Positions 1 to 43,024 of a stretch of 43,024 nt of DNA are shown here, piece by piece; the first letter of the stretch is position 1, and every line of letters starts with the position of its first letter. Location: NCBI GenBank assembly GCA_012727425.1, contig JAAYHQ010000047.1, forward strand, positions 77,155-120,178, read 5' to 3'. A program made the translations under genes and the position numbers. The stretch comes from Bacillota bacterium. GTDB lineage: Bacteria > Bacillota > UBA4882 > UBA10575. Below the pieces are notes generated by a model. That model had not been told where the DNA came from and ran no database searches. It saw only the letters and a list, made by a program, of their open reading frames with translations.

Positions 1-895
1 CCGTGGCGTGGGGGTCGTTTTCGTGACAACGGTGGAGAAATTCCAGGAAAGTTATACGGTCATTGTTCGTTCGTTCCGTGTACATGCGGAGGGCGGCCGA
101 GTTTGAGGCGTAAACTTCCCAACAGCCTTTGTTCCCACACCGACAGGGGAAACCTTCCGGCTCAACCGTCATATGCCCGAATTCGCCCGCATTACGCAGA
201 TGACCGGCGAACAACTTGTGGTCGATGATTAACCCGCAACCAATTCCCATGCCCACCGAGATGTAGGCCAGATGGGCGACGTTTTGGCCCAGGCCAAAAA
301 CCACTTCGCCTAAAGCCCCGGCGTTGGCTTCGTTTTCAAGGTAGACTGGTTTATCCAGAGCAAGCATGGCGGGGAGGTCCACGTTTTTCCACCCCAGATT
401 CGGGGCAAAATCAATGCTCTCCGCTTCATTGCTTAAAACACCGGGCACCCCGATGCCGATCCCGCCCAGCTTGGGCCAGGGGATTTCATGTTCGGTCAAC
501 AGATCGGTGATAAACGATTTGAGCAAGGGAACAACTTTCCACTCGTCTTGTTCCCGAAAGGGAATCTCCTTTTCCGCCCTGATGTCGCCTTTAAAATCAA
601 GGATGACCCCGACGATGCGGTCGACTTGGAGGTCAAGCCCTAAAGTATAACAATAATCGGGATTTAACTGATAAAGCAGGGAGCGGCGTCCGCCGGTTGA
701 GCGGGCGGTCCCGCTATTTTGGATCAAATTTTCCTGTTCCAGTTCGCGGATGAACGTGGAAACAGTCGTGGTGCTCAAACCAAGTTCCTCGGCGAGTTCG
801 CGCTTGGAGACCACTTGTTTTGCTTTGACACAACGGAGGATCTGTGCTTTATTGTTGTTCCGCATGAGTTCTTGATTGATTGCTCTTTTAAACAT
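1..895 (-). CDS. ROK-family transcriptional repressor (NagC/XylR type), 3' end outside window
   Basis: About 298 codons are present; the C-terminus lies beyond the left edge. The N-terminus (about residues 15-65) is a winged helix-turn-helix with the segment KRELAEELGLSTTTVSTFI, followed by a ROK sugar-kinase-like domain. Its zinc-site signature reads GEFGHMTVEPEG then CRCGNKGCWE. ROK proteins with an N-terminal HTH are usually sugar-responsive repressors; those without one are kinases, so a repressor is the better call. The ATG at 895 has a GAGGT site 7 bases upstream. The ligand and target operon cannot be read from this window because the next gene is not visible. Palindromes upstream suggest autoregulation (inference). 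Confidence 0.9.
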   Translation of the reverse strand, partial: MFKRAINQELMRNNNKAQILRCVKAKQVVSKRELAEELGLSTTTVSTFIRELEQENLIQNSGTARSTGGRRSLLYQLNPDYCYTLGLDLQVDRIVGVILDFKGDIRAEKEIPFREQDEWKVVPLLKSFITDLLTEHEIPWPKLGGIGIGVPGVLSNEAESIDFAPNLGWKNVDLPAMLALDKPVYLENEANAGALGEVVFGLGQNVAHLAYISVGMGIGCGLIIDHKLFAGHLRNAGEFGHMTVEPEGFPCRCGNKGCWEVYASNSAALRMYTERTNNDRITFLEFLHRCHENDPHAT

Positions 896-932
896 GGCTC
901 AAACCTCGATTCATCTTGGTCATAACTGGTTA

Positions 933-1010
933 CGACAGCCGGCAAAGCGGCTGCCAATGTTAATAAAAAACTTTTCAAAAGTAATTTATTATATTCACTA
1001 TATTCGCGAA
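933..1010 (-). promoter_or_regulatory. Upstream region of the ROK gene with palindromes, possible operator
   Basis: On the minus strand a TATAAT-like -10 lies at 993-988, without a good -35. Around and below it are three perfect inverted repeats: TTCGCGAA at 1003-1010, CTTTTCAAAAG at 971-981, and CAGCCG/CGGCTG at 936-953. The last two would fall near the start point and in the leader, where a repressor or RNA hairpin could act. ROK repressors commonly bind AT-rich palindromes, so CTTTTCAAAAG is the better operator candidate. The rest of the gene-free stretch 896-1142 shows nothing else I recognise. Confidence 0.4.
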
Positions 1011-1142
1011 CACCCCCCCTTATTCCTGCTTCTTGGGGCGAAATTGTAGCACGCAATTTTGGCGCCGCCCAAACGATGCTTGGCCAAAGGGGAGCTCCGG
1101 ACCATTGCGGACCGGGAAAAAAGAGTTATGTTGAATAATGGC

Positions 1143-1171
1143 TTGACAATCACAACTAAAGGTTGTATAAT
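1143..1171 (+). promoter_or_regulatory. Consensus sigma-A promoter of tRNA-Leu
   Basis: TTGACA at 1143-1148 and TATAAT at 1166-1171 are separated by 17 bases, a perfect match to the housekeeping consensus. The tRNA 5' end lies 17 bases after the -10, so the primary transcript has only a short leader. Confidence 0.9.
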
Positions 1172-1187
1172 ATGTTTTGCGAAACAT

Positions 1188-1270
1188 GCCCAGGTGGCGG
1201 AACTGGCAGACGCGTACGTTTGAGGGGCGTATGGGCAACCGTACCGGTTCAAGTCCGGTCCTGGGCACCA
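1188..1270 (+). tRNA. tRNA-Leu (anticodon GAG)
   Basis: An 83-base cloverleaf. The acceptor stem GCCCAGG pairs with CCTGGGC and is followed by A and an encoded CCA. The anticodon stem TACGT/GCGTA encloses loop TTGAGGG, giving anticodon GAG (reads CUC/CUU). A long variable arm (TGGGCAACCGT), as expected for a class II leucine tRNA, precedes the T arm with loop TTCAAGT. It is a single-gene unit with its own promoter and terminator. Confidence 0.95.
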
Positions 1271-1281
1271 AAGGAAAAGAC

Positions 1282-1325
1282 ACTGCAGAAGTACCGGCAG
1301 GTATGGATGCAGTTTTTTTGTTTTT
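1282..1325 (+). terminator. Rho-independent terminator after tRNA-Leu
   Basis: Stem ACTGCA/TGCAGT encloses a second stem GTACC/GGTAT and is followed by a T-rich run (TTTTTTTGTTTTT). It lies 12 bases after the tRNA CCA and isolates the tRNA from the fumarase genes. Confidence 0.8.
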
Positions 1326-1351
1326 AGTGCTAAGTCACGGAGGGATGGCCG

Positions 1352-2191
1352 ATGCGGGAGCTGGATGTGGGCCTGATTACAGAGGCGGTCGCCCGGCTGT
1401 GTGTGGAGGCCTGCTGCGAACTCAGCGCCGATGTCCGTACTTTACTGGAAAAAGCCCGGACGGAAGAGGAGTCGGAATTGGGCTGCTTTGTTCTGGACCA
1501 AGTGCTGGCGAATTTAGAGGTGGCGGCCCGGGAACAGCTCCCCATTTGCCAGGATACCGGGATCTGTGTGGTCTTTCTGGAGATCGGCCAGGATCTGCAT
1601 CTGACCGGCGGAGACTTGACGGCTGCGGTCAATGCCGGCGTCCGCCGGGGCTACCAGGAGGGTTATCTCCGGAAGTCGGTGCTTTCGCCACTGACCCGGG
1701 TGAACACCATGGATAATACGCCGGCCGTGATCCACACCCGGATTGTGCCGGGGGAGCACTTGAAGATCACCGTTGCCCCCAAGGGGGCCGGAAGTGAAAA
1801 CATGAGCCGTTTAATGATGTTGAAACCGGCCGACGGGGTTGCCGGGGTAAAGCGCTTTGTTTTGGAGACGGTAACGGCGGCGGGTGGGTGTGCTTGTCCG
1901 CCGCTGATCGTCGGGGTAGGGATCGGCGGGACGATGGAAAAAGCGGCTTTGCTGGCGAAAGAAGCCCTGATCCGCCCGGCCGGGACTTATCATCCCGATC
2001 CGGCGGTGGCCGCCCTCGAAAAGGAGTTGCTGGTCTTGATCAACCAAACCGGGATCGGACCGCAGGGCTTGGGCGGTAAAGTGACGGCTTTGGCGGTTCA
2101 GATCGAGACCTACCCCACTCATATCGCCGCTCTTCCGGTGGCGGTAAATCTCCAGTGTCATGTGGCCCGTCACCGGAGCGTGATTTTGTGA
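1352..2191 (+). CDS. Class I (4Fe-4S) fumarate hydratase, alpha subunit
   Basis: 279 residues, normal for the separate N-terminal subunit of two-subunit class I fumarase / L(+)-tartrate dehydratase. It carries the cluster-binding Cys in ICQDTG (C66), the GSENMSRLMMLKPADG segment, a Cys in GGCACPP, and a C-terminal NLQCHVARHR. The enzyme interconverts fumarate and malate through a solvent-exposed oxygen-sensitive 4Fe-4S cluster, which fits an anaerobe. The ATG follows GGAGGG by 7 bases. The beta subunit starts 11 bases after the stop and is clearly co-transcribed. Tartrate dehydratase is a close relative; fumarase is favoured only because it is the common activity. Confidence 0.93.
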   Translation: MRELDVGLITEAVARLCVEACCELSADVRTLLEKARTEEESELGCFVLDQVLANLEVAAREQLPICQDTGICVVFLEIGQDLHLTGGDLTAAVNAGVRRGYQEGYLRKSVLSPLTRVNTMDNTPAVIHTRIVPGEHLKITVAPKGAGSENMSRLMMLKPADGVAGVKRFVLETVTAAGGCACPPLIVGVGIGGTMEKAALLAKEALIRPAGTYHPDPAVAALEKELLVLINQTGIGPQGLGGKVTALAVQIETYPTHIAALPVAVNLQCHVARHRSVIL

Positions 2192-2202
2192 GGTGAGAAC
2201 CA

Positions 2203-2754
2203 ATGGCGACGTGGAAAGAACTCCACACTCCGGCCCGCCCGGAAGAGCTGTCCGGTTTGACCAGTGGTGATCGAGTCTCTTTGTCCGGCGTTGTTTATAC
2301 CGCCCGTGATGTGGCCCACCAGCGCCTGGTGGCGCGGCTGGAAGCCGGCCAACCGTTACCGTTTGACCTGGAAAACCAGGCCCTCTTTTATGTCGGACCC
2401 AGCCCGACGCCGCCGGGGAAGATCATCGGCTCCTGCGGACCGACGACCAGCAGCCGCCTGGATGTTTACACCCCGGCGCTACTGGCGAAAGGTTTAAAGA
2501 TCATGATCGGCAAGGGCCCCCGTTCACCGCAGGTGGTGGCAGCAATCCGGCGGTACCAAGCGGCTTATCTGGTGGCCACCGGCGGGGCCGCCGCTCTGCT
2601 GGCCCAGTGTGTGAAAGAGGCTGCGCTGGTTGCCTATCCCGACTTGGGCCCGGAAGCCATCTACCGGTTAGAGGTGGAAAGGATGCCCCTGATTGTGGCG
2701 GTTGATCCCCAAGGCCGCGATCTGTTTGCACAAGATAATCCTTCTAATAAATAA
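2203..2754 (+). CDS. Class I fumarate hydratase, beta subunit
   Basis: 183 residues, the usual size of the C-terminal swivelling subunit. It shows the family motifs TARDVAHQRL and GSCGPTTSSRLDVY; the family usually has an RMD triplet where this protein has RLD. Later segments include IGKGP and ATGGAAALLAQCVKEAALVAYPDLGPEAI. It completes the active site with the alpha subunit encoded immediately upstream. The start has GAGGTGAG upstream. No strong + strand terminator follows within 40 bases; the GC-rich hairpin at 2795-2814 serves the opposite strand better. Confidence 0.92.
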   Translation: MATWKELHTPARPEELSGLTSGDRVSLSGVVYTARDVAHQRLVARLEAGQPLPFDLENQALFYVGPSPTPPGKIIGSCGPTTSSRLDVYTPALLAKGLKIMIGKGPRSPQVVAAIRRYQAAYLVATGGAAALLAQCVKEAALVAYPDLGPEAIYRLEVERMPLIVAVDPQGRDLFAQDNPSNK

Positions 2755-2787
2755 GAATAAGCTGGAAGGGCATAAGGTAGATTAAAT

Positions 2788-2814
2788 TATAAAACCCCCC
2801 GCAACCGCGGGGGG
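2788..2814 (-). terminator. GC-rich hairpin terminator for the small minus-strand gene, possibly bidirectional
   Basis: Perfect 8-bp stem CCCCCCGC/GCGGGGGG with a 4-base loop. On the minus strand it is followed by TTTTATAATTTAAT, a usable U-rich tail. On the plus strand the tail is GGTGTCTCC, which is not. It lies between convergent fumarase beta and the 125-codon gene. Confidence 0.75.
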
Positions 2815-2848
2815 TGGTGTCTCCTGCGCCGACGGCGAAGGATAAAGC

Positions 2849-3226
2849 TTAAGAACAAACACAAAGGGTGTTGAAACGGTTTGAGGGATGGACCGTGATG
2901 AAACCTTGCGGGCACGGGAGTTTGCGGTTTTTCAGTTTGAAGGCGGATAACTGCAAAATCTGTAAAACCGCCAAGATCCGCTCGATGGCGGAAAGACCGA
3001 GGGTTCCGTTTTGGAGAATGAATTGGGCTTGGTTCAGCCGACGGAGGAGATCGTTTTTCGCACCGGCAGCCAGGGGTAAAGATCTTACGGCTCCGCGGAT
3101 CAACTCGATCCGGTTGATCAGATCGGCGGCGACGGCAGGGGTAAGGGCCCCCGGATTGCCTAAAAATTCGGCGACGGCCTGGGAGACCTCTTCGATCCGG
3201 CGTAAAACGCTACAAGCGCTGCTCAC
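2849..3226 (-). CDS. Small helical protein of unknown function (125 aa)
   Basis: I do not recognise this protein. The predicted product is mostly amphipathic helix (for example SVLRRIEEVSQAVAEFLG and LINRIELIRGAVRSLPL), with a C-terminal stretch ending NTLCVCS. No signal peptide or membrane segment is seen. An ATG at 3247 is in frame. However, the sequence GGAGGTG followed by ATGAA and GTG places an excellent Shine-Dalgarno 5 bases before GTG at 3226, so the GTG is preferred. It lies 98 bases downstream of murG on the same strand and is followed by a good terminator, so it may be the last gene of that unit. Confidence 0.6.
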   Translation of the reverse strand: MSSACSVLRRIEEVSQAVAEFLGNPGALTPAVAADLINRIELIRGAVRSLPLAAGAKNDLLRRLNQAQFILQNGTLGLSAIERILAVLQILQLSAFKLKNRKLPCPQGFITVHPSNRFNTLCVCS

Positions 3227-3323
3227 TTCATCACCTCCCCGCTTCATTCTATGACGAAGCCGACGGAAGGAGATTGCCTTACCGGAAACTCAAGCCTATA
3301 TAATAGGTAATTCTTATTTTTTC

Positions 3324-4397
3324 CTAGCGCTTTCGGACTGCAGTGCGTTCGATCACCCGGATGATCTCACCGGCCGCATCGCCCAGGTTACTTTCGCGCA
3401 TCGCTTTGATATAGTCCTCCCGGTTCTGATAAAGCAGGGTGATCTGTTTTTTGAGGAGCGCCTCGTTGATCTCCTCTTCGTACAAGACCATACTGAAGTT
3501 CTGGCGTTTAAAAGACTGGGCGTTTAAAATTTGGTCGCCCCGGCTGGCGTTTTTCGGCAGAGGGATCAGCAGGTTTGGTTTTTGCAAAGCCAGCAGTTCA
3601 AAGAGGAAATTGGCACCCGCCCGGGAGACACAGAGGTCGGCCGCGGCCAAAATGTGGGGGAGTTCCGGTCCGACGAAGGCAAACTGTTTGTACCCCTTAT
3701 ACCCGTCCAAACTGGAGTCGACATTACCATGGCCGCAGATGTGCGCCACCTGGAATTGAAGCAGGAGATCCGGGAGGATGGCCCGGATTAATTTATTGAT
3801 GGTCACCGAGCCGAGGCTGCCCCCCGCGACAAGCAGGACGGGTTTATCCGGAGTAAAACCGCAGATCTTTAACCCCTGCTCGCGGCTGCCGGTCAGTAAT
3901 TCGGGCCGGATCGGGTTGCCGGTCAGCACCCGCTTGTCGGTGGGCAGGTGCTTCATGGTCTCGGGAAAAGTGGCACAGACGGTATTGGCGAACGGCAGGG
4001 CCAGCCGGTTGGCGAGGCCCGGGGTGAGATCCGATTCGTGCAGGATGACCGGAATCCGGTTCAGCCAGGCCCCGATGGTTACCGGAAACGCGACAAAACC
4101 CCCTTTGGAGAAGACCACTTGGGGCCGGAGATTTTGCAATAAGCGGTAGGACTGGACCACTCCTTTGACCACCCGGAAGGGATCGGTGAGATTTTGTGCC
4201 GAAAGGTAACGCCGGAATTTGCCGGTGGCCACCGGGTAGTAGGGAATCTGTTGGTCCTCGATTAACGCTCTTTCCATGCCGTCATAGCTGCCGACGTATA
4301 ATACTTCCCAACCTCTTTTCCGTAATTCGGGGAGCAGGGCCAGGTTGGGCATGACATGGCCGGCCGTGCCGCCACCGGTTAAGACGATTCTTTTCAT
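3324..4397 (-). CDS. murG: UDP-N-acetylglucosamine--N-acetylmuramyl-(pentapeptide) pyrophosphoryl-undecaprenol GlcNAc transferase
   Basis: 357 residues, normal for MurG, which converts lipid I to lipid II at the inner face of the membrane. The N-terminal glycine-rich loop reads GGGTAGHVMPNLAL (residues 8-21). This is the variant common in clostridia, rather than GGTGGHI. The C-terminal UDP-GlcNAc region has SRAGANFLFELLALQKPNLLIP and SRGDQILNA. The ATG has GGAGGA upstream. It lies apart from any dcw cluster, next to an unknown small gene and divergent from glyA. A second MurG elsewhere cannot be excluded. Confidence 0.9.
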   Translation of the reverse strand: MKRIVLTGGGTAGHVMPNLALLPELRKRGWEVLYVGSYDGMERALIEDQQIPYYPVATGKFRRYLSAQNLTDPFRVVKGVVQSYRLLQNLRPQVVFSKGGFVAFPVTIGAWLNRIPVILHESDLTPGLANRLALPFANTVCATFPETMKHLPTDKRVLTGNPIRPELLTGSREQGLKICGFTPDKPVLLVAGGSLGSVTINKLIRAILPDLLLQFQVAHICGHGNVDSSLDGYKGYKQFAFVGPELPHILAAADLCVSRAGANFLFELLALQKPNLLIPLPKNASRGDQILNAQSFKRQNFSMVLYEEEINEALLKKQITLLYQNREDYIKAMRESNLGDAAGEIIRVIERTAVRKR

Positions 4398-4587
4398 GAA
4401 TAATCCTCCTTATAGTACACTCCGGGTCAAGGAATATGTCGTTCCATGTTTGCAATCATGTTTTAAATTATATTTATTTATATTCGCGCCCGATCGACTT
4501 AACCCTTTGTCAAAAGTATGAACGAATGGCGAAGGTTATAATCAACAAAGTTAACAACCCTTTAGCAAGGATGAAATATATGGTAAA

Positions 4588-4615
4588 TTGACAAATAAAC
4601 GAGAGATGATATAAT
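4588..4615 (+). promoter_or_regulatory. Sigma-A promoter of glyA
   Basis: TTGACA at 4588-4593 and TATAAT at 4610-4615, 16-base spacer. The expected transcription start is near 4622, giving a leader of about 40 bases. This rules out an in-frame TTG at 4617 as the glyA start. Confidence 0.85.
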
Positions 4616-4664
4616 TTTGAGAATAAGAATCGGTTATGAAGAAAGTGAGGAGTACAGAACGACG

Positions 4665-6179
4665 ATGAAGAATTCGGCCCTCAAAGCGTATTTGGCGACA
4701 ACGGATCCGGCTGCTCTCAACACGGGGTTTTTGGCTTATCTGGCCAATCTAGAAGAGGTCGCGAAGGTGGCTCCGACCATTGCGCGGGATATCGTTTACG
4801 AGCTGCGTGACCAAAGGAGCAACTTAAAGTTGATTGCCAGCGAGAACTATTCCTCCCTTGCCTGTCAGTTGGCAATGGGTAATCTCCTTACGGATAAATA
4901 TGCGGAAGGATATCCGTTTCACCGTTTTTACGCGGGTTGCGACAATATAGACCAGGTGGAAAGTTATGCCGTGGCGGAGGCCTGCCGTCTGTTCGGGGCG
5001 GAGCATGCTTATGTGCAGCCCCATAGTGGCGCCGATGCCAACTTGGTTGCCTTTTGGGCGATCTTAAATGCGAAAGTGAAAACCCCGGCCCTGGAAAGCT
5101 TGGGAGTGAAAGATCCCGGTCAACTAAAGGACGAGGATTGGAACAAACTCCGTCATCTTTTGGGTAACCAGCGGCTTTTGGGGATGGACTATTATGCCGG
5201 GGGACACCTTACCCATGGCTACCGGCACAATGTCTCCGCCCAGATGTTTGAGGCCTTCAGCTACGGGGTTGATCCCGAGACCGGGCTGCTTGATTATGAT
5301 GCCATCGCCCGGCAGGCGGCGGAGGTTAAACCCCTCATCTTGCTGGCGGGCTATAGTGCTTACCCGCGGGCGATCAATTTTAAACGGATGCGCCAGATTG
5401 CCGACGACGTCGGGGCGGTGCTGATGGTTGATATGGCCCATTTTGCCGGCCTGGTGGCGGGCGGTGTCTTCAGTGGTGATTTTGATCCGGTCCGCCATGC
5501 CCATGTGGTGACGACCACAACCCATAAGACCTTGCGGGGGCCCCGCGGCGGGCTGATTCTTTGCACCAAAGAATTCGCGGAACATGTGGATAAAGGCTGC
5601 CCGTTGGTGATCGGCGGGCCGCTGCCCCACGTTATGGCGGCTAAAGCGGTGGCGTTAACCGAAGCCAATACGGAGGAGTTCAAGGCATACGCCCGCCGGA
5701 TTGTGGAGAACGCCCGGTGTCTGGCGGAAGCTTGTCTGGCCCAGGGGATGAAGGTGGCGACCGGTGGGACCGACAATCATCTTTTGTTGATTGATGTGCG
5801 TCCCTTCGGGCTCACCGGCCGGCAAGCCGAAAGTGCGGTCCGCGAGTGCGGGATCACCTTGAACCGGAACTCCCTGCCCAACGACTCCAATGGCCCCTGG
5901 TACACCAGCGGGTTGCGGTTGGGGACGCCGGCCGTCACCACTTTGGGAATGGGCCCGGCCGAAATGGAGGAGATCGCGGCCTGTCTCTACCAGATCTTAA
6001 GCAATACCAAACCGGAACGGATAGAACAGGGCGCCAAGGCCGGCCAATTCAGCAAAGCCCGGTACAAACTGGATGACCGGGTCAAAGCGGATGTCCGGGC
6101 GCGCGTCCAAGCGTTGCTGGCCCGCTTTCCGGTCTACCCGGAGCTGGATTTGGATCTGTTGCTTAAATATTACGGCTGA
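4665..6179 (+). CDS. glyA: Serine hydroxymethyltransferase, long (chlamydial/spirochaetal-like) form
   Basis: 504 residues against about 415 for the common bacterial form. It interconverts serine and glycine with tetrahydrofolate, using PLP on the Lys of [14 protein letters not shown] (K288). An N-terminal extension of about 30 residues and an insertion near residues 136-172, just before GGHLTHG, account for the extra length. From memory, the overall pattern ([50 protein letters not shown]) closely parallels the roughly 497-residue chlamydial GlyA. The ATG at 4665 is preferred: GAGGAG lies upstream and the promoter overlaps the longer reading frame. All main catalytic motifs are present. Confidence 0.93.
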
Positions 6180-6197
6180 GTCGACAGCCGCCTGGGG

Positions 6198-6229
6198 AGG
6201 AGGAAGGTTGTGCCGATCCTCCTTCTTCC
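6198..6229 (+). terminator. Weak hairpin after glyA
   Basis: AGGAGGA (6198-6204) pairs with TCCTCCT (6217-6223), with a 12-base loop and then TCTTCC. The tail is only moderately T-rich, so this may be a partial terminator that lets some transcript continue into the radical SAM gene. Confidence 0.35.
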
Positions 6230-6267
6230 GTCTTTGGGGGTAAAAAAGCAGAATGGGAGCGACAACC

Positions 6268-7539
6268 ATGACGCAAAAGATCAATGTGGTTTACGCCACC
6301 GCCGACGGGGCGTTGGAGTATGATTCGGAACTGGCCGCTTTGGGGGCGAACGGGGAGGAGTACTGGCCGCTGAGTGCGGAAGACTTGATCCCCCTGCCCG
6401 CCGGTGCCACCCTTTTTTATCTTCCCGGACGGGCGCCGTTGGGTTTGGCGGACGACGGGACCGTGGAGTTCATTGCCGAACAGGGGGTTTCGGCGGTGGC
6501 GGCGATCCTGCCCCAGGGATACACCCGGTTGTTTTTACCCGCTTACCAGCGGGCAGCAGACGTGCCCCGGCTTCCCTTGTTCGGTTATACGGCGGTGGCG
6601 TTTAAAGACGGGCAGCTTTGGGTCACGGCCCGGCGCACCGATGATCTGGCGAAATGGGATCCGTGTTTCTACAACACGCCGGAGCTCTCCGGTTTGATCG
6701 CGGCCAAGTTGGCCGCCCATCCGGAGAACCGGATCCTGCACCAGTTGGCCCATTGCGCCAAAGAATACCACTGTTTTACGGCCCAGAACATCTTTTACGG
6801 GCGCTGGGAAGGGGGGGTTCCGATTTCCCCGTCCTGTAACGCCCGGTGCTTGGGGTGTATCTCCAAGCAGGTTGCCGAGTGTTGCCCTTCGCCCCAGGAG
6901 CGCATCACTTTTGCGCCGACGGTGGAGGAGGTGGTCGAGGTTGGCCTGCCGCACTTGGTTTCGGACGAGGCGATCCTCAGCTTTGGCCAGGGGTGCGAGG
7001 GAGAGCCGCTCCTGGCTGGGAAGGTGCTGAAAGAGGCCATCGCCATCCTGCGCCGGAAAACAGAAGCCGGGACCATTAATATCAATACCAATGCCGGTCT
7101 CCCCGCGGTCCTGGAGGAGTTGGCCACCGTGGGTTTGGATACGGCGCGGATCAGTCTCTTCTCGGCCGATCCGGCGTATTACCGGTTTTACCATCAACCC
7201 CGGGGTTACACCCTTGACCAGGTCGGGGAGGCCATTTGCCGGTTGGACCGGCACGGGGTCTTTGTTTCTTTGAACCTGTTGACGTTGCCCGGGTTTACCG
7301 ACCGGGAGGCACAGGTCGAGACGCTCTTTGCCTTTCTCCGCAAGTACCCGGTGGGGATGGTCCAGATCCGCAACCTCAATATCGATCCGGATTACATTTG
7401 GGCGCGTCTGCGCCGGGAAAAACTGGCACTCGCCGGGGAAACGTTGGGGATCGCCGGTTTTCTTACGGCGTTGAAGCGGGAGTTTCCCAAGCTGATGGTG
7501 GGGAACTATAGCCGGCCCCGCCGCCGGGGTTCAGGGTGA
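6268..7539 (+). CDS. Radical SAM protein of unknown function
   Basis: About 423 residues from ATG 6268, which has GGGAG 8 bases upstream; an in-frame ATG at 6253 has a poorer site. The first 185 residues form a domain I do not recognise. A radical SAM core follows, with its cluster motif CNARCLGC (CX3CX2C), then a CC pair 8 residues further on. FGQGCEGEPLL corresponds to the family's GGE-like SAM-binding loop, and the later NINTNAGL and SLNLLTLPGF segments fit the barrel. Lone cysteines before the core (WDPCF, AHCAKEYHC) could bind another cluster or a metal. The substrate is unknown. The gene's 3' end overlaps convergent cwlD by 9 bases. Confidence 0.8.
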   Translation: MTQKINVVYATADGALEYDSELAALGANGEEYWPLSAEDLIPLPAGATLFYLPGRAPLGLADDGTVEFIAEQGVSAVAAILPQGYTRLFLPAYQRAADVPRLPLFGYTAVAFKDGQLWVTARRTDDLAKWDPCFYNTPELSGLIAAKLAAHPENRILHQLAHCAKEYHCFTAQNIFYGRWEGGVPISPSCNARCLGCISKQVAECCPSPQERITFAPTVEEVVEVGLPHLVSDEAILSFGQGCEGEPLLAGKVLKEAIAILRRKTEAGTININTNAGLPAVLEELATVGLDTARISLFSADPAYYRFYHQPRGYTLDQVGEAICRLDRHGVFVSLNLLTLPGFTDREAQVETLFAFLRKYPVGMVQIRNLNIDPDYIWARLRREKLALAGETLGIAGFLTALKREFPKLMVGNYSRPRRRGSG

Positions 7540-8268
7540 AGACGGGGTGGTGGTTGGCCGGCCGGCGGCCGCCGGTAATGCCCGCAGAATGCCTTGGGCG
7601 ATGGCCAGCGCGATCTTTTCCTGGTAGTCCGCCTGTTGGAGCAGGGCGGCTTCCTCCGGGTTGGAGAGGAAGCCGACTTCGACGATGACCCCGTTGATGC
7701 CGGGTTGCTCCAGAAGGTAGTACTGGCCCGGGGCGGCTTTTTGCGGCTGCGGCTGGATCTTGTTCAACTCTTCTTGGATGCTCAAGGCCAGCTTTTTCCC
7801 GAAGGGGTTTCGGTAATAATAAAAAGCGACCATCCCGCGGCGGTGCGCCGCGGTGGACCAGTCGCAATGGATACTCACCAGAAAGAGGGCCTTTGTGCGC
7901 CGGGCCTGTTCAATACGGGCGGCTAAATCACGACGGTGGCGGCCGCCGCGGCCCGGTTGGTAAGGGGCGAGTTCCGAATCGTCCTCGCGGGTCATGACGG
8001 CATTGACTCCGCACTGCACAAGTTGCGTCCGGATTTTGTGGGCGATGGACAGGTTAATGTCCTTTTCCAGGTTACCGGCGCGGTCCTGCGTTCCACCGTC
8101 GATCCCGCCGTGGCCCGGATCGATCAGGATGGTGGTTTGTCCAAGCCTGCTGCGGGCGGGAACAACCCGGTACAGGATGGAGAGGAGAAGAAGCAGGCCG
8201 CCCAGGACGGTGCCGAAAACGAGGATGGGGAGAAGCTTATCTTTGCGGAGGATGATGATAATACGCAT
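7531..8268 (-). CDS. cwlD: N-acetylmuramoyl-L-alanine amidase, CwlD-like
   Basis: 245 residues: an N-terminal membrane anchor (about 12-33) then an Amidase_3 domain. The zinc ligands are seen as ILIDPGHGGIDGG (H53), EKDINL (E68) and SIHCDW (H134); the catalytic Glu is in VIVEVGFLSNPEE (E197). In Bacillus, CwlD removes stem peptides during muramic-delta-lactam formation in spore cortex, which is needed for germination. The length and these motifs match that family well. The ribosome site is weak. A shared gap of 179 bases separates it from the divergent cca. Another cell-wall amidase role is possible. Confidence 0.85.
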   Translation of the reverse strand: MRIIIILRKDKLLPILVFGTVLGGLLLLLSILYRVVPARSRLGQTTILIDPGHGGIDGGTQDRAGNLEKDINLSIAHKIRTQLVQCGVNAVMTREDDSELAPYQPGRGGRHRRDLAARIEQARRTKALFLVSIHCDWSTAAHRRGMVAFYYYRNPFGKKLALSIQEELNKIQPQPQKAAPGQYYLLEQPGINGVIVEVGFLSNPEEAALLQQADYQEKIALAIAQGILRALPAAAGRPTTTPSSP

Positions 8269-8447
8269 GGGAAGAGTTCACCGCCGCACCATTTGATGAT
8301 TACTAATGGTTATGCGGTGCCAACCGTTTTATGCTAGTGTGTTTTGCATGGCGCTTTTCCTGTGGGCGGCGCTTGCTAGACAAATATTTTCTAAAGTAAA
8401 AAAGCTAGGCAGGATTGCTTTGGCGGCCGGGAAGGGAGGTCGGTACC

Positions 8448-9794
8448 GTGCTGAGGTGGGGAATGTGGCCCCGGATTTGCCGGCGGATTCCAAAGGAGGT
8501 TTTTACCGTCTTGGGGCGGCTGCACGACAGTGGCTACCAAGCCTATCTGGTTGGGGGCGCCCCCCGTGACTTGCTGCGTGGTGCGGTGCCGCAGGACTGG
8601 GATATTGCCACGGATGCCCGTCCGGAGGAAGTAAAGGCCCTCTTTGCCCGCACAATTGCTTTGGGGGAAAAGTTTGGCACGGTAGGAGTGCTGATCGGTG
8701 ATCAACAGTTGGAGATTACCACCTTTCGCCGGGAAGGCGACTATCGTGACGGTCGCCGCCCCGATTGGGTCGAATTCACCCCGGACCTGGTGGCCGACCT
8801 GGCCCGGCGGGATTTTACCATTAATGCGCTGGCGCTGGATCCGCTCGGACGGCGTCTGGTCGATCCTTTCCGCGGGGTGTGGGCTTTGAAACGACGCTTG
8901 GTCAAAGCGGTGGGCGACCCCGCCGCCCGCTTTCAGGAGGACCCCCTGCGTATGCTCCGCTTCTACCGTTTCCAAGCGACGTTGGGGTTCCGGGGGGAGG
9001 CCGCTACGGAGCGGGGGATTGAAGCGGAAGCCATTACCAAGGTCAGCGGCGAACGGATCCGTGATGAAATGACCAAACTTTTGCTGGGGACGGATCCGGC
9101 CCGGGCCCTCCGGGGAATGGCCCGCAGTGGTTTATTGACCGCGATTATGCCGGAGTTTAAGGCAATCTGGACCACCGATCCTTCCATCTTTACGCACCTG
9201 GCGGCGACGGTGCAGGCGATCAAACCAACGGCCGAACTGCGCTGGGCTGCTTTTCTCCATGATCTGGGGAAAGCCGTTACCCGGCAGGTCGATGGCGACC
9301 GGGTCCGCTACTACGGCCATGAAAAGGCCGGCCAGGAACTGGCCGCCGAAATTCTGGAACGGCTCCGGTTTGCCAATGCCTTCCGGCAGAAGGTTCTGAC
9401 CTTAATCCGCTGGCATATGTTCCCCGCCGATCCCGGGCTGACCGATGCCGCCCTCCGGCGGCTGGTCGGGAGAGTTGGACCGGAGAACATCGTTGATCTC
9501 CTGGAGTTGAGACGGGCCGATATTATCGGCACCGGAGGTCCTTGCGCGCAAGCGGGGGAGAATCTAGCCCGGTTCAACCGGCGAGTCCAGGCGCTGCTCG
9601 CCAACGAGACGGTTTTTACGCGGCAAGATTTGGCCGTGACCGGCCACGACGTGATGGCCTTTTTGGGCCTGCCCCCCGGTCCACAGGTGGGGGCGGTGTT
9701 GGATGACATCTTTCATTGGGTGACGGAGGACCCGGCCCGGAACCGGAAAGAGCTGATCTTGGAATATCTTCAGAAGTGGCGGGCGGCACATTAG
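8448..9794 (+). CDS. cca: CCA tRNA nucleotidyltransferase / poly(A) polymerase family with HD domain
   Basis: 448 residues from GTG 8448, preceded by GGGAGGT at 7 bases; the frame is open further upstream but has no comparable site. The nucleotidyltransferase head shows YLVGGAPRDLLRG and the metal-binding QDWDIAT. RRDFTINALALDP and DPLRMLRFYRF follow, typical of class II CCA-adding enzymes. A C-terminal HD phosphohydrolase domain has AFLHDLGKA and YYGHEKAG. It adds or repairs the 3' CCA of tRNAs. The tRNA-Leu in this window encodes its own CCA, so repair may matter most. The poly(A) polymerase alternative cannot be fully excluded. Confidence 0.9.
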   Translation: MLRWGMWPRICRRIPKEVFTVLGRLHDSGYQAYLVGGAPRDLLRGAVPQDWDIATDARPEEVKALFARTIALGEKFGTVGVLIGDQQLEITTFRREGDYRDGRRPDWVEFTPDLVADLARRDFTINALALDPLGRRLVDPFRGVWALKRRLVKAVGDPAARFQEDPLRMLRFYRFQATLGFRGEAATERGIEAEAITKVSGERIRDEMTKLLLGTDPARALRGMARSGLLTAIMPEFKAIWTTDPSIFTHLAATVQAIKPTAELRWAAFLHDLGKAVTRQVDGDRVRYYGHEKAGQELAAEILERLRFANAFRQKVLTLIRWHMFPADPGLTDAALRRLVGRVGPENIVDLLELRRADIIGTGGPCAQAGENLARFNRRVQALLANETVFTRQDLAVTGHDVMAFLGLPPGPQVGAVLDDIFHWVTEDPARNRKELILEYLQKWRAAH

Positions 9795-9888
9795 ACGATT
9801 TCCGGACGCCCCATGATCCGCGCCATTCCGAATCCCACTCATTTTCTCGTCAGTTAAAGCATAATTTGGTAAGAGCAGAGGGGAAGGA

Positions 9889-10194
9889 ATGGTAAACATG
9901 GAAAGGCCGAAAAAAGAACGCTTCCGTGCCAAGATTGCCGAGTATTTTGAGTTACCATCCGATGTGGTGTTGGATCTGCCCCGTTTGGTTCTGACCGGCG
10001 ACCGGCAGCTGGTGGTGGAAAACCACCGGGGGTTGAAGATGTACAGCTGTACGGAAGTGGGTCTGCAGACGACGGTGGGGAGCCTGACGGTGAGCGGGGA
10101 AGCGTTAAATATAAAGCTGATCACCGCCGACCGGGTGGCGATCGACGGCCGGATCACCAGGGTCGAATGGGGCGCGCCGGGGGAAGACCAATGA
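9889..10194 (+). CDS. yqfC: Sporulation protein YqfC
   Basis: 101 residues, the family length, with the conserved core VLDLPRLVLTGDRQLVVENHRGL and LITADRVAIDGRI. In Bacillus it is a mother-cell sporulation gene that always precedes yqfD; the same order and an ATGA overlap are seen here. The start ATG at 9889 has GAGGGG upstream; ATG 9898 is an equally plausible start three codons in. The 94-base gap before it contains GCATAATTTG, which faintly resembles a sigma-E -10 element, but no convincing -35 is seen. Confidence 0.88.
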   Translation: MVNMERPKKERFRAKIAEYFELPSDVVLDLPRLVLTGDRQLVVENHRGLKMYSCTEVGLQTTVGSLTVSGEALNIKLITADRVAIDGRITRVEWGAPGEDQ

Positions 10195-11381
10195 TCGCCC
10201 AACGCCTGAGCGCTTTCTTCCAGGGTTATCTGGTGGTGATGATCAAGGGGGCCCGCAGTGAAGAGCTCCTCAACCGGGGAATTGCCGGCGGGGTGGCGTT
10301 CTGGGACATTAAGAAGAAAGCCCCCGGGACAATCCTCTGCGCCCTCCAGGCCGACCAGTATCCGAAGCTCCGTCCCTTTTTTTTTCGGACCGGAACCAAA
10401 GGGAAGATCCTGCGGAAAAAAGGCTGGCCTTTTTTCTGGAGAAGGGTATGGCGGAAAAAGGGCTGGCTACTGGGGATGGCCTTGTTCCTGAGCTTGCTCT
10501 TGACCCTCTCTTCCTTCATCTGGTTTGTGGAGGTCACCGGCGTTGAACAGTTGGACCCAGGTCTGATCCGGAGCCAGCTGGCTGTTTTGGGGTTAAAGCC
10601 CGGGGTCCCCCGCCGGGTGATCCTCCCGCAACGGGATTGGTTAATCCGTGAACTGCGGATCCGGCTGCCGGAGGTGGTTTGGCTGACGGTCCGGTTCAAA
10701 GGGGTGATCGCGGAGGTGGCGGTGGCCGAGAAGAAACTGCCCCCTTCGGTGGACGCGGGACCGGGGAACCTGGTGGCGGCGAAAGACGGATTGATTACGG
10801 AGGTGTTATTGATTGAAGGCACACCGGTGGTCCGGGTGGGGGATATGGTCTCCCGCGGGGATCTTCTGATTTTGGGAGAGACGACACGGGTTCACCTGGA
10901 CGGGTCGGTCGCAACCAAAAAGGTCAAAGCCGCCGGGGAAGTCCGGGCCCGGGTTTGGTATGAGATTACGGTTGACGAGCCCCTCACCATTATGGAGCCG
11001 GTGGTCCGTGGGGGACCGAAGATTGTTTACCGCTTGCGGCTGGGGAACCGGCTTTTTACCCTGTTTTCCCGCGGGACGGCCGCCCCTGAGGGTTTTGTCC
11101 GCCAGGACCGGGCGGTGAAGCCAATCCTACCAGGCAGGAATAGCCTCAGTTTAGTCGAAATTATTAAAGATACCTACCAACCGGTAGAATGGACCACCGT
11201 CCAGGTTGCGCCTGAAACCGCCTTGTTGAAGGCGCGCCACAAATGTGAAATGCGGATTGGGACGGTGCTGCCCGCGGGCGTTCAGCCGGAAAAGATCCAG
11301 GAGGTTTGGACCCGGCAGGCGGAGGTCCTGCATTACCGCTTAATAATTGAGACTAAAGAGAATATTGCGGTTCCGGATTAA
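10191..11381 (+). CDS. yqfD: Sporulation protein YqfD
   Basis: 396 residues from ATG 10191, which overlaps the yqfC stop as ATGA; an in-frame ATG at 10167 is less likely. It has a basic stretch (KGKILRKKGWPFFWRRVWRKKG) and then one membrane segment (GMALFLSLLLTLSSFIWFV). The large C-terminal part, presumably on the far side of the membrane, starts with the family's VEVTGVEQLDPGLIRSQL segment. The membrane topology resembles stage IV proteins of the forespore envelope. The molecular function is not known. It is translationally coupled to yqfC and followed directly by phoH. Confidence 0.88.
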   Translation: MIAQRLSAFFQGYLVVMIKGARSEELLNRGIAGGVAFWDIKKKAPGTILCALQADQYPKLRPFFFRTGTKGKILRKKGWPFFWRRVWRKKGWLLGMALFLSLLLTLSSFIWFVEVTGVEQLDPGLIRSQLAVLGLKPGVPRRVILPQRDWLIRELRIRLPEVVWLTVRFKGVIAEVAVAEKKLPPSVDAGPGNLVAAKDGLITEVLLIEGTPVVRVGDMVSRGDLLILGETTRVHLDGSVATKKVKAAGEVRARVWYEITVDEPLTIMEPVVRGGPKIVYRLRLGNRLFTLFSRGTAAPEGFVRQDRAVKPILPGRNSLSLVEIIKDTYQPVEWTTVQVAPETALLKARHKCEMRIGTVLPAGVQPEKIQEVWTRQAEVLHYRLIIETKENIAVPD

Positions 11382-11400
11382 AGGAGGAGAAAGAAGAAGT

Positions 11401-12393
11401 TTGAGTCATGCCGAAATTACGCTAGAGATTGACCCGAAGATTGCGCCCATTCTCTTCGGGGAATACGACCAGAACCTAAAGGATATCGCGGACGCGCTGG
11501 AGGTGATGCTCTCGGCGCGGGGGAATACGCTGTATCTGGCCGGTGACGCGCAAAAGGTCGACGATGCCCTTGCTGTTTTGGAGCAGTTACGCAGTCAGGC
11601 GGAGAAAGGCGCCATTCTCGGCCCCCACGAGATCCGCTATACCGTGGATGTGCTCCGCCGCAATGCTCCGAAGAAAAACGGTGCGGTCGATTTTACCGCG
11701 ACCCCGATCCAGGTGACCAACCGGGGGAAACGCATTACCCCGCGGACCTTTGGGCAGAAAGTTTACATCGAAGCGATCCGGGATCACGTTTTAACTTTCG
11801 GGATTGGGCCGGCGGGGACCGGGAAGACCTACTTGGCCGTGGCCATGGCGGTGGCGGCTTTACAAAGCAAACAGGTGAACCGCCTGGTCCTGACCAGACC
11901 GGCGGTGGAGGCCGGTGAGAAACTGGGCTTTTTGCCCGGCGATCTGCAGGATAAGGTCGATCCGTACCTGCGGCCGTTGACCGATGCGTTATTTGATATT
12001 TTAGGCGCGGACCTCTACCAAAGATATATCGAGCGGCGGATGATCGAGATCGCCCCCCTTGCTTATATGCGCGGGCGCACGCTGGATGATTCATTTATCA
12101 TCTTGGATGAAGCCCAAAACACCACGACCGAGCAGATGAAGATGTTCCTGACCCGCATGGGTTGGGGGTCAAAAGTGGTGGTGACCGGGGATATTACCCA
12201 GATTGATTTACCGAAAGGACAAGCCTCCGGACTGGTGGAAGCGGCCGAAGTGTTAAAGGATGTGTCCGGAATAGCCTTTGTCTACTTGGGTGAGCGGGAT
12301 GTGGTCCGCCACGAAATGGTACAAAAGATCATTAAGGCGTACGACCGGCGACGAAATGAAACTGAAAACGAAAGCGAAGGTCGCGGTTGGTAA
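11401..12393 (+). CDS. phoH: PhoH-like ATPase (YbeZ)
   Basis: 330 residues from TTG 11401; AGGAGG lies 13 bases upstream, inside the end of yqfD, and no ATG or GTG is better placed. After an N-terminal KH-like region comes the P-loop ATPase: Walker A GPAGTGKT (136-143), [18 protein letters not shown], and Walker [11 protein letters not shown]. In this neighbourhood PhoH is associated with YbeY in rRNA maturation and quality control. Here only pgpH lies between them. The C-terminus is rich in Arg and Glu. Confidence 0.92.
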
Positions 12394-12407
12394 AGGGAGG
12401 CCTGGAA

Positions 12408-14678
12408 ATGGGAGCGAAGGAAACGCAACCGGCCGAGAAAAAATTCACCAGCCGGAAGCGTTATCGGGATTTCATGGCGAAGTTGTTGTGGGTCCGTGAT
12501 TTTTTGGGCAAAAAAGTGGTCCGTGAGCGGATCCTGGTTTTCGTCAGTTTTCTCGCGATTGTCGCCATCTTACAGATTGACCTGGTCCCGAAGGCGATCG
12601 ATGTTGAGCTGGGAAAACCCTATATTGGTAAGGAGATCAGGGCGCCACGGAGCGTTGAAAATAAAGAAAAGACCGAGGAGCTAAGGGAGCAGGCGGCTGC
12701 CCGGGCTGTGGAGGAAAATAAGGATAAGCTCGAATACCAAACGATCAGTATTGAAGCCGGGGTTGAAGCCGGCAACCGTTACAATAAAATAGTGGAGGTT
12801 TTCGAAGAATACCGCCGTCTTATGCAGGAGCAGACGAGCGAAGACGGCGCTGCCCCGGATCCCGGCGGGCTCCGGCCCGGGTTCCGTCAGGCCCTGCAGA
12901 GGGTGGAAGAAAAATTTGCCGCGGTTCCGGACGCGACCCTCGATACGGTGTTGACAATGTCGGCGGCCGATTATGAACGGATGGTCAAGAGCCTGCGCCA
13001 GGTCTATGTTGCTTTGGAGACCGAACGCAAAATCGGTCCCCAAACGATGGCAGAGGTCCGGGCGGACCTTGGTGCCTTTGTGCGCCATGACCGTTTTCTG
13101 GTTCTGCCCCAGGATCAACCGGTGATCGAGCAATTGCTTGCGGCGATGCTCTTTCCTAACCTGACCCGGGATGAGGCGAAGATCCGGCAGTTGCAGGAGG
13201 AGGCCCGGAGCAAAGTAACGCCGGTCCGGATCGAAAAAGACAGCTTGATCCTGAAAGAAGGCGACATTGTCACCTCCGAACACATCCAGATCCTTCGGGA
13301 GCTGAACCTGATCGATAACCGCGGGAACCGGGTGTTCATGTTTTTCAGTTTGGCCATCTTTTCCCTGCTCTTGATGGCCATCTGTCTGTTCTATATCGAT
13401 TTCTTCAAGAAGGAGATCAGCAAAGAAGAAAGCCACCTTTATTTGCTGGCCTTGGTCGCGGTGGTGGTTTTGGCCGTCGCCAAAGCGGTCAGCCTCTTGA
13501 ATCTGGAGTTGATGGAATATCTGGTCCCCCTCTCCTTTGCCGGAATCGTCCTGGTTTTTTTGAGTGATGCGCAGTTGGCCTGGGTGGTTACCACCCTGCT
13601 CAGCCTGATGGTGGGTGTGATCTTCGGTTATAATTTGGCGTTGACCGTCTTTTATTTTATCAACGGAACGGCGGCCATATATTTAATGCTTAATCTAAAC
13701 CAGCGGAAAGAGATGATCCGGCGCGGCCTTTACCTGGCCGGGATCAATCTCTTTACGGTCCTTACCTTGAGTTTTCTGTTTGGCATCAAACCCTTCAGCC
13801 GGGTGTTTGTCTTCGCCCTGGCGGCCGGTTTTAACGGGATTCTCGCCACGGCGCTGGCCAACGGCTTTTTGCCCTTCTTGGAACAACTTTTTGGGTTGAC
13901 TTCACCGCTCAGCCTGTTGGAGCTGGCTAATCCCAACATGCCGCTGCTGAAACGGTTGTTGATCGAAGCGCCGGGGACTTACCACCATAGTATCCTCGTG
14001 GGGAACCTGGCGGAAGCGGCCGCCGATGCGATCGGTGCCGACACCCTGCTGGTGCGGGTGGGCGCTTACTACCATGATGTGGGGAAATTGCGTCGGCCCT
14101 ACTTCTTTGTGGAGAACCAGATTACCAATGACAACCCCCATGACAATTTGGAGCCGAGTTTGAGTACTTTGATCATCACCTCGCACGTACGGGACGGGGT
14201 GGAATTGGCCAAGTCCTACGGGGTGCCGAAAGTGGTTACGGACATCATTGAACAACACCACGGGACCGATCTGATCCGCTACTTCTACCAACAAGCTTCG
14301 GAAAAAGTCCAGGAGGAAAAGGAATCGGTGGAGGCGACGGATTTCTCTTATTCCGGCCCGAAACCCCAGTCCAAGGAGGCGGCCCTTGTTATGCTGGCCG
14401 ATGCGGTGGAGGCGGCGGCCCGGGCGATCCGGCAACCCTCCGCGGCCCGCCTGGAGACCCTGGTCAACCAGATTCTTAAGGAGCGGTTAGAAGCTGGCCA
14501 GTTGGATGAAACTAATCTTACCTTACGGGATCTGGATAAGATTAAAGCCGCCTTTTTAAAGGTCTTGGGCGGCATCTTCCACCACCGGATTAAATACCCG
14601 GAGATCGCCGCCACGGAAAGGAAGAAGACGGATGGGAATCATCATCAACCACGAAATAACGGAACCAAGGCTGAATAA
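12408..14678 (+). CDS. pgpH: Membrane HD phosphohydrolase, cyclic-di-AMP phosphodiesterase PgpH (YqfF)
   Basis: 756 residues from ATG 12408, with GGGAGG 7 bases upstream. The order is: one N-terminal membrane segment (ILVFVSFLAIVAILQI), an extracytoplasmic helical domain of about 270 residues, a run of roughly seven membrane helices, and a cytoplasmic HD domain. The HD motif residues are in GTYHHSILVGNL, YHDVGKLRRP and IEQHHGTDLI. The family hydrolyses c-di-AMP in the cytoplasm, linking wall stress and potassium or osmotic balance. Its 3' end overlaps ybeY by 47 bases, so the two are surely co-expressed. Confidence 0.93.
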   Translation: MGAKETQPAEKKFTSRKRYRDFMAKLLWVRDFLGKKVVRERILVFVSFLAIVAILQIDLVPKAIDVELGKPYIGKEIRAPRSVENKEKTEELREQAAARAVEENKDKLEYQTISIEAGVEAGNRYNKIVEVFEEYRRLMQEQTSEDGAAPDPGGLRPGFRQALQRVEEKFAAVPDATLDTVLTMSAADYERMVKSLRQVYVALETERKIGPQTMAEVRADLGAFVRHDRFLVLPQDQPVIEQLLAAMLFPNLTRDEAKIRQLQEEARSKVTPVRIEKDSLILKEGDIVTSEHIQILRELNLIDNRGNRVFMFFSLAIFSLLLMAICLFYIDFFKKEISKEESHLYLLALVAVVVLAVAKAVSLLNLELMEYLVPLSFAGIVLVFLSDAQLAWVVTTLLSLMVGVIFGYNLALTVFYFINGTAAIYLMLNLNQRKEMIRRGLYLAGINLFTVLTLSFLFGIKPFSRVFVFALAAGFNGILATALANGFLPFLEQLFGLTSPLSLLELANPNMPLLKRLLIEAPGTYHHSILVGNLAEAAADAIGADTLLVRVGAYYHDVGKLRRPYFFVENQITNDNPHDNLEPSLSTLIITSHVRDGVELAKSYGVPKVVTDIIEQHHGTDLIRYFYQQASEKVQEEKESVEATDFSYSGPKPQSKEAALVMLADAVEAAARAIRQPSAARLETLVNQILKERLEAGQLDETNLTLRDLDKIKAAFLKVLGGIFHHRIKYPEIAATERKKTDGNHHQPRNNGTKAE

Positions 14679-15135
14679 AGAGACGCAAGCGGCTTTGCTC
14701 AACCTCGCCCGGCGGGTACTAGCGGCCTATGGCCGGGAAGGGGCAGAAGTCGGGATCACCCTGACCGACGAGGAGACCATCCACCGCTTGAACCGAGAAT
14801 GGCGCGGCGTTGATGCTCCCACCGATGTACTGTCTTTTCCGATGGCGGAGGAGGAACCGGGGTTGCCCATGGAACCGGCCGGCGCGGACGACGCTCCCCC
14901 GGAGTTGCTGGGCGATGTGGTCATTTGTCTGCCCATTGCCCTCCGGCAGGCGGCGGAGTACGGCCATTCAAGTACGCGGGAGGTCCTTTATTTGGCCGTC
15001 CATGGGCTCCTCCACCTCCTGGGCTTTGACCATCAGACCGCCGAGGAGCGACGGCGGATGCGCGATGCGGAAGAGAAGTTTCTGGCGGAAGCGGGCTGGG
15101 GCCGGAACAATGGGGAAGACCATGCGGAAGAATAA
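14632..15135 (+). CDS. ybeY: Endoribonuclease YbeY (16S rRNA 3'-end maturation)
   Basis: 167 residues. The zinc motif HGLLHLLGFDH gives H124, H128 and H134, the HX3HX5H pattern of the family; TDVLSFP is also diagnostic. YbeY processes the 16S rRNA 3' end and takes part in ribosome quality control with PhoH and Era, both in this block. A proline- and acid-rich insert (about 73-90) precedes the LLGDVVI strand. The ATG has AAGGAAG 8 bases upstream and lies inside the end of pgpH. Confidence 0.93.
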   Translation: MGIIINHEITEPRLNKETQAALLNLARRVLAAYGREGAEVGITLTDEETIHRLNREWRGVDAPTDVLSFPMAEEEPGLPMEPAGADDAPPELLGDVVICLPIALRQAAEYGHSSTREVLYLAVHGLLHLLGFDHQTAEERRRMRDAEEKFLAEAGWGRNNGEDHAEE

Positions 15136-15832
15136 AAACCTGTTGGAGAGTTTTAACCGGGCGATCGATGGTTTGGTCTATTGTTTCCGGACCCAACGCA
15201 ACCTGCGAATTCACTTTTTGGCCGCTTTTTTGGTCTTGGCCCTCAGTCTGGGGTTGCACCTGACGAAGACCGAATTTCTCTTTGTGGTGCTGGCTATCGT
15301 CTTGGTGTTGGTGACGGAGACGCTCAACACCGCCCTGGAGGCGGCGATCGATCTGTTTTCCCCCCGGTATCATCCGCTGGCTGCGGTTGCGAAAGATGTG
15401 GCGGCAGGTGCGGTGTTGCTTGCCGCCGTCAATGCTTTGGTCACCGCCTATTTTGTTTTGTTCCCCAAACTGAACCCGGTGTTGCCAAAAGTGATTGACA
15501 GTATAATTAACTCTCCGGCCCATCTGACCTTAATCGCCGTCAGCCTGGTCGTCTTGGTGGTGGTCGTGCTCAAGGTGTCGACCGGGACCGGGCGACCCTT
15601 TTCGGGAGGGATGCCCAGCGGGCATGCGGCGGTGGCTTTTGCCCTGGCCACCGCGATCATCATGATCAGTAAAGACGGTCTCGTGGCCAGTCTCGCCCTG
15701 CTCCTGGGGTTAATGGTGGTCCAAAGCCGGGTTGAAGGCGGGATTCACAATGTGACCGAAGTACTGATCGGCAGTATTTTGGGGATTCTGGTGACTGTCC
15801 TGATCTTTCAGTTATCTCAAAGGTGGGGGTGA
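15122..15832 (+). CDS. Fusion of DgkA-type lipid kinase and PAP2 lipid phosphatase
   Basis: 236 residues. Residues 1-110 are a diacylglycerol/undecaprenol kinase domain with the family signature ETLNTALEAAIDL (E66, E73) and three membrane helices. Residues 130-230 form a PAP2-type phosphatase: KVSTGTGRP (K151, R158), PSGH (165-168) and SRVEGGIH (S202, R203, H209). The last acidic residue is Glu213 where classical PAP2 enzymes have Asp. One polypeptide could thus phosphorylate and dephosphorylate a membrane lipid alcohol such as undecaprenol or diacylglycerol. Start choice: ATG 15122 has GGGG 6 bases upstream; ATG 15110 is in frame. It occupies the usual dgkA slot between ybeY and cdd. Confidence 0.88.
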   Translation: MRKNKNLLESFNRAIDGLVYCFRTQRNLRIHFLAAFLVLALSLGLHLTKTEFLFVVLAIVLVLVTETLNTALEAAIDLFSPRYHPLAAVAKDVAAGAVLLAAVNALVTAYFVLFPKLNPVLPKVIDSIINSPAHLTLIAVSLVVLVVVVLKVSTGTGRPFSGGMPSGHAAVAFALATAIIMISKDGLVASLALLLGLMVVQSRVEGGIHNVTEVLIGSILGILVTVLIFQLSQRWG

Positions 15833-15838
15833 TGCGGA

Positions 15839-16279
15839 ATGGAGGATAGAACATACGACATGGTGGATGAAGAACAATGCCGGTGTCTGCTGGAGGAGGC
15901 CAAAAAGGCCCGGTTACGGGCGTATGCCCCCTATTCCGGCTACCAGGTGGGGGCGGCGCTGCTGACCAAGAACGGCCGGGTCTATGGTGGTTGTAACATT
16001 GAGAATGCTTCCTACGGGGCGGCGATCTGTGCGGAACGGGTGGCGGTTGTGCGGGCGATTGCCGAGGGGGAGACGGACTTTGTGGCCTTGGCGGTGGTGG
16101 CCGACAGTCCGGAGCCCGGTTCGCCCTGTGGAATTTGCCGGCAGTTTTTAGCGGAATTTGCGCCCCGGCTCCTTCTGATCATGGCCAACCTTGACGGTAA
16201 AGTCCGCCGGGGGAACTTGGAAACCTACCTGCCTTATGCCTTTAATAAAGATTATTTTCGTGCCGAGGAAGCAAAATAA
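15839..16279 (+). CDS. cdd: Cytidine deaminase
   Basis: 146 residues, typical of the small tetrameric form. Zinc is bound by three cysteines: CAE (C64, with the proton-shuttling E66) and PCGIC (C97, C100). It deaminates cytidine and deoxycytidine to uridine forms in pyrimidine salvage. The substrate segment GGCNIENASYGAAICAERVA is intact. The stop of the lipid kinase-phosphatase lies 6 bases upstream and its last codons supply the GGGGGTGA ribosome site, so the genes are co-translated. Confidence 0.93.
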   Translation: MEDRTYDMVDEEQCRCLLEEAKKARLRAYAPYSGYQVGAALLTKNGRVYGGCNIENASYGAAICAERVAVVRAIAEGETDFVALAVVADSPEPGSPCGICRQFLAEFAPRLLLIMANLDGKVRRGNLETYLPYAFNKDYFRAEEAK

Positions 16280-16306
16280 TGTAACATGGATTGAAGGGGA
16301 GATGGC

Positions 16307-17200
16307 ATGAAGGAATATCGGTCCGGGTTTATCGGGGTGGTCGGCCGTCCCAACGTGGGGAAATCCACGTTACTGAACAAGCTAGCGGGGGAGAAACTGT
16401 TGATCGTCTCGGCCAAGCCACAGACCACCCGCGAACGGATCCGTGTGATCCTCACCACCGACCGGGCACAACTGATTTTTTACGATACACCCGGCATCCA
16501 CAAACCCTTGCATAAATTAGGGGAACAGATGAACAAAATGGCTTTAACCACGTTTAAGCTGGTGGATGTGCTGATCTGGCTGGTCGATGCCACCCAGCCG
16601 CCGGGGCGCGGGGACGCCTGGGTCGCCGAGGCCCTGAAAAAAAGCGGCCGCCCCGTGTTGGTGGTCTTCAATAAGAGTGACCTGAAACCGGCCGTGACCC
16701 CGGAGGATTTCCTGGCCCAAATGGCGGTGGCAGACTGGCCCTGGGTGCGGGTTTCCGCCTTGACGGGAGAAGGCCTGCCTGAACTTTTGGCCCGATTGGA
16801 AGCGGCCGTACCGAAGGGACCCCAGTACTATCCGGAAGAGATGCTCACCGACCGCCCGGAGTCATTTATCATCAGCGAGTTTATCCGTGAAGCCATCTTA
16901 AACCTGGCGCAGGAAGAGGTCCCCCATTCCACCGCTGTGGTGATGGAGGAGATGAAGGAGCGGCCCAACGGCATGGTTTATATCCGGGTCAGCATTTTGG
17001 TGGAGAAAGATACGCAAAAAAAGATCATGATCGGCCGGGAGGGCCGCTTGTTGAAGCGTATCGGCCAGGTGTCCCGGGAGCAGATCGAGGCATTTTTGGA
17101 GAAACCGGTCTATCTGGACCTCTGGGTGAAAACCAGAAAAGACTGGCGCAATTCCCTCCCGGCCCTGCAGGAGTTGGGTTATGTTGAGCGGGAACAGTAA
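16307..17200 (+). CDS. era: GTPase Era
   Basis: 297 residues. The GTPase domain shows G1 GRPNVGKS (13-20), the switch region with T-T (KPQTTRERI), G3 DTPG, G4 NKSD and G5 VSALTG. The C-terminal KH RNA-binding domain includes EKDTQKKIMIGREGRLLKRIG. Era binds the 16S rRNA 3' end and licenses 30S assembly; its link to YbeY in the same block is consistent. GGGGAG precedes the ATG. In Bacillus recO usually follows; here queA follows instead. Confidence 0.95.
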   Translation: MKEYRSGFIGVVGRPNVGKSTLLNKLAGEKLLIVSAKPQTTRERIRVILTTDRAQLIFYDTPGIHKPLHKLGEQMNKMALTTFKLVDVLIWLVDATQPPGRGDAWVAEALKKSGRPVLVVFNKSDLKPAVTPEDFLAQMAVADWPWVRVSALTGEGLPELLARLEAAVPKGPQYYPEEMLTDRPESFIISEFIREAILNLAQEEVPHSTAVVMEEMKERPNGMVYIRVSILVEKDTQKKIMIGREGRLLKRIGQVSREQIEAFLEKPVYLDLWVKTRKDWRNSLPALQELGYVEREQ

Positions 17201-17252
17201 AGCTGCCGCTCGTTGAGGCACAATTTTGACTGGAGAGAAGGAGCGTTATTGT

Positions 17253-18284
17253 TTGCGGGTTTCGGATTTTGACTACCAGTTGCCAGAGGAATTGATTGCG
17301 CAGGAACCTTTGGCCCAACGCGACCACGCGCGGCTCATGGTGGTGGATAAAAGGGCGGGCACCTGGCACCACACGACTTTTCCGCAGATTGGGGCCTGGC
17401 TGCAACCGGGCGACCTGATGGTGTTCAATGATACCCGGGTGATACCGGCCCGCCTGTGGGGGCGGCGGGTACCCGGCGGCGGGAAGGTGGAAGTGCTGCT
17501 ACTTAATGCCCTTGATGACGCCCGGTGGGAAGTCTTGGTCAATCCGGGACGGAAAGTGCCTCCCGGACAGATGTTGACCTTTGGTCCCGGCGGGGAGCTC
17601 ACCGCGGTTGCCGAGGAACGGACCGCCTTCGGGGGACGGATTTTACGGTTTAACCGGCAAGGGGCCGCTTTACGCGCAGCCATCATGGCGTTGGGCGAGG
17701 TCCCGCTGCCACCCTACATCAAAAGGCCTTTGACCGACCTCGACCGTTACCAAACGGTCTACGCCCGGGTGGAAGGCTCGGTGGCGGCACCCACCGCCGG
17801 CCTGCATTTCACCCCGGAGCTTCTTGCCCGGCTGGAAGCGGAAGGGGTGAAAACCGGTTATTTAACACTTCATGTGGGCCTCGGGACCTTCCGGCCGGTC
17901 AAGGCGGAAGTGGTGACCGAACACAAAATGCACGCTGAGTATTTTGCGATCAGTCCGGAACTGGCTCGGGCGGTGGCGGCGACAAAGGCCGGCGGCCACC
18001 GGGTGATTGCGGTGGGGACGACTTCAGCCCGGGCGCTGGAGACGATGGGGCAGCCCGACGGGACGGTCCGGCCGGGGTCCGGCCGGACCGAGCTCTTTAT
18101 CTATCCAGGTTACCAGTTTAAAGTCCTGGACGGCCTGGTGACCAATTTTCACCTGCCCCGGTCGACCCTGTTGATGCTGGTCGCCGCCTTTGCCGGGCGG
18201 GAGTTGATTCTTGCCGCCTACCAGGAGGCGATTAAGGAGCGGTACCGGTTCTTCAGCTTTGGCGATGCGATGCTGATTATTTAA
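17253..18284 (+). CDS. queA: S-adenosylmethionine:tRNA ribosyltransferase-isomerase
   Basis: 343 residues from TTG 17253, which has AAGGAG 9 bases upstream and gives the usual N-terminus (VSDFDYQLPEELIAQEP). A longer frame from 17226 is not supported. QueA transfers and isomerises ribose from SAM to preQ1 in tRNA, the step after Tgt in queuosine synthesis. Family signatures include ARLMVVDKR, VFNDTRVIPARLWG, APTAGLHFT and TNFHLPRSTLLMLVAAF. The tgt gene starts 12 bases after the stop, forming a modification pair. Confidence 0.95.
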   Translation: MRVSDFDYQLPEELIAQEPLAQRDHARLMVVDKRAGTWHHTTFPQIGAWLQPGDLMVFNDTRVIPARLWGRRVPGGGKVEVLLLNALDDARWEVLVNPGRKVPPGQMLTFGPGGELTAVAEERTAFGGRILRFNRQGAALRAAIMALGEVPLPPYIKRPLTDLDRYQTVYARVEGSVAAPTAGLHFTPELLARLEAEGVKTGYLTLHVGLGTFRPVKAEVVTEHKMHAEYFAISPELARAVAATKAGGHRVIAVGTTSARALETMGQPDGTVRPGSGRTELFIYPGYQFKVLDGLVTNFHLPRSTLLMLVAAFAGRELILAAYQEAIKERYRFFSFGDAMLII

Positions 18285-19424
<1,140 letters not shown>

Positions 19425-19492
19425 AGCGTAGGATTTTATTTCTTCTTGTGGTATACTATACTAGATATTTTCGTTTGAAGGAGGTTTTTTCG

Positions 19493-19798
19493 ATGGTTTA
19501 TCTCGCGGCCTTTGCGTTGCAAGCGCCGGCAACTCAACAGGGCGGAGCCGGTTCCATGATCATGATGTTCCTTCTCCTGGCGGTCTTTTGGATAATCTTG
19601 ATCGTTCCCCAGCGGCGGCAACAGAAAAAACGGCTGGAAATGCTTAACGCGCTGAAAAAAGGGGATAAGGTGATCACCGTCGGTGGGATCCACGGCGAGA
19701 TCACCGAGCTTGGTGAGGAGGATATCCGTTTACGGATCGCCGATAAGGTCGAGATCAAGCTCACCAGGGGTTCCGTTTCCCGGGTGAAGGGCGAATAA
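19493..19798 (+). CDS. yajC: Preprotein translocase subunit YajC
   Basis: 101 residues from ATG 19493, with AAGGAGG upstream; an in-frame GTG at 19448 lies over a probable promoter and is rejected. One membrane helix (SMIMMFLLLAVFWIILIVP) is followed by a basic stretch QRRQQKKR and the conserved KKGDKVITVGGIHGEI domain. YajC associates with SecDF and the Sec channel. A TATACT sequence at 19452-19457 could be a -10 element, giving yajC some independence from tgt. secD and secF are not in this window. Confidence 0.92.
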   Translation: MVYLAAFALQAPATQQGGAGSMIMMFLLLAVFWIILIVPQRRQQKKRLEMLNALKKGDKVITVGGIHGEITELGEEDIRLRIADKVEIKLTRGSVSRVKGE

Positions 19799-19832
19799 AC
19801 CCAAAACGATTCAATAAACACGAAGAAAAAGG

Positions 19833-19867
19833 AAAGCCCAAGCAGAATCTGTTCTCCTGGGCTTTTT
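19833..19867 (+). terminator. Rho-independent terminator after yajC
   Basis: AAAGCCCA (19833-19840) pairs with TGGGCTTT (19858-19865), followed by more T residues and then C. An inner AGCAGAA/TTCT can also pair. It closes the long unit that began at cca or yqfC. Confidence 0.85.
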
Positions 19868-19942
19868 CACTATAATGATCATTACTGGCGACGCACCGAT
19901 TAAGCCGTGCGCACCAGATTAAGCGGGAATTGAGGAGATAGC

Positions 19943-21439
19943 ATGCAATATATCAGCACCAGGGGCCAAAGCCGGCCGGTCTCGGCCGCGGAGGCGCTGT
20001 TGACCGGATTGGCGCCCGACGGCGGGCTATACCTTCCGGAATCTTTTCCGGCGACTGCGGCAGTAAGCCCGTTTACGGAGCCCGGTTTAACCTACCAACA
20101 ACTGGCCAGCCGGATTTTAAAGTTGTTTCTTTCCGACTATACCGAGGCGGAACTGGAGGCGTGTATTCGCCATGCGTACGGTGGCAATTTTACCTCACCG
20201 GCGGTTACTCCGGTGACGATGGTCGGCGAAAAACTGGGCTTTTTAGAGTTATGGCACGGGCCGACTTGTGCCTTTAAGGATCTGGCTTTGCAACTTTTGC
20301 CCCGTCTTTTGACGGTGGCCGCCCGGAAACAACGGTTTGACCGGGAAATAATCCTTTTGGTGGCGACCTCCGGCGATACCGGCAAGGCGGCCCTGGAAGG
20401 ATTTAAAGACGTGCCCGGGACCAAAGTGATCGTTTTCTACCCGGAAGATGGGGTCAGCGCCGTGCAGAAACGGCAGATGGTTACGCAAGAGGGAACCAAC
20501 ACTTATGTGGTGGGGGTGACGGGCAATTTTGACCAGGCCCAGGCCGGGGTCAAGGCGCTCTTCACGGACGAAGAATTTCAACAGGAGATGGCGGCGGCCG
20601 GGAAAACCTTTTCCTCGGCCAACTCGATTAACTGGGGGCGCCTGGTTCCCCAGTTGGTTTATTACTTTAAGGCCTGGTGCGATCTTTGCCAAAACCACGG
20701 TTTGGCACCGGACGCCACATTTAACATTGTGGTGCCGACCGGGAACTTCGGCAATATCCTGGCCGCTTATTACGGTAAAAAACTGGGTTTGCCGGTGCAT
20801 AAACTGATCTGTGCCTCCAACCGGAACAATGTTTTGACCGATTTTATCCGGACCGGGGAGTACAACCGGAACCGCCGGTTTTACCAGACGCTCTCCCCGT
20901 CCATGGATATTTTGGTCTCCAGTAATCTGGAGCGTCTTCTCTTCGATTTGGCCGGCGCGGACCCGGCGCAGGTCCGGGCCTACATGGACCAATTGCGGGA
21001 GAAGGGGAGTTACCGGTTGGCGGCGGCGGAAAGAGAACGGCTGCAAGAGGAGTTTTGGGCCGGTTATGCCGATGAAGCAGAGACGACCGCCGCGATCCGC
21101 CGGGTGTACGAACGTTACCATTATTTGATCGATCCCCATACGGCCGTTGGTTATAAAGTGTACCAGGATTATCTGGAAGCCACCGGGGATGACCGGCCGA
21201 CGATTATTGCCGCGACGGCCAGCCCGTTTAAGTTTAACTACGGTGTCGCTCAGGCGGTCCTGGGTCCGGAAGCAGCGGAAACGCCGGACGAATTTGCCCT
21301 GATGGCGAAGCTGGCGGCGGCCACCGGTGTTACGCCCCCGGCGGTCCTGGCCGGGCTGCAGGACAAACCCGTCCGTCACCAACGGGTGATCGCCCCGGTG
21401 GCGATGGCGGAGACGGTCCGTACAATTTTGGGCCTCTAG
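19943..21439 (+). CDS. thrC: Threonine synthase
   Basis: 498 residues, the long bacterial/yeast-like form. The PLP lysine is in GPTCAFKDLALQLLP (K112); N-terminal YISTRGQ and the segment VATSGDTGKAALEGF are diagnostic, as are SINWGRLVPQLVYYF and PTGNFGNILAAYYGKKLGLP. It makes threonine from O-phosphohomoserine. GAGGAG lies 7 bases before the ATG. No other threonine genes are nearby. The upstream 75 bases hold a small palindrome AATGATCATT (19874-19883) of unknown meaning. Confidence 0.95.
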   Translation: MQYISTRGQSRPVSAAEALLTGLAPDGGLYLPESFPATAAVSPFTEPGLTYQQLASRILKLFLSDYTEAELEACIRHAYGGNFTSPAVTPVTMVGEKLGFLELWHGPTCAFKDLALQLLPRLLTVAARKQRFDREIILLVATSGDTGKAALEGFKDVPGTKVIVFYPEDGVSAVQKRQMVTQEGTNTYVVGVTGNFDQAQAGVKALFTDEEFQQEMAAAGKTFSSANSINWGRLVPQLVYYFKAWCDLCQNHGLAPDATFNIVVPTGNFGNILAAYYGKKLGLPVHKLICASNRNNVLTDFIRTGEYNRNRRFYQTLSPSMDILVSSNLERLLFDLAGADPAQVRAYMDQLREKGSYRLAAAERERLQEEFWAGYADEAETTAAIRRVYERYHYLIDPHTAVGYKVYQDYLEATGDDRPTIIAATASPFKFNYGVAQAVLGPEAAETPDEFALMAKLAAATGVTPPAVLAGLQDKPVRHQRVIAPVAMAETVRTILGL

Positions 21440-21444
21440 GATAC

Positions 21445-21473
21445 TTGTCGCCGGTCGGACGTTATGGTATAAT
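21445..21473 (+). promoter_or_regulatory. Sigma-A promoter of the T-box leader
   Basis: TTGTCG (21445-21450) and TATAAT (21468-21473) with a 17-base spacer. The start point would be near 21480, about 20 bases before the first T-box stem. Confidence 0.8.
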
Positions 21474-21499
21474 GCAATATATTATTTTTCATCGAATAA

Positions 21500-21786
21500 C
21501 GAGGAAGAGGGAGAGTAGCCCTGGAGATAGGGTCCAGCGAGCCCCGGCCGGTGGAAGCGGGGTCCCGAAGGCTTGGGTGAAGTTCACCTCGGAGTTGCCG
21601 ACTGAAGTCCGCGTCGTGGCGGGTGGTAGGCTCGGCCGGGCGGGTTCCGCCGTTACCAGAGAACAGCCATCGGGAAGAACCGTATCTTCCCCGTGGTGGA
21701 AGGGACTATTTTTATAGTAAGCGTAGTGGTACCGCGGAAGCTTAGCCTTTCGTCTCGCAGAAGACGAAAGGCTTTTTCTTTTTTCG
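21500..21786 (+). promoter_or_regulatory. T-box riboswitch, probable phenylalanine (TTC) specifier, upstream of paaK
   Basis: The antiterminator T-box core GTGGTACCGCGG lies at 21726-21737. It is followed by a 12-bp terminator stem (AGCCTTTCGTCT 21744-21755 with its complement at 21762-21773) and a T-rich tail. Stem I begins near 21500, with the loop E motif AGTA at 21514-21517. On the other side of the specifier loop the sequence is GAAG-TTC-ACC, so the specifier is TTC (21583-21585, Phe). The following A fits the purine normally found there. ACC (Thr) is the main alternative reading. T-boxes bind uncharged tRNA and switch on downstream genes when that amino acid is scarce. The 376-base gap 21440-21815 is fully explained by this element and its promoter. 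Confidence 0.9.
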
Positions 21787-21815
21787 GTTAAACAAAATAT
21801 AAAGAGAGGGAGAGG

Positions 21816-23129
21816 ATGGCATTGATGTGGAGTCCCGAATACGAAAGCATGGCCGGGGAGCGGCGCCGCGAGTTACAGCTTAAACGGTTAAAAGCAACCG
21901 TCGAACGGGTCTATAACCGGGTGCCCTTTTACCGGGCGAAAATGGAGAAGGCCGGAATCACCCCGGCCGACATCCAAAGCCTTGAAGATCTGAAGTATCT
22001 ACCGTTTACAACCAAGGAAGACCTGCGGTTGAATTACCCCTTTGGCTTATTCGCCACCGAACTGGATGAGGTGGTCCGGATTCATGCCTCGTCGGGGACA
22101 ACCGGGAAGATGACGGTGGTGGGGTATACCAAAAACGATCTGGGGGTCTGGAGTGAAGTTATGGCTCGGAGCATTGTCAGTACCGGGGGTGGCCGCCACG
22201 ACCGGATTCAGATCGCCTATGGTTATGGTCTGTTCACCGGCGGCTTGGGGGCCCACTACGGTGCGGAACTGGTCGGCGCGATGGTGGTCCCCATTTCCGG
22301 GGGTAATACCAAACGGCAGCTCCAAGTGATGCGGGATTTTGGGGTGACCATTCTGGCTTGTACTCCGTCGTACGCTTTATACATGGCCGAGACCGCCCAG
22401 GAAGAAGGGATCGACCTGCGGGCATTACCCCTCCGGATCGGCATTTTTGGGGCGGAACCGTGGTCGGAGCCGATGCGGCAACGGATCGAGGAACAATTCG
22501 GGATCAAGGCATATGATATTTATGGTCTATCGGAGATTATCGGCCCCGGGGTGGCCATCGAATGTTCGGAACAGAACGGGCTCCATATTATGGAGGACCA
22601 TTTTTTACCGGAAGTGATTGACCCGGTGACCGAACGTCCGCTGGCCGCGGGGGAAAAAGGCGAGTTGGTCTTCACTACACTGACGAAAGAGGCTTTTCCC
22701 CTCATCCGTTACCGGACGAAAGACTTGAGCATTCTTTACTCCGAGCCGTGCGCGTGCGGACGGACCACAAAACGAATGCACCGGATCCTGGGACGGACCG
22801 ATGATATGTTGATCATCCGGGGCGTCAATATTTTCCCGTCCCAGATCGAAAGTGTCTTGCTGGAGAATGGCGATACCGCTCCCCATTACCAACTGGTTGT
22901 CGACCGGAAAGGCAACCTGGATGACCTGGAGGTGCGGATTGAGGTATCCGAAGAACTGTTTGCTAGTGAGATTCGGAAACTGGAAGAACTCGGGGCCAAC
23001 ATTCGCCGGAAGATTGAAAGTGCCTTGGGGATCAGCGTCCGGGTTAAACTGGTGGAACCGAAATCGATCCCCCGCAGTGAGGGGAAGGCGGTCCGGGTGA
23101 TCGACCGGCGTAACCTTTATAACGGATGA
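21816..23129 (+). CDS. paaK: Phenylacetate-CoA ligase family enzyme
   Basis: 437 residues, the family length. It activates phenylacetate (or indole-/hydroxyphenyl-acetate) to the CoA thioester with ATP. Signatures: the P-loop SSGTTGK (92-98), [40 protein letters not shown], and the C-terminal hinge [22 protein letters not shown] with the Lys-containing [13 protein letters not shown]-box responding to aromatic amino acid starvation precedes it and an ACT-domain gene follows. In many anaerobes this pair sits next to iorAB, but iorAB is not in the window. The ribosome site is GGGAGAGG, so ATG 21816 or ATG 21825 could be used. Confidence 0.92.
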
Positions 23130-23158
23130 TTGTCTTCGGGTCAGGTCTATAGTAAAAT
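23130..23158 (+). promoter_or_regulatory. Possible separate promoter for the ACT-domain gene
   Basis: TTGTCT (23130-23135) and TAAAAT (23153-23158) with a 17-base spacer, just after the paaK stop. An A/T-rich imperfect direct repeat (AATTAATAGA twice, 23161-23180) follows in the leader. If real, the ACT gene could be made without T-box readthrough. Confidence 0.5.
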
Positions 23159-23211
23159 AGAATTAATAGAAATTAATAGAATTGTTAAAATCGATTTTGG
23201 GAGCGAAGAGG

Positions 23212-23643
23212 ATGAAAGTTAAACAGATCTCGGTTTTTTTGGAGAATAAATCCGGCCGGTTGGCCCAGGTCACCAAGATCCTGGGGACCAACCGGATTAA
23301 CATTCGGGCGCTGGCCATCGCCGATACGGCCGATTACGGCATTTTGCGTTTGATCGTCAATGATCCCGGGAGAGCACTGACGGTTTTGCGCGCGGAAGGG
23401 CTGACCGTGCGGGAAACGGAGGTGATCGCCGTCGAAGTACCGGACCAGCCGGGTGGTTTGGCCGATATTTTGCAGGAATTGGACGCGAAAGGGATCAATA
23501 TCGAGTATATGTACGCTTTTGTCGGGAAGGCCGCCGGGAATGCCATCGTAATCTTCCGGGTGGAGGAGATCGACCGGGCGGTGGAGTTGCTCAAAAATTC
23601 CCAGGTTAAATTGTTGCCCGAGCGTGAACTATACCACTATTAG
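23212..23643 (+). CDS. Tandem ACT-domain protein
   Basis: 143 residues from ATG 23212 (GGGAG 8 bases upstream), made of two ACT domains, about 1-70 ([20 protein letters not shown]) and 71-143 ([21 protein letters not shown]). ACT domains bind amino acids; proteins of this size next to paaK and iorAB are thought to sense or modulate aromatic amino acid metabolism. No catalytic domain is attached. Its location behind an aromatic T-box supports a role with PaaK, but the ligand is not known. Confidence 0.88.
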
Positions 23644-23668
23644 CTCCTTGGCGGGTCACCCGCGGAGC
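23643..23668 (+). other. Hairpin in the ACT-lipA gap
   Basis: GCTCC and GCGGG (with a TTG bulge) pair with CCCGC and GGAGC around a TCA loop. It directly follows the ACT stop codon but lacks a T-tract, so it would be a poor intrinsic terminator and may instead protect the mRNA end. The rest of the 227-base gap to lipA shows no gene or promoter I can support. Confidence 0.4.
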
Positions 23669-23870
23669 CAGGTAATAAACGGAAAAGTCGGTTCTGTCCC
23701 ATGGTTGCAGCCGGCCTGCTTGTCTGGCCCCTTTTAACAAAAAAGATGGTAAACAAACCGGCTTTTCAAACCGAAAAATAGATAAGGCGTAAAATTGATG
23801 CTTACCGCCTATTGTGTTTCGCGTGACTGTCCCTGGTGGATCCGGATTGTGATTTTTGGAGTGTTGACCG

Positions 23871-24767
23871 ATGGAGCAGATGACGCAGCGGAAGCCGGAA
23901 TGGTTGAAGATTAAGGTGCAAGCGAATGAGGGGAAAACCGCTGTTGAAGATTTACTGCGGTCACTGGCGTTGCCAACAGTCTGTAAAGAGGCGCGTTGTC
24001 CCAACTTAATGGAGTGTTACAGCAGGAAGACGGCCACTTTTTTGATCTTGGGGCGAAATTGTACCCGCCATTGTCAGTTTTGTAATATCCAGAAGGGCAA
24101 ACCGGAACCGGTGGCCCCCGACGAGCCCCGGCGGGTGGCGGAGGCAGTGGCCGCGCTCAAATTGGACCATGTGGTGGTTACTTCGGTGACGCGCGATGAC
24201 CTCCCGGACGGCGGGGCCGGGCAGTTTGCGGCGGTGATCACGGCGGTCCGGCGTTTGAATCCCGGCGTCACCGTTGAAGTTTTGGTTCCTGATTTTCAAG
24301 GGGCGCGGACGGCTTTGCAGACAGTGGTGGCAGCCAAGCCCGACGTACTTAACCATAATCTGGAGACGGTCCCCCGTCTTTACCCGACGGTGCGGCCCGA
24401 AGCCGATTACCGCCGTTCCTTGACTTTACTGGCCCGGGTGAAAGAACTTGACCCCCGGATTCGCACCAAATCTGGCGTGATGGTGGGTTTGGGCGAAACA
24501 GAAGACGAAGTGATTGCGGTGATGAAGGACCTGCGGGCCGCCGGTTGTGATGCGTTGACGGTCGGGCAGTATTTGGCCCCGTCCCGTCGTCACCACCGGG
24601 TCGTCGCTTACATTACACCGGAGCAGTTTAAACGGTACGAAATAATCGGCCGGGAGCTGGGGTTCCGTCATGTGGCGGCCGGTCCTTTTGTCCGCAGCTC
24701 TTACCGGGCGGCGGAAGCCTTCTCCGCCCATTGCGCAACCACCCATGCCGGCCAGTTGGGCAGGTGA
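23871..24767 (+). CDS. lipA: Lipoyl synthase
   Basis: 298 residues. The auxiliary cluster cysteines are C38, C43 and C49 ([14 protein letters not shown]). The radical SAM cluster is CTRHCQFC (C64, C68, C71), and the serine ligand to the auxiliary cluster is in VRSSYRA near the C-terminus. It inserts two sulfurs into octanoyl groups on carrier proteins such as GcvH or E2 subunits. GGAG lies 9 bases before the ATG. lpd follows after 145 bases, so the pair serves lipoate-dependent complexes whose other subunits are not in this window. Confidence 0.95.
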
Positions 24768-24912
24768 AAGGATAACTGTAGGGGAGCGTGTTTTCTTTGC
24801 CGGCTTGTTGGCCGGCGGCGTGGAACGCTTCGTGCGGGCGCCCTCCCGGCGGGCGGTGTCCGATACGCTTAAGAATGCTCTGGTGTTCAGTAGTCAGGAG
24901 GGAACGAGAGGT

Positions 24913-26283
24913 TTGGTTTACGATCTAATCGTACTTGGGGGCGGCCCCGCCGGCTACCACGGGGCGGCGCTGGCGGGAAGAAAAGGCCTGCGTACGCTGC
25001 TGGTGGAGCAAAATGCGTTAGGCGGGGTCTGTTTACATAGCGGTTGTATTCCGTCGAAGACGTGGCTTCAGTCGGCGAAGATTTATGCCCATGCGCAAAA
25101 CGGGGCGGTCTACGGGGTGAGCGCGGAAGGGCTCCATTTTGACCAGAAACGGGTTACTGCCCGCAAAAACAAGGTGGTTCGCATTTTGGGTGCGGGCGTT
25201 AAAGCAAAGCTCCAAAACGCCAACGTGGACGTGGTGACCGCTAAGGGCATCATTCAAGGGAAAGATGACGCCGGCTTTCGGATTAAGGCCGGTGCGGATC
25301 ATTATACCGGAAAAAACCTGCTGATTGCGACCGGGTCGGAGCCGATCATTCCGCCCATTCCCGGACTGGCTGCCGGACTGGCGGCGGGAACGGTGAAGAC
25401 GAACGCCGAGATTTTTGATCTAAACCACCTTCCGGCTTCGTTGGTGGTGATCGGCGGAGGTGTGATCGGCTTGGAAATGGCGGCCTATTTTAACGCCGTT
25501 GGGAGCCGGGTGACGGTCATCGAGTTGCAGGACCGGATTGGCGGAACGCTTGACCGGGAGCTTGCCGAACTCCTCTACAATAACTACCGGAAAAAAGGGG
25601 TGGATTTCAAATTAAACACCCGGGTGACCGCGGTTGACGGCCACCGGGTGCAGTTTACCTCGCCGGCGGGAGATGGCGCCGTCGAGGCGGAAGTGATCCT
25701 TTTGAGCGTGGGACGCCGGCCGCTGCTTTCCGGCTTTGGCCTGGAGACCCTCCAGCCGCAAATCGACCACGGCCGGCTGGTGGTGGACCGGTCAGGTCGC
25801 ACCAGTGTACCGGGGCTTTATGCGGCGGGGGACGTGAATGGCCTTTCGATGTTGGCCCACACCGCCTACCGGGAAGCGGAAGTCTGTATCGACCGCATGC
25901 TGGGGGGGACGGAGGAAGTCAACTATGAAGCAATTCCGGCGGTGATTTATACCGATCCGGAGGTCGCTTCCGTTGGTGAGACCGCCGAATCGGCCGCCCG
26001 GAAAGGATTGGCTGTGCAAACAATCAAAGTCTCCATGCGCTACAGCGGTCGCTATGTCGCCGAACACGAGGGGGGTGATGGGATTTGCAAGTTGGTTGTG
26101 GCCCGCGGCGACCGGCGACTTTTGGGCGTGCACCTGATTGCGGAGTATGCTTCGGAACTGATCTACGGGGCCGGCTTCATGATTGACCGGAAGCTGACCA
26201 CCGAGGAGCTTGGAAAAGTTGTCTTTCCCCACCCAACTGTTGGTGAGATTATCAAAGAAGCCGCTTTACAAAATGATGGATGA
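24913..26283 (+). CDS. lpd: Dihydrolipoyl dehydrogenase
   Basis: 456 residues from TTG 24913, with GGAGG 12 bases upstream. The frame is open through the whole 145-base gap back into lipA, so an earlier start cannot be excluded, but the extra residues have no family similarity. FAD-binding LGGGPAGYHGA, the redox disulfide GGVCLHSGCIPSK (C40, C45), NAD-binding GGGVIGLEMA, YAAGDVNG and the C-terminal FPHPTVGEI with the catalytic His are present. It reoxidises dihydrolipoamide in 2-oxoacid dehydrogenases or the glycine cleavage system. Proximity to lipA supports the lipoate role over other disulfide oxidoreductases. Confidence 0.93.
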   Translation: MVYDLIVLGGGPAGYHGAALAGRKGLRTLLVEQNALGGVCLHSGCIPSKTWLQSAKIYAHAQNGAVYGVSAEGLHFDQKRVTARKNKVVRILGAGVKAKLQNANVDVVTAKGIIQGKDDAGFRIKAGADHYTGKNLLIATGSEPIIPPIPGLAAGLAAGTVKTNAEIFDLNHLPASLVVIGGGVIGLEMAAYFNAVGSRVTVIELQDRIGGTLDRELAELLYNNYRKKGVDFKLNTRVTAVDGHRVQFTSPAGDGAVEAEVILLSVGRRPLLSGFGLETLQPQIDHGRLVVDRSGRTSVPGLYAAGDVNGLSMLAHTAYREAEVCIDRMLGGTEEVNYEAIPAVIYTDPEVASVGETAESAARKGLAVQTIKVSMRYSGRYVAEHEGGDGICKLVVARGDRRLLGVHLIAEYASELIYGAGFMIDRKLTTEELGKVVFPHPTVGEIIKEAALQNDG

Positions 26284-26343
26284 ATTTAGCGTTTAAGTAG
26301 TATGGAAGCTTAGCATTGAAGACGAAGGAAAGTAGGTGTTCGG

Positions 26344-27381
26344 ATGAGATACTTGCCATTGGATGAGATCACGGAAGATATGTGTTTGGCCCGGCCAATC
26401 TTCAATGGGGATGGTCGCGTCCTCTTGTCCAACGGGGTCAGGCTGACCAAGAACTATCTGGCCCGGTTAAAAGAGATGGGTTACCAGAACTTGTACGTTT
26501 ACCGGGCGGGTGAAGAGATTAACGATTTTTCCACGCCCGTGAGCGACCAAACCATGCGCGATGCGATTTATGGGGTGAAGGACGCTTTCAGCAAAGCGGC
26601 TCAGCGGCAGCATCTAAACATCAAAAATGTCAATGAAGTGATTGGTTACATTTTGGATGAGATTTTGACCAACCCAACCGTCCTTTATAACTTGATGGAC
26701 CTGAAAAACCATGATACATATTATTACCACCATTCGGTCAACGTCTGTATCATTTCCACCCTGATCGGCAAGCAGTTGGGGCTGCCCAGGGATAAAGTTA
26801 AAGATTTGGCCACGGGTGCGCTCCTCCACGACTTGGGGATGGTCTGTGTTGACCCGCAGATCTTGACTAAACCGCGGGAACTCACCACAGAAGAAATGAC
26901 GGCGGTCCGCGAACATACCAATTACGGTTTTCAGCTTCTTCGTTCCGAGCCGAATTTGAGTATTCTGGTGGCGCATGCGGCCTACCAACACCATGAGCGG
27001 ATGGATGGGAGCGGTTACCCCAAGGGCCTGGTGGGCGATGAGATCCATCTGTACGGGCGGATTGTGGCGGTGGCCGATTCCTACGAGACGATGACCAGCG
27101 GCCGGGTTTACCGGAAAGCCATCTGGAGCCACGAAGCAATCCGGCAGTTGAAAGAAAGCGCCCCCGAAAAATACGACCCGGAAGTGGTGGAGGCGATGGC
27201 ACGGTCGGTCGCTTCCTATCCGGTGGGCAGCGTGGTGGTGCTGAATACCCACGAAGAGGCGGTGGTGGTTGATGTGAACGCCAAAAAGATCACCATCCAG
27301 TTTGCCAGCGGTCCACGGGTCAATGCCCTGTTGGATTTGGAACCCGATTCCGAGATTAAAATTGAAGAACGTTTGTCGTAG
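26344..27381 (+). CDS. HD-GYP domain protein, probable cyclic-di-GMP phosphodiesterase
   Basis: 345 residues. The N-terminal part (1-110) resembles the small regulatory domain often found before HD-GYP domains, with LARPIFNGDGRVLLSNGVRL. The catalytic domain has HHSVNV, the HD pair in LLHDLGM (H162, D163), and the signature HHERMDGSGYPKGLVGDEI (216-234). All the metal-binding residues I expect are present, so hydrolysis of c-di-GMP is likely. About 70 residues follow the domain. No membrane segment or receiver domain is present. A bidirectional terminator follows. Regulation cannot be read from the sequence. Confidence 0.9.
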   Translation: MRYLPLDEITEDMCLARPIFNGDGRVLLSNGVRLTKNYLARLKEMGYQNLYVYRAGEEINDFSTPVSDQTMRDAIYGVKDAFSKAAQRQHLNIKNVNEVIGYILDEILTNPTVLYNLMDLKNHDTYYYHHSVNVCIISTLIGKQLGLPRDKVKDLATGALLHDLGMVCVDPQILTKPRELTTEEMTAVREHTNYGFQLLRSEPNLSILVAHAAYQHHERMDGSGYPKGLVGDEIHLYGRIVAVADSYETMTSGRVYRKAIWSHEAIRQLKESAPEKYDPEVVEAMARSVASYPVGSVVVLNTHEEAVVVDVNAKKITIQFASGPRVNALLDLEPDSEIKIEERLS

Positions 27382-27417
27382 GTAATGATTATTAAGGGAT
27401 GAGTTTTAGGATGAAAG

Positions 27418-27454
27418 AAAAAAACCGAGGTTTTAAACCCGGTTTTCTTGTTTG
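27418..27454. terminator. Bidirectional terminator between HD-GYP gene and Rrf2 gene
   Basis: AAAACCG and CGGTTTT form a stem around GGTTTTAAACC. On the plus strand the tail is TTTTCTTGTTTG, on the minus strand TTTTTTTCTTTC. Both convergent genes can use it. Confidence 0.8.
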
Positions 27455-27461
27455 TGGCAGC

Positions 27462-27917
27462 TTAAATTGGTGCTTGCGGGTCCGGCCCTTGTCTCTTGCC
27501 GGTCGCCCTTTCTTCATCCACTAAATCCTGGAGGGTAGTGGAAAAAAGGACTTCGTCAATTTTTGCGGAGAGCTTCTGCCAAAAAGGCATCGTTAAACAG
27601 GTATCCATCTTGTCGCATTCGATGGTTCCGCCGCGGTGGGCACAATTGGCCAGGGTGAGCGGTCCTTCTAGAGCTTGTAACACTTCGCCTACGGTAATCT
27701 GGTGGGCCGGCCGCGCCAGAACGTAACCGCCGTAGGACCCCCGGATAGCGTTGACTAACCCGGCTTTGCGTAAGAGGGCAAAGACTTGTTCCAAATAGGA
27801 TTCGGAGATACCCTGCCGTTCAGCGATCACCCGTAAAGGAACGGGTTTTTTTTGCGCGTAGAGGACCAGGTCGGCCATGGACCGTAAACCGTATCTTCCC
27901 TTTGTTGAAATCAGCAA
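27462..27917 (-). CDS. Rrf2-family transcriptional regulator with three-cysteine motif
   Basis: 151 residues from TTG 27917, preceded by GGAGGG at 6 bases. An N-terminal winged HTH (VPLRVIAERQGISESYLEQVF) and the wing GLVNAIRGSYGGYVLAR are typical of Rrf2. Cysteines C92, C101 and C107 (CX8CX5C) lie where IscR, RsrR and NsrR bind an iron-sulfur cluster, with slightly different spacing from IscR (CX5CX5C). CymR-type members lack them, so an Fe-S sensor is favoured. No isc or suf genes lie next to it; the divergent neighbour is an EamA transporter. Confidence 0.88.
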   Translation of the reverse strand: MLISTKGRYGLRSMADLVLYAQKKPVPLRVIAERQGISESYLEQVFALLRKAGLVNAIRGSYGGYVLARPAHQITVGEVLQALEGPLTLANCAHRGGTIECDKMDTCLTMPFWQKLSAKIDEVLFSTTLQDLVDEERATGKRQGPDPQAPI

Positions 27918-27935
27918 GGTGTACCCTCCTTTCTA

Positions 27936-28000
27936 AACCCAGTAAGTTGGTAGGAATATTGGGTTATTATAAATCTAGCATAAAAGCTCTGGAGAATCAA
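27936..28000 (-). promoter_or_regulatory. Promoter and possible autoregulatory operator of the Rrf2 gene
   Basis: On the minus strand TTGATT (28000-27995) and TAGATT (27977-27972) are 17 bases apart, with a TATAAT immediately after (27971-27966). Just downstream an inverted repeat AACCCA (27936-27941) / TGGGTT (27960-27965) with an 18-base centre brackets the likely start point, where bound repressor would block transcription. The divergent strand carries TATACTATAAT at 28058-28068, a possible -10 for the EamA gene, without a clear -35. Confidence 0.5.
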
Positions 28001-28159
28001 GTTTCTGATCCGGAAAAGGGAGAGGCGATTTTGCTGGAAAAGAAAGAACCCCAGTGATATACTATAATTATGCTTTTTGTGATCGATTAGCCTCCAGGTT
28101 TGGACGCGGGTTTTGGCAATCAATCAATGAATTATTTCTGACAGAAAGGATGCAACCGG

Positions 28160-29059
28160 ATGACCAAACGAAAAAACACACCAGGCAATTCCGAACGAAC
28201 TAAAGCCGTAATCTTACTAGTGATCACGGCAATCCTTTGGAGCACGAGCGGATTGTTGATCAAACTGATCGACTGGAATCCGCTGGCCATTACCGGGGTA
28301 CGCAGTTTCTTTGCAGCTCTATTGATGTGGGGGTATACGAAGCGACCAAAGCTGAACCGCTCCGGGTGGCAGTGGGCAGCCGCGCTGGCCTATGCCGGGA
28401 CGGTAATCCTTTTTGTTGTGGCCAATAAGATGACAACCTCGGCCAATGCCATCCTCCTCCAGTATACTGCCCCCATCTATGTGGTGCTCTTTGCCCGTCT
28501 GTTTTTAGGGGAGCGAACAAATGGGATTGATTGGGTGACCATTGTCGTGGTGTTGGCGGGAATGGGCCTCTTTTTCAAGGAAGAATTGTCGCCTGGTGCC
28601 TTTTGGGGGAATGTACTTGCTGTGGTCAGTGGTGTATGCTTTGCCTTGACCGCCGTCCTCCTGCGGAAACAACGGGACGGAGTTCCGGTCGAATCGGTTT
28701 TGCTGGGGAACCTCATGGCCGCGGTGGTGGCGATTCCCTTCGTGGTCAAGGAACCCCTACCCGACCCGAAGGTCTGGTTGATTCTGGCCTTGATGGGGTT
28801 TTTCCAGATCGGACTCTCCTATATTCTCTATACCATTGCCTTGAAAAATGTTTCCGCCCTCGAGGGGGTGCTGGTTCCCCTGCTCGAACCGTTGTTGAAT
28901 CCGGTCTGGGTCCTGATTTTTACCGGGGAAAAACCGGGCCTTTGGGCGTTGGTGGGCGGAGCTATTGTCTTGTGTGCCGTGACCTTCCGCAGTCTGCTCC
29001 TGACGGCCCGTGACGCCAAAAACCGGAGGTTATGTGGGGAGACCGCCAAGGTAAACTGA
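28160..29059 (+). CDS. EamA/DMT-family membrane transporter
   Basis: 299 residues with about ten hydrophobic helices in two EamA repeats, starting VILLVITAILWSTSGLLIKLI and, in the second half, AFWGNVLAVVSGVCFALTAVLLR. The family exports or imports amino acids, metabolites and similar small molecules; the substrate cannot be told from the sequence. The N-terminal 15 residues are polar and basic, the C-terminus ends in a basic tail, both probably cytoplasmic. AAAGGA precedes the ATG. It is divergent from the Rrf2 gene and 27 bases before the nitroreductase gene, so the latter may be co-transcribed. Confidence 0.88.
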   Translation: MTKRKNTPGNSERTKAVILLVITAILWSTSGLLIKLIDWNPLAITGVRSFFAALLMWGYTKRPKLNRSGWQWAAALAYAGTVILFVVANKMTTSANAILLQYTAPIYVVLFARLFLGERTNGIDWVTIVVVLAGMGLFFKEELSPGAFWGNVLAVVSGVCFALTAVLLRKQRDGVPVESVLLGNLMAAVVAIPFVVKEPLPDPKVWLILALMGFFQIGLSYILYTIALKNVSALEGVLVPLLEPLLNPVWVLIFTGEKPGLWALVGGAIVLCAVTFRSLLLTARDAKNRRLCGETAKVN

Positions 29060-29086
29060 AAAGCAGGAAAGGCAAGGAGGGAACTC

Positions 29087-29656
29087 ATGATTAAGGACTT
29101 AATCAGAAAAAACCGGAGTTACCGCCGGTTTTACGAAAATGAACCGCTCGCCAGGGAAGCTTTGGTCGCGTTGGTGGATCTGGCCCGGTGCACGCCGTCG
29201 GCGGCCAACCGCCAGCCTTTGAAGTACTTGCTGTCGTATACACCTGAGCGGAACAGTCAGATCTTTCCCCATCTGCGCTGGGCGGGGTATCTGACCGACT
29301 GGCCGGGGCCGGCACCCGGTGAGCGCCCCGCAGGTTATATTGTGATCTTAGGGGATACCACCATCAGTAAAGATTTCGGCTGCGACCACGGGATCGCGGT
29401 CCAAAGTATGCTCTTGGGTGCCGTCGAGGCGGGTTTGGGCGGCTGTATCATCGGGGCCATTGACCGGGAGGGTTTACGCCAAGCGCTCCAGATCCCTGCC
29501 CATCTTGAGATCCTCTTGGTGCTGGCTTTAGGCCGGCCGCAGGAAGAAGTGGTCCTTGAAACGGTGGACGAAAGCGGCGATATCCGCTACTGGCGGGATG
29601 AAAAAGGCGTCCATCATGTGCCGAAACGGGCCTTGGCCGACCTGATTATCGATTGA
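29087..29656 (+). CDS. Nitroreductase-family flavoprotein
   Basis: 189 residues, a short member of the FMN-dependent nitroreductase family. The FMN-binding segments are KNRSYRRFYENEPLAREAL, CTPSAANRQPLKYLL and, near the C-terminus, GLGGCIIGAIDREGLRQAL. It could reduce quinones, flavins or nitro compounds with NAD(P)H; the natural substrate is unknown. GGAGGG lies upstream of the ATG. It is adjacent to an EamA transporter and follows a putative Fe-S redox regulator on the other strand, compatible with redox control (inference only). Confidence 0.85.
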   Translation: MIKDLIRKNRSYRRFYENEPLAREALVALVDLARCTPSAANRQPLKYLLSYTPERNSQIFPHLRWAGYLTDWPGPAPGERPAGYIVILGDTTISKDFGCDHGIAVQSMLLGAVEAGLGGCIIGAIDREGLRQALQIPAHLEILLVLALGRPQEEVVLETVDESGDIRYWRDEKGVHHVPKRALADLIID

Positions 29657-29800
29657 GTTATTTTCCGCAGCCACCCCGGCCAATCCGGCACAAAAGCAGG
29701 TCCGGAGGAGAAAGTCCGGGAAAGGAAAACCCTGGCCCTCGTCGAATGTAACAAGGGGTTCGGATCGATCGTGATGATGAAAGCGGAGGATGAAACACCC

Positions 29801-30619
29801 ATGTCCCTTTCCTATCAGGAGTTCAAAAAGGAAGTTTCCAGGCTTTGCGGGACTGACCTTTTTTTATATAAAAGTCAACAGATGGACCGCAGGATTCACT
29901 CGCTCATGGATTTTTGGGGGATTAGCAATTACGATGAATACCTGAATGTCTTAAAGACCAATCCCCGACGTTATCAGGAGTTTGTGAAGCGTTTGACCAT
30001 CAATGTTTCGGAGTTTTTCCGTAATCCGGACCGTTTTATCGAGCTCTGGGAGCGGATTTTGCCTGAAATTCTGCAGAAACTGGGGACGATCCGGATCTGG
30101 TCGGCCGGGTGTTCCAACGGTGCCGAGCCCTACTCGATCGCCATTATCTTAAAGGAGTTGAACGCGCTTCACCGGGCGACGATCCTTGCCACCGACATCG
30201 ATGAGGTGGTTTTGGAAAAAGCCCGGCACGGAGCCTACCTCTTTAATGAAGTGAAGAGTTTGCCCGGGGATTTGCGGGAGAAGTATTTCCGGCAGGAGGG
30301 CGAGGTCTTCTACTTTAGTGACACCTTGAAAAAAGCGGTCCGCTTTAAGAAACACAATTTGTTATTGGAACCATACCCGGCGGATTTGGACTTGATTATC
30401 TGCCGGAATGTGGTGATTTATTTTACGGAAGAGGCCAAGCATAAAATCTACCTGGATTTCAACCGGGCCTTAAGGATCGGCGGTTATTACATGACGGGCG
30501 GGACCGAGCCGCTCCTCTACTACCGGCAGTACGGTTTTGAGAACGTGGCCCCTTCTTTCTACAAAAAAACCGGCGACCCCAAATTGGAGGCGGAGACCGG
30601 CCAATGGAGTCTGTCATGA
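29801..30619 (+). CDS. CheR-family protein-glutamate methyltransferase
   Basis: 272 residues from ATG 29801, with GGAGG 11 bases upstream; a GTG at 29771 followed by ATG ATG is in frame but less well placed. The N-terminal helical domain (1-75) ends in INVSEFFRNP and is followed by the SAM-binding IWSAGCSNGAEPYS (99-112) and ATDIDEVVLEKA. CheR methylates glutamates of chemoreceptors. No other chemotaxis gene is present here, so it may serve a receptor system elsewhere. The 144 bases between it and the nitroreductase have short inverted repeats but no feature I can name. Confidence 0.9.
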   Translation: MSLSYQEFKKEVSRLCGTDLFLYKSQQMDRRIHSLMDFWGISNYDEYLNVLKTNPRRYQEFVKRLTINVSEFFRNPDRFIELWERILPEILQKLGTIRIWSAGCSNGAEPYSIAIILKELNALHRATILATDIDEVVLEKARHGAYLFNEVKSLPGDLREKYFRQEGEVFYFSDTLKKAVRFKKHNLLLEPYPADLDLIICRNVVIYFTEEAKHKIYLDFNRALRIGGYYMTGGTEPLLYYRQYGFENVAPSFYKKTGDPKLEAETGQWSLS

Positions 30620-30990
30620 TCAAAGGAATCGGCACCGATATTGTGGAGATCAGCCGGATCGCTGCACTGATCGCCAAACGGGGGGAGACCTTTCTGCAGC
30701 GGGTTTTTACCCCGGAAGAGTTGGTCCACTGTGGCCGGGCGGCGCACCGTTTGGCCGGACGGTTTGCGGCGAAAGAGGCCTTTTTTAAGGCTTTAGGCAC
30801 CGGTTTTCGCGGTTTTAAATGGCATGAAGTACAGGTTTGCAACGACGACCTGGGCGCCCCATATTTTTCCTTCTCCCCGCGCCTGCAGGATTACCTGCAA
30901 GCGCAAGGGGTGGACAAGACCCATCTTTCGATTGCCCATAGCAGGGAATATGCGGTCGCCCAGGTCATCATGGAGCGGATGGGAACATGA
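30616..30990 (+). CDS. acpS: Holo-[acyl-carrier-protein] synthase
   Basis: 124 residues from ATG 30616, overlapping the cheR stop as ATGA; this gives the usual N-terminus MIKGIGTDIVEISRI. ATG 30604 is also in frame. Signature segments: the metal-binding Asp in GTDIVEI, and RFAAKEAFFKALGTGF. AcpS transfers phosphopantetheine from CoA to ACP. It starts the acpS-nnr-alr cluster typical of Firmicutes; each junction is a 4-base ATGA overlap. Confidence 0.95.
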   Translation: MIKGIGTDIVEISRIAALIAKRGETFLQRVFTPEELVHCGRAAHRLAGRFAAKEAFFKALGTGFRGFKWHEVQVCNDDLGAPYFSFSPRLQDYLQAQGVDKTHLSIAHSREYAVAQVIMERMGT

Positions 30991-32471
30991 AAGTGGCAAT
31001 GGCGCAGGAGATGCGGGAGATCGACCGGCTGGCCATGGAGGAATACGGCTATCCCGGGCTGCTTCTGATGGAACATGCGGCCCTCGCCCTGTTCCAGGCG
31101 ATCAAGGCCCGTTTTCCCCTGGAAAAAGTGGGCATTGTCTGTGGTAAAGGCAACAACGCCGGGGATGGTTGGGCTTTGGCCCGGTTGCTGACCCTGGCCG
31201 GCGCGGAAGTCCTGGTTTTTGCCCCGGAAGAAGAAGGGAAGCTGCCCCCGGACGCGGCGACCAACCGGGCGGTCGCGCGGTGTTTAGGGATTAAGGAAGC
31301 GCCCTGGTCGGCTTTGCTGGCCGATCCGTCTTTACTTTCCTCCTTTTCGGTTCTGGTCGATGCGCTTTTGGGGACCGGGTTCAAAGGAGAAGTGGCGGCG
31401 GAAATGGGCGCTGTTATTAATGCGCTGAATGCGACGGACCGGCCGGTGGTGGCCGTGGATCTACCGTCCGGGGTGGAAGCCGACACCGGACGGGTGCCGG
31501 GGCCGGCGGTACGGGCCACGTTGACCGTCACCTTTGGCCTGCCCAAAGTAGGCCTGCTGGTCTATCCGGGACGGGAGTATGCCGGTGAGTTGATTGTCGA
31601 TCCGATCGGCCTCCCCCCGCCCTTGTTGACGGAGCGGGCCACCGCCTACTACACTTTAAACCGGGATGAACTGGCGCCCTTGCTGCCAGTCCGGCGGCCG
31701 GAGGCCCATAAAGGAACCCACGGCCACCTGCTGGTGGTGGGCGGGGCACCGGGGATGACCGGGGCACCGGTCCTGGCCGGGCTGGCCGCCCTGCGGAGCG
31801 GGGCGGGTCTGGTGACGTTGGGGGTGCGGGATGGGCTGAACCTGCCCGAAAAACCCGTAGAACTAATGGTTAAACCTTGGTCGCAGTTGCAATGGGACGA
31901 TTACGACGCCATCGTGGTCGGGCCGGGACTCTCGACCCAACCGGACGGGATGGCGCTCTTGACAGCGCTCCTCGGCCGCCCGCGGCCCTGCCGTGTGTTC
32001 GACGCCGACGCCCTTAATCTACTGGCGTTAATCCCGCGGTGGTGGGAACAGGTCAAGGGGGCGCTTGTCTTGACCCCGCATCCGGGGGAGATGGCCCGGC
32101 TTTGCGGCCTCTCGGCCGGGGCGGTTCAGGCCGACCGTTTGGGTTTGGTCAAGGAAAAAACCGGACAATGGGGGGTTACGCTTGTGCTGAAGGGCGCGGC
32201 GACCCTCGTGGGCCATGGGGAAGATCCGGTTTATATCAACACCACCGGTAATCCGGCGCTGGCCACCGGGGGGACCGGTGACGTTTTGGCGGGCATGATC
32301 GGCGGCCTTTTGGCCCAGGGGTTACCGCCCGCCCAGGCGGCCGTGGTTGGGGTCAACCTTCATGGGCAAGCTGGAGACCTGGCGGCCGCGGAGATTGGCC
32401 CGGCCGGGGTCCTGGCGGGGGATCTGCTGCCGCGGATCCCGCGGGTTATGGGAATGGGGGCAGGCCAATGA
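30987..32471 (+). CDS. nnr: Bifunctional NAD(P)H-hydrate epimerase / ADP-dependent (S)-NAD(P)H-hydrate dehydratase
   Basis: 494 residues. Residues 1-215 are the NnrE (YjeF N-terminal) epimerase with CGKGNNAGDGWALAR and VVAVDLPSGVEADTG. Residues 230-490 are the NnrD dehydratase of the ribokinase-like fold, with the signature NTTGNPALATGGTGDVLAGM. Together they repair hydrated NADH and NADPH. The fused form is usual in bacteria. Start and stop overlap acpS and alr by four bases each. The product ends MGMGAGQ. Confidence 0.95.
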   Translation: MKVAMAQEMREIDRLAMEEYGYPGLLLMEHAALALFQAIKARFPLEKVGIVCGKGNNAGDGWALARLLTLAGAEVLVFAPEEEGKLPPDAATNRAVARCLGIKEAPWSALLADPSLLSSFSVLVDALLGTGFKGEVAAEMGAVINALNATDRPVVAVDLPSGVEADTGRVPGPAVRATLTVTFGLPKVGLLVYPGREYAGELIVDPIGLPPPLLTERATAYYTLNRDELAPLLPVRRPEAHKGTHGHLLVVGGAPGMTGAPVLAGLAALRSGAGLVTLGVRDGLNLPEKPVELMVKPWSQLQWDDYDAIVVGPGLSTQPDGMALLTALLGRPRPCRVFDADALNLLALIPRWWEQVKGALVLTPHPGEMARLCGLSAGAVQADRLGLVKEKTGQWGVTLVLKGAATLVGHGEDPVYINTTGNPALATGGTGDVLAGMIGGLLAQGLPPAQAAVVGVNLHGQAGDLAAAEIGPAGVLAGDLLPRIPRVMGMGAGQ

Positions 32472-33601
32472 TGAGCAGTAAAACACAGATCATCCGTCCG
32501 ACCTGGGTGGAGATCGACCGGGCAGCGATCCGCGCCAATCTTCGGGGGATCAAAGCTTTGGTGGGACCGGAGTGCCAAGTGATGGCGGTGGTTAAAGCCG
32601 AAGCATACGGCCACGGGGCCAGTGCCGTTGCTCAACTGGCCACGGCGGAAGGGATCGACTGGTTTGGGGTGGCGCTGCCGGAGGAGGGGATCGCCCTCCG
32701 CCGCGCGGGGGTAGACGGTAACATTCTCGTCTTTGCTCCCTTCCTGCCGGAGCAGGCGGCGGCATTTTGCACCCACGATCTGGTGGCGACCATCACCACC
32801 TGGGAGGGGGCGGCCGCCCTGTCCGCGGAAGCGTGCCGGCGGGGCCACAAGGCGCGGGTCCATATCAAGGTTGATACCGGAATGGGGCGGATCGGTTTTT
32901 GGGCGGCCGAGGCCGCGGCGGCCATCGCCAGAATCATGACTCTGCCGGGACTCACTGTTGAGGGGTTATACACCCACTTTGCCACGGCCGACGCGGCCGA
33001 CCGGACCTACGCCCGGCAGCAACTGTGCACTTTTCAGCAGTTGGTTGCTGAACTGGAAGGCAAAGGGATCAACATCCCCTTGAAACACATGGCCAACAGC
33101 GGCGGGATCCTGAATTTCCCCGACAGTTATTTTGACCTGGTGCGGCCCGGGTTGATTCTGTACGGAATGCTTCCCTCACCGTGGTGCGCGCAGGAGAAGA
33201 TCAGGCTGCAACCGGCTTTTTCCCTCAAAACCAAAGTGGTGTTCGTCAAACGGGCACCGGCGGGGACGGGGATTAGTTACGGCCAGTGTTACCACACCCC
33301 AAAGGCGACGACCATTGCCACCCTGCCGATTGGGTACGCCGACGGCTGGAGCCGCGCGCTTTCGGGAAAAGCCCGCGTTTTGATTAACGGCGCTTATTAC
33401 CCGGTGGTGGGAACGATCTGTATGGACCAATGCATGGTTGATGTGGGTGATGCACCGGTCCGAATCGGTGATGAAGTGGTGCTCATTGGGAAACAGCAGG
33501 GAAAGGTGATTACGGTGGAGGAGGTCGCCGCGCACCTGAACACCATCAACTATGAGGTGGTCTGTCAGATCAGCAGCCGGGTACCCCGAATCTATATCTA
33601 A
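32468..33601 (+). CDS. alr: Alanine racemase
   Basis: 377 residues. The PLP lysine is K43 in VVKAEAYGHG (most relatives have KADAYGHG). The second catalytic base is the Tyr in TGISYGQCY. PLP phosphate contacts are in LKHMANSGGILNF, and the substrate entry segment in VGTICMDQCMVDVGD. It makes D-alanine for peptidoglycan, and in spore formers may also act at the spore coat. ATGATG at the start overlaps the nnr stop. It ends the operon; a strong hairpin follows at 33686. Confidence 0.95.
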   Translation: MMSSKTQIIRPTWVEIDRAAIRANLRGIKALVGPECQVMAVVKAEAYGHGASAVAQLATAEGIDWFGVALPEEGIALRRAGVDGNILVFAPFLPEQAAAFCTHDLVATITTWEGAAALSAEACRRGHKARVHIKVDTGMGRIGFWAAEAAAAIARIMTLPGLTVEGLYTHFATADAADRTYARQQLCTFQQLVAELEGKGINIPLKHMANSGGILNFPDSYFDLVRPGLILYGMLPSPWCAQEKIRLQPAFSLKTKVVFVKRAPAGTGISYGQCYHTPKATTIATLPIGYADGWSRALSGKARVLINGAYYPVVGTICMDQCMVDVGDAPVRIGDEVVLIGKQQGKVITVEEVAAHLNTINYEVVCQISSRVPRIYI

Positions 33602-33685
33602 CCGGGGCCAAGCCATCCAAGCCGGGAAGGGCGACAAGGCAAAAAGCAAAAAGATAAACCGGGGAAAGCGATTACCGGGAAAATG

Positions 33686-33726
33686 AACCGGGGTTGGCCG
33701 CGTGATGCGGACAACCCCGGTTTGGT
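33686..33726. terminator. Strong hairpin between alr and the cyclic glucan synthase gene
   Basis: An 11-bp arm AACCGGGGTTG (33686-33696) pairs with CAACCCCGGTT (33712-33722), with an inner CCGC/GCGG. The T-run is short (TTTGGTTT on plus, TTCATTTT on minus), so it is probably a shared, stability-driven terminator for the two convergent genes. Confidence 0.7.
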
Positions 33727-33792
33727 TTCCGGCAAAAACAATGTTGTGCTCTGTTTTTCGTTCGCTTGTCCCAGTTGGCCTGGGGGACGTGT

Positions 33793-36700
33793 TTAAAGAA
33801 TAAGCAGGACCCGGTGGAGTTCGCCGTCGTTGACCAGGGGGATACCGGCCTCGACGTTCTCCACCCTTTCCCCGTCCAACTCCAGGTAGGTGCCGCCCGT
33901 CTGTTTCCGTTCGGGATTTTCGACTTTAATCTCGTACCTGGTCTGTCCGTACCAATAACCGACGGTAAACTCGGGCCAGTCCTCCGGGATGCACGGTTGG
34001 ATATAGAGTCGGGTCCCGCGGCGCCGGATGCCCAGGATCCACTCCAGGCCCGCCTGGTACATCCAGCCGGCCGAGCCCGTATACCAAGTCCAGCCGCCGC
34101 GGCCGGCATGGGGCGGGACGGAGTAAACATCGGCCGCCATCACGTACGGTTCAACCCTATAGCGCTGGACCTCATTGTAGGTCCGGGTCTGGTTGATCGG
34201 ATTCAAGATCCGGAACAGGTCATAGGCCCGGTTCCCCTGGCCTAAAAGGGCCCAGGCGATCACGGCCCAGATCGTGCCGTGGGTGTACTGCCCGCCGTTT
34301 TCCCTGATCCCGGGCGGATACGCCTGGATATAACCGGGGCTGGGTTCGGTTTTGTCGAAGGGCGGCGTCAGGAGACAGATGAGCGCGCCATCTTCCCGGC
34401 GGACCAGTTTATTGTCCAATGAATTCATTGCCAGGATCGCCTTGTCAGGCTCAGCGGCGCCGGAAATAACGCCCCAGGCTTGGGCGATACAGTCAATCTG
34501 GCATTCCTCATTGGTGATGGAACCGATGGGTTCGCCGCGGTCGTTATAGGCCCGCCGGTACCATTGTCCATCCCACCCGTGTTCATTGAGGGCGACGATC
34601 AAGTCATTACAGATGGCGGTGTAACGCTCGGCGCGGGCCGTATCTTTTAGTTTGACGGCAAACGGGATGAACTCCTGGAGAACATGGTAGAGGAACCAGC
34701 CCAGCCAGACGCTTTCCCCCTTGCCGCCGGCCCCGATCTCACTCATCCCGTCATTCCAGTCGCCCGTGCCCATTAAGGGGAGACCATGCTCGCCAAAGCG
34801 GAGGGCCCGTTCAATGGCGCGGACACAGTGTTCATAGATGGTTCCCGTCTCCGTGGAGACCTTGGCCTGTTCATAACGTTCCAGTTCATGGTCGGCCAAG
34901 GGCGGACTTTCCAGGAACGGAACCCGGTGTTTCCAAATTCGCATGTCACCGGTGTGCTTGGCGTAACGACAGACGGCATAGGGCAGCCACAAGAGATCAT
35001 CGGAGAAACGGGTTCGGATTCCATAGCCGGTCTCTTTATGCCACCAGTGTTGGACGTCGCCCTCTAAATACTGGTGGGCGGCATGGAGTAGGATCTGTCT
35101 GCGGGCGAACCCGGGCCGGGCATGGAGTAAGGCCAGGACGTCCTGGAGCTGATCCCGGTAACCATAAGCCCCTCCGGACTGGTAAAAGGCGCTGCGGGCC
35201 CATAAACGGCAGCTAACCGTCTGGTAGAGCAGCCAGTTGTTGAGGAGGAGATCGAAGGCCCGGTCCGGGGTGGCCACTTGCACCCGGCCCAACAGATCGG
35301 ACCAGAATTTTCTGACGGTTTTGTAGGCGGCTTCGACGCCGGCACGCCGTCCGTACTTCCGCATGTATTCTCTGACCTGTTCTTTGGAGGAAGCCGAACC
35401 AACCAGAATATTGATGGTCCGTTCCCCGTGAGGCGGCAGGTAAACCTTGACTTGCATCGCCCCGCAGGGGTTATACCGGGCTCCCGTCGTGTTCGACAGG
35501 CGCTTCCGCTTGAGGGCCGCCGGGAAGGACAGACTGCCGTTGCGGCCAATAAACTCCGCCCGGTCCCCGGTCCAGCTGCGGTCGAGCTCCGGACCGCCGG
35601 TCCAGATGCCAAGAAAGGCGTACTGGTCCCGGAAGTCTTTCTGGTAGACATTCCGCGCCAACAGCGCCCCGCTGTGGCGGTCGTATTCGGTGATGATAAA
35701 GGGGGCGTTTTTTTCTCGGTTGACGCCTAATGTCCATTCCAAGTAGTGGGTGACGGCAATCTCCCGTTCCCGGTCCTCGGTATTTTGCAAGGTGAGACGG
35801 AGGATCTTCACCGGGGCGTCAATGGGCGTAAAGACCAGACCGGTCTGGTTGATCCCTTGGCTGTGGTGTTCAAAGACGGTATAACCCTGGCCGTGGCGCA
35901 CCGTATAAGGTTCGGTATCCCGGATCGGCAAGGCCGTTAGTGACCATAATAGGCCGGTCTTTTCATCCCGGAGGTAACAAATCTCGCCGGAAGGATCAAG
36001 CACCGGATCGTTGGACCACGGGGTCAATTTATATTCCCGGCTGTTGGCGGCCCAAGTGTAGCCACCCCCGGATTCGGAGACCGTAAAGCCAAACCGGGGA
36101 TTGGCGATGACGTTGCTCCACGGGGTGGGAAGGAGATCCTTCGTCCGCAACTGGATCACATATTCTTTGCCGTCGGGCGTAAAGCCGCCCCACCCGTTGA
36201 AGAAAAGCAATTCTTCCGGCGGCTCGGTCGGGATGTAATTGGCTTCCACCGGCGCCGGTAGTTGTACGAGCAAGGGTTCCGGTAAGGTGCGCCGGCGGTC
36301 CAAAACCGGCCGGAGCTGGGAACGGATGGATCCGCCGTCGCTGCGGAGCACAATCCGGGCCACCATCTCGAGCAAGATCTGATCCTCTCGGGGTATGGTC
36401 GGCGCGGCGAACAGGAAGACGCCGCCCGGTTGCTCGAAGCCTTCCGGTTCCGGGAAAGCGTAGATGATCCGTTGGACCGCCTCGAAGAGGGTTTGGCGGT
36501 AACCTTCTTCGTTGTTGATCAGGATCACCAAGTCGGTGATTAATCCTTTGCGCTTCCAATACTGATGGTAGCGGAGGAGCCGCTCGGCAAGGACGGTTCC
36601 GTTTTCGTCTTCCAGCCAGAGCAGGATCAGCGGCAGATCGCCGGAGATCCCGTAAGCCCACAGCGCCGATTGGTCTTTGACGTTTTTGGGAAGCACGCTG

Positions 36701-39700
36701 CTGCGTGTCCGCTGGTAATAGTTGTAGTAAAAGAGCTGCGAAGCCAGCTGCTGGAGCAGACTCACCTGGTGCAGCGGGATCTTCATCTCTTGCAGTTCCA
36801 GTTGGGCGCGGTTGTAAGCTAATTCACAGGCCTGTTCGAAACTATAGGGTGTGGCCAACCGGTCGACTAGCGCCAAAGCCTCTTCCCGGGTTGGGGCGAC
36901 GCCGGTAATAAAGGTGAAGTTGGCGGTCTCACCGGGATTCAGTTGCACCCGCCGCCGCAACGCGAAGACGGGGTCGAGCACCGCACCGGTGGTACCGGAT
37001 AACCGCTGGTTGGTCTCGATCACCACCGGGATGCGGTAGGAACGGCCGCGACCAACGAACCGGGAGCGGTCGGTCTCAAACTCCAAGGGACCGAAGGTTG
37101 GCACGTCGACGTGAAGTGCATGGACCAGCCATGGTGACGGATTGGGTTTGCCGGTCCGGCGGTGGGCCAAGAGCGCCCCGGCTTCCAAGTCCACCTCTGT
37201 TTCGATAAACAGTTTGTTGAAAGCAGGATGGGCTTGAAAAGCATCTTTCCGGGCCAACACCGGTTCGAGATAACTGGTGACCTCAAGCATGCAAAGGGAG
37301 TTGCCCAAGTTGGTCAGGGAAAGTTGGCGAATCTCCGCATCTTCGTCCGGAACCACGCAGATCTTCAGTTGCGTCTGGATATCCCCGTGGGTTTTGGTGA
37401 AGACGATCCGGTCCAGTTCCGCATCCATGGTCATCGGGTCCGCACCGTTCCGGAGGGGATGGAAGGTCGGTGACCAGGTGCTGCCGTCGGCGATGTTTTT
37501 AATATAGAAGAAGACGCCATGGTGATCTTTGATCGGGTCCTCTTCCCACCGAGTCAACAGAAGATCCTTATACTGACTGAATCCCCCGCCGCTGTTGGAG
37601 ACCATCACCAAATAACGGCCGTTGGATAGGAAATGGGCGACGGGCAACGGGGTATCGTACGACGCGTAGAAGCGCGGGTCGAATCCTTCGTCCCGTTGGT
37701 AGCGATCCGGGATGTATCTTGGGATCTGCTGGTGCGTCTTGACCACCGTGGGCGCTTGAATCCGCTCGTGTAACAACAGATCGGTGCTGACCACCCGCGG
37801 ATCGTTGAGGAACCGGCGGTGCATCAAGTTCCCGTGGAGGAGGTTCCCCAACGCCATGAAGGACATACCCTGGTGGTGCGCCATGTAGCTTTTGACGACG
37901 GCATAATTCCGTTTCTTTGGGAGGCGCTCCGGAGTAAAGTCCAGGGCTTCGTAGAACCCGAACTCGCCCAAGGCTCCATACTTTTCCATCTGGACGAGGT
38001 TGCTCACTGCTTCCTTGGGCGCCACCATGGCGGCCAGGAAGGTGGCATAGGGCGCGACCACCCGTTCTTTCTCAAGGCCTTGTTTCAGGGCGAGGGTGGG
38101 AACCCCAAAGGCCCGGTACTGATAGTTTAAACGATGATCAAAGGCATAATAGCCGGATTCGGAGACCCCCCACGGCAGCCCCAGTTTTTTGCCGTAGTCG
38201 ATCTGGCTCTTCACCATCAGTTGGTAAGTCTGCTCCCAGAGCGTATTGGGGTGGCAAGTCATCACCAGCAAGGGCATCAAGTACTCAAAAGCCGTTCCAG
38301 TCCAGGAGATCAAGACCGGTTTGCGGCCGACCAGGGTCGAGGTGCGGCTCATTGACGTCCAATGCTTGATCGGCACCTGCCCCAGGGCAATTGCCATAAA
38401 GCTGGCCTGGCGGGCTTCAGAGGCCAAAATGTTGTAGTAGGACGAATCCAGGCGTTGATTGGTGACGTTATAGCCGATGGCGAAGAGACGCCGCTGCCGG
38501 TCGTAGAGCGGAGTAAAGTCATGGGCGGTGATAAGCGTCTCCAACCGGGCACAGAGTTGCTGACCTTCGTTGATCAACTCTTCACACCGGGCTTTTGAAG
38601 TTAAAAGCAGTTGGGCCAAAGCCGGAGGCTCCGCTTCTGCCGCGCTGACACTCTCCGCTTCAGCCAGGGCAATGACCTCGCCAAAGTTCTTCACCGCGCT
38701 TAATTTATGGGCCAGATCCGGCGCGGGTTCCGCACCGGTCGCTTCCACCTGCGGCAACCAAGGGAAGAACCATTCCAGCTCTTCGAGCTGCTGCTCAATG
38801 GCGGTCAACGTATGGCGGAGCAGGTCCCGGCTTTCCGGTGTCACCTCTTCCCGGGCCTTTTTTAGCCGGCGATACCAGGTCAGGATGGTAGGTTCGTCCT
38901 CAAAGGCGGGTCCGAACAGGGGACGCCAGGAAGCAACGGTCTCCGCTTTTGGCTGCTCCCAGCGGACCGTATCCATCACCCCTTGACCCAAACCCTTGGC
39001 CCAAGGCTGCTGTAACCATTCTTTAATCCCCTCTTTTGCCACGAGGAGGTAGACCAGGAGGTTGCCGCTGTCTACCGTGGACACATATAAAGGAAGCAAG
39101 GGTTCGAGGGTAACAGTATTATACCAATTGTAGAAGTGCCCCTCCCAGCGGGGGAGGCGTTCCAAAGTGTCGATGGTTTGCCCGATCTTCGCCACCATCT
39201 GTTTGGTGGTGATATACCCAAAATCCCGGGCGGTAACGACCGAAGCCAGGTAAAGCCCGATATTGGTGGGTGAAGTCCGATGGGCGATCCCGTTGTCCGG
39301 ATCCACTTGCAGATTGTCCGGTGGTAACCAGTTGTCCTCTGCGGTGACCACGGTTTCGAAAAAGTGCCAGATCCGCCGGGCGTTTTCCCGCAGGTAGCTT
39401 TGTTCCGCGGCATTAAGTACTCTTCGCTGGGGCCGCCGCGGCACGGCCGTCAGATGTACCCAGAGTGGTGCGGAGAGCCAAAGAACGGCGAAAGGAACCA
39501 TCCAGGGCAGACCGGACGGGACTTTGACCCAAAAGAAGACCAACCCGGCCAGGGTGAGAAGCTGCCCGCGGCGCATACTTTTCCAGACGCCCCATAAAGT
39601 ATTCGGGGCCTGTTTTCCGGCTTCCGAGGCGGTCCGCCACTCTAAAAGATGGCGGCGGGAGATTTTCATCCGGTACAAGGTCCGGATAATGGCGTCGACC

Positions 39701-42342
39701 ATCATTACGGCTTCATAGGGCAGGACGACCAAGCCGAACAGATCACGGCCCAGGCAATGGAGGAGCGGGACTCCGCCGAAGCGGACCGTCCGGATTAAGC
39801 GTTGGAGATAATCCACGGCCAACAGGCCAAGGATTCCCCAGTGGAGGGGAAGGACCTGCACCGCCTGTCCCGGGAAAACAGCGAGACAGAGCCCAATGAA
39901 GAGAAGCAGGGCGGGCGCGACCAGACTGCGACGTAAGTTATCCACCATCTGCCAACAGGTGACCGGCGGCAGATGAACAGGCGTCTCGGTCCCATCCTGG
40001 TCGGGCACGCTCTTTTTTAACCAGGGCAAGAGCTGCCAATCCCCCCGGACCCAGCGGTGGAAACGGGACAGATTGCCGAGAAAGGAGGACGGGTAGTCTT
40101 CCAGCAACTCGATATCACTGACGAAACCGGCGCGGAGAAAGCCGCCCTCCAGGAGGTCGTGGCTTAAAATCGCGTTTTCCGGAAAGCGTTTCCGGAGCAA
40201 ACGGTCGAAGATCCGGGCGTCGTAGATCCCCTTCCCCGCAAAGATTCCATGCCCGAAGAGGTCCTGATAAGGGTTGGAGACCGCACTGCTGTAGAGGTCG
40301 ATCCCCCATTGGTTACTGTGGAGGAGTGCAAAGACGGAATGGTTGGCGCTGGCGTTACTGATGGCCATTTTCGGCTGTAAAATGCCGTAACCTTTGACGA
40401 CGATCCCCTTCTCTTCGTCGACCACCGGGGCGTTCAACGGATGGGCAATCGTTCCGATCAGACGGCGAGCGGCTTCACGGGGCAACTGCGTATCTGAGTC
40501 CAAGGTGATTACGTAGCGGATCTGTTTATAAAACTCGCGGTCGCCGGTGACCGTCGTAAAACTGGTCTCTTCGACCCCGGCGAGTAGCGCGTTGAACTCG
40601 GTAAGTTTCCCGCGCTTCCGTTCCCAACCCATCCAGACCCCTTCCTGGGGATTGTACCGCCGCTCGCGGTGTAATAGATGGAAATAACTTTCGCCCTCCG
40701 GATGGGGGTAACGCTCGTTCAAGGCGGCGATCCCGGCCAGGGCCGCTTCGAGGAGCGGGGCGTCTTCCGGACGCTCCTTTTCCGCGGCATCGGAAAAATC
40801 GGTCAGCAGGGCGAAATAGATGTGCGGATCGGTATTGGCCAGATGGTAGACTTCCAGTTTCCGCAGTAAAGACTCAACATCCTCCATACTCCCTAAAATC
40901 GTAGGGATCACCACCATCGTCGCCGCCTCGAGCGGAATGCCGTTGCGGAATTCGATCTTTGGTAGGATCTGCGGCGGAAAAACCCAATTCAAGACCGCAT
41001 GGACCAAACGGACGGCGCTTCCGGCCACCGGGGCAAGCAGCAACAGACCGGCGAAAACCAACTGTAGAGGGGTAAAGGCCTGTAAGGCGGATAAGGACCA
41101 CAAAAGACCGGTATAGATCAGCAAAAAACAAAGGACCAAAGAGGGGAAATAGACCAAATTCGGCTTTGCGCGCGCGGTCCGCCGGAAATGACGGAGGCCG
41201 CCCCCTTTACAATTTAAGGTTTGGGCCAGCTCTTTCCAGCCATCATCCAGCAGATAATACCCGACATGGGTCTTGACATTACCTTCGCCCGGGTTTTTGG
41301 TGGCCGCCCGGGCCAAAGCCAACACCTTTTCGGCGATTTTTTCTTCCGGTAACCGCCATTCGCGGGCAAACAACTCCACCTCACGCCGCATTAAGCTGCG
41401 GCTCTCGTAATCCATCTCCGGGTAGATCCGGGCCGGATCCTGGCGCAGGGTCTGCTCGACCAGGCTTAACTCTTCAAAATACTCATCCCACAGGGCCAGA
41501 TTGACCTCCTGCAGCCCGCGGAAGAAGTTGCCGGCCATTGTCCGGTAGCTGGCTTGCCGTTGATGTTCCCGTTCTTTTAAATCGGAAAGGGTGAGATTTT
41601 CCGCCTTTACCCGGGCATCGAGCCAGTAGAGGAGGGGTTTTAAATCGGCGGACCGGCGGAATTCCTGTTCCAAAAAGAGCAGAACTGAAGGATCGGCCAG
41701 ATCCATGTATTTTTCCAACTTGAAAATGGCCTTGTTCAGCTGTTGGGTTCCCTCTTTCAACAGCGGGGCCACTTTTTCCGACCAGATCTTCTTTTGGTTG
41801 GCCGGTAACTGTTCTTGATTCAAATGTACATAAAGTTCGCGGAGCTGGTGGAAGATGACAAAACGCAGCATGAGCGGGATCGCCCACAACTCACCGATGG
41901 TTAAGGGTTGGATTTGCTGATAAGCCCAGAGAAAACTGACCAAAACTTCCGGATCGGACTTACCCCCGGTGACCTTGAGCAGTTCATAAAGGATGGCATA
42001 AATCCGGTACAAACCTTTCATCTTTCCCGAAGTCAGGACCGGTAACCGCCGGAAATGGCTGATGGACAAGTTTTGCCGAATATACTTGTACTGTTCGAGC
42101 AGGAGATAATGGTTGTCCAACAACCACTCGGCGGCCGGGGGAAGCATCGCTTCCTCTTCTTCCGCTTTGGCCAAAAAATTACGGTAAACCGCATTTAACA
42201 AACGTAGATCGTGTTTTACCTGGCGTTTGAGGCGTACGCTTCGGGAAAATGTAATGCCCTTTTGTTCCCTGGCAAGTTGGCGTGCATATTCCAAAAGTTC
42301 TTCCAATTGGAGAGAGGTTGTTGTCGTCAGCAAACGCACCAT
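33793..42342 (-). CDS. Cyclic beta-1,2-glucan synthase (NdvB/Cgs family), 2849 residues
   Basis: One uninterrupted frame, as long as the proteobacterial enzymes. Residues 1-395: helical region of unknown role. 398-460: membrane helices. 480-790: GT84 glycosyltransferase, with LDSDTQLP (D615, D617), SHDLLEGG and RFHRWVRGDWQ (around 764-769). 805-965: further membrane helices. About 980-1520: glycoamylase-like domain (GH144/GH189-related), with HRTSPTNIGLYLAS and MAHHQGMS (near 1487), which in studied homologues performs the cyclisation. 1560-2300: two carbohydrate-phosphorylase beta-sandwich regions. 2350-2849: GH94 catalytic domain with GTGDWNDGMSEIG (D2528, D2531). It would polymerise UDP-glucose into beta-1,2-glucan and close the ring. 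The start is ATG 42342 with AAAGGA directly adjacent; GTG or TTG at codons 2 or 4 are better spaced. No transporter gene (ndvA/chvA type) is next to it. Confidence 0.93.
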   Translation of the reverse strand: MVRLLTTTTSLQLEELLEYARQLAREQKGITFSRSVRLKRQVKHDLRLLNAVYRNFLAKAEEEEAMLPPAAEWLLDNHYLLLEQYKYIRQNLSISHFRRLPVLTSGKMKGLYRIYAILYELLKVTGGKSDPEVLVSFLWAYQQIQPLTIGELWAIPLMLRFVIFHQLRELYVHLNQEQLPANQKKIWSEKVAPLLKEGTQQLNKAIFKLEKYMDLADPSVLLFLEQEFRRSADLKPLLYWLDARVKAENLTLSDLKEREHQRQASYRTMAGNFFRGLQEVNLALWDEYFEELSLVEQTLRQDPARIYPEMDYESRSLMRREVELFAREWRLPEEKIAEKVLALARAATKNPGEGNVKTHVGYYLLDDGWKELAQTLNCKGGGLRHFRRTARAKPNLVYFPSLVLCFLLIYTGLLWSLSALQAFTPLQLVFAGLLLLAPVAGSAVRLVHAVLNWVFPPQILPKIEFRNGIPLEAATMVVIPTILGSMEDVESLLRKLEVYHLANTDPHIYFALLTDFSDAAEKERPEDAPLLEAALAGIAALNERYPHPEGESYFHLLHRERRYNPQEGVWMGWERKRGKLTEFNALLAGVEETSFTTVTGDREFYKQIRYVITLDSDTQLPREAARRLIGTIAHPLNAPVVDEEKGIVVKGYGILQPKMAISNASANHSVFALLHSNQWGIDLYSSAVSNPYQDLFGHGIFAGKGIYDARIFDRLLRKRFPENAILSHDLLEGGFLRAGFVSDIELLEDYPSSFLGNLSRFHRWVRGDWQLLPWLKKSVPDQDGTETPVHLPPVTCWQMVDNLRRSLVAPALLLFIGLCLAVFPGQAVQVLPLHWGILGLLAVDYLQRLIRTVRFGGVPLLHCLGRDLFGLVVLPYEAVMMVDAIIRTLYRMKISRRHLLEWRTASEAGKQAPNTLWGVWKSMRRGQLLTLAGLVFFWVKVPSGLPWMVPFAVLWLSAPLWVHLTAVPRRPQRRVLNAAEQSYLRENARRIWHFFETVVTAEDNWLPPDNLQVDPDNGIAHRTSPTNIGLYLASVVTARDFGYITTKQMVAKIGQTIDTLERLPRWEGHFYNWYNTVTLEPLLPLYVSTVDSGNLLVYLLVAKEGIKEWLQQPWAKGLGQGVMDTVRWEQPKAETVASWRPLFGPAFEDEPTILTWYRRLKKAREEVTPESRDLLRHTLTAIEQQLEELEWFFPWLPQVEATGAEPAPDLAHKLSAVKNFGEVIALAEAESVSAAEAEPPALAQLLLTSKARCEELINEGQQLCARLETLITAHDFTPLYDRQRRLFAIGYNVTNQRLDSSYYNILASEARQASFMAIALGQVPIKHWTSMSRTSTLVGRKPVLISWTGTAFEYLMPLLVMTCHPNTLWEQTYQLMVKSQIDYGKKLGLPWGVSESGYYAFDHRLNYQYRAFGVPTLALKQGLEKERVVAPYATFLAAMVAPKEAVSNLVQMEKYGALGEFGFYEALDFTPERLPKKRNYAVVKSYMAHHQGMSFMALGNLLHGNLMHRRFLNDPRVVSTDLLLHERIQAPTVVKTHQQIPRYIPDRYQRDEGFDPRFYASYDTPLPVAHFLSNGRYLVMVSNSGGGFSQYKDLLLTRWEEDPIKDHHGVFFYIKNIADGSTWSPTFHPLRNGADPMTMDAELDRIVFTKTHGDIQTQLKICVVPDEDAEIRQLSLTNLGNSLCMLEVTSYLEPVLARKDAFQAHPAFNKLFIETEVDLEAGALLAHRRTGKPNPSPWLVHALHVDVPTFGPLEFETDRSRFVGRGRSYRIPVVIETNQRLSGTTGAVLDPVFALRRRVQLNPGETANFTFITGVAPTREEALALVDRLATPYSFEQACELAYNRAQLELQEMKIPLHQVSLLQQLASQLFYYNYYQRTRSSVLPKNVKDQSALWAYGISGDLPLILLWLEDENGTVLAERLLRYHQYWKRKGLITDLVILINNEEGYRQTLFEAVQRIIYAFPEPEGFEQPGGVFLFAAPTIPREDQILLEMVARIVLRSDGGSIRSQLRPVLDRRRTLPEPLLVQLPAPVEANYIPTEPPEELLFFNGWGGFTPDGKEYVIQLRTKDLLPTPWSNVIANPRFGFTVSESGGGYTWAANSREYKLTPWSNDPVLDPSGEICYLRDEKTGLLWSLTALPIRDTEPYTVRHGQGYTVFEHHSQGINQTGLVFTPIDAPVKILRLTLQNTEDREREIAVTHYLEWTLGVNREKNAPFIITEYDRHSGALLARNVYQKDFRDQYAFLGIWTGGPELDRSWTGDRAEFIGRNGSLSFPAALKRKRLSNTTGARYNPCGAMQVKVYLPPHGERTINILVGSASSKEQVREYMRKYGRRAGVEAAYKTVRKFWSDLLGRVQVATPDRAFDLLLNNWLLYQTVSCRLWARSAFYQSGGAYGYRDQLQDVLALLHARPGFARRQILLHAAHQYLEGDVQHWWHKETGYGIRTRFSDDLLWLPYAVCRYAKHTGDMRIWKHRVPFLESPPLADHELERYEQAKVSTETGTIYEHCVRAIERALRFGEHGLPLMGTGDWNDGMSEIGAGGKGESVWLGWFLYHVLQEFIPFAVKLKDTARAERYTAICNDLIVALNEHGWDGQWYRRAYNDRGEPIGSITNEECQIDCIAQAWGVISGAAEPDKAILAMNSLDNKLVRREDGALICLLTPPFDKTEPSPGYIQAYPPGIRENGGQYTHGTIWAVIAWALLGQGNRAYDLFRILNPINQTRTYNEVQRYRVEPYVMAADVYSVPPHAGRGGWTWYTGSAGWMYQAGLEWILGIRRRGTRLYIQPCIPEDWPEFTVGYWYGQTRYEIKVENPERKQTGGTYLELDGERVENVEAGIPLVNDGELHRVLLIL

Positions 42343-42413
42343 TCCTTTCTTTAATCAATGTTATTCTCTTCCCGAATTCAGTTTAATAATCAGGATCGTT
42401 GAAGCAACAGGCA

Positions 42414-42452
42414 CAGCAGCCTTCTCTTTTTGGTTCGTGCGGAAGGCTGCTG
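42414..42452 (-). other. 11-bp inverted repeat in the leader of the glucan synthase gene
   Basis: CAGCAGCCTTC (42414-42424) and GAAGGCTGCTG (42442-42452) are perfect complements with a 17-base loop. The element lies about 70-110 bases before the gene start on the minus strand. No T-tract follows on that strand, so it looks like a leader hairpin or protein site rather than a simple terminator. The surrounding 42343-42640 holds only short open frames that resemble no protein I know. Confidence 0.55.
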
Positions 42453-42664
42453 TTCATTGGCAAAGTCGGTCGGAATTGTGTTCGGTCCAAATGATGTTTG
42501 GTCTGTGCTTGTTTGAATCGAAGCGGGGAGCAACCGCGGAAGGAAAACCGGTGTGGGTCGCGGTTTTCAAGGTTGTCGCAAGGAAAACGTCGGCAAAAAT
42601 TGTGGTTTTGTCGCGGTAATTTATTGAAGATTAAAACATTTTGATGTTTAACCCAACTGTTCCT

Positions 42665-42692
42665 ACGTATACAATTATACATAATACGCAAG
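42665..42692 (-). promoter_or_regulatory. A/T-rich palindromic region, possible promoter of the glucan synthase gene
   Basis: The plus strand reads CGTATACAATTATACATAATACG here, with GTATA/TATAC palindromes. On the minus strand this gives TATAAT and TATACG as -10 candidates, with only weak -35 options. It is the most promoter-like segment within 400 bases upstream of the giant gene, but no complete consensus is seen. Confidence 0.3.
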
Positions 42693-42851
42693 AATCTTCC
42701 TGTTATGTTAAATATCACAAAAGAAACCAAAGGTCAACATGGCTTTCCGTAAAAAGCAAGTTACCGAAATGTTCCCGACAGGACCTCGGTCCGGTCAATT
42801 CGGTTGTAAACTGGCCTTTTCTGAACGGTTCCTTTTTCCTTTTTTTACGCC

Positions 42852-42875
42852 CTTAATCATAATTTAAGGATTAAG
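42852..42875. repeat. Inverted repeat CTTAATC/GATTAAG
   Basis: Perfect 7-base arms (42852-42858, 42869-42875) with a 10-base A/T-rich centre, preceded by a T-rich run on the plus strand. It could be a weak terminator or the outer boundary of a mobile element; nothing decides between these. Confidence 0.4.
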
Positions 42876-42891
42876 CTGAGTGTTTGCGGGC

Positions 42892-42959
42892 TGAAAACTC
42901 TGTCAATAGTCTATGAAAATGTCAGTAAAAAGCCTTAGTTTTATTCCGTGAAAATGTCA
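42892..42959 (+). repeat. Direct repeats TGAAAATGTCA, possible insertion-sequence end
   Basis: Two exact copies at 42914-42924 and 42949-42959 (35 bases apart), plus a degenerate third (TGAAAACTCTGTCA, 42892-42905). They end two bases before an ATG that stays open to the window edge. Repeated subterminal motifs of this kind occur at IS21-like element ends. The other end and the transposase are outside the window, so this is only suggestive. Confidence 0.4.
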
Positions 42960-42961
42960 CC

Positions 42962-43024
42962 ATGGGTTTTTTGCAAGAATTAGATTTCCACGTACAAGAT
43001 CCTATTGATAAAACGGGTCGACAA
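42962..43024 (+). CDS. Possible 5' end of a gene running off the right edge
   Basis: ATG at 42962 opens a frame of 21 codons to the end of the window, beginning MGFLQELDFHVQDP. No Shine-Dalgarno is evident, because the TGAAAATGTCA repeat occupies that position. Too short to identify; the repeats suggest a transposase. Confidence 0.35.
   Translation, partial: MGFLQELDFHVQDPIDKTGRQ

Follow-up and report, generated by a model that had tools for sequence, protein, structure and literature searches.

A predicted ring-making beta-1,2-glucan synthase with intact catalytic residues in a predicted diderm, spore-forming Firmicute

Osmoregulated cyclic glucans are usually treated as a Gram-negative, mostly Proteobacterial trait. 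The Agrobacterium synthase Cgs, whose domains run in the order NTD-TM/GT84-CY-GH94 with an insert, makes rings from UDP-glucose on its own in proteoliposomes. Its Y694 is the auto-glycosylated primer tyrosine, and its N-terminal domain is a TPR-like scaffold of the chamber around the Tyr-linked primer (PMC10901819). The synthase type is also already known from Firmicutes, where characterisation of the T. italicus CGS, the founding member of GH189 (8wy1), was confined to the cyclisation domain, with E1356 as acid/base and E1442 as nucleophile (PMC10834661). The class of T. italicus is reported to be without LPS-outer-membrane genes (PMC11448272), and diderm Firmicutes are described among the Limnochordia, Halanaerobiia and Negativicutes (PMC11456536, PMC11448272). 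Firmicute synthases span hosts with and without an outer membrane, which raises the questions of whether the glucans are tied to that membrane and what role a glucan plays in a cell without a periplasm. The literature that we searched held no enzyme activity or glucan from the class studied here, and nowhere described cyclic glucans in diderm Firmicutes. The present locus contributes to the Firmicute comparison a complete enzyme from one host that is predicted to be diderm and to sporulate.

The whole stretch of DNA analysed (43,024 nucleotides, hereafter the window) carries on its minus strand, at 33793-42342, a single uninterrupted open reading frame of 2849 codons (2849 aa) with an ATG start and no stops. 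The position and length agree exactly with the original prediction, to which the strand is a new detail. The encoded protein aligns end to end with A. tumefaciens Cgs/NdvB (residues 42-2796 against residues 63-2792 of 8rf0_A, 1892 bits), and residues 975-1529 match the T. italicus cyclisation domain (8wy1) with 499 bits. Pfam identified a GH94 supersandwich in two stretches, the GH94 catalytic domain and a 'Glycoamylase' (GH144/GH189-type) domain. Alignment, Pfam matches and catalytic residues together bear out the claim that GT84, membrane helices, cyclisation domain and GH94 are all intact in one gene, in the same domain order as in Agrobacterium Cgs.

All parts lie on the minus strand. The N-terminal domain (residues 1-394; 41161-42342) had been considered unexplained, but residues 42-391 match residues 63-404 of 8rf0 independently of the rest of the protein (E 9e-36), that is, the Agrobacterium N-terminal domain. 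It is followed by the membrane helices and the GT84 glucosyltransferase (residues 395-974; 39421-41160), where a hydropathy scan found about five hydrophobic regions flanking GT84 (395-423, 417-451, 803-833, 868-886 and 949-967). The GH189 cyclisation domain (residues 975-1535; 37738-39420) was delimited by alignment to 8wy1. Next comes a region that contains the second PF06165 stretch and is co-linear with 8rf0 (residues 1536-2050; 36193-37737); it corresponds to GP1, the first GH94 supersandwich, and a Rossmann-like insert, as these subdomains are named in PMC10901819. The GH94 phosphorylase part (residues 2051-2849; 33793-36192) completes the protein.

Alignment to the two described enzymes, with residues numbered according to PMC10901819 (Agrobacterium) and PMC10834661 (T. 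italicus), recovered every mapped catalytic residue. In GT84, Agrobacterium D527, D624, D626, D739 and R773 correspond to D515, D615, D617, D729 and R763 of the window protein, and the primer tyrosine Y694 corresponds to Y684 (codon at 40291-40293, minus strand). The GH189 residues E1356, E1400, E1442 and H1536/1537 of T. italicus correspond to E1309, E1353, E1395 and H1489/1490, so that the nucleophile, the acid/base and the supporting residues are identical in the two Firmicute enzymes. In GH94, Agrobacterium D2393 and the general acid D2528 are matched by D2397 and D2531. Across an alignment of 84 near-full-length homologues, the mapped catalytic residues are invariant with the sole exception of D515 (81/84), and the tyrosine is kept in 84/84. 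Missing catalytic residues had been named beforehand as what would refute the prediction, and none is missing.

We put at about three in four the probability that this protein is a ring-making synthase, combining GT84, GH94 and GH189, whose rings are exported to the periplasm as osmoregulated envelope glucans. Our analysis shows the order of the domains, the catalytic residues, the kinship of the enzyme and the gene sets for an outer membrane and for sporulation. The mechanism is transferred by analogy from the work on Agrobacterium and T. italicus; that the enzyme is active, that its product is a ring, and how this product is exported, where it goes and what it does in this host are inferred. 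In the cytoplasm, GT84 would lengthen a beta-1,2-glucan from UDP-glucose, with Tyr684 as its permanent primer site; GH94 would cut the chain to its final length, and GH189 would close it into a ring by intramolecular transglycosylation. An MsbA-like protein or another general ABC exporter would carry the rings, most likely into the periplasm beneath an LPS outer membrane, where they would serve as osmoregulated envelope glucans.

The host genome is a 2.18-Mb draft, 95.7% complete, with one synthase of this type. Three further GH94 proteins (contigs 15, 18 and 61) were considered as synthases and rejected, being free-standing phosphorylases of about 800 residues. The synthase is flanked by a convergent alanine racemase gene (32468-33601, plus strand), which adjoins it in the close relatives L005 (an 85% relative), L027 and G008 as well. 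On the other side, contig 8 breaks off just 682 bp from the synthase start, so the upstream neighbourhood is not visible. About 0.9 kb upstream of the synthase start codon, the sister genome G008 has the 5' end of a 16S rRNA gene, read directly from its motif. An Rfam search of the window and its relatives gave nothing at gathering score, the G008 16S piece being too short for a match. Where the contig ends lies a short repeat of some 119 bp (42899-43017, unstranded), which is 97% identical to L005:19-137 and 84% identical over 63 bp to L120. Since the L120 copy continues into an apparent transposase gene, the repeat is probably the edge of an insertion sequence.

Comparison with G008 bears on the history of this DNA. 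From residue 1 to about residue 1000, and on into the DNA upstream, the window and G008 share 99% identity (window 39,340-42,901; L097), whereas identity falls to 71-94% over the remainder of the synthase and to about 82-86% in the neighbouring genes. The sharp switch in identity lies near 39,340, and the window and G008 contigs both end near it. Two readings fit the tract: species exchanged DNA recently, or one of the two drafts has a chimeric contig end. It is possible, though we consider it the less probable case, that the 2849-codon gene is a fusion, near residue 1000, of copies from two species, produced either by recent recombination or during assembly. Against such a join, the same full-length architecture is found in the relatives L005/G006, G016 and G009, and the G008 bin shows signs of foreign contigs, so the fault may be on the G008 side. 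A join of this kind concerns the history of the DNA; it is compatible with a ring-making, periplasmic system, and the conclusion on architecture is independent of it. G008:C27:25000-26898 and G008:C7:9621-11504 hold a copy of the ABC exporter from contig 27 of the window genome (protein 100%) and G008's own 79% ortholog. That G008 has both its own ortholog and a second gene nearly identical to that of the window genome suggests that its bin is contaminated.

The gene content of the host predicts a diderm, spore-forming Firmicute, in contrast to the Proteobacterial host of Agrobacterium Cgs. LpxC was detected with 304.6 bits, and a cluster on contig 65 encodes LpxC, FabZ, an LpxA-like protein, LpxI, an ABC ATPase and LptF/G. 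An operon on contig 46 (L110) encodes KdsB-KdsA-KdsD-KdsC, an MsbA-like exporter, an LpxL-type acyltransferase and WaaA, with a second, WaaA-like KDO transferase incomplete at the contig edge; the genome also has Spo0A. Of the outer-membrane markers sought, two Omp85 proteins exceed the PF01103 cut-off, and LptD was not found in the host genome by PF04453. Because the latter model gave a match in just 2 of 14 control genomes, it may have missed a divergent LptD. Among the possibilities originally raised for this host, an outer membrane like that of diderm Firmicutes is therefore supported by lpxC, lpxI, fabZ, the KDO operon, lptF/G and the two Omp85 proteins. Of 29 genomes of the class, 28 have LpxC and all 29 have Spo0A. 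Relatives labelled Hydrogenispora or Bacillota lead us to infer that this class is the Limnochordia or its neighbour. The presence of lpx, kds, lptF/G and Omp85 genes in a Spo0A-bearing genome agrees with what is reported for diderm, Limnochordia-like Firmicutes (PMC11456536), apart from the LptD result.

Two further loci touch on the envelope. A protein of 825 residues with a hydrophobic start and no Pfam family (L130:13188-15665) is encoded within the outer-membrane cluster, directly upstream of an ABC ATPase and LpxC, and is a possible candidate for an envelope-transport partner. In addition, one contig encodes a SpoIID-domain protein and, some 2 kb away, an Omp85 protein (L108:8460-9419 and L108:11567-12769), so that genes for sporulation and for the outer membrane are close neighbours.

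We then considered how the rings might leave the cytoplasm. Unlike Agrobacterium, the window genome has no ChvA/NdvA-type exporter above cut-off in a whole-genome search with NCBIfam TIGR01192, the best score being 328 bits against a cut-off of 585. The ranking is led by the MsbA-like protein of the KDO operon (328), followed by an MsbA-like protein on contig 67 (302) and then a pair on contig 27. Co-occurrence named no partner: nearly all genomes of the class have the contig-67 exporter, and the exporter of contig 27 is patchy and does not track the synthase. The statement that no exporter lies at this locus is true within the window, although the upstream side is cut by the contig end. Its absence had been taken as meaningful but proved uninformative. 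No ABC exporter adjoins the synthase in any of the 36 relatives with at least 8 kb on both sides, and one occurs in the surveyed stretch at only 1 of 77 synthase loci from many phyla. Because an adjoining exporter is rare in every phylum examined, its absence here is not special, and neighbourhood likewise yields no dedicated exporter. A genome search for beta-1,2-glucanases of the GH144/GH189 type (PF10091) returned no protein besides the synthase itself.

Alternatively, a working enzyme may make rings that remain cytoplasmic, serving for storage or as a compatible solute, or that are released outside the cell. We regard this as unlikely. The failure of the TIGR01192 search and of co-occurrence to find a dedicated exporter is consistent with it, as is the occurrence of a synthase in Thermoanaerobacter, whose class is reported without LPS-outer-membrane genes (PMC11448272). 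Related synthases are also present in Acetivibrio and Acidaminobacter. Both genera are Clostridia generally regarded as monoderm. Since Firmicutes without an outer membrane also carry the synthase, an outer membrane is no requirement for it. However, the outer-membrane gene set of this host is rich, the genome has no second PF10091 enzyme with which the glucan could be reused, and a neighbouring exporter is absent as a rule in all phyla examined.

The synthase had been regarded as unusual for Firmicutes, but a long match was found in 28 of 199 genomes sampled across the phylum, and the T. italicus enzyme is one that has been partly characterised (PMC10834661). Within the class, the long open copies have identities of 92, 85, 72, 62, 53, 50 and 50%, and several genomes are without a synthase; a 'Hydrogenispora sp.' MAG, at 85%, is the closest record that carries a name. 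The synthase is probably under selection, as full-length open copies at 50-92% identity persist in several species of the class. In a GT84 tree of 83 rows, which are the best matches of a longer list and not an unbiased sample, the members of the class group together (SH-aLRT 98); a Desulfitobacteriaceae MAG attaches to them (99), as do Clostridia (85), and the Proteobacterial rows lie elsewhere. Firmicute enzymes thus cluster apart from those of Proteobacteria. A tentative extension, which we think rather improbable as a whole, is that cyclic beta-1,2-glucan synthesis dates to a diderm Firmicute ancestor, with periplasmic use kept here, repurposing in monoderms, and export by a general MsbA-like protein.

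Recent acquisition of the synthase from Proteobacteria could account for its patchy presence within the class and the phylum. It is nonetheless very unlikely, as the tree sets both the class (98) and the Firmicutes (85) apart from Proteobacteria, and the composition of the gene matches its neighbourhood (GC 0.575 against 0.567 for the window; GC3 0.71, inside the range of the neighbours). The least probable reading, that the gene is a relic or makes linear glucan only, has nothing in its favour beyond general divergence, with about 40% identity to Proteobacterial enzymes (including a Rhizobiaceae relative, Shinella, in the alignment), and we reject it because the primer tyrosine is kept along with all three active sites, there are no stops, and other species of the class have intact orthologues. 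Two synthase copies are present in one relative (G020:C225 and G020:C167), and one of them reads as two separate open frames.
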